Below, piece by piece: positions 1 through 64,000 of a DNA stretch of 64,000 nt. The stretch is from Methylocystis sp. B8 (GTDB taxonomy: Bacteria; Pseudomonadota; Alphaproteobacteria; Rhizobiales; Beijerinckiaceae). How positions within the stretch are numbered: position 1 is the first letter of the stretch; the number at the start of each line of letters is the position of its first letter. The DNA lies in contig NZ_VBTZ01000002.1 of assembly GCF_005771425.1 (NCBI RefSeq), forward strand, positions 62,001-126,000. Reading direction: 5' to 3'. The position numbers were made by a program, and so were the translations under genes. A model generated the notes under the pieces. That model saw nothing but the letters and a program-made list of their open reading frames with translations, was not told the origin of the DNA and ran no database searches.

Positions 1-1
1 G

Positions 2-397
2 CGGCTTGCCCATTTCGCCAAGCATCCCGAGAAAATCGACGATCGCCTGGATGAGCTTGACCGCGAATGGGACATCGAGCGGGCGCTCGAAGCCAACGCC
101 TCCTCTGTGGCGCTCGTCGGTCTTACGCTCGGCCTCACCGCGGATCGCCGCTGGCTGGCGTTGCCGGTATTGGTGAGCGGCTTCCTTCTACAGCACGCCA
201 TACAGGGCTGGTGTCCGCCTCTTCCGCTCTTGCGCCGATTGGGATTCCGAACCGCGGAAGAAATCGGCCAGGAGCGCAATGCGCTCAAGGCGCTGCGCGG
301 CGATTTCGACAAGGTGAAAAAGGCCGGCAACAGAGTGCACGAAGCGGCCCGCGCGGCTGGCCTCGGCTGCGATACGCACGGGCGCACGGCGCATTAG
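2..397 (+). CDS. DUF2892/YgaP-like membrane protein, 5' truncated
   Basis: The reading frame is open from base 2, so the gene begins before the window; about 131 residues are visible. A charged amphipathic start (HPEKIDDRLDELDREWDIER) leads into a hydrophobic hairpin at visible residues 36-67, with SSVALVGLTLGLTADRRW followed by LPVLVSGFLLQHAIQGWCPP. The short cytosolic tail is charged. This is the arrangement of the DUF2892 (YgaP-like transmembrane) family, small inner-membrane proteins of mostly unknown function, sometimes fused to a rhodanese domain. I cannot tell whether such a domain lies upstream. The first internal ATG, at 107, would cut off the conserved amphipathic region, so it is not the likely start. 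Confidence 0.7.
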   Translation, partial: RLAHFAKHPEKIDDRLDELDREWDIERALEANASSVALVGLTLGLTADRRWLALPVLVSGFLLQHAIQGWCPPLPLLRRLGFRTAEEIGQERNALKALRGDFDKVKKAGNRVHEAARAAGLGCDTHGRTAH

Positions 398-468
398 AAT
401 TTATCCCCACTCTGCCAGACAAGAATATTATCCGTCTGCGCCGTCGCTTACATGCGCACGGCAATCGC

Positions 469-948
469 TCAGGCCTTGTGGTAAGGATGGCCAGACAAGA
501 TCGTCATCGCGCGGTAAATCTGCTCAGCGGCGAGAATGCGCGCCAGCTGATGCGGCAATGTCATTGCGCCGAATGAGAAGATCGCGGTCGCTCGCGCGCG
601 TACGCTTTCATCGAGGCCTTCGGCGCCGCCGATTGCAAACCGGAGCGCCTTGCAGCCCTTGTCGCGTTCGGAGGCGATGAATTGCGCAAAGGCGACGCTC
701 GTCGCCGCCCTGCCCCGCTCGTCAAAAGCCGCAAGACGCGAGTCGGCCGGCAGCGCCGCGAGCAGTTCCGCGCCTTCGCGCGACGCGCGCTCAGCCGCGG
801 AAGCGGCTTTGCTCTCGTCAATCTCCTTGAGCTCCAAGCCTTCGAGGCCCAGCCGTTGGAAGGCGCCGATACGCTCGGCGTAGCGCGCGTAAAGCTCTCG
901 CTCAGGGCCGGCTTTGAGCCGGCCGACGCAAATCAGTCCGAGTTTCAT
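469..948 (-). CDS. rlmH: 23S rRNA (pseudouridine-1915-N3)-methyltransferase RlmH
   Basis: SPOUT-class methyltransferase that methylates N3 of pseudouridine 1915 in helix 69 of 23S rRNA, using S-adenosylmethionine on assembled 70S ribosomes. The 159-residue length is normal. The trefoil-knot signature is clear: an IGGAEGLD glycine-rich loop, then MTLPHQLARILAAEQIYRA and the terminal GHPYHKA. The start is set at the ATG giving MKLGLICVGRLKAGPE, which matches the family N-terminus; 13 further codons upstream are open but look like extension. It lies 61 bp downstream of rsfS on the same strand, the usual rsfS-rlmH pairing. Confidence 0.95.
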   Translation of the reverse strand: MKLGLICVGRLKAGPERELYARYAERIGAFQRLGLEGLELKEIDESKAASAAERASREGAELLAALPADSRLAAFDERGRAATSVAFAQFIASERDKGCKALRFAIGGAEGLDESVRARATAIFSFGAMTLPHQLARILAAEQIYRAMTILSGHPYHKA

Positions 949-1009
949 CCAGCGCCAGTCGAAACAGAACCGAGACAAGCGATCCAAAAGGAACGCCCGT
1001 CAGTTCCCG

Positions 1010-1438
1010 TCAGACCAAGCGAATTTCCACCGGACGGTCGCCGCCCCACATCTTTTCGAGATTGTAGAACTGGCGCACCTCGGGACGGAAAATATGGACG
1101 ATGACGTCGCCGGCGTCGATCAGCACCCAGTCGCACTGGGACAGGCCTTCGACACGCGGCGCAATGACGCCCGCGGCCTTCAGGGCCTTGATCGCTTTGT
1201 CGGCGATGGCGCCGACATGCACGGTCGAACGGCCCGTCGCGATGATCATGTCATCGGCGAGAGCAGTTTTTCCGCGCAGATCGATGGAGACGATGTCCTC
1301 GGCCTTCGTTTCGTCCAGGCTGGCGAGAACCTTTTGCACGATTGAACCGGTCAGGGGCGCGCCTGCGCCAATTTCCGGCCGGAGCGGACTAAGTCCCGCC
1401 CCCGGATGAACACCTGTCGACAGCGTTGCAACCCTCAT
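1010..1438 (-). CDS. rsfS: Ribosome silencing factor RsfS
   Basis: RsfS (Iojap/DUF143 family) binds uL14 on the 50S subunit and blocks joining with the 30S subunit when nutrients are scarce. The core runs from about residue 30 to 135: KAEDIVSIDLRGKTALADDM, then ATGRSTVHVGAIADKAIKAL, then DWVLIDAGDVIVHIF and YNLEKMWGGD. All are diagnostic. The start is uncertain: I chose the ATG giving MRVATLSTGVHPG (142 residues), but a frame 32 codons longer is open and a shorter start nearer the core is possible. It heads the rsfS-rlmH pair; nadD, often next to it, is not present. Confidence 0.92.
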   Translation of the reverse strand: MRVATLSTGVHPGAGLSPLRPEIGAGAPLTGSIVQKVLASLDETKAEDIVSIDLRGKTALADDMIIATGRSTVHVGAIADKAIKALKAAGVIAPRVEGLSQCDWVLIDAGDVIVHIFRPEVRQFYNLEKMWGGDRPVEIRLV

Positions 1439-1542
1439 GCTTCGCGGCCCAAAGCCCGCGAGAGAGCCGGCCGCCACGCAAGGATGGGGCTCTTCGCAAA
1501 AAATTGCAATAGAAACTACAGTGTTGCCGACCATGGCTTAAG

Positions 1543-1640
1543 AAAAAAACCCGGCTCGGGCGCCGGGTTTTGGAAGGCGGTTCGGGCTAATCGAGAGGCG
1601 GGAGGAACCTCAAAGCCGGAACATGCAAAGCATAATCGAT
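1543..1640 (-). ncRNA. Candidate trans-acting small RNA (alphaproteobacterial, MmgR/alpha-r8-like)
   Basis: The minus strand carries a protein-free block with sRNA architecture: a pyrimidine stretch TTCCTCCCGCC, which resembles an anti-Shine-Dalgarno loop, then a linker CCCGAACCGCCTTCC, then a perfect 10-bp GC-rich hairpin followed by seven T residues. Hyphomicrobiales sRNAs of the MmgR/alpha-r families combine CCUCC-type loops with a strong 3' terminator. The family name is recalled from general appearance and is tentative. The 5' end is not determined, since no convincing promoter was found. The alternative is a distal terminator for the quinone oxidoreductase transcript, although its stop codon lies about 290 bp upstream. 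Confidence 0.45.
1546..1571 (-). terminator. Intrinsic terminator with 10-bp perfect stem
   Basis: AAAACCCGGC and GCCGGGTTTT form a perfect 10-bp stem around a 6-base loop. On the minus strand the stem continues directly into a run of T residues, as expected of a Rho-independent terminator. It lies about 100 bp before the rsfS start, so it separates rsfS from transcripts arriving from pcs-qor. Because the stem is flanked by A and T runs on both sides, it could also act on the plus strand, but no gene there needs it. Confidence 0.75.
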
Positions 1641-1862
1641 TTGCGCCGAAAGCGTAGGACGAAATTGTCGAGGTTCGTTCGGGCGCGACGAAAAAGCGGG
1701 GAAAAGCTGCTAAATCGAGCCCCCGAGACCCTAGGAGAGACGCAAGATCCGGCCAAATTAACAAAGCCTTGCGACACGACTCATCCCGCTAGTTGTGAAA
1801 TTGCAACACAAGTCAAGTTTGTTGCTGAAGCGCTGCTTTTCACTCGCTACATTGTGGCGAAA

Positions 1863-2834
1863 TCACGGAATTAGGACCATGGAGCCGCTGGTGGCGCGTG
1901 ATTCGAGCGCGGCATGCACCTTGGCCACATCGGCGAGCGGAAACTGCGCCGGTTCCGCGAGGTCCACGTAGCCCTGCTTCACCGCATGGACGAGATCGTC
2001 CACCATTTCCTCATAGTCACGCCGACGCGCTATATGGGTGAAAAGCGACGGCCGGGTCGCGTAAAGCGAACCCTTCAGCGCCAGAAGGCCGATGTCGAAA
2101 GCCGCGATCGGACCAGAGGCTGAGCCGAAGCTCGCGAACATGCCAAATGGCTTCAGACAATCGAGCGAGGCTGGAAACGTCGCGCGTCCGACGCCGTCAT
2201 AGACCACGTCGCACAGTTTGCCTTTGGTGAAGTCCCGCACGCGTTCGACGAAGTTTTCCTCCCGATAGAGGATCGTGTGCTTGGCGCCCGCGTCCTCCGC
2301 GATCTTGGCCTTTTCAGCGGAACCAACGGTCGCGATGACTTTCGCGCCGAGCGCATTGGCCCATTGGCACAGGATCTGTCCGACGCCGCCGGCGCCGGCA
2401 TGGACAAGGACGCGATGGCCTTTCTTCACCTTGAAGGTCCGGCGAAGCAGATATTGCGCGGTGAGGCCTTTCAGCATCATCACCGCGCCCTGCTCGTAGC
2501 TGAAAGATTTCGGCAGATGAATCACCGAGTCGGCTGCGATGTTGCGCGCTTCCGAATAGCCGCCGAGCGCGCCGACATAGGCGACCCGATCTCCGACTTT
2601 GAAGGACTTCACATTCTCGCCGGCCGCGATGACGTCGCCGGCGCCTTCATGTCCGGGGATGAACGGATATTCGGCCGGATAAGCGCCGGTGCGGCGGTAG
2701 ATGTCAATGTAATTGACGCCAATGGCGCGCTGACGGATCTGCACCTCGCCGAGCGCGGGCGCGGGAAGATCGACGTCCTCCAAAACGAGCGCTTCCGGTC
2801 CGCCAGGCTGATGTACACGAATGGCCCTAACCAT
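1863..2834 (-). CDS. qor: Zinc-independent NADPH:quinone oxidoreductase (MDR superfamily)
   Basis: Medium-chain dehydrogenase/reductase of the quinone oxidoreductase type, expected to reduce quinones or enones with NADPH in the cytosol. It has 323 residues, normal length. Visible marks are the N-terminal GroES-like fold with GVNYIDIYRRTGAYP and PFIPGHEGAGDV, the Rossmann loop HAGAGGVGQ near residue 146, and the C-terminal QFPLADVAKVHAALESRATSGSMVL. The cysteine and histidine zinc ligands of alcohol dehydrogenases are absent, which fits the zinc-independent branch. Its start overlaps the end of the phosphatidylcholine synthase gene by 8 bp, so the two are probably cotranscribed. Confidence 0.9.
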   Translation of the reverse strand: MVRAIRVHQPGGPEALVLEDVDLPAPALGEVQIRQRAIGVNYIDIYRRTGAYPAEYPFIPGHEGAGDVIAAGENVKSFKVGDRVAYVGALGGYSEARNIAADSVIHLPKSFSYEQGAVMMLKGLTAQYLLRRTFKVKKGHRVLVHAGAGGVGQILCQWANALGAKVIATVGSAEKAKIAEDAGAKHTILYREENFVERVRDFTKGKLCDVVYDGVGRATFPASLDCLKPFGMFASFGSASGPIAAFDIGLLALKGSLYATRPSLFTHIARRRDYEEMVDDLVHAVKQGYVDLAEPAQFPLADVAKVHAALESRATSGSMVLIP

Positions 2835-3540
2835 TGAGCTCTCCTTTCGCGATCGCGCCGCCCTCGCGAAAAAGCGGCAAAGCCAGAAAATAGCATCCTG
2901 CCGCCACCAGAACGGCCTTTACGGCAAAGGAGGCCGCTGCGAGATCCTGCATGACCGCCGCCATTGCCGCCGCCGCCCAGATGGCGGTGACGGCGATCGT
3001 CACGAGGCGGAGCCGCTTGACGCGCAGCGGATGAATAAAGACGACCGGAACGAACATGAAAGCCGTCGCAGACAAAACGACCGCGAGGCTCGCATTCGCC
3101 GGAAGCCGCAAGACAAGAAGATAGAACACGACGACGTTCCAGAGCGCCGGGAATCCGCGAAACCAATAATCACGCGTCTTCATGCGCCGATCGGCGAAAT
3201 AGAGCGCCGAACAGGCGCAGACCACTGCGCAAACAGGTCCGGCGAGCACCGGCTCGATAAGGCCTGAACGCCATAGCGCCGCGAGCGGCGTGACCACATA
3301 ATTGAGAAAATCGACGACAAGGTCGAGCGCGACGCCGTCAATGAAAGGCGCCGTTTCGGTCACTTTGAGACGCCGCGCCAGCGTTCCGTCGACGGCGTCG
3401 ATGATGAGCGCAACGCCGAGCCAGGCGAACATCGCCGCGAAACGGCCTTCCGCCGCAAGGAATAACGCAACTAGGCCGAGCGCCGCGCCGCTCGCCGTGA
3501 AGAGGTGGACGGAAAGGCCGATGAGGCGAGAAGACGTCAC
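2827..3540 (-). CDS. pcs: Phosphatidylcholine synthase (CDP-alcohol phosphotransferase)
   Basis: Pcs condenses CDP-diacylglycerol with choline to make phosphatidylcholine, a membrane lipid typical of Hyphomicrobiales and methanotrophs. The CDP-alcohol phosphotransferase signature is intact: DGTLARR, then eight residues, then FIDGVALDLVVDF, giving DG-x2-AR...G-x3-D-x3-D. Several hydrophobic helices are visible, and RDYWFRGFPALWNVVVFYL is typical of Pcs. The first codons of the open frame, up to 3678, would overlap the divergent hydroxylase gene, so I prefer the GTG giving VTSSRLIGLSVHLFTASG (237 residues, the usual size). No strong ribosome-binding site supports either choice. Confidence 0.88.
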   Translation of the reverse strand: MTSSRLIGLSVHLFTASGAALGLVALFLAAEGRFAAMFAWLGVALIIDAVDGTLARRLKVTETAPFIDGVALDLVVDFLNYVVTPLAALWRSGLIEPVLAGPVCAVVCACSALYFADRRMKTRDYWFRGFPALWNVVVFYLLVLRLPANASLAVVLSATAFMFVPVVFIHPLRVKRLRLVTIAVTAIWAAAAMAAVMQDLAAASFAVKAVLVAAGCYFLALPLFREGGAIAKGELNG

Positions 3541-3663
3541 GAGGGCGGCCGGAGAGTGGAGCAATGGGGGGTGGAGACTACACCGCCGCTCGCGCCAGAC
3601 CAAAGCGCCCTGCTCGCGCTCTGAAGCGTCTGCCGCTATAACAGGCGGAGGAGACCCGCTGAG

Positions 3664-4941
3664 ATGGAAACGGCGCAAGAAAACAGCAGATCAGAAATTC
3701 TCGTCGCCGGCGCCGGGTCGACCGGCCTCGCTGCGGCGCTGGCCTTCGCGCGCGCAGGATTCAAAACGACGCTCGCCGGCCGGATTCCGCCGCCGCTGCC
3801 AGGCCGCACCGTCGCCTTGTTTGAAGCTTCCATCCGATTTCTCGACGCCGTCGGCGCGCTAGAACGAGTCAAGGCGCAGGGTTGCCCGGTCGAAGCGATC
3901 CACATGGTGGACGACACCGATCAGTTTCTGCCGGTGCCGGAACTCAGCCTGCGCGCCCGTGAAATTGGCCTGTCGGCGCTTGGCGTCAATGTGTCCAATG
4001 ACGAACTCGTCGCCATTCTGCTGGATCTCTGTCGCAGTCGACCCGAAATCGAGATCGTCGACGCCGACATTGCGGATTACGAATTCAACAGCGACAGCGC
4101 CGTCGCCATTCTCGCCGACGGGCGGCGCCTGAAAGCGGATTTCATCGTCGCGGCGGATGGGCGCAACAGCCGCGCGCGCGCCGTCGCCGGAATTGACGTG
4201 AAGGAATGGACCTATCCGCAGATGGCGCTGACCATGCTTCTGCGCCACGAATTCCCGCACGAAAATATCTCGACGGAATATCACACGCGCTCAGGGCCAT
4301 TTACGCTTGTGCCGCTGCCTGCGCGGCAAGACGCGCCATATCGTTCGAGCCTCGTCTGGCTGATGAGCGTCGCTGAGGCGCGGCGGCGCCTCGCCAAGCC
4401 GCGCGAGGAGCTCGAATATGAAATCGAGGATTACGCCAAGTCGGAACTTGGCGCGATGCGCATCGAGGGCGACATCGGTCAGTTCCGCATGGGCGGCATG
4501 CAGGTGTCGAAACATGCGACGGGGCGCCTCGCGCTGGTCGGCGAAACCTGTCACATCTTTCCGCCGATTGGCGCGCAAGGGTTGAATTTGAGCCTGCGCG
4601 ACGTCGCCGACCTTGAGGACTGCCTCGCGAGCGTCGATCTCAAGAATTCGCGCGAGTTGTCGCGCGCGCTCGCGCGCTATGACCGTCACAGACGCGCCGA
4701 CATCGGCTTCAGGACGCATGGCGTCGACTTGCTGAACCGGTCGCTCATCATTCCCTATCTGCCGCTCGATTTACTGCGGGGCGCGGGTTTCATCGCCATG
4801 GCGGCGCTCGGTCCGCTGCGGCGCGCCGTTATCCGCGAGGGCGTGCTGCCGCACCTCGTGTTGCCGCGGCTAATGCAGCGGCCGGCGCATAGACAAGAAA
4901 TCGCCGGCGCTCCGCAGCGGCGCGCCGGCTGGCGATCTTAA
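3664..4941 (+). CDS. UbiH/UbiF/VisC/COQ6-family FAD monooxygenase, probable ubiquinone hydroxylase
   Basis: Class A flavoprotein monooxygenase of the ubiquinone-biosynthesis group, expected to hydroxylate the aromatic ring of a quinone precursor at the inner membrane. Of 425 residues, the N-terminus has the dinucleotide fold ILVAGAGSTGLAAALAFARAG, the middle has AADGRNSRARAVAGI (the DG motif contacting FAD and NADPH), and the C-terminal half has LVGETCHIFPPIGAQGLNLSLRD, the family's second FAD motif. The D of the usual GD motif is replaced here by GE, which occurs in some members. Position on the ring (C5, C6 or C1) cannot be told from sequence. Divergent from pcs. Confidence 0.88.
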   Translation: METAQENSRSEILVAGAGSTGLAAALAFARAGFKTTLAGRIPPPLPGRTVALFEASIRFLDAVGALERVKAQGCPVEAIHMVDDTDQFLPVPELSLRAREIGLSALGVNVSNDELVAILLDLCRSRPEIEIVDADIADYEFNSDSAVAILADGRRLKADFIVAADGRNSRARAVAGIDVKEWTYPQMALTMLLRHEFPHENISTEYHTRSGPFTLVPLPARQDAPYRSSLVWLMSVAEARRRLAKPREELEYEIEDYAKSELGAMRIEGDIGQFRMGGMQVSKHATGRLALVGETCHIFPPIGAQGLNLSLRDVADLEDCLASVDLKNSRELSRALARYDRHRRADIGFRTHGVDLLNRSLIIPYLPLDLLRGAGFIAMAALGPLRRAVIREGVLPHLVLPRLMQRPAHRQEIAGAPQRRAGWRS

Positions 4942-4975
4942 ACGAGAAGCGATTGGCGTCGCGAATAACGCGGCG

Positions 4976-5482
4976 CTACTTCGCGCTGATTTCGATCTTC
5001 TTTTCTTCTTTCTTGGCTTCGGTCGTTTTGGGCAGCGTGATTTTCAGCACGCCCTTTTCGAAATCCGCCGTGATCTTGTCCTGGTCGACGCCTTCGGGAA
5101 CCCTAAAGGCGCGCCGGAATGAGCCGTATCGGCGCTCCGAACAATAGTAGCCTTCCTTCTTTTCTTCCTTTTCTTCGTTCTTCTCGCCCGAAATCGACAA
5201 CACGCCGTTCGAAAGCTTCACGTCGACGCTCTTTTCATCGAGTCCCGGCAGTTCGGCAGTGATCTCGTACCCGCCGTCCTTTTCGACGAAATCGACCGGC
5301 GGGCTCGCCGGCCACTGCGACATCAGCCGCTCGAAGGGTTGGAAATCGGCGAGGCCTCGGCGCGACGGAAAGTCGTCAAACAGACGATCGAACTGACGAC
5401 GGAAGGATTCGAGAGGATGCCAATCGAAAATGCCGGGGCTCTGTGCGGATTGCTTGGTTGGCAGTTTGCTTTCTTCGGCCAT
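4976..5482 (-). CDS. Small heat-shock protein, Hsp20/alpha-crystallin family
   Basis: ATP-independent holdase chaperone that binds unfolding proteins as an oligomer. It has 168 residues. The alpha-crystallin domain covers about residues 57-160: PPVDFVEKDGGYEITAELPG, VDVKLSNGVLSISGEK, YGSFRRAFRVPEGVD and ADFEKGVLKITLPK. The tail is lysine/glutamate rich and ends in KKIEISAK with an I-x-I anchor. The start is the ATG giving MAEESKLPTK because GAGGGAGA lies 5 bases upstream; the open frame runs 14 codons further without such a site. I looked for a ROSE-type RNA thermometer and a sigma-32 promoter upstream and saw neither clearly. Confidence 0.93.
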   Translation of the reverse strand: MAEESKLPTKQSAQSPGIFDWHPLESFRRQFDRLFDDFPSRRGLADFQPFERLMSQWPASPPVDFVEKDGGYEITAELPGLDEKSVDVKLSNGVLSISGEKNEEKEEKKEGYYCSERRYGSFRRAFRVPEGVDQDKITADFEKGVLKITLPKTTEAKKEEKKIEISAK

Positions 5483-5578
5483 GCTGATCTCCCTCGTGAA
5501 CGGACGATCGCCGAGCACTCGCAAATTCGGCAGCGACGGAGCTGACGATCATTGTGGATTCGTTAGTGACGTGGAGCG

Positions 5579-8500
5579 TCAGTGGTGTGACTTCAAGGCG
5601 CTCCTTTGCGCCAATTTGTCGCGATCAAGCTCGTCGAACTCGCTGAGCGACAACAGTCCGGCGTCCCCGCCAGACGATGCGGTGTTGATCGTCAGCGTCG
5701 TCTCATGAAGGAAGCGGAGGAGATAATCCGGCCCGCCCGCCTTAGGCCCAGTGCCGCTTAGGCCAAATCCGCCGAAAGGCTGACTGCCGACGACCGCGCC
5801 GATCATATTACGGTTGACATAAATGTTGCCGGCGGGCGCTTCGCGCGACAGCGCGCGGATGCGCTGTTCAATGCGCGTATGCATGCCGAGCGTCAGGCCG
5901 TATCCGCCGGCTTCGATGTCCGTGAGCAATTGCGAGAGACCCTCGGCGCGCCAGGTCACGACATGCAACACGGGTCCGAAGATCTCCTCCTGCAAGTCCC
6001 GGACTCGATCGAGCCTCACGATATGCGGCGCGACGAATGTTCCTGTCGAAGGCGCAGCGCCGGCGTAGAGGACGCGCCCGGCCGCGCGCTGACGCGACAG
6101 ATAGGCGTCGAGTTTTTCCTTCGCCTCTGCATCGATCGCCGGACCGACATGCGCGCCGATCTCGCGCGGATCGCCGACGTGCAACTCGCGCGATGCGCCA
6201 ATCAACGTCTCAAGACATGCGGGCGCGATCTCCTCTTGCAGACATAAGAGCCGCAAGGCGGAGCATCGTTGTCCGGCCGATCGGAAGGCGGAGGTCAGAA
6301 CATCGTCGACGACCTGTTCGATCAACGCTGTCGAGTCGACGATCATCGCGTTGATGCCGCCTGTTTCGGCGATGAGCGGCGCAATGGGACCTTCCCGCTC
6401 GGCGAGCGTGCGGTTGATCCGATGCGCGACTTCGACCGAGCCGGTGAAAACCACGCCCGCCGTCAGCGGGTCGGCGACGAGCGCGGCGCCGATCATTCCG
6501 TCGCCAGGAACAAATTGCAGCGCGTTTTTCGGAGCGCCCGCATCGCGCAGGAGTTCAATCGCCATGGCGGCGACAAGCGGCGTCTGCTCGGCGGGCTTGG
6601 CGACGACGGCGTTTCCAGCGACGAGCGCGGCGGCGACCTGGCCAATGAAAATCGCGAGCGGGAAATTCCAGGGCGAGATGCAAACAAAGACGCCGCGTCC
6701 GTGACGACGCAGGACATTGGCTTCCCCCGTCGGGCCAGGCAGTAGCGTATCGGCGCAGACGATCCGCGCCTGGCCGGCGTAGTAGCGGCAAAGATCGGCC
6801 GCTTCGCGAACTTCGGCGAGCGCGTCGTCGAGAGTCTTGCCGCCCTCGCTTTGCAGCAGCGCGATCAGCGGACCGCGCCGCGCCTCGATCAGATCGGCCG
6901 CGCGGTCGATTATCTGCACGCGTCTTTCGAACGGCGTACTGGCCCAGGCTGGAAAGGCGCGCGAAGCCGCCGCGATCGCGGCGCGCGCCGCAGCTTCGTC
7001 TGCTTCAATGACCTCACCGACCACGGCGCCATCGATCGGCGACAAGACGGGACGCGTCGGAACGCGCGTCTCGACGCTCGGGCGTGCGCAAGGCGAAGGG
7101 AAAGGCGCGCGCGTCTCTTGAATCAGCGCCGCAAGGGCGGTGCGATCGCCGAACTCCACGCCTTTCGAATTGGCGCGAAGCGGCAGATAAATTTCGCTCG
7201 GCAATGGAAGACGGGGATGGCGCGCGCGACTTGACGCGCCGAGCGCTTCGTAAGGGTCGGCGATAAGCGCGCTTTCCGGCGTATCGGGATCGGCCGCGCG
7301 CGCGACGAAAGAGGAATTGGCGCCGTTCTCGATCAAACGCCGCACGAGATAAGCAAGCAAATCTCGGTGCGGACCGACCGGCGCATAGATTCGAACGGCG
7401 GCGTCGCTCAGCTCTGCAAGCGACCCATAGAGCGACTCCCCCATGCCGTGCAGGCGCTGAAACTCGAAGTCGCGCCGCCCGCGCGCCATCGTCAGGACGG
7501 CGGCGACACTGCGTGCGTTATGCGTGGCGAGCTGGGGGAAGAGACGCGGATACGCGAAGAGCTGCGCCGCGCAGGCGTCGAAATTGAGATCCGTCATCGC
7601 TTTGCGGGTGAATACCGGATAGTCGGCGAGGCCACGCTCCTGGGCGCGTTTGATTTCGCTGTCCCAGTAGGCGCCCTTGACGAGCCGCACCATGAAGCGC
7701 CTGTGATAAGCATCGGCGAGTGACGCGGCATAGTCGATCACTCCCGGTGCGCGCTTCAGATAGGCCTGCGCCGCGAGTCCGAATCCGTCCCAGCTGGAAA
7801 GAGAGGGGTCTTTGACGACGCGCGCGACCACATCGAGGGACAGTTCGAGGCGATCCGCCTCCTCCGCATCGATGGTGAAAGCAAGATCGCGGTCTTTGGC
7901 GAGACGCGCCAACTCGAGGACTCGCGGCGGCAATTCCCGCAACACGCGTTCGCGCGAGATCGCCTCGTAGCGCGGATGCAGCGCCGAAAGCTTGATCGAA
8001 ATTCCGGGGCGGTCCGGCAGGCGCCAGGCCCCAGCCGAGTCGCCGATGGCGCGGATGGCGTGGGCATAGGCTTCGAAATAGCGCTCGGCGTCTTCCGCCG
8101 TCCGGGCGCCTTCGCCGAGCATATCGTAGGAGAAGCGCTCTCGCCGCCCATGCGCGCGTCTGATCGCTGCTTCGATCGTTTCGCCGAATACAAAATGGGC
8201 GCCCATCAGCCGCATCGCCTGGCGGGCGGCGGTCCGCAGCGCAGGCAAGCCGAGACGGCGGGCGAGATCGGCGACGAGCCCGCGCGGCTCCGTCACGTCG
8301 ACGATGCGCGCCGAAAATCCCAGCGCAAAGGCGCAGGCCTGAACCAGCAACGCGTCGCTCGACGACTCGTGGTGGGAGAAATCGCCCTCGGCAAGCTTGT
8401 CGGCGAGGAGTTGATCGGCCGTAGCGTCGTCGGGAACGCGCAGCAGCGCCTCGGCGAGCGCCATCACCGCCAGACCCTCTCGCGAGGAAAGGGAGAATTC

Positions 8501-8695
8501 GTGGAGGAAGTCTTCGACGCCGCCGAGCGGATCGCGCCTTGCGCGAATGCCGCGCACGAGCGTCAGCGCAGTTTCTTCGATCGTTCGCAGGGTCGCCACA
8601 TCCGGACGCGACTTTAGGAAAGCTTCAGCGAAGCTCTCGTCGGGGGGCGCATAAGGCGCCGCAAAAGGCGCCGGCCGATCGTCTATCCGGTTCAT
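5579..8695 (-). CDS. putA: Bifunctional proline dehydrogenase / glutamate-semialdehyde dehydrogenase PutA
   Basis: PutA oxidises proline to glutamate in two steps: an FAD proline dehydrogenase reduces quinone at the membrane, and an NAD aldehyde dehydrogenase completes the reaction after channelled hydrolysis of pyrroline-5-carboxylate. The 1038 residues contain an N-terminal helical arm, a proline dehydrogenase barrel (about 160-450; IKLSALHPRYE, FMVRLVKGAYWDSEIKRAQ) and an aldehyde dehydrogenase (about 545-1010; FVCISPWNFPLAIF, TGSVEVA, SAGQRCSALR with the catalytic cysteine). There is no ribbon-helix-helix DNA-binding domain at the N-terminus, so this is a non-autoregulatory PutA. The start codon is ATG, giving MNRIDDRPAPF. 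Confidence 0.97.
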   Translation of the reverse strand: MNRIDDRPAPFAAPYAPPDESFAEAFLKSRPDVATLRTIEETALTLVRGIRARRDPLGGVEDFLHEFSLSSREGLAVMALAEALLRVPDDATADQLLADKLAEGDFSHHESSSDALLVQACAFALGFSARIVDVTEPRGLVADLARRLGLPALRTAARQAMRLMGAHFVFGETIEAAIRRAHGRRERFSYDMLGEGARTAEDAERYFEAYAHAIRAIGDSAGAWRLPDRPGISIKLSALHPRYEAISRERVLRELPPRVLELARLAKDRDLAFTIDAEEADRLELSLDVVARVVKDPSLSSWDGFGLAAQAYLKRAPGVIDYAASLADAYHRRFMVRLVKGAYWDSEIKRAQERGLADYPVFTRKAMTDLNFDACAAQLFAYPRLFPQLATHNARSVAAVLTMARGRRDFEFQRLHGMGESLYGSLAELSDAAVRIYAPVGPHRDLLAYLVRRLIENGANSSFVARAADPDTPESALIADPYEALGASSRARHPRLPLPSEIYLPLRANSKGVEFGDRTALAALIQETRAPFPSPCARPSVETRVPTRPVLSPIDGAVVGEVIEADEAAARAAIAAASRAFPAWASTPFERRVQIIDRAADLIEARRGPLIALLQSEGGKTLDDALAEVREAADLCRYYAGQARIVCADTLLPGPTGEANVLRRHGRGVFVCISPWNFPLAIFIGQVAAALVAGNAVVAKPAEQTPLVAAMAIELLRDAGAPKNALQFVPGDGMIGAALVADPLTAGVVFTGSVEVAHRINRTLAEREGPIAPLIAETGGINAMIVDSTALIEQVVDDVLTSAFRSAGQRCSALRLLCLQEEIAPACLETLIGASRELHVGDPREIGAHVGPAIDAEAKEKLDAYLSRQRAAGRVLYAGAAPSTGTFVAPHIVRLDRVRDLQEEIFGPVLHVVTWRAEGLSQLLTDIEAGGYGLTLGMHTRIEQRIRALSREAPAGNIYVNRNMIGAVVGSQPFGGFGLSGTGPKAGGPDYLLRFLHETTLTINTASSGGDAGLLSLSEFDELDRDKLAQRSALKSHH

Positions 8696-8729
8696 TCGTC
8701 ATGGAATCGACCGCGCCCGCAGGCTTCGA

Positions 8730-8945
8730 TCAAATCTTCTCGCCATCCGCTCCCGGCCGCGCGCAACGCCATTTTGTGACGGTCAGTTGCGGGTGATCGC
8801 CGGACCACTGAGCGATATAAGGCATCGCTTGCATCATGCAATTGTTGGTCGAGCCCGTGGCGGATTCCAGAACGATCTTGCGCTCGTCGCAGGCGGCGGG
8901 CTGCGCCAGCGTGCATACAGTAAGGATGAGCTCAACGAAATTCAT
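8730..8945 (-). CDS. Small exported protein of unknown function, conserved type in Hyphomicrobiales
   Basis: A 71-residue protein. The first 17 residues (MNFVELILTVCTLAQPA) are hydrophobic and may be a short signal or membrane anchor. The rest has three spaced cysteines and a QCMMQAMPYIAQW-like segment (here NNCMMQAMPYIAQWSGDHP), followed by TVTKWRCARPG. I recognise this pattern as a recurrent small uncharacterised protein of Rhizobiales-type genomes, but no function is known to me. GGAGAT lies just upstream of the ATG as a ribosome-binding site. It sits alone between putA and fhcC, 34 bp upstream of putA on the same strand. Confidence 0.7.
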   Translation of the reverse strand: MNFVELILTVCTLAQPAACDERKIVLESATGSTNNCMMQAMPYIAQWSGDHPQLTVTKWRCARPGADGEKI

Positions 8946-9007
8946 CGCAATCTCCTTGCTAAGCGCCCGCTTGGCAGGCGTTCGCTTCCTAGCAAGGGTA
9001 AGGCCGG

Positions 9008-9817
9008 TCAGTCGGGGGTCAATATCTCGCCTTTGCCATAAACGGCCGTGTCGCCCCCGTAGCGGCGGAGCTTTCGCGAGAGGAGATCGGCGGCCGAGGC
9101 GCTATGATCTCTCAGGCTGCGCGCCAGAAATCGCGTGAAAGTAAGCTCCTGCGGGCCGCAATCGACATAGGTCGAACCGAAGCAGCCGGCGCGGGCGAGC
9201 ACGATAGAGCCGCGCTTGTTTAAATAGCCGATTCGCCCCTTAGCCTCGCCCAAAACGAAGATCGTGCCGGCGATAACGCGCGCCCCGAGATCTTCGCCGG
9301 CGTCGCCTTCGATGACGACAATGCCGCGACGCAGCCGGTCGCCCGCGCGGGCGCCGGCGTTGCCGCGCACGATGACGCGCCCTCCGGCCATCCCGGCGAG
9401 TTCGCCGGCGAGCGGACCGACGAGGAAATCGCCGGCGTCGCCCTTGATCTCGATATCCGCGCCAAGGTTGCCGGAAGCCACATGCGGACCGGCATTCCCG
9501 GCGATGGCGATCTTCCCGCCCTTGGCGAGACGGCCGCACTGTGCACCGACGTCGCCTTCGACATGGATTTCGAAACCGGGCAGAAGTTTCGCGCCAAGAA
9601 GATCGAAGCGCGACGAGCCGCCCTCATAGCGAAGGCTCTTCAGATCGCCTTCGGAAATCTTGAAAATGTCCCCGACCTTCGTCGAAATGCGCGTGACGCC
9701 AATCTCGATCTCTTCGATTTGCGCGATCGACTTGCCGGCGAGACGATCGGGCGTCAGCGGCGAAAGATCGACGCGCTGCGGCGGCTCCTGACGAAGCGTG
9801 AAGGTAAAGGGCTTCAC
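9008..9817 (-). CDS. fhcC: Formyltransferase/hydrolase complex subunit C (FhcC)
   Basis: Subunit C of the Fhc complex, which takes the formyl group from formyl-tetrahydromethanopterin and releases formate during C1 oxidation in methylotrophs. It is homologous to formylmethanofuran dehydrogenase subunit C and the glutamate synthase beta-helix domain. The 269 residues show repeated glycine turns from about residue 80 to 205: KGGKIAIAGNAGPHVASGN, IEIKGDAGDFLVG, RVIVRGNAGARAGDRLRRG and IVVIEGDAGEDLG. The start overlaps the end of fhcD by 4 bp, so translational coupling is likely. Last gene of the fhcB-A-D-C operon. Confidence 0.96.
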   Translation of the reverse strand: MKPFTFTLRQEPPQRVDLSPLTPDRLAGKSIAQIEEIEIGVTRISTKVGDIFKISEGDLKSLRYEGGSSRFDLLGAKLLPGFEIHVEGDVGAQCGRLAKGGKIAIAGNAGPHVASGNLGADIEIKGDAGDFLVGPLAGELAGMAGGRVIVRGNAGARAGDRLRRGIVVIEGDAGEDLGARVIAGTIFVLGEAKGRIGYLNKRGSIVLARAGCFGSTYVDCGPQELTFTRFLARSLRDHSASAADLLSRKLRRYGGDTAVYGKGEILTPD

Positions 9818-10722
9818 GGCAGCAGATCCTTCAAATGATAATGGAACGGCCCGAGCTTGCCGCCGTAATTGCCGGCCCCGACGCGCTTGGCGCCCTGCTC
9901 CGGCCCCATCTCGATGATGGCGTGAAGTCCGGCGCGCATCGCCTCGCGCACGGCGTTATCGGTCAGCCCGTCGATGACGATTTCGAGCACGCAGCCGATA
10001 TCCTCATCGAGCGCGCTCTTCGTGACGCCACGCAGCGTCGGACAATAAGCGTCATTGGTCGAAGCGCTCATGCCCTTGTATTGCGAACCAACCTTGGAGC
10101 CCGAGCGCACAATGCCGCCGGGAAACGGCGCAATGGCGTCGGCGACGCCGTCGATCGCCGCTACGGCGGCCTCGGTCGCGCGCATGGTCTTGTCCCAATC
10201 CGCGCCCATGATCAAAAGATTGCCGCCGCCCACGGACTTCTTCGTCAGACCGACCTTGCCCTCGCAAAAGAACTCTCCGTCCATCACCGGCACACGCCAG
10301 TAGCGCCGGCTGTCGACGACCTTGGACATCTGCCATTTGTCGCCGAATTGGCGCACTGCGTCGCCGACCTTGATCTCGAATTCGCCGGCGACCGTCGAAT
10401 AGACTGCCGAGCCCGGGCAGGTCAGCACGCATTGGCCGAGTCGATTGACGAGCTGCTTCTCGGCGTCCTTCGACGACATGGCGAAGAGCAGCGCCCGCAC
10501 GCCCGGTCGCCCGTCCGGCGTTTCTTCCGGCGGCACTTCGCGATCAATGCCGGCCTCACAGCCGCAGCCGATGACCGACGTCGCGAAGCCCGTCATCGTC
10601 AGCGCCGCCTGGCGCGCCCATTTGGCGTTTGGCGCGGTGATCAGAATGCCTGTCCCGCTCATCGGGAAGGCTTCGGCGAAATTGTCGTCTATTCTCACGC
10701 CATTGCGAACTATATCCGGCAT
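9814..10722 (-). CDS. fhcD: Formylmethanofuran--tetrahydromethanopterin formyltransferase (FhcD/Ftr)
   Basis: Transfers the formyl group between tetrahydromethanopterin and a methanofuran-type carrier; in methylotrophs it works inside the Fhc complex toward formate. The 302 residues match Ftr length. Visible motifs are VRIDDNFAEAFPMSGTGILI at the N-terminus, VIGCGCEAGIDREVPPEETPDGRPG, CVLTCPGSAVYS, and the C-terminal NYGGKLGPFHYHLKDLLP. Its start overlaps fhcA by 13 bp and its end overlaps fhcC by 4 bp, so the complex subunits are probably made in a fixed ratio. Diagnostic of H4MPT-dependent C1 metabolism. Confidence 0.97.
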   Translation of the reverse strand: MPDIVRNGVRIDDNFAEAFPMSGTGILITAPNAKWARQAALTMTGFATSVIGCGCEAGIDREVPPEETPDGRPGVRALLFAMSSKDAEKQLVNRLGQCVLTCPGSAVYSTVAGEFEIKVGDAVRQFGDKWQMSKVVDSRRYWRVPVMDGEFFCEGKVGLTKKSVGGGNLLIMGADWDKTMRATEAAVAAIDGVADAIAPFPGGIVRSGSKVGSQYKGMSASTNDAYCPTLRGVTKSALDEDIGCVLEIVIDGLTDNAVREAMRAGLHAIIEMGPEQGAKRVGAGNYGGKLGPFHYHLKDLLP

Positions 10723-12347
10723 GGAACCTCCGCAAAGGCGTCCTTGTGCGGCAGCGCGGCGTCGGGCACGTCGAAAATGCTTCGCGGCAGGCCGTAAAGA
10801 TCGTCGTAATAGGTATCGAGGCGCTTGGTGATCTCGCGATCGTAGCGCGGACGAATGTGCAGCGTCTTGCCACGCGTATAATGCGAGACTTCGCCATCGC
10901 GCACGACGAGATTGCCGTCCTTGAACACATAAGACGCGCGGCGGAACATGCCGGCGACGTCGCGTCCCGGCTTATATACGGCGATGTCGGCAACGGCGCC
11001 CGCGCCAAGCCGGCCGCGATCTTCAAAGCCGAAGAGTTTCGCTGCGCCGGAACGGCTCATCTGCGCGATTTCATAAAGCGTGTATTCGCGTGAAATCGAC
11101 GGCAGCGTGGTGTGCTCCAGCACGTCCGCCGGCAGGCGCGAAAGATGTTGCGCACGAAGGTCGGCGCTCATCAGCAGCGCGAAAAGTTCCGGATAGGTCG
11201 TGAACGGACCGCCATTCGGATGGTCGGTGGTGAAGAACACCTGTTCGGGATTTTCAATGAGCAGGAACAGCTCCAGCCCCGCCGCCCATTGAACGGCGTT
11301 GTAATAATTCGAAATCTTATAGGCGTAGGGAACGATGCCGCCGCCATTGGCGTCGCCGTCGAAGATCGCGCCCTTCTTCGGGATCGCGCCGGGCAAGCTG
11401 TTGAACTGTTTCAGAACGTCGGACGAGATCGTCACCGTGTCGGAGAACATCACTTGTCCGACATCGACGCTGACATTCGGATTGGCGTTGATCTTCTCGG
11501 CGAAGATCGCGCCGGCCGACGAGAAGCCGTTCTTGCCCTCCTTGCCATAGGCATAGAACTGCACATGGGCGAGATGGAGCGGCAGGCCCTGCGCGGCGTC
11601 GATCGTTGCGAGCGCCGTGTCGATATTGCCGGCAAGACCGAGATTATTCATGTGCAGATGCAGCGGGTGAGCGATCCCCACTGCTTGAGTCGCCTTCTGC
11701 AGCGCCTGGAAAATCTGGCGCGACGTCAGCCCATAGAAGGGCACGACGTCGTCAAGCCCAAAGGCGCGCATATTCTCCTTGAAGGCCTCGACGCCGCCGG
11801 GATTAATGCACTTCAAGCCGAGCGAACGGGTGTTCTCGACCGTCTGCGCGACATAATCATTGATCGCGCCGTCCTTCTCGCCGTCGCGCAACATGCCGAG
11901 TAGAAAGTCGTCGTTGCCGAGCACGGTGAGCGCGCCCTTGTCGATGATTGGCACGTCGTTGAATTCGAGATGGGTCTGCAAGGCGTGATGCGGCGCCATC
12001 GCCGGCTCGACGACGGTGGTAAAGCCCATCTGCGCATAGAGGCGGCCGGTCTCGTAGCTCGACCATTTGGCGGTCGAAAGCGGCGTGCCGGCGAGCCGCG
12101 CGCGAATCGCGCGATGCAGCTCCGGCAACAGCAATCGCGCCGTGTTCACATTACCGCCCGCGATGTGCGAATGAATGTCGATCGCGCCGGCCATGACGAT
12201 GTGACCGGAGACGTCGATCTCCTTGTCGGCGCTGCGGCCGTCGGGTCGCTCGACGACGCGGCCGTCCTCGAACCAGACGTCGCCGATGGCGTCCTGCCCG
12301 GTCGCCGGATCGACGATATGGCCGCCGCGCAAAACTGTCAGCGCCAT
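10710..12347 (-). CDS. fhcA: Formyltransferase/hydrolase complex subunit A (FhcA)
   Basis: Amidohydrolase-family catalytic subunit homologous to FmdA/FwdA. In the methylotroph complex it hydrolyses the formyl carrier to formate. The 545 residues are normal. The metal-site start DIHSHIAGGNVN (about residue 57-68) has the HxH pair; further histidines appear at PLHLHMNN, LHLAHVQFYAYG and TTDHPNGGPFTTYPE. GGHIVDPATGQDAIGDVWFEDG at the N-terminus is the amidohydrolase composite domain. It overlaps fhcB by 10 bp and fhcD by 13 bp. Confidence 0.97.
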   Translation of the reverse strand: MALTVLRGGHIVDPATGQDAIGDVWFEDGRVVERPDGRSADKEIDVSGHIVMAGAIDIHSHIAGGNVNTARLLLPELHRAIRARLAGTPLSTAKWSSYETGRLYAQMGFTTVVEPAMAPHHALQTHLEFNDVPIIDKGALTVLGNDDFLLGMLRDGEKDGAINDYVAQTVENTRSLGLKCINPGGVEAFKENMRAFGLDDVVPFYGLTSRQIFQALQKATQAVGIAHPLHLHMNNLGLAGNIDTALATIDAAQGLPLHLAHVQFYAYGKEGKNGFSSAGAIFAEKINANPNVSVDVGQVMFSDTVTISSDVLKQFNSLPGAIPKKGAIFDGDANGGGIVPYAYKISNYYNAVQWAAGLELFLLIENPEQVFFTTDHPNGGPFTTYPELFALLMSADLRAQHLSRLPADVLEHTTLPSISREYTLYEIAQMSRSGAAKLFGFEDRGRLGAGAVADIAVYKPGRDVAGMFRRASYVFKDGNLVVRDGEVSHYTRGKTLHIRPRYDREITKRLDTYYDDLYGLPRSIFDVPDAALPHKDAFAEVPCRI

Positions 12348-13438
12348 GCGCCCTCCGAAACTTCCGCCATGATGGCGCTGATCGCCTGCGCGACGCTTGG
12401 CGCGTCGGTCGGCGCGCTTGCTTTACGCAGCGTCATGCCGCCGGTTTCTTGACTCATCAGCACCGCGTCATGGGTGACGCCGGGCTGACCCACCTCGATG
12501 AACAGCCCGCGAGACGGCGCAGCGTTCGCCGGCGCAAGCGTAATGAGCGGAATATCGGCGTGGGACCAAGCGGGTTTCTCGCCGTCAAAAGCGGAGATCC
12601 ACAGCGCCGCGTCGGCCTCGCCGCTCTCGACGAGCCGCAAGGCTTCGAAACGCCACGGATCATGCTCCGGATAGCCGCGGCCAAAGCCCGTGCGCGGCGG
12701 AAAGCCCGTCATCCAACCGGCTGTTTGAGTGACGCCCGAAGCGCCGCTGCGGCCGCCGATATGAACGCCGGTGAAGCGCGTCGTGGCGTTGAGCTCGATC
12801 ACCAGACCCTGCAGCATCTCGATCGCCAGCGGATCGAGCGTCGACGCCGACCACGCGAACACGCCAAAACGCGCATTCTTTAGCGTCTCAACGAGGCCGT
12901 CGATGAGGCTGACCTTATCAGCGTCGAGCGCCACAGGCCGTCCACCGAATCGGGCGCGCCACGCCGCTAGAACGCCCGAAAGCTCCTGCGCGGAGGCCGG
13001 GATGACCTTTGCGCCAGGGACGGCGCTCGCCTCGTCTCCTTCCGGCCCAAGCCAAATCACCTTACGCGGCTGCTCCGCCTGCGCGCCGCGGCGCGGCGGC
13101 TGCGAAAGCGCAAGCCGTTCCAACATTCCCGGCCAGGCGCGCGTCAGCCCGGGGCCAATCAGCACGACGCAGTCGCCGCGCAGGCGCGCCTCATTCGCCG
13201 TCGTCGTGAACATGCCGAAGGAACGCTTGACGTCGATATCGGCGAGCGTTTCGCGCGACGCCAGATGATCGAAGGCGCCCCTCAGTTGCTCTGCCAGAAG
13301 AATGGCGGCGCGCGCTCCGGCGACGTCGGCGCCAAGGCCGGCGACAAGCGGAAAGGCTGCGCCGCTGAGAATTTTGGCGGCGTGTCGATAGGCGTCGTCA
13401 AGCGCGATCGCCTTGCCGTCGAGCGTCGCTGTCTCCAT
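12338..13438 (-). CDS. fhcB: Formyltransferase/hydrolase complex subunit B (FhcB)
   Basis: First gene of the operon. FhcB is a reduced relative of the molybdenum/tungsten subunit FwdB; in bacteria it has lost the redox cofactor role and is thought to be structural. The 366 residues include PLVAGLGADVAGARAAILLA, CVVLIGPGLTRAWPGML, HIGGRSGASGVTQTAGWMTG and RGLFIEVGQPGVTHDAVLMS, which fit the family. No cysteine or molybdopterin-type motif is seen. The ATG is preceded by AGGA. The 347 bp upstream, shared with divergent pqqA, must hold the operon promoter, but I could not assign one. Confidence 0.93.
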   Translation of the reverse strand: METATLDGKAIALDDAYRHAAKILSGAAFPLVAGLGADVAGARAAILLAEQLRGAFDHLASRETLADIDVKRSFGMFTTTANEARLRGDCVVLIGPGLTRAWPGMLERLALSQPPRRGAQAEQPRKVIWLGPEGDEASAVPGAKVIPASAQELSGVLAAWRARFGGRPVALDADKVSLIDGLVETLKNARFGVFAWSASTLDPLAIEMLQGLVIELNATTRFTGVHIGGRSGASGVTQTAGWMTGFPPRTGFGRGYPEHDPWRFEALRLVESGEADAALWISAFDGEKPAWSHADIPLITLAPANAAPSRGLFIEVGQPGVTHDAVLMSQETGGMTLRKASAPTDAPSVAQAISAIMAEVSEGAWR

Positions 13439-13677
13439 TCCTACCCCGATTTGCGGCCTGCCCCGGCCAAGGTTAAAGCGTGTCGGCGAACTGAGCGCTA
13501 TCCATTTGTTTTTTAGCGCCTACTCGCCAAGCCGGGGCGGCTCCTCCCGTGTTTTGCTTATGCCTAGCAGCCGTCACGGCGACTGTCGAGACGTTCGGCT
13601 GCGTCATTTGCATCAGCGCCTGCCGCGGCGACTTTGACGGGCGTCGTGGAACAGATGCATTGTGCGCCGCATCGCAT

Positions 13678-13706
13678 TTGCGAAGCCGCTGCGATCATGC
13701 TAAATG
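13678..13706 (+). promoter_or_regulatory. Possible sigma-70 promoter of pqqA
   Basis: TTGCGA and TAAATG are separated by 17 bases, giving 4 of 6 and 3 of 6 matches to the -35 and -10 consensus. It would start a leader of roughly 70 bases ahead of pqqA. The rest of the 347-bp fhcB-pqqA intergenic stretch shows no gene or terminator; short GC-rich palindromes occur but none stands out. The assignment is weak, because alphaproteobacterial promoters often match consensus poorly. Confidence 0.25.
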
Positions 13707-13785
13707 CTGCGCCGAGCTTAAACCTGCAGGCGCAACGCCCACATAAGCAGGCACAGCCGAAAAGAGTCCTAAACGGAGGAAAACA

Positions 13786-13863
13786 ATGGCCTGGACGACT
13801 CCCGTGATTGTCGAAGTCTGCGTCGGCATGGAAATCACCAGCTACGAGTCCGCCGAGATCTAA
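13786..13863 (+). CDS. pqqA: PQQ precursor peptide PqqA
   Basis: A 25-residue ribosomal peptide, MAWTTPVIVEVCVGMEITSY then ESAEI, preceded by CGGAGGA at 5 bases. The E-x-x-x-Y motif (E16, Y20), whose glutamate and tyrosine side chains are joined by PqqE to build pyrroloquinoline quinone, is intact, as is the W/P-rich start. Known methylotroph PqqA peptides often carry four more residues after SAEI; here the stop follows directly. No pqqB, C, D or E lies next to it, so it is an orphan precursor gene that depends on maturation enzymes encoded elsewhere. A di-heme peroxidase gene follows on the same strand. Confidence 0.93.
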   Translation: MAWTTPVIVEVCVGMEITSYESAEI

Positions 13864-14001
13864 TTTCGGCGCGGCCTTCCTTCGAAGGCGCCAACGAATT
13901 TTCAAATCGGGCCGGCAAGAAGAGCGCTGCTTTAAGCGGATTGCGCTTTTCGATTTGCCGGCTCGATTTTTTTGATCGGCGATCAGGAACAGGAGGCCAA
14001 A

Positions 14002-15039
14002 TTGCGCTTATCTTCTTTCTTCGTCGCCCTTGGCTTCGCCCTGTTCGTCGCTGCGACGGCCGGAGCCGAAAGTCCGAACGCGAAAACCCTTCTTGAGGAC
14101 GCGAAACGGAATTTTCAGCCGATCGTCGCTCCTTCCACCGTCGGCAATCCGGTGGCCGCCGCACGCGTCGAACTTGGGCGCCGGCTCTTCTTTGAAAATC
14201 GCGTGTCGATGGACGGCAACGTCAATTGCGCTCATTGCCATCTGCCGGAGAAACAGGCGAGCGACGGCCTGCCGAAGGCGATCGGCGTGTTCGGCAAGGA
14301 GAATCCGCGCAACGCGCCCTCGATCTTCAACGCCGCGCTGAATTTCAAGCAGCATTGGCGCGGCGACCGCGAGTCGCTTGAAGACCAGGCGGAAAAATCG
14401 CTGTTAGGCCCTGCAAGTTTCGGCAATCCCGATCAGGCGACGGCAATGAGCAAATTGAAGGCGATTCCCGCCTACGCTGACGCATTTACAAAGGCCTTTC
14501 CCGGCGACAAGGACCCAATCAATTCCAAGAATTGGGGCCTCGCGGTCGGCGCCTTCGAGCGCACGCTGCTGACGCCGTCAAAATTCGATGCCTTCCTTGC
14601 CGGCGACGAATCGGCGCTCACGAAACAAGAGCAGGCGGGCTTACGCAAGTTCATCGATCTCGGCTGCGCCTCTTGCCACAATGGGCCGAGCGTCGGCGGC
14701 AATTCCTTTCAGAAATTCGGCGTCGTGAACGATTACTGGAAGGAAACCGGAGTCGCTAATCCCGACAAGGGTCGGGCGGACGTCACCAAGAATGACGCCG
14801 ACCTTTATGTCTTCAAAGTCGCAAGCCTGCGCAATGTGGCGCGCACTGCTCCCTATTTTCACGACGGGTCAGTCGACGATCTGACCAAGGCAGTGAAGAT
14901 CATGGGCAAGACGCAGCTCGGAACGGAGCTGTCGGATCAGGACGCTGCCGATATTGTCGCTTTTCTCGGCGCGCTGACCGGCCCTGTTCCGGCGAATTAT
15001 TCCCCGCCGGACCCCTATCCGGACGCACCAGGAAAGTAG
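14002..15039 (+). CDS. Periplasmic di-heme cytochrome c peroxidase (CcpA/MauG superfamily)
   Basis: Exported di-heme c-type protein. A signal peptide (LSSFFVALGFALFVAATAGA) is followed by two heme-attachment motifs: CAHCH near residue 75 in NCAHCHLPEKQASDG, and CASCH near residue 220 in LGCASCHNGPSVGG. RNAPSIFNAALN and SLRNVARTAPYFHDGS are conserved family segments. The start is the TTG at 14002 because AGGAGG lies 6 bases ahead; an upstream TTG at 13972 has no such site. Members either reduce hydrogen peroxide or, like MauG and MbnH, modify a partner protein; sequence alone does not decide. The adjacency to pqqA is suggestive but not proof of a shared role. Confidence 0.93.
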   Translation: MRLSSFFVALGFALFVAATAGAESPNAKTLLEDAKRNFQPIVAPSTVGNPVAAARVELGRRLFFENRVSMDGNVNCAHCHLPEKQASDGLPKAIGVFGKENPRNAPSIFNAALNFKQHWRGDRESLEDQAEKSLLGPASFGNPDQATAMSKLKAIPAYADAFTKAFPGDKDPINSKNWGLAVGAFERTLLTPSKFDAFLAGDESALTKQEQAGLRKFIDLGCASCHNGPSVGGNSFQKFGVVNDYWKETGVANPDKGRADVTKNDADLYVFKVASLRNVARTAPYFHDGSVDDLTKAVKIMGKTQLGTELSDQDAADIVAFLGALTGPVPANYSPPDPYPDAPGK

Positions 15040-15050
15040 GCGCGGAATGC

Positions 15051-15075
15051 CACCCTCCCCTTGAAGGGGAGGGTG
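15051..15075. repeat. Perfect inverted repeat between convergent genes (CCCTCCCCTT family)
   Basis: CACCCTCCCCTT and AAGGGGAGGGTG face each other around one base, giving a perfect 12-bp palindrome; the real loop would be larger. It sits in the 48-bp gap between the convergent peroxidase and response-regulator genes. This motif is a familiar interspersed repeat in alphaproteobacterial genomes and can serve as a bidirectional terminator, though there is no T run. Confidence 0.7.
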
Positions 15076-15087
15076 AATGCGCTTCCC

Positions 15088-15708
15088 TCACGTCAGTCTA
15101 TTTTCCAACGCGATGCGCATCAGCTCCATGGGCGTGCGGGCGCCGAGCTTTCGTTTCATGATCGAGCAACTGTTGGCGATCGTCTTGTACGAAACTTGAG
15201 TCGCGTCGGCGATCTCCGCCATTCCGAGCCCGCGTCCGAGCATTCGCAAAATCTCCAATTCGCGCACAGTCAACGCAGAGAGCGGACTTGCGGCCGCGCC
15301 GCTTTTCTCGAAGGCGAGCCGATTGGCGATTTTGGGCATCAGAAACACGCCGCCGGAAGCGACTTCGCGCACCGCCGTCAACAAGAGATAGGGATCGTCG
15401 TTCTTCGTCACATAGCCCTTGGCGCCCATCTGAATTGCGCGCGCCGCGAAGATCGGATCATCGTTCATGCTGAAGATCACGATGCGCGCTTGCGGATCTG
15501 CTTCCAGAATGCGCCGCGTCAACTCGAAACCGGAAACGCCCGGTAGGCCGATGTCGACGACCGTCACGTCTGGCTTCTGCGCTATGAAGACGGCAAGACC
15601 CGTCTCCGCATCGCGCGCGTCGACGACGTCGATATCGTCCTCGCCGGCGAGCATCGCCGCGCAGCCGGAGACGATGATCGGATGGTCGTCAACGATAAGA
15701 ACGCGCAT
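15088..15708 (-). CDS. NarL/FixJ (LuxR)-type response regulator
   Basis: Two-component response regulator of 206 residues: a receiver domain (about 1-120; VDDHPIIV acidic pair, DVTVVDIGLPG phosphoacceptor aspartate, conserved lysine in YVTKND) and a C-terminal LuxR-type helix-turn-helix (about 145-200; LSALTVRELEILRMLGRGLG, then IADATQVSYKTIANSCSIMK). It is divergent from a HisKA_3 sensor kinase about 100 bp away, the expected cognate pair. In methylotrophs and pseudomonads such pairs (ExaDE, MxbDM type) control PQQ-alcohol dehydrogenase genes; position near pqqA and the PQQ/lanthanide ABC cluster fits, but the target genes are inferred. Confidence 0.93.
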   Translation of the reverse strand: MRVLIVDDHPIIVSGCAAMLAGEDDIDVVDARDAETGLAVFIAQKPDVTVVDIGLPGVSGFELTRRILEADPQARIVIFSMNDDPIFAARAIQMGAKGYVTKNDDPYLLLTAVREVASGGVFLMPKIANRLAFEKSGAAASPLSALTVRELEILRMLGRGLGMAEIADATQVSYKTIANSCSIMKRKLGARTPMELMRIALENRLT

Positions 15709-15810
15709 ATTTGACGTGGCTCCACGATCGAGAGTTGCCGAAGCGGCGGCAAGACATTGACGGCATTGAGGCCTTTCGTAAAGTCGGCGACTTCTCTAGA
15801 GAATTGGCCT

Positions 15811-17250
15811 ATGTTTCGAAGGCTTTCCCTGCGTCTTCGCCTATCGCTGCTGCTCGGCGCCGTGCTCGCGCTGGGATTGGCGCTCGGCGTCGGCCTGCTC
15901 GTCTTGCACGCCGGCGCGCGGGTTCGCGCCGAGGCCGACGGCGCAACGCGCCTGGCGCGCGATCTCGTCGAAGCGACACTGCCCCGATTGGACTCCGCCG
16001 CGGACCCGCAAGCGGAGATCGCGAGACTTTTAGCGGATGCGAGGCGGCTGCGCCATGTCCGCGTCACTCTCGCGGGAGACGAAGCTCCCTCGAAGGAGGA
16101 TGTCGACCGCACGCCGCAGTGGTTCACTCGGCTTGTGCTGCCGAACGCCGCCGTGATACGGATCGAAACCGGCCGTGGCGCGATCCTGATCGCTCCCAAT
16201 CCTGCGGATGAAATCGCCGAGATTTGGCAGGAGATCGTCTGGCTCGCGATCGGCGGCGCCGGAATCGCGGTCGCCGCTTTTGGCCTCGTTTCGCTCGCCG
16301 TGTCGCGGACGCTGCGCCCCATCGCGACACTCGCGGAAGGGCTGCAACGTCTGGAGCGCGGCGAACATTCGATGCGCGTTCCCGCCGACGGCTCGCCTGA
16401 ATTCGTGATCATCGCCGAACGCATCAACGCGCTCGCCGCAACGCTGCAAAGACTCGATGACGAAAATCGCCGGCTCGTGCGGCGCATGATCCATGTGCAA
16501 GACGAAGAGCGCAAAGACATCGCGCGCGATCTGCATGATGAGATCGGCCCTTTCCTGTTCGCCGTGCGCGCGGGCGTCGGCGCATTGGCGCGTCACGCGA
16601 CCGCTCCGGGGGCCGACCCTTCGCGTCTCGCCGAAGACTGCGCCCGTATCGACGCGCAGATCGCCGCTCTGCAGCAGGTCAACCGACGCATTCTCGGGCG
16701 GCTGCGTCCAGCCGCCCTCGAGGAGATGGGACTTGATGACGCCTTGCAGGCGCTCGCGCAAGGTTGGCGCGAGGCCAATCCCAATGTCGCCATCGTGCTT
16801 TCGCTTGATGGCGCTTCCGGCGACCTAGATCACGCTGTATTTGGGCGTAGTCGCCCAAATACAGATAACGTGATCGATTCCAAAAGCTTAGAGCGCGCTT
16901 TACGCGAAAAACCGGATTCCACTTTTTCGCAGCGCGCTCTAGACGAGGAAACCGCGCTCACCGCCTATCGCATCGTGCAGGAGGGACTCGCCAATGCGCT
17001 TCGGCATTCTGGCGCCGATCTGGTCGAAGTGACCGTCACGCACGCCAATGGCGCATTGCATATCGTCGTGGAGGATAATGGGTCCGGTCTCGACGCGACG
17101 CGTCCTTCGTCATCGAGCGGCGGTCTCGGTTTGCGTGGTATGAGCGAACGAGTAGGCGCGCTCGGCGGCGCGCTCACCCTCGGCAATAATGCGCAAGGCG
17201 GCGCGCGGCTCACCGCGTCGCTGCCCCTGCGCGGCGCCGCTGGTCGCTAA
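15811..17250 (+). CDS. HAMP-containing sensor histidine kinase (HisKA_3/NarX type) with in-frame insertion
   Basis: Membrane sensor kinase of 479 residues. First membrane helix at about residues 8-32 (LSLLLGAVLALGLALGVGLL), a periplasmic sensor of about 110 residues, a second helix at about 145-168, HAMP to about 225, then the phosphoacceptor helix with DEERKDIARDLHDEIGPF. The ATPase domain begins with ETALTAYRIVQEGLANALRH and ends with VVEDNGSGLD and GLGLRGMSERV. Between them a 38-residue block (residues 341-378) is encoded by a palindromic DNA element; without it the sequence reads GDLDEETAL, as in relatives. The start is ATG 15811; a TTG 18 codons upstream is open but less likely. Whether the enlarged protein is active is unknown. 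Confidence 0.9.
   Translation: MFRRLSLRLRLSLLLGAVLALGLALGVGLLVLHAGARVRAEADGATRLARDLVEATLPRLDSAADPQAEIARLLADARRLRHVRVTLAGDEAPSKEDVDRTPQWFTRLVLPNAAVIRIETGRGAILIAPNPADEIAEIWQEIVWLAIGGAGIAVAAFGLVSLAVSRTLRPIATLAEGLQRLERGEHSMRVPADGSPEFVIIAERINALAATLQRLDDENRRLVRRMIHVQDEERKDIARDLHDEIGPFLFAVRAGVGALARHATAPGADPSRLAEDCARIDAQIAALQQVNRRILGRLRPAALEEMGLDDALQALAQGWREANPNVAIVLSLDGASGDLDHAVFGRSRPNTDNVIDSKSLERALREKPDSTFSQRALDEETALTAYRIVQEGLANALRHSGADLVEVTVTHANGALHIVVEDNGSGLDATRPSSSSGGLGLRGMSERVGALGGALTLGNNAQGGARLTASLPLRGAAGR
16830..16943 (+). repeat. Palindromic element inserted in frame inside the sensor kinase gene
   Basis: The element is 114 bp (38 codons) and leaves the frame open. It comprises two hairpins. 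The first pairs GATCACG with CGTGATC outside and CTGTATTTGGGCG with CGCCCAAATACAG inside. The second pairs TAGAGCGCGCT with AGCGCGCTCTA outside and GCGAAAAA with TTTTTCGC inside. A direct repeat CTAGA flanks it (16825-16829 and 16939-16943), consistent with a short target duplication. The second hairpin resembles a common alphaproteobacterial intergenic repeat with GAGCG arms and an AAACCGG-TTCCACTTTT core. Insertion within a coding sequence recalls Rickettsia palindromic elements. Confidence 0.85.
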
Positions 17251-17612
17251 GCTGTAATCCAGGCGCGCGCCTCATCGGCTTGCGACGTCGAAAACACCTT
17301 CATCTCGCCGGGCGTAATGAAGCTGAATAGCTGCATCGTGTGCTTGATCCACTCAACGTCGGTGATGAGCGCGATTCGCTCCCAACGCGTGAGATGTCCC
17401 ATTCCGACCTTGAAATCCTCAAACATCGCGCCGGGATCAATTCCCGAGAAGTCGGGCGTGATCTCGTAATAGATCCTGACCTTGTCGTGTTTCTTGAGCG
17501 CGCTCTCAACCGCAGGAACGAGGACAGAATCGTAATCCGCCTTCGTCACACGACCCTTACAGCGAATCGCCACGACATTATCGGGAAAGTTCGATAGTTG
17601 CTCGATCACCAA
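17247..17612 (-). CDS. SpoIIAA-like (STAS/SEC14-related) protein
   Basis: A 121-residue cytosolic protein of the SpoIIAA-like family (PF11964 type). Typical segments are VVAIRCKGRVTKADYDSVLVP at the N-terminus, VRIYYEITPDFSGIDPGAMF in the middle, ERIALITDVEWIK, and the terminal GEMKVFSTSQADEARAWI. The function of the family is not well defined; it is often found near transport or stress genes. Its stop overlaps the stop of the convergent sensor kinase by 3 bp. Confidence 0.85.
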   Translation of the reverse strand: MVIEQLSNFPDNVVAIRCKGRVTKADYDSVLVPAVESALKKHDKVRIYYEITPDFSGIDPGAMFEDFKVGMGHLTRWERIALITDVEWIKHTMQLFSFITPGEMKVFSTSQADEARAWITA

Positions 17613-17943
17613 CGTCCTCCATAAACTTAGCGGATGTACTTAAGGGGCTACGCCAAAGACGCAGTGCCCTGCTCGCCGAGCAGTCGTGCTCTTAAAAGCT
17701 TGGGCACGACGGAGTTGTGAGCGCCTGCGATGAATTTGAAGATATGTGAAGAATATTTCATCTGACTAGCGAACGCCTTTCGGCCGCCGCTGCAGCGGCA
17801 ATCTCCTGCTCCAAAGGGTCAAGCCATTGGCGTCCCTTCTCATTTCTTCCCGCTGACCACTCGCCGCCGACGCGCCTGCAACTCGATCGCGAGTCCCCTA
17901 TATGCGGCTGCAGCGCTTGGCTATGCATTCATGGAGGCGGCGC
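17613..17943. other. Intergenic stretch without recognisable gene
   Basis: About 330 bp between the divergent SpoIIAA-like and DUF1614 genes. I see an imperfect dyad (CGTGCTC...GGGCACG) near 17686-17709 and a GCCGCTGCAGCGGC palindrome near 17790, neither assignable. The promoters of both neighbours must lie here, but none could be placed with confidence. No RNA gene was recognised. Confidence 0.4.
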
Positions 17944-18675
17944 GTGTATTCCCACCAGCTTCATTATCTTCCCCTGCCGCCGCTAATTTATGCGGTCTTC
18001 TTTGGCGCGCTTGTCGCGCTATTCGTGCTGATACAGCTTGGCGCGCTGCACTATGCCTATAGCCGCATCGGTCTGAGCTCCAGATCTGCGACGCTCGTGC
18101 TGCTCGCTTCGCTACTTGGAAGCTACATAAACATTCCCGTGGCACACTTCGCCAACGAACGCGTCGTTCCTCAGGAAATGATCGATTTCTTCGGAAGGCG
18201 TTATGTGGTCCCGATGATCGTCGATTGGCCGGGAATGATACTGGCCGTGAACGTTGGCGGCGCCGTCATTCCGATTCTGCTTTCGATTTATCTGCTTGCC
18301 CGCAACCGCATTTGGATCGTCGCAACCTTGGCGACGGCGATCGTCGCCGTTGTCGTCCACTTGTTCTCGCGGATTGTTCCCGGCGTCGGCATCAGCGTGC
18401 CCATTCTGGCGCCGCCGATCTTATCGGCGGTTCTGGCGATATTGTTGTCGCGCGATTTCGCCGCGCCGATTGCCTATGTCAGCGGCAGTCTCGGCACCCT
18501 GATCGGCGCGGACTTGCTCAATCTCGGCAGAATACAAGAGATCGGGACGCCCGTCGCATCCTTTGGCGGCGCAGGGACGTTCGACGGCATATTCGTTACC
18601 GGAATTCTTGCCGTGCTCATCGCGAGCCTTCCCTTGCGCCGGAAGCCTTCCGGCGTTTCGCCTACGACGCAGTAG
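17944..18675 (+). CDS. DUF1614 integral membrane protein
   Basis: Multi-helix inner-membrane protein of 243 residues with at least six hydrophobic segments. The N-terminal LHYLPLPPLIYAVFF and the polar loop SYINIPVAHFANERVV are characteristic of DUF1614, as are VNVGGAVIPILLSIYL, VGISVPILAPPILSAVLAIL and GSLGTLIGADLLNLGRIQ. The family has no established function; the conserved GGAxIPI and GTLIGADL motifs hint at transport. The start is GTG 17944, placed 6 bases after GGAGG; two in-frame ATGs up to 42 bases upstream lack such a site. It precedes lanM on the same strand by 111 bp. Confidence 0.85.
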   Translation: MYSHQLHYLPLPPLIYAVFFGALVALFVLIQLGALHYAYSRIGLSSRSATLVLLASLLGSYINIPVAHFANERVVPQEMIDFFGRRYVVPMIVDWPGMILAVNVGGAVIPILLSIYLLARNRIWIVATLATAIVAVVVHLFSRIVPGVGISVPILAPPILSAVLAILLSRDFAAPIAYVSGSLGTLIGADLLNLGRIQEIGTPVASFGGAGTFDGIFVTGILAVLIASLPLRRKPSGVSPTTQ

Positions 18676-18747
18676 TTCGACTGCACGCCAGCGCCGCTCT
18701 TCTTCCAGCGACGTTAACGGCGCTAGCCGGGTTCGCGGCGTCCGCGC

Positions 18748-18753
18748 TATATT
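18748..18753 (+). promoter_or_regulatory. Possible -10 box upstream of lanM
   Basis: TATATT matches five of six positions of the -10 consensus and lies 34 bp before the lanM start, in the only gap between the DUF1614 gene and lanM. No convincing -35 element is seen at 16-18 bp spacing, so the promoter would need an activator or is not real. Confidence 0.25.
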
Positions 18754-18786
18754 GCTTGCGATGGCCTGATTCAAAAGGAGTCGCAA

Positions 18787-19188
18787 ATGAAGAAAGCATT
18801 GCTGCTCGGCGCGCTGGCGCTTGCCGGCGCCATGGCGCTGCCGGCGACGGGCGCGCTCGCGAAGGCGACGGGTCCCGTCGCTGCGCTTGACACCGATAAT
18901 GACGGCACGGTCGATCTCAATGAAATCAATAAATCCGCCACTGATCTTTTTACGCGTCTCGAGAAGGACTCGGATGGGACGGTTGACGTTAAAGAAATGA
19001 AGGGACGCGTTTCGAAGAAAGAATTCAAAGAAGCCGATCCTGACAGTGACGGAACGCTATCCAAGGACGAGTTTCTCACTATGGTCTCCGGGATGTTCAA
19101 GGAGGCGGACCCTGACAATGACGGGACGCTTGACGCCAAGGAGCTCGGATCCAAGAAGGGTAAGGCGCTGCTCCGCGTGACAAGGTGA
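18787..19188 (+). CDS. lanM: Lanmodulin-like periplasmic EF-hand protein (lanthanide-binding)
   Basis: 133 residues with a signal peptide ending near ALA at residue 25, and four 12-residue EF-hand loops: D35-E46 (DTDNDGTVDLNE), E59-E70 (EKDSDGTVDVKE), D84-E95 (DPDSDGTLSKDE) and D108-E119 (DPDNDGTLDAKE). The loops are 12, 13 and 12 residues apart, the tight spacing that marks lanmodulin; calmodulin spacing is about twice that. KELKGRVS-like (KEMKGRVSK) and the end AKELGSKKGKALL also match. Oddities: the lanmodulin proline at loop position 2 is present only in loops 3 and 4 (T36 and K60 instead), loop 2 begins with E59, and loop 3 has S92 at position 9. Strong AAAGGAGT site. It heads the ABC cluster. 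Confidence 0.88.
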   Translation: MKKALLLGALALAGAMALPATGALAKATGPVAALDTDNDGTVDLNEINKSATDLFTRLEKDSDGTVDVKEMKGRVSKKEFKEADPDSDGTLSKDEFLTMVSGMFKEADPDNDGTLDAKELGSKKGKALLRVTR

Positions 19189-19255
19189 CTCGACCAGGGC
19201 GCGCGCGAGTTCTGAGAAACTTGATCCCGCGCGCCAAAGCGGCCATTTAGGCGAC

Positions 19256-20434
19256 ATGAAAAGCTTGGTCGCCGCCTTCTGTTTGCTGCTCGTAGCCGTA
19301 CCGGTTGCGGCTGAAACGGTGAACGTCAAGGTCGGCGTTCTGCGTGAAGCGCATTCGCGGGAGACCCTTTCCATTCTCGATATTCCCGCCGCTGACGATA
19401 CGCTCGCCGGCGCGCTGCTCGGCGTGGCCGACAACAACACCACGGGAAAATTCACCAACCAGACATTTGAGGCGATCGACGCCAAGCTTGACGAGGGCGA
19501 TGACGTGGTCGCGGCGTTCGACTCGCTGATCGAGAAGGGGGCGCTTTTCATCATCGCCGACCTCTCGCCTGAACGCCTGCTCGCGGCTTCTAATCGCGCC
19601 AAATCGAAGGGCGCCCTGCTCTTCAACGTCTCCGCCGCGGATGACCGACTTCGCGAAGAGGATTGCCGCACAAATGTCATCCATGTCGCGCCGACGCGAT
19701 CGATGCTGGCGGACGGTTTAGCGCAATATCTTGTGTGGAAGCAGTGGCGACGCTGGCTCATGATCAAGGGATCGCATCCGAAAGACGAGCTCCTGGCCCA
19801 AGCCTTCCGCAACAGCGCCAAAAAATTCGGCGCGAAGATCGTCGAAGAACGCGTCTATGAAGACACTGGCGGCGGGCGGCGCAGCGACTCTGGCTCCGTT
19901 CAAACGCAGCGGCAGATGCCGCTGCTGACGCAGAATGCGCCAGCCTATGACGTGCTCATCGCCGCCGACGAAAGCGAGGTATTCGGCGGCTACCTTCCCT
20001 ATCGCACCTGGGATCCGCGCCCGGTCGCCGGTTCGGCTGGCCTAATGCCGACGAACTGGGGCCCCGCGCATGAACAATGGGGCGCGCTTCAGTTGCAGAA
20101 CCGCTTCATCCAGACCTTCAGACGTTTGATGAATGCGCGCGACAATGCGGCGTGGCTTGCGATGCGCATGATCGGCGAAGCTGCGACGCGCACTGCATCG
20201 AACGACGTCGAGAAGCTGCGCCTCTATATGCTCGGCAAGGACTTCTCCATCGCCGCCTTCAAAGGCGTGCGGCTCACGTTGCGGCCATGGAATCAGCAAT
20301 TGCGCCAACCGATACTTCTTTCCGATGGACGGATGGTCGTCTCGGTTTCGCCGCAGGAAGGCTTCCTCCATCAAACGAGTGAACTCGACACGCTCGGAGT
20401 CGACCAGCCGGAGACGAAATGCAGATTGAAATGA
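19256..20434 (+). CDS. lutA: ABC transporter periplasmic binding protein, PQQ/lanthanide cluster (LutA-like)
   Basis: Exported protein of 392 residues (signal peptide MKSLVAAFCLLLVAVPVAA) with a type I periplasmic binding fold, close to the family annotated as substrate-binding protein of PQQ-dependent alcohol dehydrogenase ABC systems. Markers are LFNVSAADDRLREEDCRTNVIHVAPTRSMLADGLAQYLVWKQW (shown in part: CRTNVIHVAPTRSMLADGL), TWDPRPVAGSAGLMPTNWGP and MLGKDFSIAAFKGVRLTLRP. In Methylorubrum the orthologous lut cluster, next to lanM, is needed for lanthanide uptake. The gene is 67 bp after lanM and probably cotranscribed. The ligand is not proven; a lanthanide-chelate or PQQ-related ligand is possible. 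Confidence 0.82.
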   Translation: MKSLVAAFCLLLVAVPVAAETVNVKVGVLREAHSRETLSILDIPAADDTLAGALLGVADNNTTGKFTNQTFEAIDAKLDEGDDVVAAFDSLIEKGALFIIADLSPERLLAASNRAKSKGALLFNVSAADDRLREEDCRTNVIHVAPTRSMLADGLAQYLVWKQWRRWLMIKGSHPKDELLAQAFRNSAKKFGAKIVEERVYEDTGGGRRSDSGSVQTQRQMPLLTQNAPAYDVLIAADESEVFGGYLPYRTWDPRPVAGSAGLMPTNWGPAHEQWGALQLQNRFIQTFRRLMNARDNAAWLAMRMIGEAATRTASNDVEKLRLYMLGKDFSIAAFKGVRLTLRPWNQQLRQPILLSDGRMVVSVSPQEGFLHQTSELDTLGVDQPETKCRLK

Positions 20435-20465
20435 ACAAGGCTCTTCCGATTCATTCTCGTTTCCG

Positions 20466-20548
20466 GCGTCATGGCCGGGCTTGTCGCGGTCATCCATGCG
20501 AGAGTCCCAACGGCGTGGATGCCCGCGACAAGCGCGGGCATGACACGC
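20466..20548 (+). repeat. Palindromic repeat (GTCATGCCCGCG-TTGTCGCGGGCATCC family) between lutA and lutD
   Basis: Two imperfect arms face each other: GCGTCATGGCCGGGCTTGTC with ATCCATG on the left, and CGTGGATGCCCGCGACAAGC with GGGCATGACACGC on the right. This is a well-known alphaproteobacterial intergenic repeat. It fills most of the 128-bp gap between two genes that are otherwise expected to be close, and it lengthens the open frame upstream of the beta-propeller gene, so gene callers may place that start too early. Confidence 0.75.
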
Positions 20549-20562
20549 GTTACGCGATCAGC

Positions 20563-21522
20563 ATGACTATATCCGCCTTCCTTTGCTCTACGCTTCTCGT
20601 CACGCCCGCCGGCGCCTACAAGGCTTACGTCAGCAATGAAAAGGGCAATTCCATCACCGTCCTCGACACCGACAAGCTTGAAGCGACGGCGACTGTGAAA
20701 GTTGGCCGCCGACCGCGCGGCATCGCGCTCAATAAGGACGGGTCCGAACTCTACATTTGCGCAGGCGACGACGACGCCATCCAGCTGCTCGACACTAAGA
20801 CGCTGAAAATTACGGGCAAGCTGCCGTCAGGCCCTGATCCCGAGCTTCTGGCGCTCAGTCCAGACGGCAATATCATCTATGTTTCGAACGAAAACGATAA
20901 TCTCGTCACGCTCATTGACGTGAAGAAGAAGGAGATGATCGGCGACATTCCAGTCGGCGTTGAACCCGAGGGCATGGCGGTCAGTCCCAACGGCAAACTG
21001 CTCGTCAATACTTCTGAGACGACCAATATGGCGCATTTGATCGACACGCAGTCGAAAGAAATCGTCGCGAATATTCTCGTTGATGGGCGGCCGCGTTTCG
21101 CCGAATTCAAACAGGATGGTTCGGAGCTTTGGGTTTCGTCAGAAGTTGGTGGAACGGTCGCCGTCATCGATCCTGTGAAACGTGAATTGAAGCAGAAGAT
21201 CAGCTTCGACATTCCGGCGATGTCGAAGGAAGCGATCCAACCGATCGGGATTTCTTTCACGCGCGACGGAAAACGCGCCTTCGTGGCGCTTGGACCGGCC
21301 AATCGTGTTGCGGTGATCGACGCCGAGACGAAAAAGATCGAAAAATATTTGCTCGTCGGTCAGCGCGTCTGGCACCTCGCCTTCACGCCCGACGAAAAAT
21401 ATCTGCTCACCGCCAACGGCGTCTCCAACGACGTATCGGTGATCGACGTCGCGTCGCTCAAAGTGCTGAAGTCGATTCCAGTTGGTGCCTTTCCATGGGG
21501 CGTCGTCGTGGCGCCACAATGA
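20563..21522 (+). CDS. lutD: YVTN-type beta-propeller protein of the PQQ/lanthanide ABC cluster (LutD-like)
   Basis: 319-residue exported protein; signal peptide MTISAFLCSTLLVTPAGA. The mature part is a seven-bladed propeller built from YVTN-type repeats: AYVSNEKGNSITVLDTDKLE, SELYICAGDDDAIQLLDTKT, IIYVSNENDNLVTLIDVKKK and so on to KYLLTANGVSNDVSVIDVAS. The family is annotated as PQQ-dependent catabolism-associated beta-propeller. In the Methylorubrum lut cluster the equivalent periplasmic protein is, as I recall, LutD. The start is ATG 20563, because the 48 codons open upstream run through a palindromic repeat. The role is probably periplasmic binding or handover. Confidence 0.8.
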   Translation: MTISAFLCSTLLVTPAGAYKAYVSNEKGNSITVLDTDKLEATATVKVGRRPRGIALNKDGSELYICAGDDDAIQLLDTKTLKITGKLPSGPDPELLALSPDGNIIYVSNENDNLVTLIDVKKKEMIGDIPVGVEPEGMAVSPNGKLLVNTSETTNMAHLIDTQSKEIVANILVDGRPRFAEFKQDGSELWVSSEVGGTVAVIDPVKRELKQKISFDIPAMSKEAIQPIGISFTRDGKRAFVALGPANRVAVIDAETKKIEKYLLVGQRVWHLAFTPDEKYLLTANGVSNDVSVIDVASLKVLKSIPVGAFPWGVVVAPQ

Positions 21523-21528
21523 CAAACA

Positions 21529-21611
21529 CGTCATTGCGAGGCGCGTCAGCGACGAAGCAATCCAGGGCAGCGTGCCTAATTCTGGATTGCTTCGCTTCGC
21601 TCGCAATGACG
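21529..21611 (+). repeat. Palindromic repeat (GTCATTGCGAG-GAAGCAATCCAG family) between lutD and lutE
   Basis: Left arm CGTCATTGCGAGGCG then GACGAAGCAATCCAG; right arm CTGGATTGCTTCGCTTCGCT then CGCAATGACG. The arms pair over about 30 bp with small bulges. This common alphaproteobacterial repeat occupies nearly all of the 100-bp gap before the ATPase gene. Its transcript would be a stable hairpin and could affect read-through or mRNA stability within the cluster. Confidence 0.78.
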
Positions 21612-21622
21612 GAAACGCTCCA

Positions 21623-22369
21623 GTGACCCCTGCGCTCACGATCAAAGAGGTCAGCCACTCGTACGGCCCGCGAAAGGCCCTCGACGACGTCAGCTTTTCC
21701 GTTCCTCCCGGCAGCTTCACCGTGCTTCTGGGATTGAACGGCGCCGGCAAGAGCACGCTGTTCTCGCTCATCACCCGGCTCTACGCGGCGCGCCACGGCG
21801 AGATCGAGATCTTCGGTCATAACATCATGCGCGAGCCCGGCGCCGCACTGCGCCGGCTCGGCGTCGTTTTTCAGGCGCGCACGCTCGATCTCGAATTAAG
21901 CGTGATGCAGAACCTCGTCTATCACGCCGCCCTGCATGGCATTGGACCGATCGAAGCGCGCCGCCTTGCACACGCGGCGCTAGCGCGGGCGGGACTCGCC
22001 GACCGCGCGAAGGACAAGGCGCGCGCGCTGTCGGGCGGACAGATGCGCCGCGTCGAAATCGCGCGCGCGCTTCTACACGAACCGCGGCTGCTGCTTCTCG
22101 ACGAGGCGACTGTCGGGCTCGACATCAAGGCGCGCGCCGATCTTCTCGCGCTTGTACGCGAGCTGGTGCAGGAAAAGCGACTTGGCGTTTTGTGGGCAAC
22201 ACATCTCATCGACGAGATCGCCGACGACGATCAGGTGGTCATTTTGCATCAGGGCAGAGTGCTCGCGACAGACCGAGCGCAAGCGATCATCGTAGAGCAA
22301 GCCGCGGCGAACATCGGCGACGCCTTCACGCATATCACCGGCGCGGCTCAGGAGAAGCTTTCGGCATGA
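21623..22369 (+). CDS. lutE: ABC transporter ATP-binding protein, PQQ/lanthanide cluster (LutE-like)
   Basis: 248-residue ATPase. Walker A is LNGAGKST, the Q-loop is VVFQARTLDLELS, the signature is ALSGGQMRRVEIARALLHEP, and Walker B is RLLLLDEATVGLD, followed by the H-loop ATHLIDEI. EVSHSYGPRKALDDVSF at the start is typical of the PQQ-dependent alcohol dehydrogenase ABC family. The start is GTG 21623 (VTPALTIKEV): the ATG-initiated frame beginning 141 bases earlier would translate a palindromic repeat and overlap the propeller gene. It overlaps the permease gene by 4 bp (ATGA). Confidence 0.87.
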   Translation: MTPALTIKEVSHSYGPRKALDDVSFSVPPGSFTVLLGLNGAGKSTLFSLITRLYAARHGEIEIFGHNIMREPGAALRRLGVVFQARTLDLELSVMQNLVYHAALHGIGPIEARRLAHAALARAGLADRAKDKARALSGGQMRRVEIARALLHEPRLLLLDEATVGLDIKARADLLALVRELVQEKRLGVLWATHLIDEIADDDQVVILHQGRVLATDRAQAIIVEQAAANIGDAFTHITGAAQEKLSA

Positions 22370-23196
22370 GCGAAATCGCTGCGCCCAGTGGCTTCACCCT
22401 TCGCCAATATCTGATCTGTCTCTCGGGAGTCGTCTGGCGCGAGGGCTTACGCTTTCTGCATCAGCGCGAACGCTTCGTCTCCGCGCTGGTGCGGCCGCTC
22501 GTTTGGCTCTTCATCTTCGCGGCGGGCTTCCGGCAGGTGCTCGGCGTGTCGATCATCCCGCCTTACGAGACCTACGTGCTCTATGAGGTCTATATCGCAC
22601 CGGGCCTCATGGCGATGATCCAGCTCTTCAATGGCATGCAATCCTCGCTCTCAATGGTTTACGACCGCGAGATGGGCAATATGCGCACGCTGCTCGTCTC
22701 GCCCTTTCCGCGCTGGTTTCTTCTCGGCTCCAAACTTTTGGCGGGCGTCGCCGTCTCGATTTTGCAGGTCTACGCCTTCCTGCTGATCGCCTATTTCTGG
22801 GAGATCGAGCCGCCGTCGAAATGGGGCTATGTCACGGTGCTGCCGGCGCTCGCGCTCAGCGGATTGATGCTCGGCGCACTCGGCATGCTGCTGTCGTCGC
22901 TGATCAAACAGCTCGAAAATTTTGCGGGCGTGATGAACTTCGTCATCTTCCCAATGTTCTTCGCGTCCTCCGCGCTCTATCCGCTGTGGCGCGTGAAAGA
23001 GTCGAGCCCATGGCTCTATTATGTATGCGAAGTCAATCCGTTCACCCATGCGGTCGAACTGATCCGCTTCGCTTTTTATGAGAAGGTTGCATGGACCTCG
23101 CTCGCAATCGTATTCGCCTATACGAGCGCGTTCCTCGTCGCCGCCATCCTCGCCTATGATCCCGCGCGCGGCATGCTGATGCGCAGGGGCGGCTAG
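22366..23196 (+). CDS. lutF: ABC transporter permease, PQQ/lanthanide cluster (LutF-like)
   Basis: 276-residue ABC-2 type permease with six hydrophobic helices: VRPLVWLFIFAAGFRQVLG, YIAPGLMAMIQLFNGMQSSL, LLAGVAVSILQVYAFLLIAY, LPALALSGLMLGALGMLLS, NFVIFPMFFASSALYPLW and AYTSAFLVAAILAYDPARG. YDREMGNMRTLLVSPFPRWF is the conserved cytosolic loop. It pairs with the ATPase by a 4-bp overlap. ABC-2 permeases are usually exporters, yet genetic work in Methylorubrum assigns the equivalent system to lanthanide uptake, so direction here is open. Last gene of the plus-strand cluster; a convergent gene follows 10 bp later. Confidence 0.87.
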   Translation: MSEIAAPSGFTLRQYLICLSGVVWREGLRFLHQRERFVSALVRPLVWLFIFAAGFRQVLGVSIIPPYETYVLYEVYIAPGLMAMIQLFNGMQSSLSMVYDREMGNMRTLLVSPFPRWFLLGSKLLAGVAVSILQVYAFLLIAYFWEIEPPSKWGYVTVLPALALSGLMLGALGMLLSSLIKQLENFAGVMNFVIFPMFFASSALYPLWRVKESSPWLYYVCEVNPFTHAVELIRFAFYEKVAWTSLAIVFAYTSAFLVAAILAYDPARGMLMRRGG

Positions 23197-23206
23197 GCCG
23201 CCTCAG

Positions 23207-24112
23207 CTACTTCTTCTCGTCCTTCTTGGCGTTCTCCGCAGCGACTTCCTCGACGACAGCCTGCGGCAGCTTGACGCCCGACGCGAGCTGCGCGCCGAGC
23301 GCGATGGCGCGCGCCTCCGTCAATCTCAAGGCGCAATAGCCGAAATCCGGCTCGCGCGCATAGGACCGGCACACTTCCTCACGCCAAGAGGAGAAGCCCG
23401 CCTGCTCCTTGACGAGGAAATTGCGTATCGCCTTTTCTTTTTTATTGCGATCATAGAGCGCGCGAAAATTGTTGCGGACGGTCGTTTCGACGCGCGCGCG
23501 GGCGCCAAGCATCTCTTCGCCCTTCTTGGGGTCGATTTCGTCCGCGCCCATCCCCCAAAGACCTTCGGGATCTGCGCGGCAGCCCGCTTCCTTCAGTTCA
23601 CAGGCCTTCCCCTCATTGGTGACGAGGATCGCGCCGTCGAGCACGCTGAATGTGAAGGGACAGGCGGGAAACGCGACCTGATAGCGGCGCAGTCCGGTAT
23701 CGCTCTCGCGTGCCGTCAGCTTCAATGGCATCCCGGCGACTTCGACACGGCAGGATTCTCCGGAGCGCCGCAAATCATCCCCGACGAGCGTGAGTTTCGC
23801 GACCTGCAGGTCCGCCCCCGCTCGGGAGAATTCTATGGCGCTTCCCTCGCCATCCTCTTTGAGAATCTTCCCGACGATGGCGTCTTCCGTCGGAGCCTTC
23901 GGCATGATCGCCGGCCCCGCGGCCGCGCCCATCTCGCTGCCAACGCCCTTTTTCTTTGAGGGGCTTGCGACAGTTCCCTCGGGCGTCGGGGCCACTGCTC
24001 CGGGAAGCACAAGCTGAGCTCTGGCCGAGGCGACGCCCGCAGCGATCAGCGCCGCGGCCCCAAAAACGCGGACGCGGCGCGCGGCCGGAGTTCGAAACCA
24101 AAATCCAAACAT
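23207..24112 (-). CDS. Exported protein of unknown function with C-terminal LprI-like segment
   Basis: 301 residues. The N-terminus MFGFWFRTPAARRVRVFGAA then LIAAGVASARA looks like a signal peptide; a proline/alanine-rich linker follows (about 30-75). The middle (about 75-180) resembles a small beta domain with cysteines at CRVEVAG, FPACPF, ACELKE and GCRAD. The C-terminal third has NFRALYDRNKKEKAIRNFLV and SSWREEVCRSYAREPDFG, spacing like LprI/DUF1311 lysozyme-inhibitor-type proteins, but the match is loose. ATG 24112 is preferred over the GTG four codons earlier. Convergent with the ABC permease; no link to it is implied. Confidence 0.7.
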   Translation of the reverse strand: MFGFWFRTPAARRVRVFGAAALIAAGVASARAQLVLPGAVAPTPEGTVASPSKKKGVGSEMGAAAGPAIMPKAPTEDAIVGKILKEDGEGSAIEFSRAGADLQVAKLTLVGDDLRRSGESCRVEVAGMPLKLTARESDTGLRRYQVAFPACPFTFSVLDGAILVTNEGKACELKEAGCRADPEGLWGMGADEIDPKKGEEMLGARARVETTVRNNFRALYDRNKKEKAIRNFLVKEQAGFSSWREEVCRSYAREPDFGYCALRLTEARAIALGAQLASGVKLPQAVVEEVAAENAKKDEKK

Positions 24113-24168
24113 GGCGATCGCCACCCCTCGGCCGCAGCCTTGCCCCTGCCCTTGCGGCGAGGCGCGCG

Positions 24169-24708
24169 CTATCGAGGCGCGAGCACCATCACCATCTGCC
24201 GTCCTTCCATGGACGGTTCGAGTTCGACCTTCGCCAGCGTGGCGGTCTCCGCCTTCACGCGCGACAGAAGCCGGTAGCCAATGTCCTGATGCGCAATTTC
24301 GCGGCCGCGAAAGCGAAGGGTGACCTTAACCTTGTCGCCTTCTTCGAAGAAGCGGCGCACAGCCTTCATTTTCACATCGTAATCGTGGTCATCGATGCCC
24401 GGCCGAAGCTTAATTTCCTTAACTTCGACAACCTTTTGCTTCTTGCGCGCCTCGGCGGCTTTCTTCTGCTCGGCGAAGCGAAAACGCCCGTAATCAAGGA
24501 TTTTGCAGACGGGAGGAGTGGAATTGGGCGCGATCTCGACGAGGTCTAGCCCAGTCGTTTCGGCCATGGTCAGCGCCTCCGGCAATTGGACGACGCCGTG
24601 ATTTTTCCCCTCGGAATCGATTAGCTGCACTTCTCGCGCGCGAATTTCCCGATTGATACGCGGCCCTTCCTTCTGCGGGGCTGCGACGCTCTTCATTGGA
24701 CGGCGAAT
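24169..24708 (-). CDS. infC: Translation initiation factor IF-3, probable ATT start
   Basis: IF-3 binds the 30S subunit, discriminates start codons and prevents premature 50S joining. Both domains are present: N-terminal [20 protein letters not shown] and the IF3-N helix, and C-terminal [19 protein letters not shown] with [21 protein letters not shown]. The first ATG gives MKSVAAPQK, but four codons upstream an ATT reads in frame (I/M-RRPMKS) and lies 5 bases after AAGGAGATG, whereas the ATG has no site at proper distance. IF-3 genes classically use rare start codons for autoregulation, and related IF-3 proteins begin MRRP. I therefore place the start at 24708. Confidence 0.93.
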
Positions 24709-24866
24709 GGATCATCTCCTTCTCTTGGCCAAAAGCCGGCCGCTGAGCCATAGGCGCAAAACAGCGACCGCCGGACGCGCCGTCCGGGACCATGGAAGAG
24801 ATTCCCACGACAGCGCGTCAAGTCAACCTTTCGGGGCGCTCGGGCGTCCCTTTTTCGCAACGAACG

Positions 24867-25751
24867 TCAAATATTTTGCAAGAAGGCCAAAATCAGCGCG
24901 TTAACCCTTTCGGGCGCGTCTTCCGGCGTCCAATGCGACACGCCCGGCAGTTTTTCGATTCGAAGATTGCGAACGTAGCGATCTATGCCATCGAGACAGG
25001 ATTCGCCGAGCGCCACATCATTCAGCCCCCAAACGACAAGCGTGGGCGCATCTACTGGCAAGTCGAGGTCTTCCGCCTCAAGAATGTCGCTCCCTGCGGC
25101 GCGATACCAATTGAGCATCGCTGTCGCCGCGCCAGGCGCCGACACATTGGCGCGATAGATGTCCATCTCCTCTTTCGAGAAGACTCCTTCTCGGCCCGCG
25201 GCAAATTGCATCAGCCGCTCAGCGAGCGCGCCGCGGCGCGCCGACAACAGCCGATCAGGGAGCCAAGGCAGCTGAAAGAAGGCCGCATAGGCGGACTTGA
25301 ACTTCTGTCGCCATTGTTCTTCGAGCGCGCGCCGGAAGCACAGAGGGTGCGGAATATTGAGAGCAACCAGAGCGTCGATACGGCGCAATTTGCGAATGGC
25401 GACGACCCAGGCGATGAAACCGCCCCAGTCATGGCCGATGAGCGAGACCGAGGTGGGATTCGCCGCATCGATCAGTCCAGCAACATCCCTCGTCAGCGCC
25501 TCCAGTGAATAGGCGTCTTTTTCTAACGGGCGCGTCGTCGCGCCATAGCCCCGCTGATTGACTGCCCAGACGCGATGTCCCACGGCCACGAGCGGGCCGA
25601 CAAGATGACGCCACATGACGGCGTGCTCAGGAAAGCCATGCAGAAGGAGCGCGAGCCGATCGCCCGCGCCCGCTTCGAAAATCTCGAATTCGATTCCGTT
25701 GGCTGGAACGACGATGCGGCGCGCTCCCAGAAGCGTCGCCGCCGACCTCAC
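24867..25751 (-). CDS. Alpha/beta hydrolase, epoxide hydrolase/haloalkane dehalogenase-like
   Basis: About 294 residues. The oxyanion motif LLHGFPEHAVMWRHL is near residue 35, the nucleophile elbow is GHDWGGFIAW (catalytic aspartate), WGLNDVAL carries a probable acid residue, and GVSHWTPEDAPE holds the catalytic histidine. An aspartate nucleophile points to epoxide hydrolase or dehalogenase chemistry instead of an esterase. Substrate is unknown. The start is uncertain: I chose GTG 25751, which overlaps the stop of the upstream zinc-ribbon gene as GTGA; a TTG eight codons earlier is the only other option nearby. Confidence 0.85.
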   Translation of the reverse strand: MRSAATLLGARRIVVPANGIEFEIFEAGAGDRLALLLHGFPEHAVMWRHLVGPLVAVGHRVWAVNQRGYGATTRPLEKDAYSLEALTRDVAGLIDAANPTSVSLIGHDWGGFIAWVVAIRKLRRIDALVALNIPHPLCFRRALEEQWRQKFKSAYAAFFQLPWLPDRLLSARRGALAERLMQFAAGREGVFSKEEMDIYRANVSAPGAATAMLNWYRAAGSDILEAEDLDLPVDAPTLVVWGLNDVALGESCLDGIDRYVRNLRIEKLPGVSHWTPEDAPERVNALILAFLQNI

Positions 25752-25972
25752 ATTTGACCCGCTAATGCCGGGCAACTCGGACAGGGCGCGCCACCCGTCA
25801 TGGCGGCGCAGGTCTCACCGGACTCTCCGCCTGCGGCGGGTCGGGCGATGAGCGACAGCTGGCGCTCGACATGGGCGCCGCCGCAAGACGGGCATGCGGG
25901 CGTTTCATCAAAACGCGACAGAGTTTCGAACTCATGCGCACAATCATTGCAGCGATAGGCGAAAAGCGGCAT
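25748..25972 (-). CDS. FmdB-type zinc ribbon protein
   Basis: 74-residue protein of the FmdB putative regulatory family: MPLFAYRCNDCAHEFE and PACPSCGGAHVERQL give two CxxC knuckles that should bind one zinc. The tail has GAPCPSCPAL, a third CxxC, seen in some members. First named in methanogens next to formylmethanofuran dehydrogenase genes, the family is widespread and its role is unproven. It is upstream of and overlaps the hydrolase gene. Confidence 0.88.
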   Translation of the reverse strand: MPLFAYRCNDCAHEFETLSRFDETPACPSCGGAHVERQLSLIARPAAGGESGETCAAMTGGAPCPSCPALAGQM

Positions 25973-26125
25973 TAGCCCCTCAGATTTGCCGAATGGACGT
26001 CCTGCAATTTACCGGCCCGCTCGCTTCGCGACAAGCCATAGCGTCGTGGCGCGACGCGGTAGATGGCCGCGCGGCGCTCCGGGCACGCTAGATTCCATGT
26101 GACGAATCGTATCAGGGAAATTCAG

Positions 26126-27865
26126 ATGACCTACCGCGCGCCGCTCGACGACATTCTCTTCGCCATCCGCCTCGCGGCCGGCGAAGGCGCGATCGAGCCT
26201 GGCGGCATCTATGGCGACCTTGCCGACGGCGTCGCCGGACAGACGCTGACCGAAGCGGGCAAATTCGCAGAAGAAGTTCTCCTGCCGCTCGACAAGATCG
26301 GCGATCGCGTGGGCGCCACATATGCGAATGGCGCGGTCACGACGGCTCCCGGTTGGCGCGAGGCCTACGCTCAATGGAAAGAAGGCGGCTGGAACGCCAT
26401 CGCCGCCGCACAGGAATATGGCGGTCTGGACCTCCCCGCGCTGCTCAACGCCGGCTGCACCGAGATTTGGAACGCCGCCAACATGGCGTTCGCCGTTTGC
26501 CCGTTGCTCGGCCATGGCGCGATCGAGGCGATGGAGGCGCATGCCAGCGACGCGCTGAAGGAGACCTACCTGCGCAAGATCGTCAGCGGCGAATGGACCG
26601 CGACGATGAATCTGACGGAGCCCGGCGCCGGATCGGACCTCGGTTTGATGCGGACGCGCGCCGAACGCGCCGATGACGGCTCCTATCGCCTTTTCGGACA
26701 GAAGATCTTTATCACCTATGGCGAGCATGATCTTGCGCCGAACATCGTGCATCTCGTGCTTGCGCGCCTCTCGGGCGCGCCGGAAGGCACGCGCGGCATC
26801 TCGCTCTTTCTGGCGCCGAAATACTTGCCCGACGAAACCGGCGCCTTCACGCGGCGCAACGACCTGCGCTGCGGCGGGATCGAGCATAAGCTTGGAATAC
26901 ACGGTTCGCCGACCTGCACCATGATCTATGGCGATGAAAACGGGGCCGTCGCTTTTCTCATCGGCGAGGAGAACAAGGGCCTCGCCTGCATGTTCACGAT
27001 GATGAACAACGCCCGCCTGGCGGTGGGCCTGCAAGGCGTCGCGCTCGCCGAACGCGCGACGCAAATGGCGCTTGGCTACGCCCGCGAGCGCAAACAGGGA
27101 CGCGCGCCCGGCGCCAGGGAGACGAGCGCGATCATCGAGCATCCCGACGTCGCGCGCATGTTGCTGACGATGGCCAGTCTCACTGCGGCGGCGCGGGCGA
27201 TCTGCTACGAGACGGCCGCCGCCATCGATTGCGCGCGGCACGAAGGCGATCCGGCATACGCCGCGGCGGCGCAAGAGCGCGCCAGTCTGCTGACGCCCGT
27301 CGCCAAGGCTTTCTCGACCGATATCGCCAATGAGACGACATCGCTCGCCATCCAAGTCTTCGGCGGCATGGGCTATATCGAGGAGACCGGCGTCGCGCAG
27401 CTCATGCGCGACGCGCGCATCTGCGCGATCTATGAAGGCACGAACGGCATTCAGGCGATTGATCTCGTCACGCGCAAGATCCGCGGCGGCGACGGCGCGG
27501 CGCTCGCACGCGAGATCGAGGATATGCGCGCCATCGCGCGCGACGCCGACTTCTCGCACGAAGCGTTGCGTGAATCCGTGGAGGCGCTGGCGCAGGCGAG
27601 CGAATTTCTGCCGAAAGCCGAACTCGCGGGCGCGCTTGCTGGCGCGACGCCCTATTTGCGCCTTTTCGCGTTGGCGCGCGGCGCGACGCTGCTCGTGAAA
27701 GGCGCGAAACTCGCGCAGCGCGAGGCCGATGCGAACGCGGCGCGCTATGCCGCGCTCGCCCGCTTCTTTGCCGAGAACATCGCCGTCGCCGCGCCGGGCT
27801 TGGCGAAGACCGTGATCGAAGGCGGCGCATCGGCGAATGAGTCGCATGCAGCGCTTGGTGAATAG
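26126..27865 (+). CDS. Acyl-CoA dehydrogenase (large C-terminal-extended type)
   Basis: FAD enzyme that oxidises an acyl-CoA to the enoyl-CoA and passes electrons to ETF. The 579 residues are longer than classical members (about 380) because of a C-terminal extension, as in the DmdC/FadE-like group. Visible motifs are TATMNLTEPGAGSDLGLMRT (FAD site), GQKIFITYGEHDL, GLACMFTMMNNARLAVGLQG, and VFGGMGYIEETGVAQLMRD followed by RICAIYEGTNGIQA, where Glu is the probable catalytic base. The start is ATG 26126 with AGGGAAA upstream; an upstream ATG at 26063 is in frame but unlikely. Substrate unknown. Confidence 0.93.
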   Translation: MTYRAPLDDILFAIRLAAGEGAIEPGGIYGDLADGVAGQTLTEAGKFAEEVLLPLDKIGDRVGATYANGAVTTAPGWREAYAQWKEGGWNAIAAAQEYGGLDLPALLNAGCTEIWNAANMAFAVCPLLGHGAIEAMEAHASDALKETYLRKIVSGEWTATMNLTEPGAGSDLGLMRTRAERADDGSYRLFGQKIFITYGEHDLAPNIVHLVLARLSGAPEGTRGISLFLAPKYLPDETGAFTRRNDLRCGGIEHKLGIHGSPTCTMIYGDENGAVAFLIGEENKGLACMFTMMNNARLAVGLQGVALAERATQMALGYARERKQGRAPGARETSAIIEHPDVARMLLTMASLTAAARAICYETAAAIDCARHEGDPAYAAAAQERASLLTPVAKAFSTDIANETTSLAIQVFGGMGYIEETGVAQLMRDARICAIYEGTNGIQAIDLVTRKIRGGDGAALAREIEDMRAIARDADFSHEALRESVEALAQASEFLPKAELAGALAGATPYLRLFALARGATLLVKGAKLAQREADANAARYAALARFFAENIAVAAPGLAKTVIEGGASANESHAALGE

Positions 27866-27901
27866 GCGGAGCTATCGCAAGGGTCCAACAACGTCAAACT
27901 G

Positions 27902-29368
27902 TTAGGCGCCCAAGAACTCTCGCAGCGCCTGCTGCTGCGGCGCGCTCATATGCAGCCCGAGCTTTGACCGCCGCCACAGAATGTCTTCCGCCGTGCGCGC
28001 CCATTCCTTTTCGCGCAGATAAGCGATCTCCGCCTCTGTCAGGCCGTAACCAAAGTCGCGACCGAGATCACCGAACGTCCGCGCATTCTTCAAAATCTCG
28101 AACAGGCGCGTCCCGTAAGCGCGCGCGAGGCGCAGCGCCAGTTCATCGCCAAGAAACGGCTTGTCGCGTTTGAGATCATCGAGAAAGCGATCGAAACCCT
28201 GCGGCATGTCGCCGCCAGGAAAAACTGCGCCAGCCGTCCAGGCTTCTCCCCGCGCGGGAAGAAATGCGGCGAGCTGGTCAAGCGCATGTTCGGCGAGCCG
28301 GCGCGCCGTCGTGATCTTGCCGCCGAAGATGGAGAGCGACGGCGCTCCATTTTCGGGCGTATCGAGATCGAAAGCATAGTCGCGCGTTACCACCGACGCT
28401 TTAAGCGAACCGTCATCGTAGAGCGGCCGAAGCCCCGCGAAACTCGATACGATGTCGGCGCAAGTCGCTGGTTTCCGCAAAAAATGATTCAGCGAATTGA
28501 GAAGATAGTCCATCTCGGCGTCGCTGATCGCCACGGCGCCGGGCGGACCCTCATAAGAGACGTCGGTCGTGCCGACGAGCGTAAAGTCGTGTTCGTAGGG
28601 AATCGCGAAGACAATGCGGCCATCCGGATTTTGAAGGATGTAGGCTTGCGGACCTTCGAAGAGCTTGCGCAGAACGAGATGCGAGCCCTTCACCAGCCGC
28701 ACATGTTTGCGCGAATGGATGCGCAGCGCATCTTCGAGCACCTGCGACACCCAGGGACCAGCGGCATTGACGAGAACCCGCGCCTCGATTGCCTCTCCGC
28801 CTTCGAGCGTTGCGCGCCAACGGTCGCCCTGCCGCTCGGCACGAATAAGCTTTGCGCCGACGTTGATCGTCGCGCCGCGCTCGGCCGCGTCGCGCGCGTT
28901 CAAAACGACGAGGCGTGAATCGTCCACCCAGCAATCGGCGTAAGTGAAGCCGACGCGATAAATGTCGCGAAGCGGCGCGCCGAGCGCGTCGCCGGCAAGC
29001 GTCACCATATGCGAGCCTTCGAGACGCTTGCGCCGTGCAAGGTGGTCGTAAAGAAAAAGCCCCAGTCTCAGCAGCCAGACTGGCCGCAGCCCCTTCTCAT
29101 AAGGCAGCACAAATTTTAACGGCCAGATGATGTGCGGCGCGGCGGCGAGCAGTAGTTCGCGCTCGGCGAGCGCTTCATGCACGAGCCGAAATTCATAAAG
29201 CTCAAGATAGCGCAACCCGCCATGGATGAGCTTCGTCGAGGCTGACGACGTGCCTTGCGCGAGGTCGCCCTGCTCGACAAGCCTGACGGACAGGCCGCGG
29301 CCGGCGGCGTCGCGGGCGATGGCGCAGCCGTTGATCCCGCCGCCGACGATGAGAAGATCGTAGATCAT
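27902..29368 (-). CDS. glpD: Aerobic glycerol-3-phosphate dehydrogenase
   Basis: FAD enzyme at the inner membrane that oxidises sn-glycerol-3-phosphate to dihydroxyacetone phosphate and reduces ubiquinone. The 488 residues are standard. DLLIVGGGINGCAIARDAAG is the FAD fold; TSSASTKLIHGGLRYLE and GAKLIRAERQGDRW follow; IVFAIPYEHDFTLVGTTDV and FAGLRPLYDD are conserved active-site segments. The C-terminal accessory domain ends with EDILWRRSKLGLHM. It stands alone, with no glpK or glpR nearby. Confidence 0.95.
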   Translation of the reverse strand: MIYDLLIVGGGINGCAIARDAAGRGLSVRLVEQGDLAQGTSSASTKLIHGGLRYLELYEFRLVHEALAERELLLAAAPHIIWPLKFVLPYEKGLRPVWLLRLGLFLYDHLARRKRLEGSHMVTLAGDALGAPLRDIYRVGFTYADCWVDDSRLVVLNARDAAERGATINVGAKLIRAERQGDRWRATLEGGEAIEARVLVNAAGPWVSQVLEDALRIHSRKHVRLVKGSHLVLRKLFEGPQAYILQNPDGRIVFAIPYEHDFTLVGTTDVSYEGPPGAVAISDAEMDYLLNSLNHFLRKPATCADIVSSFAGLRPLYDDGSLKASVVTRDYAFDLDTPENGAPSLSIFGGKITTARRLAEHALDQLAAFLPARGEAWTAGAVFPGGDMPQGFDRFLDDLKRDKPFLGDELALRLARAYGTRLFEILKNARTFGDLGRDFGYGLTEAEIAYLREKEWARTAEDILWRRSKLGLHMSAPQQQALREFLGA

Positions 29369-29401
29369 GGCGTCTCGATTCGAAGCGCCATGACTATAGA
29401 C

Positions 29402-30712
29402 CTAAGCCTGCGGGCGGCCCGCCTGCTTATGACGGGCGCCGCCGTTTGCGCGCCGTCTCTGGCCGTTTGGGGCGCCGGGCCGCTTGGCCGTGGGACGCTG
29501 TCCATCGCGACGCGGATGCTGCGCGCCGTTGCGATGCGGAGCCGGCGCGCGGCGTATCGGTTCGCCCTCGTCGTGCCGCGCATCGGGGCTGCGCCGGTCG
29601 GTGCATTCAAGCGTCTGGCGCGTCAGCTTTTCGATGGCGCGCAGCAGCGGGCGCTCGCCATTATCGCAGAGCGAAATCGCCTTGCCGGCCGCGCCGGCGC
29701 GCGCGGTGCGGCCGATGCGATGCACATAGGCTTCGGCGACTTCCGGCAATTCGTAATTGACGACATGGCTAACGCCGTCGACGTCGATGCCGCGCGCGGC
29801 GATGTCGGTCGCGACAAGCACGCGCGTGCGGCCCTTGCGGAACGCGTCCAGCGCGCGCAGACGCTGACTCTGGCTCTTATTGCCGTGAATAGCGTCGGCG
29901 CCGACGCCAGCGCTTTCAAGGTGCTGCGCGACGCGATCGGCGCCGCGCTTGGTGCGCGTAAACACGATCGCGCGCGAGATTTCTCGGTCGCCCAGCAATT
30001 CCAACAGCAAGTCCCGCTTGGCGTTGCTCGCAACGAGATAAACGTGCTGCGCGACGCGCTCGGCGGTGGTCGCCGCCGGCGTCACTGACACTTTCACTGG
30101 GTCATGCAGCATATCGTCGGCGAGCGCAGCGATTTCCCGAGGCATGGTCGCCGAAAACAGCAGCGTCTGGCGGCGCTTCGGCAGTTTCGCGACGATCTGG
30201 CGGATCGGAACGATGAATCCGAGATCGAGCATATGATCGGCTTCGTCGAGCACGAGCGCCTCGGTCGCCGCAAGTTTCAGCCTGCCGCTGCCGATATGGT
30301 CGAGAAGCCGGCCGGGCGTCGCCACAAGCACGTCGAGGCCGCGCGCCAGCATGTCGATTTGCGGACGATGCGACACGCCGCCGACGATGACGCCGACGCT
30401 TGGACGAAAGAACTGTCCATAGGCGCGGAAACTGTCGGCGATCTGAGTCGCGAGTTCACGCGTCGGCGCGAGAATGAGCGCGCGCGTCGTATTGGGCGCA
30501 GCGCGGCGCCGATCGGCGAGCAGCCGGTGCAAGATCGGCAAAGCGAAAGCCGCCGTCTTGCCGGTGCCCGTCTGGGCAACGCCGAGAAGGTCGCGCCCTT
30601 GCAAGAGAGCGGGAATGGCCTGCGCCTGAACCGGCGTAGGCGTGTGGTAGTTTTCGCGCGAAAGCGCGCGCAGCAGGATCTCGTTCAAGCCGAGATCGGA
30701 GAATGTCGTCAC
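29402..30712 (-). CDS. DEAD-box ATP-dependent RNA helicase (RhlE-like)
   Basis: All helicase motifs are present: the Q motif (TPTPVQAQAIPALLQ), AQTGTGKT (I), PTRELATQ (Ia), TPGRLLDH (Ib), VLDEADHMLD (II), SATMP (III), and ARGIDVDGVSHVVNYE and YVHRIGRTARAG (V, VI). After about residue 375 the tail is basic and low complexity (RRAPAPHRNGAQHPRRDGQR), typical of RhlE-type RNA-binding tails. The long open frame to 30928 encodes an arginine-rich leader without family resemblance; I set the start at GTG 30712 (VTTFSDLGLNEILL), without a strong ribosome-binding site. A tandem CAACAACTGAA lies just ahead of it. Confidence 0.9.
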   Translation of the reverse strand: MTTFSDLGLNEILLRALSRENYHTPTPVQAQAIPALLQGRDLLGVAQTGTGKTAAFALPILHRLLADRRRAAPNTTRALILAPTRELATQIADSFRAYGQFFRPSVGVIVGGVSHRPQIDMLARGLDVLVATPGRLLDHIGSGRLKLAATEALVLDEADHMLDLGFIVPIRQIVAKLPKRRQTLLFSATMPREIAALADDMLHDPVKVSVTPAATTAERVAQHVYLVASNAKRDLLLELLGDREISRAIVFTRTKRGADRVAQHLESAGVGADAIHGNKSQSQRLRALDAFRKGRTRVLVATDIAARGIDVDGVSHVVNYELPEVAEAYVHRIGRTARAGAAGKAISLCDNGERPLLRAIEKLTRQTLECTDRRSPDARHDEGEPIRRAPAPHRNGAQHPRRDGQRPTAKRPGAPNGQRRRANGGARHKQAGRPQA

Positions 30713-30980
30713 TTCAGTTGTTGCTTTCAGTTGTTGATTCGAGCCGCAACGACCGGCGCGTGAATGCGCCGGACCAGGGCTAAAGAGAGCGGCCCCGCGT
30801 AATGGCCGTCGGCGTAAGGAAAGGGGGCGCTCGACAGCTCGTCGACGAAACGTCGACCATACGCGGCTGGAGCGCCTCATGCTGCGGCGCAGCACCCGCT
30901 TGATACAGGAGCGCTGCGTGGCGGTCAATGCGGAGCAACAATGCGGGCAGGAGAGTCGGGTGAAGGAGAAGCGTTCTCGC

Positions 30981-31123
30981 CCTCATCCTGAGGAGGCGGC
31001 GCAGCCGCTGTCTCGAAGGACGACGGCGAGTTCCGGGCGGCGCTAGAAGTTTTCCTTGTCCTTCGAGACGCCCGCGCCGACCTCGGGTAAACCCAAGACC
31101 GGCGCCGGCTCCTCAGGATGAGG
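30981..31123 (+). repeat. Long palindromic repeat (CCTCATCCTGAGGAG family)
   Basis: Outer arms CCTCATCCTGAGGAG (30981-30995) and CTCCTCAGGATGAGG (31109-31123) are exact inverted copies; inner arms GTCTCGAAGGAC (31010-31021) and GTCCTTCGAGAC (31058-31069) are also exact. This is a common alphaproteobacterial repeat. It lies in the 519-bp gap between the divergent helicase and MgtC-like genes; the remainder of the gap shows no gene or clear promoter. Confidence 0.85.
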
Positions 31124-31231
31124 AAACCTTCACCCGATCATCCTGGAAGAACGCAGAATTTCGTCGGCCGCGACAACTCTTGTCCGCTCCCCTATAAACC
31201 GGCAAAGCGAAACGCCGATGGATTAAGCGCT

Positions 31232-31945
31232 ATGAACGCCATTGCAAATTTCGACGGCGCGGAAATCCTCAACACATTCGTATCGCTGAGCGTGGCCATC
31301 GTTCTGGGCACCGCCATCGGCGCCGAGCGGCAATATCGCCAACGCACCGCCGGGTTGCGCACCAACGCCCTCGTCGCGCTCGGCGCCTCCGCTTTCGTCG
31401 ATCTTGGCATGCGGCTGATGGGCAATCAGGGCGCGACGCAGGTGCTGGCCTATGTGGCGTCCGGCGTCGGCTTTCTTGGCGCCGGCGTCATCATCAAGGA
31501 AGGCATGAATATCCGCGGCCTGAACACCGCGGCGACAATCTGGTGTTCGGCGGTGATGGGCGCTTTCGCCGGCGCCGACCGCCCGGCGGAAGCCGTATTG
31601 CTCACGGCCTTCGTTCTCGCCGGCAATACGTTCCTGCGGCCGCTCGTTCACTGGATCGAACGTGCGCCGATCGATGAGAGCGCGACGGAGGCGGTCTATG
31701 AGGTTCGCGTCGCCGCGAGCGAAACAAGGCGGGACGCCATTCGCGACCAGATCATCGAGCTGTTAGAGGTCGCCTCTTATCCGATCCAGGACATCGCTGA
31801 ACATGAACGCGAAGACGACGTCGAGATCGTCGCTACGCTTGCGACGTCCAGCGTGACGAGCCAACAGCTCGACGCCGTGGTCGACTCGCTTGCCACGCTC
31901 GACGGCGTCTCGCATGCGACCTGGTCTTCCCGCACAAGCGATTGA
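31232..31945 (+). CDS. MgtC/SapB-family membrane protein
   Basis: 237 residues. The N-terminal hydrophobic domain has the family signature: LGTAIGAERQYRQRTAGLRT, LVALGASAFVDLG, VASGVGFLGAGVIIKEG and NIRGLNTAATIWCSAVMGAFAG. Four to five helices are visible to about residue 140. The C-terminal part (about 150-237; YEVRVAASETRRDAIRDQI) is a small ACT-like cytosolic domain. MgtC proteins inhibit F-type ATP synthase or aid growth in low magnesium in pathogens; the role in free-living species is unclear. The start is the ATG giving MNAIANFDGAE. Confidence 0.9.
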   Translation: MNAIANFDGAEILNTFVSLSVAIVLGTAIGAERQYRQRTAGLRTNALVALGASAFVDLGMRLMGNQGATQVLAYVASGVGFLGAGVIIKEGMNIRGLNTAATIWCSAVMGAFAGADRPAEAVLLTAFVLAGNTFLRPLVHWIERAPIDESATEAVYEVRVAASETRRDAIRDQIIELLEVASYPIQDIAEHEREDDVEIVATLATSSVTSQQLDAVVDSLATLDGVSHATWSSRTSD

Positions 31946-32168
31946 AGACGCGCGGTGAGTAAGCAGCCCGCCGAGTCGCGGTTCACGATTTAAATTTCTG
32001 CTTATGACGCAGAACAGACCTATGATGTGGACAGTGTTGCTGCTTACGCGTTTTAGTGCGCTGTGTGGCGCAGTCACACAAGGGTGACGATCGCACGCGT
32101 CGCGCCTCATACTGTAACGAAACACTGCGGCCGACTGCTTATCTCGGCCGCAGCTTCTTTGCTACGCT

Positions 32169-32534
32169 CTATTCAACAATCCCCCGTGCGCGGCCGCACG
32201 ACACTTTGCAGGAACAACCAGTCCCGAGCCATCCGGGCTCGTTGAGCAAGCAGGTCTTCACGGGGGTCGCGCAATAATATCCCTCAGTCGCGACAGGCGC
32301 TGGATAGGCTGCGCCGTAATAGCCGTATCCCGATGGATAGGCAGAGCCGTAATAGCCATAGCTATACGGGTAGCTTGCCGCCGCGCCGAGCGCCATGCCG
32401 TCGTAGCCCCAGCCACGTTGTCCCCAATCGCCGCCACAGCGGCCCCACGCGGAAGCTGGGGTCGAAATTGACAGCATAATGATCGCCATCATGGCGGCGA
32501 GCGCCGCAGTCATTATCTTGCGTGAGTTCGTCAT
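32169..32534 (-). CDS. Small exported glycine/tyrosine-rich protein
   Basis: 121 residues: signal peptide (LAAMMAIIMLSISTPASA), a Tyr/Gly/Ser-rich middle with repeated YGYYGSAYPSGYGYYGAAYP, and a cysteine-containing end, TPVKTCLLNEPGWLGTGCSC. The C-terminal CLLxEPGWxGTGCSC-type segment recurs in small exported proteins of Hyphomicrobiales; no function is known to me. GAGGGAG is well placed ahead of the ATG. A strong hairpin lies immediately before that site. Confidence 0.8.
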   Translation of the reverse strand: MTNSRKIMTAALAAMMAIIMLSISTPASAWGRCGGDWGQRGWGYDGMALGAAASYPYSYGYYGSAYPSGYGYYGAAYPAPVATEGYYCATPVKTCLLNEPGWLGTGCSCKVSCGRARGIVE

Positions 32535-32549
32535 TGGCAGAACTCCCTC

Positions 32550-32570
32550 GGGCCCGGCTCAGCCGGGCCC
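32550..32570 (-). promoter_or_regulatory. GC-rich hairpin in the leader of the small exported protein gene
   Basis: GGGCCCGGCT and AGCCGGGCCC are perfect inverted copies around one base. On the minus strand the hairpin ends one base before the GAGGGAG ribosome-binding site, so it would sit at the very entrance of translation initiation. There is no T run, so it is not a standard terminator. It could protect the mRNA or bind a protein. The rest of the roughly 390-bp gap to the next plus-strand gene shows no recognisable gene. Confidence 0.5.
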
Positions 32571-32923
32571 TTGTTGGACAAAACCCCGACGCCCACCCTT
32601 GTAACGCGAGCCCCGCTTCGCTTGTTCCCGCCATTGAGGGCGCGGAACGCGGCGGCGGGAGGCGAATTGGATGACGACGCTTTCGTCGACCTCATTCAAA
32701 AATTGGCGTGAAGCCCAGACCGCAAGAAATGTCCGCTTTTGGCGCGAAGCAGCCATTGAAGCGACGGCCGCTGTCGACCCAGAATGGACTTTGCATTCAA
32801 TCGCTTGCTGTGGATATACCGGGTTGGTGTGGCTAAGGCTTCATCGGTCACTTTTCTAACATAATCCAAAATTTACAATGTCTCTCCCAAGGAAGGTTCG
32901 CCGACAGGAACGCCTGGACCGCC

Positions 32924-33322
32924 ATGCCGAGCCGATGCAACCGCCGTTTGCGTTGCCTCTTCACGATCGGGCTTGCTTGCCTGTACCTGTTCGTGGCGGC
33001 AGGCGTTTCGATCAATGGAGCGCACGCCCGCGTGCAAAGCGCCTGTCACGGTCATGGCGACGGCGTCGCGGGATTAACGAGCCTTCCCGACCCCGCGACG
33101 CCCGGACCCTCCAACAGCGCCGCAGCGAAAAGCCATGATGGCGGCGCTGCGGGCCACTTTGATTTTGGCTGCCAATTTTGTTCTGCGATCGTGAACCACA
33201 CGCATATGATCGCGCCGCGCTTATTTATCGTCGGCATCCTTTTCCAAGACCGTAACTCCAGCTTGTTCGGTCAGTCACGAGCGCGTCCCCCGCGACCTCC
33301 ACAAGCTCTTATCGCGTTGTAG
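32924..33322 (+). CDS. Hypothetical exported His/Cys-containing protein (DUF2946-like?)
   Basis: 132 residues. After a basic start there is a hydrophobic segment LFTIGLACLYLFVAAGVSIN, then a region with scattered histidines (CHGHGD, KSHDGG, HFDFGCQFCSAIVNHTHM). The CxxC with surrounding histidines just before a hydrophobic stretch recalls DUF2946 proteins that occur near copper genes. The match is loose. It is 66 bp upstream of the lipoprotein/TolC/multicopper-oxidase genes on the same strand, which supports a metal-related role. Confidence 0.55.
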   Translation: MPSRCNRRLRCLFTIGLACLYLFVAAGVSINGAHARVQSACHGHGDGVAGLTSLPDPATPGPSNSAAAKSHDGGAAGHFDFGCQFCSAIVNHTHMIAPRLFIVGILFQDRNSSLFGQSRARPPRPPQALIAL

Positions 33323-33388
33323 GAGTTCGCCATCGCCCGACGAATGTTCGGCGTGGTGGGTAATGCCGCCTCGCGATGAGGGTTGATC

Positions 33389-33661
33389 ATGTTTTTGGCT
33401 TTGTCTACGCGCGCCGCCATTTTCCGGCGGTTGCGAGCGGCGCGACTAGCGCCATGGATTGCGCTCGCGTTTTTGGGCGCTTGCGCGCCACAACCTACTC
33501 TTAACGCCGGGCCTGACCCGGTCGATCCGGCTGCGCCGGCGCCAAGCATGAAGGCGCGCTCATTCGTCGAGTCCTATGTTTCTCGACGACCGGTCGAACC
33601 TTCGACGCTCTGGTTCGACGCAGGGCGCATGCCGCTGCGGGGCGCGGGGCAAGGGCGATGA
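33389..33661 (+). CDS. Small lipoprotein heading the copper-type operon
   Basis: 90 residues. A basic N-terminus and hydrophobic stretch (LAPWIALAFLGAC) end in the lipobox LGAC, so a lipid-anchored mature protein of about 55 residues is predicted (CAPQPTLNAGPDP, then MKARSFVESYVSRRPVEPST). The start is ATG 33389 with GAGGG 6 bases ahead; a TTG two codons upstream is also in frame. The stop overlaps the TolC-like gene start by 4 bp, so they are coupled. No function recognised. Confidence 0.72.
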   Translation: MFLALSTRAAIFRRLRAARLAPWIALAFLGACAPQPTLNAGPDPVDPAAPAPSMKARSFVESYVSRRPVEPSTLWFDAGRMPLRGAGQGR

Positions 33662-35112
33662 CGCAGATTCGATTGCCGACCCGTGCCGCTGTGGCGGCAG
33701 CTGGGGCGAGCATGTTGCTCTCGTCCTGCGCAATGTTTTCATCTGACGGCGGCGTGAATGTCGCCGCGCAAGCAGCTCATCAGGAGTTTGGGAAAAATGC
33801 TGTTGCGCTGCGAAGCGATGAGGACTCTGATTGGGCCAGATCTCGCACGGAACAGTTGCTCAAGCGCCCCTTGACGATCGACGCCGCTGTTGAGATCGCG
33901 CTCCTCAATAATCGAGGTCTGCAGGCGGCCTTCAATCGCCTTGGCGTCGCCGAAGCGATCATGGCGCGGGAGAAATTGCCGCCCAATCCGACTTTTGCTT
34001 TCTCGCGCATCGCTGGCCCTTTAGGTTCGGAAGTTGAAGGCGCGATTGTCGGGAATATTTTGGCGCTCGCGACCTTGCCCGCGCGCGCAGAAATCGCTGA
34101 GGACTGGTTTCGCGCGGCGCAATTTGAGGCTGCAGCAGAAACATTGCGACTCGGCTATGAGGCGCGGCGGGCTTACGTCCGCGCGGTCGGCGCGAGAGAG
34201 ATTGCCGGCTCCATTGGCGAGGTAAACCAATCGACCCAAGCCGTCGCCGCACTCGCACGGCGGCTTGGCGAGACTGGCGCGGCGAGCCGCCTCGATCAAG
34301 CCAGAGATCAACTTTCCTCGGCGGAAGTGGCGACGCGGCTAGCGAGCGCACGGTTGCAGGCCAGCAACGAACGCGAACGCCTGACGCGCGTTCTAGGACT
34401 CTGGGGAACCCAACGTGATTTCGTTTTGCCAAATGCGCTTTCGCCGCCGCCGTCACGGCCGCGTAGCCTGCCGCATTTGGAACAGGAGGCCGTTGGCCGC
34501 CGTATTGAGCTAAGAACCGCACATGTGGAATTGAGCGCTCTTGCAAAGACGCTCGGCCTCGTCGAGGCGACTCGTTTCATCAACCTCTTCGAGCTGTCCG
34601 GCGGACAGAAAGTCACCACTGAAAGTCTGCCTAATCCGGAAAGCGGGGTAACGGAAAATACGCGCTTTCGCTTCTCCGGCGGGGCGGCGGCGATCGAGGT
34701 GCCGATCTTCGATTTCGGTGAGACGAAGGTCAGGCAAGCCCAGCAAGGCTGGCTCGCAGCCGTCAACAGATTAACAAAGAAAGCCGTAGACGTGCGATCA
34801 CAGGCGCGTCAGGCGTATCGAAACTACCGCTACGCTCACGAGATCGCGCAATTTAGAAAACGGGAAACTCTGGCGCTCCAGGCAATCATCTCCGAAGAGA
34901 TGCTACGCCGCTACAATGGTATGTTAGTTGACGCCTTTCCCCTGCTGGAGAATGCGCGCAGACGCGTATTGTTGCAGGCGGCCGCGATCGAAGCAAAGCG
35001 CGACTATTGGCTCGCCGAGACGGATCTGCGTGCAGCGATTTCCGGACCCGCCGAGGCGATCGGCGGAATGACCGGAGATGGCGCTTCTGAATCGGGAGTC
35101 GAACGCCCATGA
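33658..35112 (+). CDS. TolC-family outer membrane efflux protein
   Basis: 484 residues, with signal and lipobox-like LLSSCAMF near residue 24. The body is two TolC repeats of long helices: LTIDAAVEIALLNNRGLQAA, LGYEARRAYVRAVGAREIAG, and in the second half ELRTAHVELSALAKTLGLVE, IEVPIFDFGETKVRQAQQGW and YRNYRYAHEIAQFRKRETLA. Such proteins form trimeric outer-membrane channels. No membrane-fusion or RND/ABC pump gene is adjacent; instead the next gene is a multicopper oxidase overlapping by 4 bp. That TolC-oxidase pairing suggests periplasmic copper detoxification. Confidence 0.9.
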   Translation: MTQIRLPTRAAVAAAGASMLLSSCAMFSSDGGVNVAAQAAHQEFGKNAVALRSDEDSDWARSRTEQLLKRPLTIDAAVEIALLNNRGLQAAFNRLGVAEAIMAREKLPPNPTFAFSRIAGPLGSEVEGAIVGNILALATLPARAEIAEDWFRAAQFEAAAETLRLGYEARRAYVRAVGAREIAGSIGEVNQSTQAVAALARRLGETGAASRLDQARDQLSSAEVATRLASARLQASNERERLTRVLGLWGTQRDFVLPNALSPPPSRPRSLPHLEQEAVGRRIELRTAHVELSALAKTLGLVEATRFINLFELSGGQKVTTESLPNPESGVTENTRFRFSGGAAAIEVPIFDFGETKVRQAQQGWLAAVNRLTKKAVDVRSQARQAYRNYRYAHEIAQFRKRETLALQAIISEEMLRRYNGMLVDAFPLLENARRRVLLQAAAIEAKRDYWLAETDLRAAISGPAEAIGGMTGDGASESGVERP

Positions 35113-36503
35113 TCACGCATCATCGATTGCGGCAGACGCTCATATCGAGACGCAATTTTCTAACGTCGTCGTTCGCCGCCGCAAGCGTCAGTCTCATCAG
35201 CGGACGCGTGCAGGCGGCGATGGTTCCTGAAGCGGTTCGCATGACGACCGCGACGACCCAACCTCCGCAGCCTCCGACCAGCGGACCGCACTATCGACCG
35301 GTCGTCACGCTCAACGGATGGTCCCTGCCCTTTCGCACAAATGGCGACTGGAAGGAGTTTCACCTTGTCGCCGAGCCGGTGGAGCGCGAAATAGCGCCCG
35401 GAATGAAGGCGCGCCTCTGGGGCTATAACGGTCAATCGCCCGGACCAACGATTGAAGCGGTCGAAGGCGACAAGGTTCGCATCTTCGTCACGAACAACTT
35501 GCCGGAACACACCTCGGTGCACTGGCATGGCGTCTTGCTGCCTGTGGGCATGGATGGCGTGGGCGGCGTCACCCAGCCCCATATCCCACCGGGCCGCACA
35601 TTTGTCTACGAGTTCCAGCTCAAGGAAAGCGGAACCTTTATGTATCATCCGCATTCTGACGAAATGGTTCAGATGGCGATGGGCATGATGGGAATGTTCA
35701 TCTCACATCCTCGCGACCCGCATGAACGCCATGCCGACCGCGACTATGCATTTATCATGAGCGCCTATCGCTTCGATCCGGGGACCTATCTGCCCAAGAT
35801 AGCGGAGATGACCGACTTTAATATCTGGGCTTGGAACAGCAGAGTATTTCCTGGCATCGATCCGATGGTGGCGGGCATCGGCGATAGGGTCCGCATTCGT
35901 ATGGCCAATCTGACGATGACCAATCATCCGATTCATATGCACGGCCATCATTTCTCGGTGACGGGCACTGACGCAGGCTGGATTCCAGAGATGGCGCGCT
36001 GGCCGGAGTCGACAGTTGACGTCGCGGTCGGCGTCACTCGGACGATCGAATTTGACGCCGCTTATCCCGGCGATTGGCCGATCCACTGCCACAAGTCGCA
36101 TCATACGATGAACCCAATGGGTCACGACGTGCGGAATTTCATCGGCACGAAGACCGATCCGCGTTTGGCGGAAGCCATCCGCAAATTGGCGCCGGGCTAT
36201 ATGCCGATGGGCGCATCCGGCATGGCGGACATGAGCGCGATGAAAATGCCGCTTCCCCCTAATACGCTGCCGATGATGACGGGCGAAGGCGCTTTCGGCC
36301 CCGCCGAGATGGGCGGCATGTTCAGCCTCGTCAAAATCCGCGAACAACTCGCGGAAAATGATTATCGCGACCCGGGCCCCTACGCTAATCCGCCCGGCAC
36401 GGTTGCGCATGATATTGAGGCGGGACCGGCCGAGAGCCCAGCGTCAAAGGATGCGACGCCGGTAACTCCAACCGGCGGAAGCCACGAACATCATCACCAT
36501 TGA
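35109..36503 (+). CDS. Two-domain multicopper oxidase, Tat-exported, with Met/His-rich tail
   Basis: 464 residues. SRRNFLTSSFAAASVSL is a twin-arginine signal. Copper motifs are HWHG and YHPHSDE in the first cupredoxin domain, and HPIHMHGHHF and PIHCHKSHHTMNPM in the second, supplying a type 1 site (H-C-H-M) and the trinuclear cluster. Only about 70 residues separate the domains, so the middle domain of three-domain oxidases is missing. The last 100 residues are rich in methionine (YMPMGASGMADMSAMKMPL) and end in HEHHHH, likely extra copper-binding. Probable cuprous oxidase/laccase-type enzyme for copper tolerance. Confidence 0.92.
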   Translation: MITHHRLRQTLISRRNFLTSSFAAASVSLISGRVQAAMVPEAVRMTTATTQPPQPPTSGPHYRPVVTLNGWSLPFRTNGDWKEFHLVAEPVEREIAPGMKARLWGYNGQSPGPTIEAVEGDKVRIFVTNNLPEHTSVHWHGVLLPVGMDGVGGVTQPHIPPGRTFVYEFQLKESGTFMYHPHSDEMVQMAMGMMGMFISHPRDPHERHADRDYAFIMSAYRFDPGTYLPKIAEMTDFNIWAWNSRVFPGIDPMVAGIGDRVRIRMANLTMTNHPIHMHGHHFSVTGTDAGWIPEMARWPESTVDVAVGVTRTIEFDAAYPGDWPIHCHKSHHTMNPMGHDVRNFIGTKTDPRLAEAIRKLAPGYMPMGASGMADMSAMKMPLPPNTLPMMTGEGAFGPAEMGGMFSLVKIREQLAENDYRDPGPYANPPGTVAHDIEAGPAESPASKDATPVTPTGGSHEHHHH

Positions 36504-36580
36504 CAGGCGACGGTGGCGACTGCGCAGCAGGATTGGATTGTTTCTAGCGGAGCCTATCTAGGCAATCGAAGGGGAAAGCC

Positions 36581-37468
36581 ATGAAACTGCCGCTAGCCGC
36601 TTTGACGACAATCGGCCTGCTATTGCCCGCGTCCATGGCTATGGCTGAAACCGACTGGTCGCAAGTTGACGCCGCAATCGGCAAGAAGGCCGCCGTCATT
36701 GGGAGCGTACACAAATACGGTCTCCCGCGCAGCGATCTTCACGTCACCCTTGACGGGGTCGCAATCAAGCCGGGGCTTGCGCTCGGCGGCTGGATTGCCT
36801 TCGAGCCGACAGGGCAAATGGCCATGATGATGGGCGACCTGGTCCTGACGGAAACCGAGATAAACCCTGTCATGCGGTCGTTGCTCGCCAACGGCGTGGA
36901 GGTGACCGGCGTTCATAACCATCTGATGCGTGCAAGCCCGGCGACTTTTTACATGCATATCGGCGGGCACGGCGAGCCTGCGAAGCTCGCAGCCCTCGTT
37001 CGGCAAGCGCTCGCGCAGACAGCAACGCCTTTTGAGCCGGCCGCGGCTCCGGCTGGCGAGTCTCCCAAGCTTGGCTTTGACGCGGCGGAGGTTGAAAAAG
37101 TCCTTGGCTTTCAGGGGAAAAACAACGGCGGCGTGCTTCAGTTTAGCATCCCCAAGGCTGAGCAAATCAGAGAAGCAGGAAGAGTGGTCGCTCCCGCAAT
37201 GGGCGCCGCCGTCGTGATCAATTTCCAACCGACCAGTGACGGCAAGGCCGCCATCAGCGGGGATTTCGTCGCGACGGCGAAGGAGGTGGAGCCGCTGCTG
37301 AAGGCCCTTCAAAACAATGGTATCGAGGTCATGGCGCTCCATAACCACATGCTCAACGACGAGCCGCGGCTCTTTTTTGTGCACTTCTGGGCGAATGATG
37401 ACGCTGTGAAATTGGCGCGTGGGTTACGCGCGGGACTGGATACGGTCCATGTGGCCGCCAAAAGCTGA
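36581..37468 (+). CDS. DUF1259 (LppY/LpqO-type) exported protein
   Basis: 295 residues with signal peptide LPLAALTTIGLLLPASMAMA. Two similar halves: the first has LGGWIAFEPTGQMAMMMGDL and VTGVHNHLMRASPATFYMHI; the second has VVINFQPTSDGKAAISGDFV and VMALHNHMLNDEPRLFFVHF. The repeated LHNH...FxHxxxxGxxxxLA pattern defines DUF1259, a secreted family with no proven function; the histidines suggest metal binding. It follows the multicopper oxidase by 77 bp with GAAGGGGAAA before the ATG, and is probably in the same operon. Confidence 0.88.
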   Translation: MKLPLAALTTIGLLLPASMAMAETDWSQVDAAIGKKAAVIGSVHKYGLPRSDLHVTLDGVAIKPGLALGGWIAFEPTGQMAMMMGDLVLTETEINPVMRSLLANGVEVTGVHNHLMRASPATFYMHIGGHGEPAKLAALVRQALAQTATPFEPAAAPAGESPKLGFDAAEVEKVLGFQGKNNGGVLQFSIPKAEQIREAGRVVAPAMGAAVVINFQPTSDGKAAISGDFVATAKEVEPLLKALQNNGIEVMALHNHMLNDEPRLFFVHFWANDDAVKLARGLRAGLDTVHVAAKS

Positions 37469-37698
37469 CATCCTTATCTTCGTCGCGCTCCATCAACCGC
37501 AGACACGGCGCGCCACTTTCACAAGACCAATTAACGTCCGCTCGTGGCGCTTTGCGGAAATCAAATCCACGCCCCCCCGCTCTCGTCCCATCTTGCCCCT
37601 ATCTCTTTTCCCTTCTAGGGTTTCCGCTGGTGCCGGTCGATTCGTCGAGTCAGCTGCCGCGAATGCTGTGGAAGTTCGCGCTTGCGAGGGATCAGAAA

Positions 37699-38772
37699 AT
37701 GGATCGGGCTACGCTCACCGACGTGTCTGAATCCGCTCGATTGCGAGGCAATGGGGCGCAGGATCGCAGTTCATTAGCCTCCGGCGCCGACAAGAAGTCG
37801 ATAAGCGCTGCTGCGCAACTCGTTTCACAAGGCGCACATCGTTTTTACGCGCTCGTGCTGCCGAGCAGCCTCCTCGCAGAAACATGTACGGTCGAGCCGC
37901 GGGTCGAAAATCCGACGGAGGGCTTCCAGCGCCTCCTCGACCATAGGCGCGCCAAATCCATCGCCCGCTACATCGACGCAGGATTCGGGACGGTTCCCGG
38001 CGCCGTGGTGCTGTCGGCGCAATCGCGCGCGCATATGCATTATGATCGGGAAGCCGGAACGCTGACATTTCGGCGGGATCCGCGCGCGTTTCTAATTATC
38101 GATGGCCAGCATCGCGTCTTTGGCTTCAAGCTCGCGAAACACGCCGTCGACGTGCCGGTGGTGATCTACAACAAGCTGAAACGCTCCGAAGAATGCCGGC
38201 TGTTCATGGACATCAACACCAAGCAGCGGCCGGTGCCAACCGAATTGTTGCTGGACATCCGCCGCCTTTCGGAGGTGGAAACGAAAGCCGACGCGCTGCT
38301 GCATGACGTTTTCGACCTTTTTAATACGCGTGACGACAGCGCTCTCAAGGGCCTGCTGAGCCCTGCGGAACGGCGCAAGGGCATGATTTCGCGCGTCACC
38401 TTCAACGCCGCGCTGCGCTCCATCAAGGGCGCTTTCGTCGACGCGCAGGCGGAGGAAGTCTATGCGGTGATGAACGCCTATTTACGCGCATGCCGGCATG
38501 GTCTCGGTCTGCACAACGCCGATGAGCAGATCGCGCATCCTGCCCTCTTCAAGTCGCTGGCGCTGCTCTTCACCAATGTCGCCGAGCGCGTGGCTGACCG
38601 CCACGGTGGTAAATATACGGTAGCGAATTTCGAGGACGTGCTCATTCCCTTCTTCAAACGTTTGAAAAAATCGGATCTGCCGCGCGCGGGCATGAGCCAT
38701 GTCGCGCTGCATGAGCATTACAGCAAGGCGCTAAGCGCGGGATTCCTGATTAAACAATGGCTGTTCAATTGA
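37699..38772 (+). CDS. DGQHR-domain protein (DndB-like), orphan
   Basis: 357 residues. FLIIDGQHRVFGFKLAKHAV contains the DGQHR signature shared by DndB (regulator of DNA phosphorothioation), DpdB and related proteins. CRLFMDINTKQRPVPTELLL and GAVVLSAQSRAHMHYDRE also fit. No dndCDE, dptFGH or queuosine-like dpd genes lie nearby, so its role cannot be taken from context. ATG 37699 with GAGGG upstream is preferred; an open frame extends 49 codons further. Its last 42 bases overlap the convergent 3' end of the interrupted glycosyltransferase gene. Confidence 0.82.
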   Translation: MDRATLTDVSESARLRGNGAQDRSSLASGADKKSISAAAQLVSQGAHRFYALVLPSSLLAETCTVEPRVENPTEGFQRLLDHRRAKSIARYIDAGFGTVPGAVVLSAQSRAHMHYDREAGTLTFRRDPRAFLIIDGQHRVFGFKLAKHAVDVPVVIYNKLKRSEECRLFMDINTKQRPVPTELLLDIRRLSEVETKADALLHDVFDLFNTRDDSALKGLLSPAERRKGMISRVTFNAALRSIKGAFVDAQAEEVYAVMNAYLRACRHGLGLHNADEQIAHPALFKSLALLFTNVAERVADRHGGKYTVANFEDVLIPFFKRLKKSDLPRAGMSHVALHEHYSKALSAGFLIKQWLFN

Positions 38773-39843
38773 GCAGAAGGGATTGATTGGGCGCTCTACA
38801 TCGATAACGCCGCGCGCAGTAAGCCCATGCTCGGTCTTTTCCCAGTGGAAGGGACGCCGCCACAGTTCAAAAAGAGCGCGCCATGCGGCGACGCTTAGCA
38901 TGATTTGCCATAGCGGCAGATAGATGAGCGATCGGCGAAACCGCGCGAGACTGTGACGCCGCATGCCGACGGCAAGCGGAAAAAAGAGCGAGATGGCTCC
39001 GGCCAAAGCCAGAAAGCACCACAGCGTGCTCAAGGCGATCTCAAGCAACCCAACTGGAGCAAGGAGAGCGCCAAAAATCGCGTCATAGGTCAGACGCGCC
39101 GCCAGGAGAGGGCCGAGCAAAGGACCAAACAGCCCCCCGGCAAACATGGCTAGAACCGCAAGGGCGCGACGCGAACCAAGATCTACGAAAAGCTGCACCG
39201 GTCGGCGGCAATGCACGATGAAGGTCTGCATCCAGCCTTTGAACCAGCGCGTGCGCTGTCTTACTAGAGCGCCAAACGTAGCTGGCGCCTCCTCGAAGGT
39301 TTGTGAGGCAAATGTCCGGACCTCGAAGCCCCCGCGGGCGAGTCGCAGGCCAAGGTCGGCGTCCTCTGTGACGTTGAATGCGTCCCAGAAGCCAATCTCA
39401 CGCAAGACCTCCATCCGGAAATGGTTTGAAGTGCCGCCAAGGAACAGCGGCATCCCCATTGATGCGAGCCCTCTGTTGTAGACGTCAAAAAGCGCGGCAT
39501 ATTCGAAGGCGAACATCGCCGTCATCCAGTTGAAGTCGCCGTTGTCGATCACGAGGCTCGCCTGCAGACAGGCGACGCTCTCGGGAAGCTGGGCGAAGAG
39601 AGTCGCTGCGCGCCGCAATTGACGCGGCTCCGGCAAATCCTCGGCGTCAAACACAGCCACAAGCGACCCCCGCGCGAGCGGCATGGCGACGTTCAGCGCA
39701 CGCGGCTTGGTGCGTGGAGCGCCCTCGGGCGCAATGATGATCTCATGCGGCGCGCGGGGCGAATGCGCGCGCAACGCCGCAGCCGTCGCTTCGTCGTCGG
39801 CTTCCATCACGAATTTTATGTCGAGCTTTGCTCTGGGATAGTC
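38731..39843 (-). pseudogene. Glycosyltransferase family 2, C-terminal part of an IS-interrupted gene
   Basis: This half encodes the end of the catalytic domain and the membrane part: AVFDAEDLPEPRQLRRA (DxD-type), VTEDADLGLRLARGGF (TED), and RQRTRWFKGWMQT (the QRxRW-type motif of processive GT2 enzymes), then four hydrophobic helices. Removing the inserted element and one copy of its target duplication restores one frame (LDYPRAKLDIKFVMEADDEA). The intact protein would have about 686 residues. The reading frames on both sides are still clean, so the insertion is recent. The first ATG in this fragment is near 39810. Confidence 0.9.
39836..39843 (+). repeat. 8-bp target site duplication, left copy
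   Basis: GGATAGTC directly precedes the left end of the IS1595-type element and recurs at 43190-43197 directly after the right end. Eight base pairs is the usual duplication for the IS1595 family. The original site is in codons for DYP of the glycosyltransferase. Confidence 0.93.
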
Positions 39844-39870
39844 CGGTATTATGGCGCAAACGCCACAAGC
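39844..39870 (+). repeat. Left terminal inverted repeat of the IS1595-type element
   Basis: 27 bases beginning CGGTATTATGGCGC, exactly complementary to the right end at 43163-43189. Identity stops after base 27, which fixes the repeat length. The perfect match suggests a recently active element. Confidence 0.92.
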
Positions 39871-39901
39871 GCTCTGACGGCGCGGCGCCTATCTTCGGCG
39901 C

Positions 39902-40441
39902 ATGGCCGAGATTCGAACCGTCACTACGCTTCGCAGGAAGCGCGACGAAATCATCACCGTCATCAAGCTCTATGAGCGCCAGCTGGAACAGGCTCGCGCC
40001 GATCTGGCGCACGTCTCGGCGGCGATGCGGATATTCGAGTCAGACGCGGACGTTAAACCCTATGTCGATATTCACCGCATCTTTAAGCGCGCTGAGAAGA
40101 TCGAACTGTGCCGGGAAGCGCTCGTCAGCGGACCGATGACGACGAAGGAACTGGCGCTATTCTTGATGCACAAAAAGGGCCTCGATACAGGCGATAAGGT
40201 TCTCGCGAAGGCCGTCGCGAACAATCTCATTCATTCGCTGCGGATGCAGGCGCTACGCGGGCGCGTCGTGATGGACGGGAAGCGGAAGGGCGTTTGCGTG
40301 TGGAGGCTGGCGGAAGAGGCGCGACAGGACGCCGCGCCTCCTGAGTTGCCTCTTACGCTGCGTTACGACGGCGCAAAGCCTCTTCATAACTTCCGGGGTG
40401 AAGCTTGCCAGTCTTTACCTCGGAAATGCGTCCCTGATTGA
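39902..40441 (+). CDS. Transposon passenger protein of unknown function
   Basis: 179 residues. The N-terminal half is a coiled helix (RRKRDEIITVIKLYERQLEQ then ARADLAHVSAAMRIFE); the middle has YVDIHRIFKRAEKIELCREA, GPMTTKELALFLMHKKGLDT and NNLIHSLRMQALRGRVV, with the look of a winged-helix DNA-binding unit. Proteins of this pattern recur in alphaproteobacterial genomes, often near insertion elements; no function is known to me. Its last 89 bases overlap the 3' end of the next, opposing gene, so the tail after about residue 140 may not be conserved. Confidence 0.62.
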   Translation: MAEIRTVTTLRRKRDEIITVIKLYERQLEQARADLAHVSAAMRIFESDADVKPYVDIHRIFKRAEKIELCREALVSGPMTTKELALFLMHKKGLDTGDKVLAKAVANNLIHSLRMQALRGRVVMDGKRKGVCVWRLAEEARQDAAPPELPLTLRYDGAKPLHNFRGEACQSLPRKCVPD

Positions 40442-40553
40442 CGTCATAGTCGAGCATGATGCGCGAATAAAACTCGCCATTCATGATTCGGATATGAATC
40501 TGAACAGCCTCTTCGAAGGTGAGCTTGTGGCACGGTTTGCGAGTGAGCGTCAT
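40353..40553 (-). CDS. Small transposon passenger protein, helix-turn-helix-like
   Basis: 66 residues from the ATG giving MTLTRKPCHKLTFEEAVQIH. The segment HIRIMNGEFYSRIMLDYDVN then QGRISEVKTGKLHPGSYEEA reads like a small helix-turn-helix that recognises DNA (x-I-x-x-D-Y-x-V-N-Q-G-R-I-S-E). An open frame 18 codons longer exists, but an AGAGCCC...GGGCTCT hairpin lies just ahead of the chosen ATG, which suggests a leader. Convergent and overlapping with the preceding passenger gene. Confidence 0.6.
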   Translation of the reverse strand: MTLTRKPCHKLTFEEAVQIHIRIMNGEFYSRIMLDYDVNQGRISEVKTGKLHPGSYEEALRRRNAA

Positions 40554-40607
40554 ATAAAGAGCCCTTACATGGGCTCTGGAAGACTTGACATGCCCTCTCG
40601 CGTGCAA

Positions 40608-40935
40608 GACAATGCACGTGTCATTCGAGACAGCCGCAAGTCTTTCCAGAGCCGTTGCGGTTTAGACGGGAGCCGAGGTCTGCAAACCTCGGCTTTCCGC
40701 GTTTTAAAGGCCGATTTGACCTTGTATCGCAAATATCCATGAGCTGAGCGGCGGAGTCAATAGGGGCCCGCGTAGCGCCCCAATGATCGTCGTTCATAAA
40801 ATTAGCTAGGGTAGGTGCTCCAGGCTATTCTGGCTATCCATAAGCCTCTCTGTCGCCCCTGGTGTCCCCCTGATGCATCTCTGAATTATCGTGGGCTTCT
40901 GATACCCACTTTGTTCGTATTTGTTCCCTGACTGT
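40608..40935. other. Non-coding stretch inside the transposon
   Basis: About 330 bp between the small helix-turn-helix gene and the transposase gene. It contains a strong hairpin at 40671-40694 (AGCCGAGGT, loop CTGCAA, ACCTCGGCT, then TT), which could end transcripts on the plus strand or the opposing transposase transcript. No other gene or RNA was recognised. Confidence 0.5.
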
Positions 40936-41919
40936 TCAAATTTCTTGGTGCCGCTGCCAATACCCAGTGAAATCGGGGCTGGCCTTTTTCTTGGTCATTA
41001 GAGCGGCTAGGCGCTCCACCTGTTCGCCGTTGCTCATCCGGCGGTGATCCTCGCGCCATGACGCTTCCTGCGCATAGCGGAGCAAATAAGCGCCCGCGAC
41101 GTGATGATGATGGCCGATCTCGGCGCGGCGTAGGCGCGAGAAATATGACTCCGCATCATTCGTGCACGCGTCATCGAAGCTGTAAGCCTCTTCGTGATTG
41201 ATGCGGCGCATTTCGAAGTTCTTATGCAGCGCGTCCCAAGAGGACGCTTCGTCGGCGTGAACGATCGAGCCCTTCGCGATCCGCGCGCGAATGAAATCGA
41301 GCGCATGGCCTTCCGACCGGAAGACCGCCGGGACTGAACGGCCGTCGCGGGCGCGAACGATGATGACGCATTGGCGCTTGCCAGACTTATTGCCGGTAAG
41401 GCGACGATCGCGCCGGTTCTCGCGCATGTTCGCGGGCTTGACGTAACCGCCGAAGTAACCGCCATCAATTTCGACTTCCTCGCCTGCGCCGCCAACGATG
41501 CGGCCCTTCATCTCTTCGGCCATCGCTTCGCGCAGCTTGTGCAACAGGACGAAAGCAGCCTTGTAGGACGTTCCTAGATCACGAGACAAAGCGAGAGCGC
41601 TCTTACCCTTCACCTCATTGGCGAAGATGGCGATAGCGGCGAGATAGACGCGCAGCGGCAGCTTGTGAGACGCAAAGAGCGTCCCCGAAGTCGCGCTGAA
41701 ATCCTTCGCACAGGCGCGGCAACGGAAGCGCGGCGCGCCATTCGGGCGCCGGCAGTCATACGCGTCCACGCCGCCGCAATGCGGGCAGACGGGCTTGCCG
41801 TCAGTTTCGAGCCAGCGCACGCGGCAGAACATCGTCTCGGCTTCCGCATCGGACATGCGGAAAATGCTGGCGAGCGAAAGCGTCTTTGCGGCGCGGGAGA
41901 GAAGGAAATGTTGCGACAT
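40936..41919 (-). CDS. IS1595-family (ISXO2-type) DDE transposase
   Basis: 327 residues from MSQHFLLSRAAKTLSLASIF, a typical start for this family; a frame nine codons longer is open. An N-terminal zinc ribbon (CPHCGGVDAYDCRR and FRCRACAKDFSATSGTLF) is followed by the DDE domain: VEIDGGYFGGYVKP (first Asp), GSIVHADEASSWDAL (second Asp), and a probable acidic residue near TNDAESYFSRLRRAEIGHHH. The gene looks intact, so the element may be active. It is divergent from the DUF6471 gene, with dyad sites between. Confidence 0.95.
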   Translation of the reverse strand: MSQHFLLSRAAKTLSLASIFRMSDAEAETMFCRVRWLETDGKPVCPHCGGVDAYDCRRPNGAPRFRCRACAKDFSATSGTLFASHKLPLRVYLAAIAIFANEVKGKSALALSRDLGTSYKAAFVLLHKLREAMAEEMKGRIVGGAGEEVEIDGGYFGGYVKPANMRENRRDRRLTGNKSGKRQCVIIVRARDGRSVPAVFRSEGHALDFIRARIAKGSIVHADEASSWDALHKNFEMRRINHEEAYSFDDACTNDAESYFSRLRRAEIGHHHHVAGAYLLRYAQEASWREDHRRMSNGEQVERLAALMTKKKASPDFTGYWQRHQEI

Positions 41920-41927
41920 GTCACCAC

Positions 41928-42006
41928 ATCCGATGATATTATGCATCGGATATAGCGGTAGACGTAATTAAAAGCAAGGATTAATATCATCACATATGAT
42001 GATATT
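41928..42006. promoter_or_regulatory. Operator-like dyads between transposase and DUF6471 genes
   Basis: Two perfect dyads lie in the 98-bp divergent promoter region: ATCCGATG / CATCGGAT (41928-41935 and 41944-41951, 8-base spacer) and AATATCATCA / TGATGATATT (41983-41992 and 41997-42006, 4-base spacer). Both contain GATGATATT, a repeated 9-mer. The arrangement resembles binding sites of a dimeric regulator that controls both genes. Confidence 0.6.
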
Positions 42007-42017
42007 TTGAGGCTCAC

Positions 42018-42263
42018 ATGGCTGCGAAGGCGGACCCTGCTACACAAGCATATGAAACGAAGGCGAAAAACCTCTTGAAAGGGGAATTGAAGCGGCGCGG
42101 CGTGACGTATGCGCAGCTTGCCGAAAAGCTCGCGGCTATCGGAGTGAAAGAGACAGACCGGAATCTAAACAATAAGATCAGCCGTGGCGGGTTTACCGCA
42201 GCCTTTCTGATTCAATGTTTAGAGGTCATCGGGTGCAAAACGCTGCATTTAGATGCGGATTAA
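42018..42263 (+). CDS. DUF6471 protein, XRE-like, possible transposon regulator
   Basis: 81 residues: LLKGELKRRGVTYAQLAEKL, then GVKETDRNLNNKISRGGFTA and FLIQCLEVIGCKTLHL. It matches DUF6471, a small family whose helices resemble the XRE/lambda-repressor helix-turn-helix (VTYAQLAEKL as helices 1-2, NLNNKISRG as the recognition region). Transcribed divergently from the transposase across the dyads, so it may regulate the element. That role is inference. Confidence 0.75.
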   Translation: MAAKADPATQAYETKAKNLLKGELKRRGVTYAQLAEKLAAIGVKETDRNLNNKISRGGFTAAFLIQCLEVIGCKTLHLDAD

Positions 42264-43102
42264 TTATCGCGTTTTCCATTTTCCTCTGTTCATCCGCAGG
42301 TTCTAAACCAGGCCAAGAGTCCCTCTCCGTAGTGGAGAACGCCGTAGGACCACAGGATCATAAAACCGCCGATGACACGTGGGATTGGCCAATTTCCGGG
42401 CAGCCCGAGCGGTCCAATCAACCTGCAATCATTGCCGAACAGCAGCCGCCCGAGCCCGATCATCCCCAACACGCCAATAGATATTCCGACGAAGGCAGCG
42501 AAGATCGAGCGATAGCGCGCCAAAGTGCAAACGCTAGCGAGCGGCAGGCCGATTATGCGGAGTTCGGACTCTGGGTTGGCGCCATCGCCGCTTTGGCTAC
42601 CGCGTGGGCCGCTTTGGCTGCGGGCGCCGCTGCCAAATCTGCCGCCAAGTCCAATGAAATCGCTAGTGAAACCGCTAAACGCGAATTGCGGGCTTATCTC
42701 AATGTTGAGAAATCGGAAGTCAGAGATCTCAATGGGGACACTCATTACTTCATTCAATTCAAGAATTTTGGACCTACTCCGGCTTACCGCGTCACCGGAT
42801 GGGTAGTTCTCGAAATGCAGCCAATAGATTTTAGCAAAGTCGCTGAATTGAGCTTTTTTGGCGACATTCCACCCGGCGGCCAGTTCCACTCCAACTTGTT
42901 CGGCCCGAGACCACTCACTAGATCCGAGATCAACAGGATTATAGCCTGCGATCTCGAAATATTTCTCTACGGCCAACTCAATTATACTGACGCCTTCGGC
43001 CAAAAGCGCACGACAAAGTTCCGTCGGGTGATCGGCGGGAAACGCTGGGTAGCCAGATACGGCCAAATGAACATTTGCCAAGAAGGAAATGAAAGTGATT
43101 AG
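42215..43102 (+). CDS. Transposon passenger membrane protein of unknown function
   Basis: Up to 295 residues, starting within the end of the DUF6471 gene (ATG 42215, or GTG 42233). A hydrophobic start (CGLIIAFSIFLCSSAGS), a polar linker to about residue 110, a second helix ADYAEFGLWVGAIAALATAW then AALAAGA, and a C-terminal beta-type domain: KRELRAYLNVEKSEVRDLNG, HYFIQFKNFGPTPAYRVTGW. The RELRAYLxVE and KNFGPTPAY pattern recurs in uncharacterised bacterial membrane proteins. The opposite strand is also open for 278 codons but lacks such features. Confidence 0.65.
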   Translation: MFRGHRVQNAAFRCGLIIAFSIFLCSSAGSKPGQESLSVVENAVGPQDHKTADDTWDWPISGQPERSNQPAIIAEQQPPEPDHPQHANRYSDEGSEDRAIARQSANASERQADYAEFGLWVGAIAALATAWAALAAGAAAKSAAKSNEIASETAKRELRAYLNVEKSEVRDLNGDTHYFIQFKNFGPTPAYRVTGWVVLEMQPIDFSKVAELSFFGDIPPGGQFHSNLFGPRPLTRSEINRIIACDLEIFLYGQLNYTDAFGQKRTTKFRRVIGGKRWVARYGQMNICQEGNESD

Positions 43103-43162
43103 CGCCAGCCGCGCTACGCCCGACACGGGCGCGCTCCTAGATCACGGATTCCCTCGCGCTAG

Positions 43163-43189
43163 GCTTGTGGCGTTTGCGCCATAATACCG
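43163..43189 (-). repeat. Right terminal inverted repeat of the IS1595-type element
   Basis: Exact reverse complement of the left 27-bp end. The N-terminal glycosyltransferase frame reads 12 codons into this end (GIMAQTPQA at its close) before a stop. Confidence 0.92.
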
Positions 43190-43197
43190 GGATAGTC
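43190..43197 (+). repeat. 8-bp target site duplication, right copy
   Basis: GGATAGTC, identical to 39836-39843, immediately outside the right inverted repeat. Confidence 0.93.
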
Positions 43198-44145
43198 GAG
43201 TCGATCGATCGCTCGAACGAGCTGGCGCGCAACGACGGCCTCCTGATAAAGCGCGACGACGACCGTGTAGATCGGCAGACCCACATCGCTTTCGAGCGCT
43301 TCGGCGTCTTCGCCTGGCTGAAAACTCGCCGCGAAAGCGAAAAGCCTGAGAAACACGCCACAGCAGAATGCGCTCGTAAGGAGCAAGGCGGATGCAATGC
43401 GCAGAAAGAAGAAGGGAGCGTAAAGGCTGGCCGACAGTCCGATTACCAAAGCGAGCAGCAGCCCCACATGCGTGCGCCGCAGATTGCCGCGTGCGCACAA
43501 GTCTCTGTCAACACGTTCGATAAGGAATGCCGCATTGGAGGCCGCGCCAGCCGGATCGGCGCGGCGAACCGCCTCGAAAAAGCGCGTGCGGGTTGTGATT
43601 GCGAATTGCGGCCGGCCTTTCGCGGCTCGGCATGCGCTCATCAATCGAAAGACGCCGCTGCCGCTCGGCGCGAACAGCCAACGAACGCCGCTCGAAGGAT
43701 CGCGAATGCGCGCGCAGCCGCGTGCGGCGGTCGACGCACCTGATGCGCAGACGTCGACAGGGCGGTCGATGAAGTCGACGTTAAGATGCCTCGCAAGGCT
43801 CCGATAGAATACATCCTCCGAGACGAGCCCTTCGGCGAGCAACGCTTCGTCGGCGCAAACGCCTTGTCGGCGCGCGGTCGCAGCAGCGAATTCAAGAGTC
43901 AGCTCCGGCGCCCCGTGATCCAAGAGAAAAGCGATTTCGATTGGAATCGATCGCGGCGATGTCGCCTGAGACGGCGAGATACGGCGAACCGTCGAGGATA
44001 CAACGAAGGCGCGGCGCCTGAAGACTTGCGGATGATCGTCCTTGATCTGCGAAGCAGAGGAAGCGACACTATCGATCGGGACATAACTCGTGCAATAAAT
44101 CCGGCGCGCGCAAGCAGCCTGCGAGCGACTATCGGCTTCAAGCAT
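43190..44145 (-). pseudogene. Glycosyltransferase family 2 with MshEN-like domain, N-terminal part of the interrupted gene
   Basis: About 316 residues. Residues 65-130 resemble the type II secretion GspE N-terminal (MshEN) domain, with LTLEFAAATARRQGVCADEA then LLAEGLVSEDVFYRSLARHL and FIDRPV. A membrane helix pair follows near 225-275 (VGLLLALVIGLSASLYAPFF, ALLLTSAFCCGVFLRLFAF), then the start of the catalytic domain, LPIYTVVVALYQEAVVARQL and RAIDRLDYP. The domain order matches XagB-type glycosyltransferases of exopolysaccharide or cell-surface polysaccharide synthesis. It is cut by the transposon and lacks the catalytic core. The ATG at 44145 is 18 bp from the divergent gene. Confidence 0.85.
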
Positions 44146-44163
44146 AGGCTAGGCAATAACTTT

Positions 44164-45075
44164 ATGCGCTGTACCAAAAAATCGCGCCGATTCGCTTTCG
44201 TCGCTTCGCTCCGCGCGGCGCTCGCCGCACTGCTCCTCGCGTCATGTTTCCCGGCCGCGGCCGCTGAGGGCGCGCCGCCCGCGCCGGCCGTCCCAGCGCC
44301 GACGCCGCCTGCTACGACCGCGCCATCATTTTGGGACCCTAACCACACCCCAGAAAAGCCTGACCTCTCGGGCTTGCGCCAAATCCGCTTCCTGACGGAG
44401 GACGACTATCCGCCGTTCAATTTCCTGCTTGCGGATGGGCAGGTTGCAGGCTTCAACGTCGATCTCGCCCGAGCGATCTGCCTCGAACTCGATATCGCCT
44501 GCACGATCCAGCGGCGGCAGTGGGATCTGCTCATCCCCGCGCTCAACGACAATAGCGGAGACGCCATCATCGCTTCGCTGGCGATCAACGATGACACGCG
44601 CAAACAGGTCGATTTTTCTGGGCCGTATATGCTGACGCCCGGCCGGTTTGTCATGCAGAGCGACACGACCCTAAAGTCCGCCTCGCCAACCGCGCTTGCC
44701 GACCGTCCGATCGCCGTGGTCGCCGGCTCACGGCACGAGGCTTTTCTGAAGGCCTTTTATCCGCGCTCGACGCTGGTTGCGCTCGAAACGCCCGCGCTGG
44801 CGCGCAACGCGCTCAAGAATGGCCGCGTTCAGGCGCTTTTCGGCGACGCAATCTCGCTCTCTTACTGGCTGAATGGCGCGGAGGCGGCAGGCTGTTGCGT
44901 CTTTCGGGACGGACCTTTTACGGATCAAAAATATTTTGGCGAAGGCGTCGGCATCGCCGTGAAAAAGGGCAATGCGCCCCTGCGCCACGCGCTCGACTAT
45001 GCGCTGTTCCGGCTCGCTCAACGTGGGGTCTTCGCCGAGCTTTATCTAAAATATTTCCCGGTTGGGCCCTTTTAA
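44164..45075 (+). CDS. Periplasmic solute-binding protein, amino-acid type (SBP_bac_3)
   Basis: 303 residues: signal peptide (SLRAALAALLLASCFPAAAA), a proline/alanine linker, then a type II binding fold from about residue 72. Markers are LRQIRFLTEDDYPPFNFLLA, GFNVDLARAICLELDIACTI, GDAIIASLAINDDTRKQVDF and GEGVGIAVKKGNAPLRHALD. The family binds polar amino acids or related solutes for ABC uptake or signalling. No permease or ATPase gene is adjacent. The open frame extends 126 codons upstream, antisense to the glycosyltransferase, but the signal peptide fixes the start. Confidence 0.88.
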   Translation: MRCTKKSRRFAFVASLRAALAALLLASCFPAAAAEGAPPAPAVPAPTPPATTAPSFWDPNHTPEKPDLSGLRQIRFLTEDDYPPFNFLLADGQVAGFNVDLARAICLELDIACTIQRRQWDLLIPALNDNSGDAIIASLAINDDTRKQVDFSGPYMLTPGRFVMQSDTTLKSASPTALADRPIAVVAGSRHEAFLKAFYPRSTLVALETPALARNALKNGRVQALFGDAISLSYWLNGAEAAGCCVFRDGPFTDQKYFGEGVGIAVKKGNAPLRHALDYALFRLAQRGVFAELYLKYFPVGPF

Positions 45076-45491
45076 GCCGCTCCGCCCAACAGGACGGCGA
45101 TAGCTTCGCGCGCCCTTGCTATGGCGGCGCCGAGGGTCCCAGCCTTTTCGACCGCCTTAGGATCTGCGCCGCGCAATGCCCGCTCATAGGCCTCAGCCGC
45201 TTGGCCAACCTCAAAGGCGCCAATCGCCCGGGCTGAACCCTTTATGGTGTGAGCGAGTCCAATACGCCAATCGGCGTCGCCGGGCGCAGAGTCCGCGCGC
45301 AAGCGATCCACGAAATGCCCCGCCTGAGCGTCGAAAAGCGCCAGCAGCTCTCGCTCGAGGTCATGGTCGCCAAACGTCTGGCGCGAGAGATGAACGAGGT
45401 CGATCGGCGATTCCGCCTCCGTTTGAGGAAATGGTTGTGGTTGAGCTTCGCAGTCTAGAAACGTCGATTCCGCCAGTTTGGCCATCCCCAT
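45072..45491 (-). CDS. Hpt-domain phosphotransfer protein
   Basis: 139 residues. The histidine phosphotransfer domain covers about residues 30-135; GLAHTIKGSARAIGAFEVGQ carries the phosphoacceptor histidine in the HTIKGSA motif. LLALFDAQAGHFVDRLRAD is the preceding helix. Hpt proteins relay phosphate between hybrid kinases and response regulators; in alphaproteobacteria they often serve cell-cycle or polarity circuits. It is divergent from the giant polar-type protein gene by 250 bp. MAKLAEST, two codons in, is an equally good start. Its stop overlaps the end of the solute-binding gene. Confidence 0.85.
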   Translation of the reverse strand: MGMAKLAESTFLDCEAQPQPFPQTEAESPIDLVHLSRQTFGDHDLERELLALFDAQAGHFVDRLRADSAPGDADWRIGLAHTIKGSARAIGAFEVGQAAEAYERALRGADPKAVEKAGTLGAAIARAREAIAVLLGGAA

Positions 45492-45741
45492 TCCCGTTCC
45501 CCTTTGATATCTATCGCAAAGTCAGACGCTTTTGGAGCCCGCCGAACGGGTGTGGCCTCAAAATTGACGCTTCTTTCCTGAAGGGCCCGTTAACGAAGTT
45601 TCCGGATACGTCCCAAGCCCGTGTTTCAATTGCTCGGCATGGGCTGTAAAGTTTGGTTAATCTTTATTCACCGGCAGTCGTTTAGCGGCGGGCCGCGAAA
45701 TCGGCCGACGGGATGCGTTCTGCGCCGACTGGAGAGGGCGA

Positions 45742-48700
45742 ATGGCGACATCGGGAAAGATCCAGGACGCGGCGACTGCTGCTGTGACCGCGCTCGAGGA
45801 AGCGCTGGACATCAGCGCCATGTCCGAAGCCGCCGGCGTCCTGGACGAGGCGAACGAACGGTCCGGGTCGGGAGCGGAAGCGCATGGGTTAGACGCGCGG
45901 AGGTCGACGACGGCTTACGACGAGCAGCAAAACCGCGCTCGGCCGCCACAAGGGACGATCGCCCCAGCCTTGGCGCCGGCGAACGACGATCGCCGGACGG
46001 TCGGCGAATTGCGGCAGGCGCTGCAGATCAAGCCCAACCGCTCGATCATGGCGCTCACCTTCGCCTTTATGGCCCTATGGGCGGGCTGCTGGGCCGTCTA
46101 TGTCTACTTCCATCAGGCCGAAATCCTCGACGCCAGCGGCTCGATGCTGGCGCCGAAGCCGGCTCTGACGCTTGCGGCGCTGGTCGCTCCCCTCTTCTTT
46201 CTATTCCTCACCGGGTTGATGGCGCGTCGCGCCCACGAGATGCGGCTCATCGCCAATTGCATGACGGAGGTGGCCATTCGGCTCATTGAGCCGGAAACGG
46301 TCGCCACCGAACAGGTTGTATCGCTTTCTCAGGCGATCCGACGCGAAGCGGCCTCCATGGGCGACGGCATCGAGCGGGCGCTGGCGCGAGCTGGCGAACT
46401 CGAAGTGATCGTGCGCACTGAAGTCACCAACCTGGAACGCTCCTACACCGAAAACGAACGGCGCATTCGGCTGCTCATCGACGAACTGACGCGTGAACGC
46501 GAAGCCATCGTCGTCAACGCCGACAACGCGCGCAATGCGCTCTTTGGCGCACGCGAGACGCTTTCCCAAGAGCTTGCCACGACCTCAGTCCATCTCGCCG
46601 AAGCGGTGAGCCAGGCCGGAGCGCGCGTCTCTTCCTCGCTCGGCTCCAAAGGCGAAGAAATCCGCCTGGCCCTCGAACAGGCGGGCGACGCTTTCGAGTC
46701 AACTTTGGCGAGTCATGGCGGAAGGGTGCTCTTCGCCCTGAACCAAACCGGCGACGAAGTCGCGCAGAAAGTGATCGGCGCGAGCGAGGACGTGAGCCGG
46801 CGCTTCGCCGAAGGCGTCGAAGAAGTCAGCCGCAGGCTCGAAGGTTCGAGCCAAGCGATCGCCAGCGACTTCAGTTCGCGCGGGGCCGATGTGCTCGAGC
46901 GCTTTGAAGAGATCGGCGCAAATTTTTCCGAAGCGATGGGCGGCCAGGGAGAGTGTATCGTCGCAAAGCTTGCCGAGACTGGAGACGCCGTCCGCGAGAC
47001 GATCGAAACGCAGGGCGGAGCTTTCGAGCGGTCGCTTGCCGAAACTGAAGAGCGCTTGACGGCGCGCGTCGCCGAACACGTCGAAAACGCCCGAACGACC
47101 TTCGAAATTGCCGAAACCCGAATTGTCGGCCTGCTCGAAGACACGCAACACAAGGCTCAAAATGACTTTGAGCTGCAAGGACAAGCGCTTCATGACGCAA
47201 TTTCGCGCAGCTTGAACCAGAGCTCCGCGGCGCTCGTCGAGCAGGTGGACGCGTTGCAGGCGCGCTTTGTCGCCATCGCGGGCGAAGCCGTGTCGGCGAT
47301 CGGCCATCATGGCGACAGGGTGAATGAAGCGCTCGCCGACAACTTCCAGGCGTTCGAACAAACGGTGCTCGGCCGCGGAGAGGAAGTGGCGGAGCGGATC
47401 GGCGAACGCGGGGTACAAATTGAGGCCAGTCTTGCTGACCGGCTCGCAGCCTTCGAGGACGCCGTCGTCCGCAACAGCGCGGAAGCGGCGATGCGCGTCG
47501 CTGAACACGGCGATCGCGTGAGCGCCGTGATTTCAGGCGGACTCGCCGCCTTTGAAGATGCCGTCGTCCGCAACGGCGATGAGATCGCCGAGCGCGTCGG
47601 CGAACGCGGAGAACGCGCCGCATCGAACCTCGCCGCGCAACTCGCCGCTTTCGGAGACGCGGTCACGCTTCACGGCGAGGAAATCGCCCTGCGCGTCAGT
47701 GAGCATAGCGAACGTGCGACGGCGGCCCTTTCTGAAGGCCTCTCGACCTTCGAAGACATTGTCGCCCGCCAGGGCGAGGAATTGGCCGCGCGCGTCGCCG
47801 CCCGCGGCGAGCGCGCAGCCGCCGAACTTGGCGACAAGCTGACAGCTTTCGAGGAGAGCGTCGCGACGAACAGCGCGAAGGTCAATCAATCCATCACGCA
47901 GAGTCTCGAAGCAATCGAGAGCGTGCTTGTGCTTCAAGGCGGCGAGATCGCGCAGCGCGTGGCCGCCCATGCGGATCGCGCCGAAATCAGCCTTGCCGAA
48001 AAGCTCGGCGCCTTCGAGGACGCCGTCAGGCGCCATAGCGAAAGCGTGACGTCGGTCGTCGGCGAACATGCGACGCGCGTTGACCAATTGCTCGACGAGA
48101 GGCTGAATGCGCTCGAAACCGCTGGAATGCTCGTCGCCAAAACGATGGAGACGACGCGCGAGCGCGCCTTGCAGGAATTCGAGACTCACGGCGTTTCGCT
48201 GCGTGACAAGCTTCAGCAAACCGTCGCCGAAGCCTCATCAGCCCTTGCCGAAAACGCCGAGACGATTCATGAGCGCTTCGCAAATACGGCGAGCGACGCC
48301 GTTCTGGCGATCGCGACCCAAGGCGAGCGGCTTCATGAACTACTGAACGACCGGTTCGGCTCTTTTGAAAACGCCGTCTTGTCCGAAAGCAAGGAAGTCG
48401 TCGCTTCGCTGGCCGATCATAGCCAGCGGATGGCGCTGACGCTCGGCGAGCAGTTGACTCACTTCGAGAATGCGCTGCTACGCGACGGCGGCGAACTTGC
48501 CGACCGGGTCGGTCAGCATGCCGAGAGATTGAGCGCGGAAGCGCAGAAGATCACGCATCAGATCGACGACAGACTGCAGTCGCTTGACGAAACGATCCGC
48601 ATGCAGGGCGGTGCGCTCGTCGATAGGCTCTCGGCGCAGGTCGAGCATTACAACGCCAGGATCGGCGACAACTCTCGGCACTTCGCCGACGAAATCGACG

Positions 48701-50985
48701 CGAGACTGGCGGAGATCGACGGTGCGATCGAAAGCAAGGGCGGCCATCTCGTTGAGAGGCTCGGCGAGCGCGCGATCGATATTGCTTCAACCATGTCGAG
48801 CAAGATCGAAGCCCTTGAAAACGTCGCCACCGCTCGAACGAAAGAAGCGGCGGACCGCATCGACGAACTGGTCGGGCGCGTTGACGCCGGCCTTGGAGTC
48901 GGCGGACAGATGCTTCAGGAGGCGCTTTCCAAGCACGCCGCTGAAGTCGCGCGCGTGATGGACGATGGCGGGCGCCAGGTTTTGGAAACGTTCGACGCCA
49001 AGATCAAAGACGTCGACTGGTTGCTCATGTCACGTTCGAGCGAGTTCGCCCAGGCGATCTCCTCCAGGACTGAGTCCCTCAACGAAGCATTGGGCGAACA
49101 AGCCAAGGAGCTGGAGTCGACCCTCGATGGCCGCATCGAGCTTCTCGAAAACAATGTCGTCAGCCGACTCGTCGCGGTTTCTTCCGAGATCGATGAAAAG
49201 GGCCGGTTGGTCGTCGACACGATCGGCGCACGGCTGCAGGATATCAAAGACATCCTGGCGGGCGCGCGGCGGGAATTCGATACGACTCTGCACGCGCGCA
49301 CCGGCGATCTGGGCCAGTCGCTTGTTGAGCGCGTGGCGGAGATCAGCGGCGCGCTGGACGAGCGTCTGACGCAAATGCAGTCAGTGCTCGAGGAACGCGG
49401 CGGCGCGGTCGCCCGCGAATTGACAAGCGTCGGCGATCTGGTGGCGAGCGCCGTTGAAAGCTGCAGTGAAACCCTTGTTTCGCGTCTTGGCGTCAAAGGC
49501 GACGAGCTGACAAACGCGCTCGACGCCTCACGCGAGGCGCTTGCGCAGACGCTGGAGACCAGCGCGCAGTCCTCGATAGCGGCGCTTCTGGCGACGAACG
49601 AGAAGATCCGCGCCGAGTTGCCTTCCTTGCTCGACGCGCTCGGACAGACAAACGGATCGCTACGTGCGATCATTGATAAGACCGGCGGAAACCTCGTCAT
49701 GCTCGAAAGCGAGCTTGGAAAACGGCTCGCCGAGTTCCATGGCGCGCTGAACGAAGCTTCGACGCAAGTTGAGCACATCAGCGGGGTGGCCGGCGACGCG
49801 ATGCGGGACGCCAACGCCATCGTCGAGGCGCTGGACGAAAGACAACATACGCTTGCCCAGAGCGCAGAAAAACTCGCGCAGAGTCAGCAGGCGCTCGATA
49901 CCGTGATGGCTGCGCGCAGCGGCTCGCTTGAAGAACTCGTGACGCTTGTTGAAGGCCGGCGCGCCGAATTCGAAGACGCCATGACAAAGTTCGGCGAACT
50001 GATGGATCGCTCATTCCGCTCTATTGAATTGCGGTCGCGCGACCTTGGCCGAGCATTGAGCGAAACCTCCAAGCAGACCGCCGACGTCATCGAGGCGCGC
50101 TTCGCCGCCGTGCGCGCCGCTGCGGAAGGCGAACGCGAGCAAACTTCCGAAGCCCTGCGCGCCGCCTTCTCTGACGCCAATGAAGAGATCAACCGTCTGT
50201 TCAACGACGCGCGCTCGAAATTCGACGCAGCAACTGATGAGATTCGCGGCCTCGCGCGCAACATCCATCGTGAGATCGAGGAAACTCGAGAGGAAGTTCG
50301 CCGCGGCGCGACCGAACTGCCGCGCGAAACCGCAGAGCAAGCGGCGGCGCTGCGACGTGTCGTCGGCGACCAGGTGAAGGCCTTAAACGAGCTCACCGAC
50401 ATCGTGGCGCGGTCGGGCCGGGTTTATGACATCGCGGAACAAAACGCTCCCGCGCTTCGTCGCGCATCGTCGGATCAGACGCCGCGCGCAGAACCGGCGC
50501 CGGCGCGTCCGACACAGTCTCCGGCGATACGCATTACGGAGCCTGGTCGCGAGTCGCAAGGCGGCTGGCTGAGCAACTTGCTTGCGCGCGCCTCATTTGA
50601 CGACGCGCCGCAGCCGCCGCGTACCGCGCGGTCCTTATCGAGCGCAGGCGCGCTCGATAGCCTGACGCTCGACATCGCACGGATGGTCGACAACGCCGCC
50701 GTCACGGAGTTGTGGCGCCGCTATCAGCGTGGCGAGAAGGGAGGCCTTTTCGGCCGTCGCCTATACACGGCGCAGGGCCATCAGACCGTTCAGGAAATCC
50801 AGCGCCGTTACCGCATCGATCAGGATTTTCGCGCGACCGTTGATCACTACGTCAAACACTTCGAGGATTTGCTCGTGGAGACAAGCCGCAAAGATCGCGA
50901 CGGTTCGAAAGCGCTTGACCTGCTTACGGGCGACGCCGGCAAAGTTTACACCATGCTTGGTCACGCCTCTGGACATTTCGAATAG
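45742..50985 (+). CDS. Giant apolipoprotein-like coiled-coil membrane protein (growth-pole-ring/GPR-like)
   Basis: 1747 residues. Two membrane helices near 99-125 (SIMALTFAFMALWAGCWAVY) and 142-162 (LTLAALVAPLFFLFLTGLMA) are followed by about 1450 residues of charged amphipathic helix. From about residue 568 the sequence repeats every 33 residues (LAAFEDAVVRNSAEAAMRVA, LAAFEDAVVRNGDEIAERVG, LAAFGDAVTLHGEEIALRVS), i.e. three 11-mers, as in apolipoproteins. A conserved C-terminal domain (about 1640-1747; LDIARMVDNAAVTELWRRYQ, IQRRYRIDQDFRATVDHYVK) closes it. This is the architecture of GPR, the growth pole ring protein of Agrobacterium, needed for polar growth. Assignment is by architecture. 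Shorter relatives are annotated as kinesin-like. Confidence 0.82.
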   Translation: MATSGKIQDAATAAVTALEEALDISAMSEAAGVLDEANERSGSGAEAHGLDARRSTTAYDEQQNRARPPQGTIAPALAPANDDRRTVGELRQALQIKPNRSIMALTFAFMALWAGCWAVYVYFHQAEILDASGSMLAPKPALTLAALVAPLFFLFLTGLMARRAHEMRLIANCMTEVAIRLIEPETVATEQVVSLSQAIRREAASMGDGIERALARAGELEVIVRTEVTNLERSYTENERRIRLLIDELTREREAIVVNADNARNALFGARETLSQELATTSVHLAEAVSQAGARVSSSLGSKGEEIRLALEQAGDAFESTLASHGGRVLFALNQTGDEVAQKVIGASEDVSRRFAEGVEEVSRRLEGSSQAIASDFSSRGADVLERFEEIGANFSEAMGGQGECIVAKLAETGDAVRETIETQGGAFERSLAETEERLTARVAEHVENARTTFEIAETRIVGLLEDTQHKAQNDFELQGQALHDAISRSLNQSSAALVEQVDALQARFVAIAGEAVSAIGHHGDRVNEALADNFQAFEQTVLGRGEEVAERIGERGVQIEASLADRLAAFEDAVVRNSAEAAMRVAEHGDRVSAVISGGLAAFEDAVVRNGDEIAERVGERGERAASNLAAQLAAFGDAVTLHGEEIALRVSEHSERATAALSEGLSTFEDIVARQGEELAARVAARGERAAAELGDKLTAFEESVATNSAKVNQSITQSLEAIESVLVLQGGEIAQRVAAHADRAEISLAEKLGAFEDAVRRHSESVTSVVGEHATRVDQLLDERLNALETAGMLVAKTMETTRERALQEFETHGVSLRDKLQQTVAEASSALAENAETIHERFANTASDAVLAIATQGERLHELLNDRFGSFENAVLSESKEVVASLADHSQRMALTLGEQLTHFENALLRDGGELADRVGQHAERLSAEAQKITHQIDDRLQSLDETIRMQGGALVDRLSAQVEHYNARIGDNSRHFADEIDARLAEIDGAIESKGGHLVERLGERAIDIASTMSSKIEALENVATARTKEAADRIDELVGRVDAGLGVGGQMLQEALSKHAAEVARVMDDGGRQVLETFDAKIKDVDWLLMSRSSEFAQAISSRTESLNEALGEQAKELESTLDGRIELLENNVVSRLVAVSSEIDEKGRLVVDTIGARLQDIKDILAGARREFDTTLHARTGDLGQSLVERVAEISGALDERLTQMQSVLEERGGAVARELTSVGDLVASAVESCSETLVSRLGVKGDELTNALDASREALAQTLETSAQSSIAALLATNEKIRAELPSLLDALGQTNGSLRAIIDKTGGNLVMLESELGKRLAEFHGALNEASTQVEHISGVAGDAMRDANAIVEALDERQHTLAQSAEKLAQSQQALDTVMAARSGSLEELVTLVEGRRAEFEDAMTKFGELMDRSFRSIELRSRDLGRALSETSKQTADVIEARFAAVRAAAEGEREQTSEALRAAFSDANEEINRLFNDARSKFDAATDEIRGLARNIHREIEETREEVRRGATELPRETAEQAAALRRVVGDQVKALNELTDIVARSGRVYDIAEQNAPALRRASSDQTPRAEPAPARPTQSPAIRITEPGRESQGGWLSNLLARASFDDAPQPPRTARSLSSAGALDSLTLDIARMVDNAAVTELWRRYQRGEKGGLFGRRLYTAQGHQTVQEIQRRYRIDQDFRATVDHYVKHFEDLLVETSRKDRDGSKALDLLTGDAGKVYTMLGHASGHFE

Positions 50986-50996
50986 GGCTCGGGCCC

Positions 50997-52550
50997 CTAT
51001 TCGATCTCTTCCGGCGGCGCGGCGCCGATACGCGATTCAAATGCGACTTCAGCGCGTAGATTGTCGAGGTCGCGACCGATCGTCGCGACGGCCAGCAGCT
51101 GATCGCCTTTGAAGTAAGAAACGGCGCAGTCGGCGGCGGCCGGATCGCCCGACATTTGCAATCGGTCCCACGACGCAGCATGCCCGATGTAGGAAATCGC
51201 CTGGTCGTAATGCTGGCTCCAGAAGAAGGGCGCGGCGTCGAATTTTTCTTCGCGTCCGAGAATATTGCGTGCGGCCGTCTGCCCCTGTCGCTCCGCGACG
51301 ACCCAATGTTCGACGCGAATCCGCTCGCCCGTGATTTTATCTGGCCAGCTTGCGATGTCGCCTGCCCCGTAAATGTCGGGCGCGCTTGTCTGCAGATAAT
51401 CGTTGACGAGCACGCCGCGATCGACGGCGAGGCCCGCCGACTGGGCGAGTGAGAGATCAGGCTTTACGCCGACGCCAATGACCACGAGATCGGTGTCCAA
51501 GGCGCCGCCGCTTTTCAAGGTGAGCGTGCGCGCGCCAATATCGGTCACTGTATCCTCGAGATGGAAGACGACGCCGTGGCTCTCGTGCAGCTTCCTGACA
51601 TGCGCGCCAAGTTCGGGGCCGAGAATGCGAGCCATCGGGATCGCCTCCGGCGCAATGACATGCACGTCGAGATCGCGAACGCGCAACGACGCCGCCACTT
51701 CTAGTCCGATGAAGCTTGCGCCGATGACAGCGACGCGACGCGCTTGCGCGGAAGCAGCGATTAAATGGTCGGCGTCGGAAAACGAGCGCAGATAATGCAC
51801 GTGCGGACGATCGGCTCCGGGCGTTTGCAGTTTAACGGGAAAGGCGCCTGTGGCCAAAAGCAGCGCGTCGTAAGACAATGTCGCGCCGTCAATGAGCGTC
51901 AGTCGCTTCGATGCGGGGTCGAGCGATTCGACGCGCTGTCCCAGGCGTAGTTGAACGCCCTTCTCGCGATACCAGGCCGGATCGCGCAAAGGCAGCCAAT
52001 CCGGTTGCGCCGTTCCAGCGAGATAGTCCTTGGAAAGATTGGGGCGATCATACGGCCCCGCCGTATCGGCGCTGATCAACTCCAAAATTCCATCGTACCC
52101 TTCAGCCCTAAGCATCTGCGCTGCGGCGAAACCCGCCGCGCCGCCCCCGACGATGACGACGCTGCGCGGTTCGGTGGCGCCCTTGCGCTTCGCCGGCCCC
52201 GGCTCGGGAAGCCTTTCGCGGGCAAAAACCTTCCCCTCGGCCTGTTCGATCCGCCACCGCGGCAACGGATCAAACGCGGGCGCGCGCAATGCACGGCCGC
52301 TGCGAAGGCTGAAACAGGCGTGATGCCAGGGGCACCGGATTGACCCGCCGACGACGAGCCCCTCGGCAAGCGGTCCGTGATAATGCGTGCAGTGAGCCCC
52401 GGTGACGAAGAACTCGTCGCCCTGCCGCGCCATGACCGCTTCCTCGCCCGCTACGTGACCGAGCAAAGGGCGATCTTCTGGGATGACTTCGGGCGCGACG
52501 CCCTGCGAGAAGTCGGGGCCCTCTGGTTGGTCGCGCCCCTCTTCCGCCAT
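50997..52550 (-). CDS. Rieske-type FAD-dependent NAD(P)H oxidoreductase (AIFM3/ferredoxin-reductase-like)
   Basis: 517 residues. N-terminal Rieske domain (about 20-110): THYHGPLAEGLVVGG and CPWHHACFSLRSG give CxH...CxxH; the first pair is GAHCTHYHG, so all four [2Fe-2S] ligands are present. The C-terminal part is a two-dinucleotide reductase: VVIVGGGAAGFAAAQMLRAE, LLLATGAFP, VAVIGASFIGLEVAASLRVR (NADH fold), and YGAGDIASWPD. It resembles ferredoxin/rubredoxin reductases of oxygenases and mitochondrial AIFM3. The start is the ATG giving MAEEGRDQPEG with GGGAGA upstream. Partner protein unknown. Confidence 0.9.
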   Translation of the reverse strand: MAEEGRDQPEGPDFSQGVAPEVIPEDRPLLGHVAGEEAVMARQGDEFFVTGAHCTHYHGPLAEGLVVGGSIRCPWHHACFSLRSGRALRAPAFDPLPRWRIEQAEGKVFARERLPEPGPAKRKGATEPRSVVIVGGGAAGFAAAQMLRAEGYDGILELISADTAGPYDRPNLSKDYLAGTAQPDWLPLRDPAWYREKGVQLRLGQRVESLDPASKRLTLIDGATLSYDALLLATGAFPVKLQTPGADRPHVHYLRSFSDADHLIAASAQARRVAVIGASFIGLEVAASLRVRDLDVHVIAPEAIPMARILGPELGAHVRKLHESHGVVFHLEDTVTDIGARTLTLKSGGALDTDLVVIGVGVKPDLSLAQSAGLAVDRGVLVNDYLQTSAPDIYGAGDIASWPDKITGERIRVEHWVVAERQGQTAARNILGREEKFDAAPFFWSQHYDQAISYIGHAASWDRLQMSGDPAAADCAVSYFKGDQLLAVATIGRDLDNLRAEVAFESRIGAAPPEEIE

Positions 52551-52902
52551 GTCGCTCTCCCGCTTCCAACCAGCGCAATGCGCGCCAATCAATGGCCACG
52601 CTTATCTAACAAGGGCGAGGCCCGACGACGGACAAGCCTCGGCCAGGAAAGGAAACCGCCGCGATTCGGCTGACGGCGGCCGAGTTTTGTCGCATTTCGC
52701 TCATTGATAAGTTCGCAAAATCAACGGGCGCAGGACAGAAACCAATGAAAAATGTGACATTGTCGCCACAGTGACAAGAAACAGATATGTGCAAGTCCGA
52801 TTTTGCCTAATAATTGTGCAGATGCGCGGACCTTGGACTTGAACGAAACTTCGCTCGCGAGTGATATCGATCAGATTTCGCCGCCGACCGGAGTTCCTGA
52901 CA
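52551..52902. other. Divergent intergenic region with a candidate dyad
   Basis: About 350 bp between the Rieske oxidoreductase and the porin gene. TTGTC and GACAA face each other around 8 bases at 52760-52777, a candidate regulator site. An AT-rich TAATAAT at about 52809 could be a -10 for the porin, but a matching -35 was not found. No other gene or RNA recognised. Confidence 0.35.
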
Positions 52903-54507
52903 ATGAAGTGGTACTATCTTTCGACCGTGGCTGCTCTCTCGCTAGCAACCAGCATCACCAGCGCGCATGCTCAGGCGAAGCTGTTCGAGGTCGACCCGAC
53001 TCTGATCGAGGAAAACCAACCTGCGGCCCCTCCCGCCGCCGCCAAGCCCGCGAAGAAGGAAAAGGTCGTCAAAGGTCCGCCTGCGCCGCCGCCGGCCTGG
53101 CTCGATACGCTGACGATCGACGGCTATATCGAAGGCGGCGTCGCGGTCAATTTCAATCAGCCGTTCAACAAGCTCAACTGGGGCCATCTTTACACGGATC
53201 GCGCCAACTGGCCGACGTTTAACGGCCTCCTCCTCACGGTGCAGCGCCCGCTCGACCCAAAGGCTGAAGGCTATGACTTCGGCTTCAAGTTCCAGGGCAT
53301 GATCGGCGAGGACATGCGCTACAACCACTATATCGGCATCCTGGATTACGCGATCCACTCGCGCACCCAGATCGGACCGATCGAGGCCAATGTTCTGGCG
53401 CATCTTCCGTGGACCAGCCCGATCAGCGAGGGCGGCGTCGACCTGAAGCTCGGCATGTTCGTGACCTATAATGGCGCGGAGGTGATCCCGGCAAAGGACA
53501 ATCTATTCTACAGCCACTCCTACATCTTCAACTTCGGGCCCTTCCTTCACACCGGCGCGATGGTCACCACCCACGTCAAACCCTGGCTCGACGTCTATAC
53601 GGGCGTGACCAGCGGCGTGAACACGAGCCTCGGTTGGCCGGGCGACAACAATGCCGCGGCGTCTTTCCATGGCGGCCTCGGCCTCAATCTGCTCGACGGC
53701 AAACTGACCATTATGGCGATCACCCATACTGGTCCCGAGAATCCGAGGCAGACCGATCCGCTCGGCGTCGGCTGGCCGATTGCTCCGGTAATTGGATGGC
53801 CGATCAACTTCGCCGCGGGTTGGCCTGCCAATCAGGGCGGCTTCGGCCAGCCCACCGCTTGCGCCTGCAACGTCAACACGGCGATCCGCTCGTTCAACAA
53901 CATAACGACGACCTGGAAAGCGACCGACGATCTGACGCTGATCACCGACATGAGCTTCATGCTGGAAAGCGGCTGGAATCCGAGCTCCTTCGGTCTACCG
54001 CAGAAGGCCTGGAATGCTGCAAACGCCATCGTGGGCGGATTGGGAGGCAACGGCGCATTCTGGGGAACCGCCCCGGCCTATCCGATGGGCGCCCGCGCCT
54101 TCGGCATCGCGCAATACGCGTCCTATAAGATCAACGATATCTTCAAAATCAACGGGCGCGCCGAATTTTTCCGGGACAACAACAACTTCTTTGTCAGCGC
54201 ATTTCCCGGATACTTCGACTCAGTCAATCTTTTCCACGGCTTCTTTTGCCCGTCCTGCATCAACCAGAACCTTTACACTAATCGGCCCATTTACTCCGGC
54301 ACCAGCTATCTCGCCTTCACATTGGGCATGACGATCACGCCAGAACTGCCCGCCAAACTGCCCTACGTCACCGGTCTGATCATTCGCCCGGAGCTGCGTT
54401 GGGACACGACCGTCAATGGCACGACGCCCTTCTTCAGCCGCAACGGCTTTAGCTCGAACCAGGGAATGTTCAACATGGACGTGATCATTCCCTTCACGAT
54501 CCTGTAG
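52903..54507 (+). CDS. Outer membrane beta-barrel porin (BBP2-like)
   Basis: 534 residues, signal peptide LSTVAALSLATSITSAHA. A proline/lysine-rich periplasmic stretch (about 38-62) precedes a long barrel with alternating aromatic strands: TIDGYIEGGVAVNFNQPFNK, YDFGFKFQGMIGEDMRYNHY, DVYTGVTSGVNTSLGW and LIIRPELRWDTTVNGTTPFF, ending in a hydrophobic ITIL-type C-terminus (VIIPFTIL). This is the putative beta-barrel porin-2 family, common in methanotrophs and other alphaproteobacteria. Substrate unknown. ATG 52903 is used because the signal peptide begins there; 14 codons upstream are open. A strong terminator follows. Confidence 0.85.
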   Translation: MKWYYLSTVAALSLATSITSAHAQAKLFEVDPTLIEENQPAAPPAAAKPAKKEKVVKGPPAPPPAWLDTLTIDGYIEGGVAVNFNQPFNKLNWGHLYTDRANWPTFNGLLLTVQRPLDPKAEGYDFGFKFQGMIGEDMRYNHYIGILDYAIHSRTQIGPIEANVLAHLPWTSPISEGGVDLKLGMFVTYNGAEVIPAKDNLFYSHSYIFNFGPFLHTGAMVTTHVKPWLDVYTGVTSGVNTSLGWPGDNNAAASFHGGLGLNLLDGKLTIMAITHTGPENPRQTDPLGVGWPIAPVIGWPINFAAGWPANQGGFGQPTACACNVNTAIRSFNNITTTWKATDDLTLITDMSFMLESGWNPSSFGLPQKAWNAANAIVGGLGGNGAFWGTAPAYPMGARAFGIAQYASYKINDIFKINGRAEFFRDNNNFFVSAFPGYFDSVNLFHGFFCPSCINQNLYTNRPIYSGTSYLAFTLGMTITPELPAKLPYVTGLIIRPELRWDTTVNGTTPFFSRNGFSSNQGMFNMDVIIPFTIL

Positions 54508-54540
54508 CCCCTCTTTTCAAAAGAGGCGCATCCCAAGCAA

Positions 54541-54567
54541 GCCGCCCGGTTTCCGGGCGGCTTTTTT
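54541..54567 (+). terminator. Intrinsic terminator after the porin gene
   Basis: GCCGCCCGG, loop TTT, CCGGGCGGC, then six T residues: a textbook Rho-independent terminator. A second palindrome CCTCTTTT/AAAAGAGG lies just upstream (54510-54526). The stop codon of the convergent gene is inside the T run, so the hairpin also lies just beyond the end of that gene. Confidence 0.93.
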
Positions 54568-55558
54568 ATTGCGGAGGCTCGTCGTTTGCGGGACTGCGCG
54601 GCTGATCGTGCATCACAATTTCGACGTCCGCGTCCTTCGTCGACTGCACGCGAAAGGTTCCCTGATAGGTTTTGCCCTCGTGTCGCGCGATGGCGACATA
54701 TTCGCCTTCCGCCAGCACCAGAGAAGGGAAGGCGCCGATCAGTTCGCGGATAACGTCGCCGCCTGGCGTGAGCACGGAAAAGCTCGTATTGGCGAGCGCC
54801 TCGCCGCCTGGCTGCTTGACCAGCTTTAAGGTGATGGTCGCTGCGCGATGACGCAAAGTCGCTTCGACGAGCTTCCCTGCGGGAATTTTCAGGTCTGCTG
54901 TCACAACCGAGTTTGTTTCATTGGCTCCGCCCTGAGCGCCTTGCCCAGTGTCGAGCAATGTGGACACGACGTGATAGGCGCCTTCCGGGAGGCAGATCAC
55001 TTCGTCTGACTTGGCGTTGGCGAGGATGAGCTTCGCTTCGGAATTGCCGCGCTCCGGCACATAAATCGACACCGAGAGACGCTGCGAGGGAATACGCGCA
55101 TCGCCCAGCTTGTCGACGAGCTTCAGACCGCCTGCGTTCAATACGATAAGTTCGGCAAGATTGCCGCTCTCCATAGCGACTCGTCGCGTGACGCCTGCAA
55201 GGCCATAGGCGACGTGGACGATATAGGAGCCTCTCGGCAGAGGCAGCGTCGGGGCCGCCTCCTCGGATTGCGCCACAAGCTTATGGGAGCCGTCCGGCTG
55301 GGCGCTCTCCTCAAAAACACGCCAGACGAGGCCCGAGCGAACTGGCTGCTGCTCATTGGCGGCGAGAGTCGCGCTAAGCCGGAGATGAAATAGCTTCTCT
55401 TCATGCGCAGCGGGTCCGGCCGGCTCGCCCGAGCCATGAGGCGGACGGGAGTGACGTGGAGTTGGCTGCTGCGCTTGCGCCTGTGCGGAAAGTGGCGCTG
55501 CGCTGGCGAGCGCCGCCGCAGCCAATCGGCTGAGCGCGGCCAATCGGACTTTTTTCAT
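54566..55558 (-). CDS. Exported protein of unknown function with repeated beta domains
   Basis: 330 residues. Signal peptide (LSRLAAAALASAAPLSAQA), a proline/histidine-rich linker, then three similar beta-type units of about 90 residues, each ending in a glycine-tyrosine turn: RGSYIVHVAYGLAGVTRRVA, EGAYHVVSTLLDTGQGAQGG and EGEYVAIARHEGKTYQGTF. The pattern LPxGxYxVxxxYG resembles carboxypeptidase-regulatory-like or PEGA-type periplasmic folds. Similar proteins occur in Hyphomicrobiales; function not known to me. It follows a CitE-like gene by 9 bp and is probably cotranscribed. Confidence 0.78.
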   Translation of the reverse strand: MKKVRLAALSRLAAAALASAAPLSAQAQAQQPTPRHSRPPHGSGEPAGPAAHEEKLFHLRLSATLAANEQQPVRSGLVWRVFEESAQPDGSHKLVAQSEEAAPTLPLPRGSYIVHVAYGLAGVTRRVAMESGNLAELIVLNAGGLKLVDKLGDARIPSQRLSVSIYVPERGNSEAKLILANAKSDEVICLPEGAYHVVSTLLDTGQGAQGGANETNSVVTADLKIPAGKLVEATLRHRAATITLKLVKQPGGEALANTSFSVLTPGGDVIRELIGAFPSLVLAEGEYVAIARHEGKTYQGTFRVQSTKDADVEIVMHDQPRSPANDEPPQ

Positions 55559-55567
55559 TGGACCGTT

Positions 55568-56293
55568 CTATGCCGACGATTGGCCTTTTTGTCGATTCTC
55601 CCCCGGCGGGAAGACTTTGAGGATGTGCGCGACCTGTTCTGGTCGCAGCGCCATTGCGCCTGCAAAACCGTCGCGGCGCGCTGCCGCATAGGCAGCCTCT
55701 TGCCCGATCTGGACCGGCGGCGCGAACGCCGGAACGCCGGCCGAAGCCGCCGCCAGGATGATCGCAGCGCGCGCCATTTCAATGGCGGCGCCGCCGGCCT
55801 CAGTGAGACCGAGCGACGCGCTCAGCGCAGCCTCATCGAAGGCCAGCGCCGCAAGACGCGGCGACGCGGCGGCGAAGAAGCGTAGCGCCAGAACGCTTGC
55901 CGGATCGCCCACAAAGGCGCCGATCCTGGTCGCGCCATCCGCGAGGCCGGCTTGCGCCTCGCGCACGGCGAGCTTCACCGCCAGGCGCTGCAGGCTTTCG
56001 ACGCCGCGGCAGGAGGGAAGGAAGACGCCGTCCGGTCCGGGACCAAAAAGCGCACCGAGGTCAGCCTCTATGAGTTCGCTTTCAACAGGCGCGACTTCCA
56101 CGAAGAGTTTCGGCGCTCCGCCCTTCCGTTTCGCCTCACCGATAAGCGTGCAAGCGCGCGCGCTGGCGCTGCGTCGCGCATCGTCCTCCACACAGGGACC
56201 GAGCCGCAACAGGAGCGCATCGGCGCCGCAATCCAGCGCCGCCGCGAAATCCTCCTCGTTGGCGTTAGAACAAAGAATCAAACAGGAGCGCAT
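55568..56293 (-). CDS. HpcH/HpaI aldolase / citrate lyase beta-like protein
   Basis: 241 residues with the TIM-barrel pattern of CitE-like C-C lyases: ALDCGADALLLRLGPCVEDD, PKLFVEVAPVESELIEADLG, GPDGVFLPSCRGVESLQRLA, and the end ARRDGFAGAMALRPEQVAHI, which parallels the GxxGKxxIHPxQ segment. The metal-binding glutamate (FVEVAP) is seen; the arginine (LRLGP) replaces the usual LE-D/R-N motif. The protein is short for the family (about 280), so substrate and even activity are uncertain. First gene of a two-gene unit. Confidence 0.75.
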   Translation of the reverse strand: MRSCLILCSNANEEDFAAALDCGADALLLRLGPCVEDDARRSASARACTLIGEAKRKGGAPKLFVEVAPVESELIEADLGALFGPGPDGVFLPSCRGVESLQRLAVKLAVREAQAGLADGATRIGAFVGDPASVLALRFFAAASPRLAALAFDEAALSASLGLTEAGGAAIEMARAAIILAAASAGVPAFAPPVQIGQEAAYAAARRDGFAGAMALRPEQVAHILKVFPPGENRQKGQSSA

Positions 56294-56366
56294 AAGACCG
56301 AATTAGTTTCGAGAGCCTCTGCCCGCTTGTAGCACGCTCTCGCCGCGGCGAGGGTCACGTTGGCGT

Positions 56367-56445
56367 GGGCGGCGCCGAGGCGCCAGCGGCAAGACTCAGC
56401 TCGACATAGAACCACTCCGGCGATCACGCGCTCGAACACGCTGAT
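56367..56445 (-). pseudogene. Decayed pirin gene remnant
   Basis: The minus strand encodes fragments that match the nearby pirin: GVFERVIAG, then after a deletion EWFYVELSL and AAGASAP in a shifted frame, against GVFARVIAG, DWFYVELRL and SAGASAP in the intact gene. The order is the same and about 20 codons are missing between the first two fragments. It lies in the roughly 360-bp gap between the CitE-like gene and the L,D-transpeptidase gene, which otherwise shows no gene. Confidence 0.6.
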
Positions 56446-56653
56446 CGCGATCGGTTTCCTTGGAATCGCATTTTTCCGTTGGTTAAAAGAACGCTCGACG
56501 GCGTGATCCCTGCGCGACGGCGCAACCAAGAATTTTTTAGATACTCATCAAAGGATCGCCTGCGGGATCTCCTGCGTGCGCCGCCGCACGGAATCGGGAC
56601 CTTAGCTCTTCTACAACGCGCTCATCGAGACACCGAACATCGAGCGCAAGAAC

Positions 56654-57178
56654 ATGAAACGCCAAACTTCCAAGATCGCCCAGATCGCTTTCGCCGCCGC
56701 CCTCATCGGCGCCGCTTCCGTCACGCAGGCCGCCGCCCGCGAATTCGTTCACTATCACTCGGAACTCGATCCCGGCTCAATCGTTGTCAGCGAGCATGAG
56801 CGCAAGCTCTATCTCATCGTCGATCGGGACGACGCCATCGCTTACAAGGTCGCGGTGCCGAAAGCCGGCAAGGAATGGACCGGCGTCGTGCAGGTCAACG
56901 CCAAATATGTCGCGCCAGACTGGACGCCCCCGGAAGACGTGAAGCATGACCATCCGGAATTGCCCGAGGTGATCCCCGGCGGCGCGCCGAACAATCCGAT
57001 GGGCGCCCGCGCCATAACGCTGAGCGAGGGCCAGGTCGCGATCCACGGCACGACCGACAAGATGCGCAAGTCGATCGGCTCAGCCGCCTCCTATGGCTGC
57101 ATCCGCATGCTCAATGAGGATGTCGTCGATCTCTACGACCGCGTCGCGGTGGGCGCGACCGTGGTGATGACGCCGTAA
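56654..57178 (+). CDS. L,D-transpeptidase (YkuD domain)
   Basis: 174-residue exported enzyme (signal peptide IAFAAALIGAASVTQAAA) expected to form 3-3 peptidoglycan cross-links or attach proteins to peptidoglycan. The YkuD domain covers about residues 42-172: SIVVSEHERKLYLIV, the catalytic block HGTTDKMRKSIGSAASYGCI with the HxxxxxxxxxxSxGC(I)R pattern, then RMLNEDVVDLYDRV. In polar-growing Hyphomicrobiales, L,D-transpeptidases are major wall enzymes, which links it functionally to the GPR-like protein in this window. Stands alone. Confidence 0.92.
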   Translation: MKRQTSKIAQIAFAAALIGAASVTQAAAREFVHYHSELDPGSIVVSEHERKLYLIVDRDDAIAYKVAVPKAGKEWTGVVQVNAKYVAPDWTPPEDVKHDHPELPEVIPGGAPNNPMGARAITLSEGQVAIHGTTDKMRKSIGSAASYGCIRMLNEDVVDLYDRVAVGATVVMTP

Positions 57179-57206
57179 ATCGCCGACGCGGGACACGTCG
57201 CGGCCC

Positions 57207-58106
57207 CTACTCTTCCGGCAGCGGAATGAACTCCGTGTCGCCCGGCACTGAGGGGAACCGGCCTTCCCGCCAATCGCGCTTCGCCTCTTCGATCCGATCC
57301 TTTTGCGAAGCGACGAGATTCCACCAGAGATAGCGCCGCCCCTCGAGCGGCGCGCCGCCAAGCAGCATCATTCGCGCGTCGGAAAGCGCGCGGATTGTTA
57401 TCGCGGCGCCGGGGTTGAAGATCAGCAATTGCGGCTCCTCGAAACGTTCGCCGGCGATTTCAACGGCGCCGTCGACGAGATAGAGCGCGCGCTGCTCGTA
57501 ATCGGCGTCGAGCGGCGCTGAGGCGCCGGCGGAAAGACGCAGCTCGACATAGAACCAGTCCGACAAGGTCGCCACCGGCGATTTGGCTCCGAACGCGGCG
57601 CCAGCGATCACCCGCGCAAACACGCCTCGATCCTCAACGACGGGAAGAACGTCAGCGCCAAAATGCTGGAAGCTCGGCTCTGTTTCTTCATGCGCGAGCG
57701 GCAGCGCCAGCCAGCTCTGCACCCCGAGCATTTGTTGGCCCGCAGCGCGTGGACCCGGCGGCGTGCGCTCGGAATGAACGATGCCGCGTCCGGCGGTCAT
57801 TAAATTCATCGCGCCGGGCGCGATCTCCTGCACATTCGCCAGACTGTCGCGATGCAAGATGCGTCCGTCGAGAAGATAGGTGACGGTCGCAAGACCGATA
57901 TGGGGATGCGGACGCACGTCCATCCCCTGCCCCGGCGCAAATTGAACCGGGCCGAAATGATCGTAGAAGATGAACGGCCCGACCATCTGCCGCCTGTCGT
58001 CGGGCAAGGCGCGCCTGACGCTGAAGCCCCCGAGATCGCGCGCTCGCGGCGCAATCCGCAATTCAATGGTTTTCGCCGCCGATTCGGCGTCTGCAAGTAT
58101 GGACAT
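57207..58106 (-). CDS. Pirin family protein
   Basis: 299 residues of the bicupin pirin family. N-terminal cupin has FIFYDHFGPVQFAPGQGMDV, RPHPHIGLATVTYLLDG and HSERTPP, with the H-x-H...H-E metal ligands of active pirins intact. C-terminal half has DWFYVELRLSAGASAPL and MMLLGGAPLEGRRYLWWNL. Some members are quercetinases, others regulators; the natural role is unclear. The start is the ATG giving MSILADAESAAK; an open frame starts seven codons earlier. A decayed relative lies about 0.8 kb away. Confidence 0.9.
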   Translation of the reverse strand: MSILADAESAAKTIELRIAPRARDLGGFSVRRALPDDRRQMVGPFIFYDHFGPVQFAPGQGMDVRPHPHIGLATVTYLLDGRILHRDSLANVQEIAPGAMNLMTAGRGIVHSERTPPGPRAAGQQMLGVQSWLALPLAHEETEPSFQHFGADVLPVVEDRGVFARVIAGAAFGAKSPVATLSDWFYVELRLSAGASAPLDADYEQRALYLVDGAVEIAGERFEEPQLLIFNPGAAITIRALSDARMMLLGGAPLEGRRYLWWNLVASQKDRIEEAKRDWREGRFPSVPGDTEFIPLPEE

Positions 58107-58176
58107 GTCGGGCCTTTTCTCGCGCATAGGGTTGCGAAGTAGCTAAGGCCTCTAGCCGGTGGATCAAGTCCGCAAA

Positions 58177-58386
58177 TTATGCGCTGCGGCGCTTGCCCTT
58201 CATGACGCACCCGCTATTCGACGCTTGGCGCGTTTTCTTGCTCTTAAGGCATCGCGGAGTCGGATTGACGTCGAGGCTCGTCGCCTGAGGCGCCGAGGTC
58301 GATGCGCGCTTCAAGCCGCTCGCGCTCGAATAGAAGCTGAACGACATGGCGAGAGCCGCGGCGACTAGGAATATGAATGTTCGCAT
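58177..58386 (-). CDS. Small exported protein of unknown function
   Basis: 69 residues. MRTFIFLVAAALAMSFSFYS is a signal peptide, and the short basic mature part contains two cysteines (PTPRCLKSKK and SNSGCVMKGK). AGAGGGACG sits 6 bases before the ATG. No family recognised. It is placed between the pirin and EF-G-like genes, all on the minus strand. Confidence 0.55.
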   Translation of the reverse strand: MRTFIFLVAAALAMSFSFYSSASGLKRASTSAPQATSLDVNPTPRCLKSKKTRQASNSGCVMKGKRRSA

Positions 58387-58469
58387 GTCATCGTCCCTCT
58401 GCGAAGAAGGCCACGATGATCATGCAATGCGACTTCAGGCGCTGTGCTCCCGCGCACAACGGCGCGCCG

Positions 58470-60551
58470 CTATCCTCCGTTCGCTTTCGCCGTATGGGCG
58501 GCGACGATGTCGCGCGCCTGCTTGCCGACGACTTCCGCGAGATGGTCGAAACGGGCCTGATAAAAGCCGGCGCCGGCCGTCGCCGAGCGCAGCTCGACGA
58601 TGAGGTTATCCATCTCCGCCTCGGGAATCAGAGTTTCGAGCCTATCCCAGCCTTCCCATCCTTCGCGCGGACCAAAGCCCATGATCTGGCCACGACGCGC
58701 GGAGACGATTCCGGTGGCGCGCGACATGGCGTCGCTCGGAACGAAGACGTCGACCGCGAGCACCGGCTCAAGCAGGATCGGCTCAGCCTTTTCCAAGGCT
58801 TCGCTCATGCCGATGCGCGCCGCGGTACGGAACGCCATGTCAGAAGAGTCGACCGAATGATACGAGCCGTCGGTCAGAACCGCCTCGACGTCGACGACGG
58901 GAAAGCCCAACGGACCATGCAGAAGAGCGTCTTGACAGCCGGCCTCGACGGAAGAGAAATATTGCTTGGGCACTGCGCCGCCATGCACGCGTTCGCTGAA
59001 GGCGAATCCTTCGCCACGGCTGCGCGGCGCAATCTCCATTACCACGTCGCCGAACTGACCATGTCCGCCGGACTGCTTCTTATGGCGGCCGCGAATGGTG
59101 ACCTTATGGCGGATCGTTTCGCGATAAGCGACCGTCGGCTTTGAGCGTTCGACCGCAACGTTAAAGCGCGAGGCGAGACGTTCAAGCGCGACGCGCAGAT
59201 GCATCTCGCCCTGACCAAAGAGTTTGATCTGCGAAAGCTCCTGGTCGTGAACGAAGACGAGCGAAGGATCCTCTTCGATGAGCTTCGACACCGCCGCGGC
59301 GAGCCGCATCTCATCCTTGCGGTCCTTCGCATTGAGCGCGAGCGCATGCACAGGATCTGGAGTATCGGCCCGCGTCTTCTTCAAATCCGTCGCGCCGGCG
59401 CGGGCGTCTGCGACGATATTGTCTCCCGTCTGCGCATGATCGAGGCGCCCGAGAGCGAGGACGTCCCCGGTCTTCGCCTCCGTCACTTTGCTGCTCGCGG
59501 CGCCCATCAAACATGACATGCCAGAGATGCGATCCTCTCCCTGCAGGGATGCGACCGTCTGCCCATCAGCAAAGGAGCCACGCAACACGCGCGCGACCGA
59601 GATCTTTCCGCCATGCGGCGTATGAATCGTGCGGATGACGCGAGCGAGCGCGACTCCGTTTTCGCCGACGCCGAGCCGCACGCGGGTGGCGTCGATTCCC
59701 GGCGCTTCATGGCGCAGCGCTTTCAACAGCCGCGTCACGCCGGCGCCCCGCTCAGCCGAGCCGATGAACAGTGGCACGACGAGCCCGGCGCGTAATTCCT
59801 TGGTGAGATCATCGAAGACCTGGTCACGCGGCGGCTCGATGTCGGAAATCAGCTCCTCCATCAGCTCATCGTCATAATCGGCGAGCCGCTCCAGCATCGA
59901 ATAGCGCGCTTCCTTCTCGGTCGCGGCGTCGCCCTTAGGGATATCGACGACCTCGGAGGGCGCATGTTCGCGGTAGACGTAGGCGCGTTCGAGCGCGAGA
60001 TCGATGAATCCGACGGCGACGCCATTGTTCCAGATCGGCATCTGGCGCAGCAGCAGCGGCGTGCGCGAAGCAGGCTGTAGAATGGCGAGCGCATCACGCA
60101 CGTCGATCGTCGCCGCGTCGATCTTGTTGAGGAAGATGAAATGCGGCACGCCGAGCTCTTCGAGCTGGCGCAAAATAAGCTGCAGCGCCGGAACCTTGCG
60201 AGGTTCTGCCTCGCAGACGACGATCGCAGCGTCGACCGCGGGCAGGATATTGCGCGATTCATGGGCGAATTCGACGGAGCCCGGAAGATCGACGAAAGTG
60301 TAGCGGTCGCCCATATAATCGACGGTCGCGATATTGGACTCGACGCTCATCTGATGGGCGCGGGCTTCAGGACTTGAGTCGCCGACGCTCGCGCCCGCAC
60401 CGACGCCGCCCTGCCGCGGGATCGCGCCCGCATGGGCGAGAATGGCCTCCAGAAGAGTGGTCTTGCCGCATTGAAAAGGGCCCACCAGCGCAATCAGCCG
60501 GGGACCCTGTGCTCTCGCCTCGTGAGAATGCGCTCCTTGGGACGACGCCAT
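58470..60551 (-). CDS. Elongation factor G-like GTPase (EF-G2-like)
   Basis: 693 residues with the full EF-G domain order: GTPase domain, II, III, IV and V. The P-loop reads GPFQCGKTT, a variant of GxxxxGKT; YTFVDLPGSVEF is the G3 region (DxPG), and FLNKIDAA is G4. Domain IV has TIRGRHKKQSGGHGQFGDVV and AVPKQYFSSVEAGCQDALLH. This is the EF-G-like paralogue group, distinct from canonical fusA; its role is not established (possible ribosome recycling or stress). The start is the ATG with GGAGGGAGTG just upstream; a GTG one codon earlier is possible. Confidence 0.92.
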   Translation of the reverse strand: MASSQGAHSHEARAQGPRLIALVGPFQCGKTTLLEAILAHAGAIPRQGGVGAGASVGDSSPEARAHQMSVESNIATVDYMGDRYTFVDLPGSVEFAHESRNILPAVDAAIVVCEAEPRKVPALQLILRQLEELGVPHFIFLNKIDAATIDVRDALAILQPASRTPLLLRQMPIWNNGVAVGFIDLALERAYVYREHAPSEVVDIPKGDAATEKEARYSMLERLADYDDELMEELISDIEPPRDQVFDDLTKELRAGLVVPLFIGSAERGAGVTRLLKALRHEAPGIDATRVRLGVGENGVALARVIRTIHTPHGGKISVARVLRGSFADGQTVASLQGEDRISGMSCLMGAASSKVTEAKTGDVLALGRLDHAQTGDNIVADARAGATDLKKTRADTPDPVHALALNAKDRKDEMRLAAAVSKLIEEDPSLVFVHDQELSQIKLFGQGEMHLRVALERLASRFNVAVERSKPTVAYRETIRHKVTIRGRHKKQSGGHGQFGDVVMEIAPRSRGEGFAFSERVHGGAVPKQYFSSVEAGCQDALLHGPLGFPVVDVEAVLTDGSYHSVDSSDMAFRTAARIGMSEALEKAEPILLEPVLAVDVFVPSDAMSRATGIVSARRGQIMGFGPREGWEGWDRLETLIPEAEMDNLIVELRSATAGAGFYQARFDHLAEVVGKQARDIVAAHTAKANGG

Positions 60552-60707
60552 CACTCCCTCCTTATCTGTCGGAGCCTGGTTTGACCGGCCCCGTTAGTTC
60601 ATGGTTTCACCATGCGGCCGCGAGCGCAAGACGCTGTTCTCCCGCGGCGCTTCCAAGGGCGTCGAAAGCGCGTTAGAAGGCGCGACCGATCCGATAACGG
60701 AGCTGTT

Positions 60708-61421
60708 ATGCGCCCCAGCAAACGCGCGCCCGACGAGATGCGCCAGGTGAGTTTCGAGCGAGGCGTCGCCCGCTACGCCGAGGGCTCCTGCCTCGTGAAA
60801 TTCGGCAACACCCAGGTGCTCTGCGCCGCGTCGCTCGAGGACAAGCCGCCGCCGTGGCTGCGCGGTCAGGGCCGAGGCTGGGTGACGGCGGAATATTCCA
60901 TGCTGCCGCGCGCCACCCATACGCGCACGCGGCGCGAGGCCGCAACGGGCAGGCTTTCGGGACGCACGCAGGAGATTCAGCGTCTCATCGGCCGCTCGCT
61001 ACGCGCCGTCACGAATCTGTCGGCGCTTGGCGAGCGACAAATCGTCGTCGACTGTGACGTGATCCAGGCCGATGGCGGCACGCGCACGGCGTCGATCACC
61101 GGCGCTTGGCTGGCGCTGCATGATTGCCTGGACTGGATGCGTTCGCGCTCAATCGTCAAAGAGAGTCCGCTACGCGATCATGTCGCCGCCGTGTCCTGCG
61201 GCATCTTCAACGCGACGCCGGTCATCGATCTCGACTACGCCGAGGACTCGACGGCGGAGACCGACGCCAATTTCGTCATCACTGGTTCGGGCGGTCTCGT
61301 CGAAATTCAGGCGACGGCGGAAGTGGCGGTTTTCTCGCAAGATGAGCTGTCGGCGATGCTGACGCTCGCTCAACAAGGCGTCGCGGAACTCGTCAATCTT
61401 CAGAAGGCGGCGCTCGCCTGA
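60708..61421 (+). CDS. rph: Ribonuclease PH
   Basis: Phosphorolytic 3'-5' exonuclease that trims tRNA 3' ends; forms hexamers. 237 residues is standard. Markers: [20 protein letters not shown] at the start, [40 protein letters not shown] (the basic active-site run), [20 protein letters not shown], and [22 protein letters not shown] 60708 is preceded by CGGAG; an upstream ATG at 60612 is in frame but encodes a basic leader without family match. Divergent from the EF-G-like gene. Confidence 0.96.
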
Positions 61422-61449
61422 ACAAATTCTTGCGTACGGACCAGCTCCT

Positions 61450-62052
61450 TTAAGCCGCCGCTGGCGGATTGAGGGGCTGGGGATCAGTCTCAAGCAATGC
61501 ATATAACAGATGATCGCGCCACTGGCCGTTGATATTCAGGTAGGAGCGCGCGTACCCCTCCTGCTTGAAACCGACGCGCTCCAGCAATCGCTTCGAAGGC
61601 TCATTTGTCGGCAAGCACGCCGCCTCAATGCGATGGAAACCACGCTTTTCAAAAGCATAGGCGCAAGCGGCGCGAACGGCGCGGGTCATGTAACCCTTGC
61701 CGGCATAGGACTCGCCCATCCAATAGCCGAGCGTCGCCGCCTGTGATACGCCGCGCCGCACATGACCGAAGGACAGGCCGCCCATCAGCGCATCGTCCTC
61801 TTCGCGAAAGATAAAGAAGGAATAGGCCTCGTCGCGCGCCATTTCTTCGGCGTGACGGCGCACGCGATAGCGAAAGCTCGCCCGCGTAAGATCGTCGATC
61901 GGCCAGAGCGGCTCCCAGGGCGTCAGGAAGGAGCGGCTCTTCTCGCGTAGCTCGGCCCATTCGACGTAGTCGCGCATTTCGGACGGCCGCAGATAGAGGC
62001 CCTCGCCTCTGATCGGCAGGTCGCGGCGTCCGATTACGCTGAAGATCGCCAT
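61450..62052 (-). CDS. GNAT acetyltransferase, RimJ/RimL type
   Basis: 200 residues. The GNAT fold of ribosomal-protein N-acetyltransferases: LYLRPSEMRDYVEWAELREK, DDALMGGLSFGHVRRGVSQA, LGYWMGESYAGKGYMTRAVR (acetyl-CoA pyrophosphate loop, x-x-G-x-G-x), and RIEAACLPTNEPSKRLLERV with GFKQEGYARSYLNINGQWRD. Substrate probably a protein N-terminus or small molecule, not provable. It lies 22 bp downstream of thrC on the same strand; the order SURF1-thrC-(GNAT) is common in alphaproteobacteria near cytochrome oxidase genes. Confidence 0.92.
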   Translation of the reverse strand: MAIFSVIGRRDLPIRGEGLYLRPSEMRDYVEWAELREKSRSFLTPWEPLWPIDDLTRASFRYRVRRHAEEMARDEAYSFFIFREEDDALMGGLSFGHVRRGVSQAATLGYWMGESYAGKGYMTRAVRAACAYAFEKRGFHRIEAACLPTNEPSKRLLERVGFKQEGYARSYLNINGQWRDHLLYALLETDPQPLNPPAAA

Positions 62053-62073
62053 CGTGCTCCTTGCCAGAACTTG

Positions 62074-63480
62074 TCAGTTCTTCGCCGCGCGCGCGCGCTG
62101 CAAAATGAATTCGGCGATTCGCGCGCCATCATTTTCAAGAATCGTGAATCGTTCCGGCGCGTCAAGTCGCGCCGCAATATTTTCAGGCGGCTGTGGACGC
62201 AGTCCGATGGCGCGCTCAATGGCGTCTGGAAACTTTGCCGGATGCGCGGTCGACAGCGCGATGACGGGCGTCGCCGGATCTTTCGCAAGCTTTGCGCGCG
62301 CCGCGCTGACGCCGGTCGCCGTATGCGGATCGAGCATATAGCCGGTCTCGCGCCAGGTGCGACGAATCTCTTCCGTCGTTTCGGTCTCGCCGACGGATCG
62401 CGCGTCGAATTCGGCGCGGATGGCGTCAAGCGCAGCAGCCGGAATGTCAAAAGCGCCCGATTGATCGAGCGAGTCGAAAGCGGCGCGGACCGCGGCGGGG
62501 TCGCGTCCCGTCGCGTCGAACAACAGGCGTTCGAAATTGGATGAAACCTGAATGTCCATTGACGGCGACTGAGTCGGCGTCACGCCTCGCGGCTCGTAAC
62601 GTCCACTCGCGAGCGCCCGCGCAAGAATGTCATTGGCGTTGGTGGCGACGACAAGTCTTTCGACCGGCAGACCCATCCGCTTGGCGACATAGCCGGCAAG
62701 CACGTCGCCGAAATTGCCTGTCGGCACCGCGAAGGAAATATGCCGATGCGGCGCGCCAAGCGCGACGGCGCTTGTGAAGTAATAAACGGTTTGCGCGACG
62801 ACGCGCGCCCAGTTGATCGAATTGACGCCCGCCAATCCGACGCGCGTGCGAAACGCCGCGTCGCGAAACATGCGCTTCAGTATCGCCTGAGCGTCGTCGA
62901 ACGATCCCTGCAGCGCAATCGTATGAACATTGTCGTCGGCGACCGTCGTCATTTGCTTGCGCTGCACGTCCGACACTCGGCCGTGTGGAAAAAGAATGAA
63001 GACGTCGACGCGATCGAGCCCCCGAAACGCCTCGATCGCCGCAGCGCCCGTATCGCCGGACGTTGCGCCGACAATGGTCGCGCGAAGATTCCGCTTTTCG
63101 AGCACATGATTCATCATGCGCCCGAGGAGCTGCATCGCCAGATCCTTGAAGGCGAGCGTCGGCCCGTGAAAAAGTTCGAGAACGAAGAGATTGTCGTCGA
63201 TCTGCGTCAGCGGCGCGATGGCGCGGTGACGGAAACCGGCATAAGCGCTTTCCGTCTGCGCGCGCAGAACCTCCGGCGAAAAAGTCTCGCTGAGATAAGG
63301 CGCGATCAATTGCGCCGTCGCTTGTGAATATGTACGGCCGGCGAGCGCGGCGATGTCGGCAGGCGCCACATGCGGATAGGCAAGCGGCGCGTAGAGTCCG
63401 CCGTCGGTCGCAAGACCCGCAAGCAGAACGTCGTCAAAGCCAAGCTGCGCGGCTTCGCCGCGTGTTGAGAGATAGCGCAA
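62074..63480 (-). CDS. thrC: Threonine synthase
   Basis: PLP enzyme that converts O-phosphohomoserine to threonine in the cytosol. 468 residues. MRYLSTRGEAAQLGFDDVLL is the typical start; LFHGPTLAFKDLAMQLLGRM carries the PLP lysine (FKD); ATSGDTGAAAIEAFRGLDRV binds the cofactor phosphate; SFAVPTGNFGDVLAGYVAKR is the second cofactor motif; and TGYMLDPHTATGVSAA closes the core. Lies between GNAT and SURF1 genes on the same strand, in the usual alphaproteobacterial order. Confidence 0.97.
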   Translation of the reverse strand: MRYLSTRGEAAQLGFDDVLLAGLATDGGLYAPLAYPHVAPADIAALAGRTYSQATAQLIAPYLSETFSPEVLRAQTESAYAGFRHRAIAPLTQIDDNLFVLELFHGPTLAFKDLAMQLLGRMMNHVLEKRNLRATIVGATSGDTGAAAIEAFRGLDRVDVFILFPHGRVSDVQRKQMTTVADDNVHTIALQGSFDDAQAILKRMFRDAAFRTRVGLAGVNSINWARVVAQTVYYFTSAVALGAPHRHISFAVPTGNFGDVLAGYVAKRMGLPVERLVVATNANDILARALASGRYEPRGVTPTQSPSMDIQVSSNFERLLFDATGRDPAAVRAAFDSLDQSGAFDIPAAALDAIRAEFDARSVGETETTEEIRRTWRETGYMLDPHTATGVSAARAKLAKDPATPVIALSTAHPAKFPDAIERAIGLRPQPPENIAARLDAPERFTILENDGARIAEFILQRARAAKN

Positions 63481-63573
63481 CCGTCAGTCCATTGATGCGG
63501 AGCGTGCGTCGCTTGCGACGCGCATGTTAGTGCGCCTTCTCATAGCATATTCGCGTCAGCTGCAAGGCCGAGA

Positions 63574-64000
63574 TCAGGGCCTGCGGCCATCGCCCCCGCG
63601 CGCAAGGACGCCGCGCGCGTAGAGCCCGAAAATGACGAGAAGCGCCAGCGACAGGCCGAACCAAGTCACGGCGTAGGAGAAATGATTATTGACGATTGTT
63701 GGAACGCCGCCCACAGGCCGCGGCCAGTCCGACGCGGTTGCAGGAGCGGCGTCAACGACGAGCGCGAAAGGCGCGGCGTCTGACAGTCCAAGAGCGGCGG
63801 AGATCGCCGCTGGATCGCGCGCATAGAAGACACCCTTATCTGGCTCGTCGGCGGGCGTGAAAGGATTGCGCCGCTCGGGGGCGCGCAGGAGTCCGACAAG
63901 GGTCACTTCGTCTGGCGACGCCGCGTGCAGAGTGGCGTCATTGGCTTTCGAACCCGGAAGAAAACCGCGATCCACGAGCACGACGCCGCCGCTTGTCAAC
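63574..64000 (-). CDS. SURF1 family protein, cut by the window edge (C-terminal part)
   Basis: The frame stays open to the right edge, so the start lies beyond it; about 142 residues are visible. VVLVDRGFLPGSKAND and VNNHFSYAVTWFGLSLALLV are hallmark SURF1 segments; the second is the C-terminal membrane helix. SURF1 is an inner-membrane assembly factor for haem a insertion into aa3-type cytochrome oxidase. The ALLVIFGLYARGVLARGG end is normal. Cytochrome oxidase genes are expected just outside the window. The gap between this gene and thrC, about 90 bp, holds no gene. Confidence 0.93.
   Translation of the reverse strand, partial: LTSGGVVLVDRGFLPGSKANDATLHAASPDEVTLVGLLRAPERRNPFTPADEPDKGVFYARDPAAISAALGLSDAAPFALVVDAAPATASDWPRPVGGVPTIVNNHFSYAVTWFGLSLALLVIFGLYARGVLARGGDGRRP

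Follow-up and report, generated by a model that had tools for sequence, protein, structure and literature searches.

The lanmodulin gene of Methylocystis sp. B8 and the proline pattern of its EF loops

Does a short EF-hand protein that keeps proline at position 2 (Pro2) in only two of its four metal loops represent an altered kind of lanmodulin (LanM), or an ordinary member of that family? The question is raised by the lanM gene of Methylocystis sp. B8, located in a 64,000-nucleotide stretch of the forward strand of contig NZ_VBTZ01000002.1 (assembly GCF_005771425.1, positions 62,001 to 126,000), referred to here as the window. A sequence-only reading had described the product as a lanmodulin homologue with altered loops, and had proposed that its stoichiometry or its selectivity among rare-earth elements could differ. 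The literature is cited by PMC number.

The gene, its family and its neighbours

The architecture put forward in that reading agrees with both the translation and the alignment: the 133-residue precursor carries four 12-residue EF loops separated by 12, 13 and 12 residues, and the residues singled out in the loops, including a Pro2 confined to loops 3 and 4, are all as claimed (Table 1). The sequence AAAAGGAG immediately 5′ of the ATG is a good ribosome-binding site. A search of the B8 genome with the protein found no match beyond the gene itself at E <= 0.001, and scanning the window for tRNA genes gave no hit.

The profile match, the sequence, the predicted fold, the tree and the gene neighbourhood all back the identification of the protein as a lanmodulin homologue. 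It scores 156.7 bits against the NCBI LanM model NF053806 (curated equivalog cut-off 135), and since the E value is 3.1e-46 the resemblance is not a matter of chance. The hallmarks described for LanMs are four EF hands, fewer than 200 residues, a spacing of 12-13 residues from one loop to the next and Pro2 in one loop or more (PMC10232371), all of which are present in the B8 protein. Its predicted structure has the three-helix-bundle fold of LanM, and its placement in a tree with characterised lanmodulins and an EF-hand outgroup supports LanM identity. Pfam EF-hand models match above cut-off, as expected of any EF-hand protein, and other EF-hand families match weakly and under their cut-offs (the XopAW family at 38 bits against 120). 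The B8 protein is very probably an ordinary lanmodulin of a Methylocystis methanotroph, acting as its characterised relatives would suggest.

Table 1. Features of the lanM region (window coordinates) and, in the last three lines, of related loci
Feature	Coordinates	Strand	Evidence or remark
fhcC, D, A, B (formylmethanofuran dehydrogenase/formyltransferase, C1 metabolism)	9008..13438	-	B subunit under cut-off (143.9 against 327.8 bits)
Di-haem MauG/MbnH-like protein	13972..15039	+	Pfam CCP_MauG match; under MauG/MbnH family cut-offs
DUF1614 protein	17902..18675	+	directly 5′ of lanM
lanM, lanmodulin precursor, 133 aa	18787..19188	+	ATG start
Probable Sec signal peptide, about residues 1-26, MKKALLLGALALAGAMALPATGALAKA	18787..18864	+	translation judged by eye; end approximate
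EF loop 1 DTDNDGTVDLNE	18889..18924	+	from precursor residue 35; Thr2
EF loop 2 EKDSDGTVDVKE	18961..18996	+	from precursor residue 59; Glu1, Lys2
EF loop 3 DPDSDGTLSKDE	19036..19071	+	from precursor residue 84; Pro2, Ser9
EF loop 4 DPDNDGTLDAKE	19108..19143	+	from precursor residue 108; Pro2
Substrate-binding protein, PQQ-associated ABC system (PedA1/LutA-type)	19256..20434	+	TIGR03863, 473.7 bits (cut-off 413.6)
YVTN beta-propeller protein (PedA2-type)	20419..21522	+	TIGR03866, 508.1 bits (cut-off 287.3); match from residue 59, true start probably after listed ATG
ABC ATP-binding subunit (PedB/LutE-type)	21482..22369	+	TIGR03864, 333.2 bits (cut-off 302.25); match from residue 51, true start probably later
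ABC permease (PedC/LutF-type)	22360..23196	+	TIGR03861, 398.5 bits (cut-off 241.35); within ORF listed from 22192
Divergent second EF-hand protein	L033:8421-8906		
Divergent second EF-hand protein	L094:4998-5483		same record as L033
Divergent second EF-hand protein	L038:7289-7774		

The gene lies directly upstream of, and on the same strand as, a PedA1A2BC/Lut-type transporter operon, with 67 bases between them. LanM is matched in 24 genomes of the genus; in 20 of them lanM is co-directional with and upstream of a TIGR03863 gene within 1 kb, and this order is not kept in four (G057, G089, G151 and G203). A second EF-hand gene stands between the two in G190, and in some Methylocystis a divergent second EF-hand protein (with the loop DRNGNGVLDHDE) is encoded at this position. 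The DUF1614 gene occurs near lanM in several, not all, Methylocystis loci; the MauG/MbnH-like gene, which adjoins a response regulator and histidine kinase pair, is likewise found near lanM in several others. The B8 genome encodes two PQQ alcohol dehydrogenases above the family cut-off, one with the motif DEWDYDG and one with DEWDYAG, where the extra Asp is the mark of the lanthanide-dependent XoxF and Ala that of the calcium-dependent MxaF.

The LanM model matches 122 of 298 searched genomes of the host's taxonomic family (90 above cut-off) and one of 14 control genomes (none above cut-off); one same-genus genome (G254) gave no match to it. The nearest relatives of B8 LanM are encoded by two Alphaproteobacteria MAGs (96% and 92%), followed by Methylocystis sp. 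records (91% for strain L43). A set of 696 putative LanMs has been described (PMC10232371), and among methanotroph genomes the family is reported from Methylocystaceae and Beijerinckiaceae only; in the proteome of M. trichosporium OB3b LanM was not confidently detected (PMC12482762). In one genome a second LanM copy (L110; G277:C4, about 130698-131073) is split into two neighbouring fragments that lie in different reading frames; it precedes a second gene for a PQQ-ABC binding protein and looks like a broken duplicate. LanM-like matches without any Pro2 were found in genus g4 (L123 and L124), in the host genus (L087) and elsewhere in its family (L125), with the position-2 patterns A/K/L/K, N/K/L/T, S/S/T/K and T/A/T/T. 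All four score under the LanM cut-off, L123 and L124 form a 100/100 branch of their own in the 72-row tree described below, and the group possibly represents separate subfamilies of short-spaced EF-hand proteins.

The loop pattern among relatives

The survey of loop residues comprised 112 distinct aligned rows from 120 of 130 matches (the ten below 110 bits being dropped), among them one ordinary EF-hand protein (L085) and B8 LanM itself, which shares a row with L001. Some genomes occur in both locus collections; identical trimmed rows were merged and others kept. The sample is biased, its loci having been picked by similarity to B8 LanM, by top score, or as a choice of same-genus and other places. 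Within this biased sample the commonest position-2 pattern over the four loops is T/K/P/P, as in B8 (48 of 112 rows), whereas the Mex-type P/P/P/P is found in 13. In the same biased set of 112, position 2 of loop 1 is Thr in 82 rows and Pro in 20, and that of loop 2 is Lys in 69 rows and Pro in 14. Loop 2 opens with Glu in 68 rows and with Asp in 40, and position 9 of loop 3 is split between Asp (54 rows), Ser (32) and Thr (26).

The similarity-chosen loci taken alone (70 matches) include 22 with T/K/P/P and 13 with P/P/P/P, and those from genome contigs (48 matches) include 32 with T/K/P/P and none with proline in loops 1 or 2. Proline is also absent from loops 1 and 2 of all 25 same-genus matches (from 26 loci), 15 of which show T/K/P/P and 18 Ser9 in loop 3. 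The spacing 12/13/12 is present in 116 of the 120 aligned matches; three four-proline LanMs (L029, L030 and L120) have 12/11/12 instead. Loops 1, 2 and 4 of B8 recur unchanged in L032/L109 and L034, its exact loop 3 was seen in the B8 gene only among the loci fetched, and the Ser4 that distinguishes this loop occurs in 18 of the 112 rows. As T/K/P/P prevails in both the survey and the host genus, and was already published in 2022 for the LanM of strain 22A (PMC9260416), the view of these loops as a rare alteration does not stand. B8 LanM has a loop form that is common in the family.

Two trees bear on the origin of the four-proline form, both built on few columns and with many unresolved forks. 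The first has 72 rows (62 hand-picked from the 112, B8 LanM, three PDB chains and six EF-hand outgroup rows), and the second 114 (110 of the 112, B8 LanM and the three PDB chains), with the four position-2 columns left out. Of the 14 rows with loop 1 proline in the 72-row tree, 12, Mex-LanM included, form one set (94/87). This set nests within a larger, starred one of 22 rows, and the ten remaining members of the larger set lack this proline; on the 114-row tree loop 1 proline requires at least four changes. This nesting and change count suggest, under a weak rooting, that four prolines are a derived state and not the usual one.

Metal binding and proposed role

Whether proline-free loops 1 and 2, together with Ser9 in loop 3, give B8 LanM a distinct stoichiometry or rare-earth selectivity can be weighed against published variants. 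The claim that position 2 bears on selectivity for lanthanides (Ln) over calcium has literature support: Pro-to-Ala replacement in the AM1 protein lowered it, and LanMs with three, two and one of the four prolines have been noted (PMC12603986). In Mex-LanM importance is ascribed to positions 1, 2 and 9, and Hans-LanM, with other residues there, differs in Ln selectivity (PMC10232371). The same proline replacement, however, altered calcium discrimination and not Ln affinity (PMC12603986), and the Asn1/Glu9 of the Hans type are absent from loops 1-3 of B8, which have D1/E1/D1 and D9/D9/S9. As to stoichiometry, a reduction is not expected because the T/K-type LanM of 22A binds 3.65 La3+ per molecule as a recombinant protein, with no hint of fewer sites, and becomes more compact (PMC9260416); a distinct stoichiometry or rare-earth selectivity, as the sequence-only reading proposed, seems unlikely. 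A smaller shift with Ca2+ is reported for the His-tagged 22A protein (PMC9260416). Thr2 and Lys2 in loops 1 and 2 would be expected to leave high Ln affinity in place, with perhaps somewhat less discrimination against Ca2+ at these two loops than in the AM1 protein.

A more speculative suggestion, and an unlikely one, is that the Methylocystis-type loop 3 with Ser9, together with Thr and Lys in loops 1 and 2, shifts water coordination and ion-size preference at one tight site, that LanMs with Ser or Thr at this position (58 of the 112 rows) constitute a natural functional class, and that the four-proline Mex protein is a derived exception. If so, Ser/Thr9 LanMs would differ from Mex-LanM in light/heavy lanthanide or calcium discrimination, and the laboratory standard would itself be the exception. 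That B8 encodes an ordinary, calmodulin-like calcium EF-hand protein merely resembling lanmodulin, as the generic Pfam matches and the commonness of Thr and Lys at position 2 of calmodulin-type loops (PMC12603986) might allow, is hardly credible, for LanM profile, sequence, predicted fold, tree and neighbourhood all point to lanmodulin.

As an ordinary lanmodulin, B8 LanM would, by analogy with characterised relatives and from its signal-like N-terminus (judged by eye), be exported to the periplasm, where it may be little structured before it meets trivalent lanthanide. The Asp and Glu side chains of at least three tight EF loops would then bind Ln3+, upon which the protein is predicted to fold into the compact three-helix form. 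Given such export, binding and folding, it would act as a lanthanide buffer, or as a shuttle linking uptake at the outer membrane with the ABC importer encoded next to it and with the Ln-dependent XoxF, and might help to hold free Ln3+ low. Even for the relatives the shuttle role is a proposal, since deletion of lanM left growth on methanol intact in strains PA1 and 22A (PMC9260416). Deletion in 22A led to La-dependent aggregation and periplasmic La deposits (PMC9260416), and La supplementation of Beijerinckiaceae bacterium RH AL1 upregulated the lanmodulin gene more strongly than any other (PMC8316094).

Lanmodulins are studied for rare-earth recovery, and natural variants therefore have practical value. 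The result from B8 is mainly corrective, in that the four-proline pattern is a minority among the relatives examined; it opens no new kind of system, and it is the T/K/P/P form that merits the binding measurements.

Comparison with characterised systems

Hans-LanM of Hansschlegelia quercus (PDB 8dq2, 8fnr), about 36% identical to B8 LanM, has Asn1/Glu9 in loops 1-3 and a La-driven dimer (PMC10232371); B8 LanM lacks this signature of the dimerising Hans type in its loops 1-3. Mex-LanM of Methylorubrum extorquens AM1 (PDB 8fns, 6mi5) is closer: fold and 12/13/12 spacing are the same, and the mature parts are about 51-52% identical. It differs from B8 LanM in having proline at position 2 of every loop, Asp at position 9 of loop 3 and Asn at position 1 of loop 4. 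Mex-type motifs are given for 15 lanmodulins from Methylocystis, the genus of B8, in one survey (PMC12482762).

The gene for Mex-LanM belongs to the lut cluster, whose lutA/E/F act in La uptake (PMC7391723), and B8 lanM is likewise placed beside a Lut-type transporter. The four genes 3′ of B8 lanM correspond in their products to the pedA1A2BC cluster of Pseudomonas putida (a permease, an ATP-binding protein, a YVTN protein and a substrate-binding protein), which is required for growth on 2-phenylethanol at low La3+ and is reported to show more than 43% identity (pedA2) or more than 50% (the other three) to the Ln transporters of Methylobacterium extorquens (PMC6839425). The lanM of Methylobacterium aquaticum 22A, unlike that of B8, adjoins purine, hemolysin-like and adenylate cyclase genes, with no Ln transporter in the neighbourhood described (PMC9260416). 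In its loops the 22A protein resembles B8 LanM, with two prolines of four (PMC12603986), Thr2 in loop 1 and Lys2 in loop 2, and it is a periplasmic protein of 134 residues against the 133 of B8 (PMC9260416).
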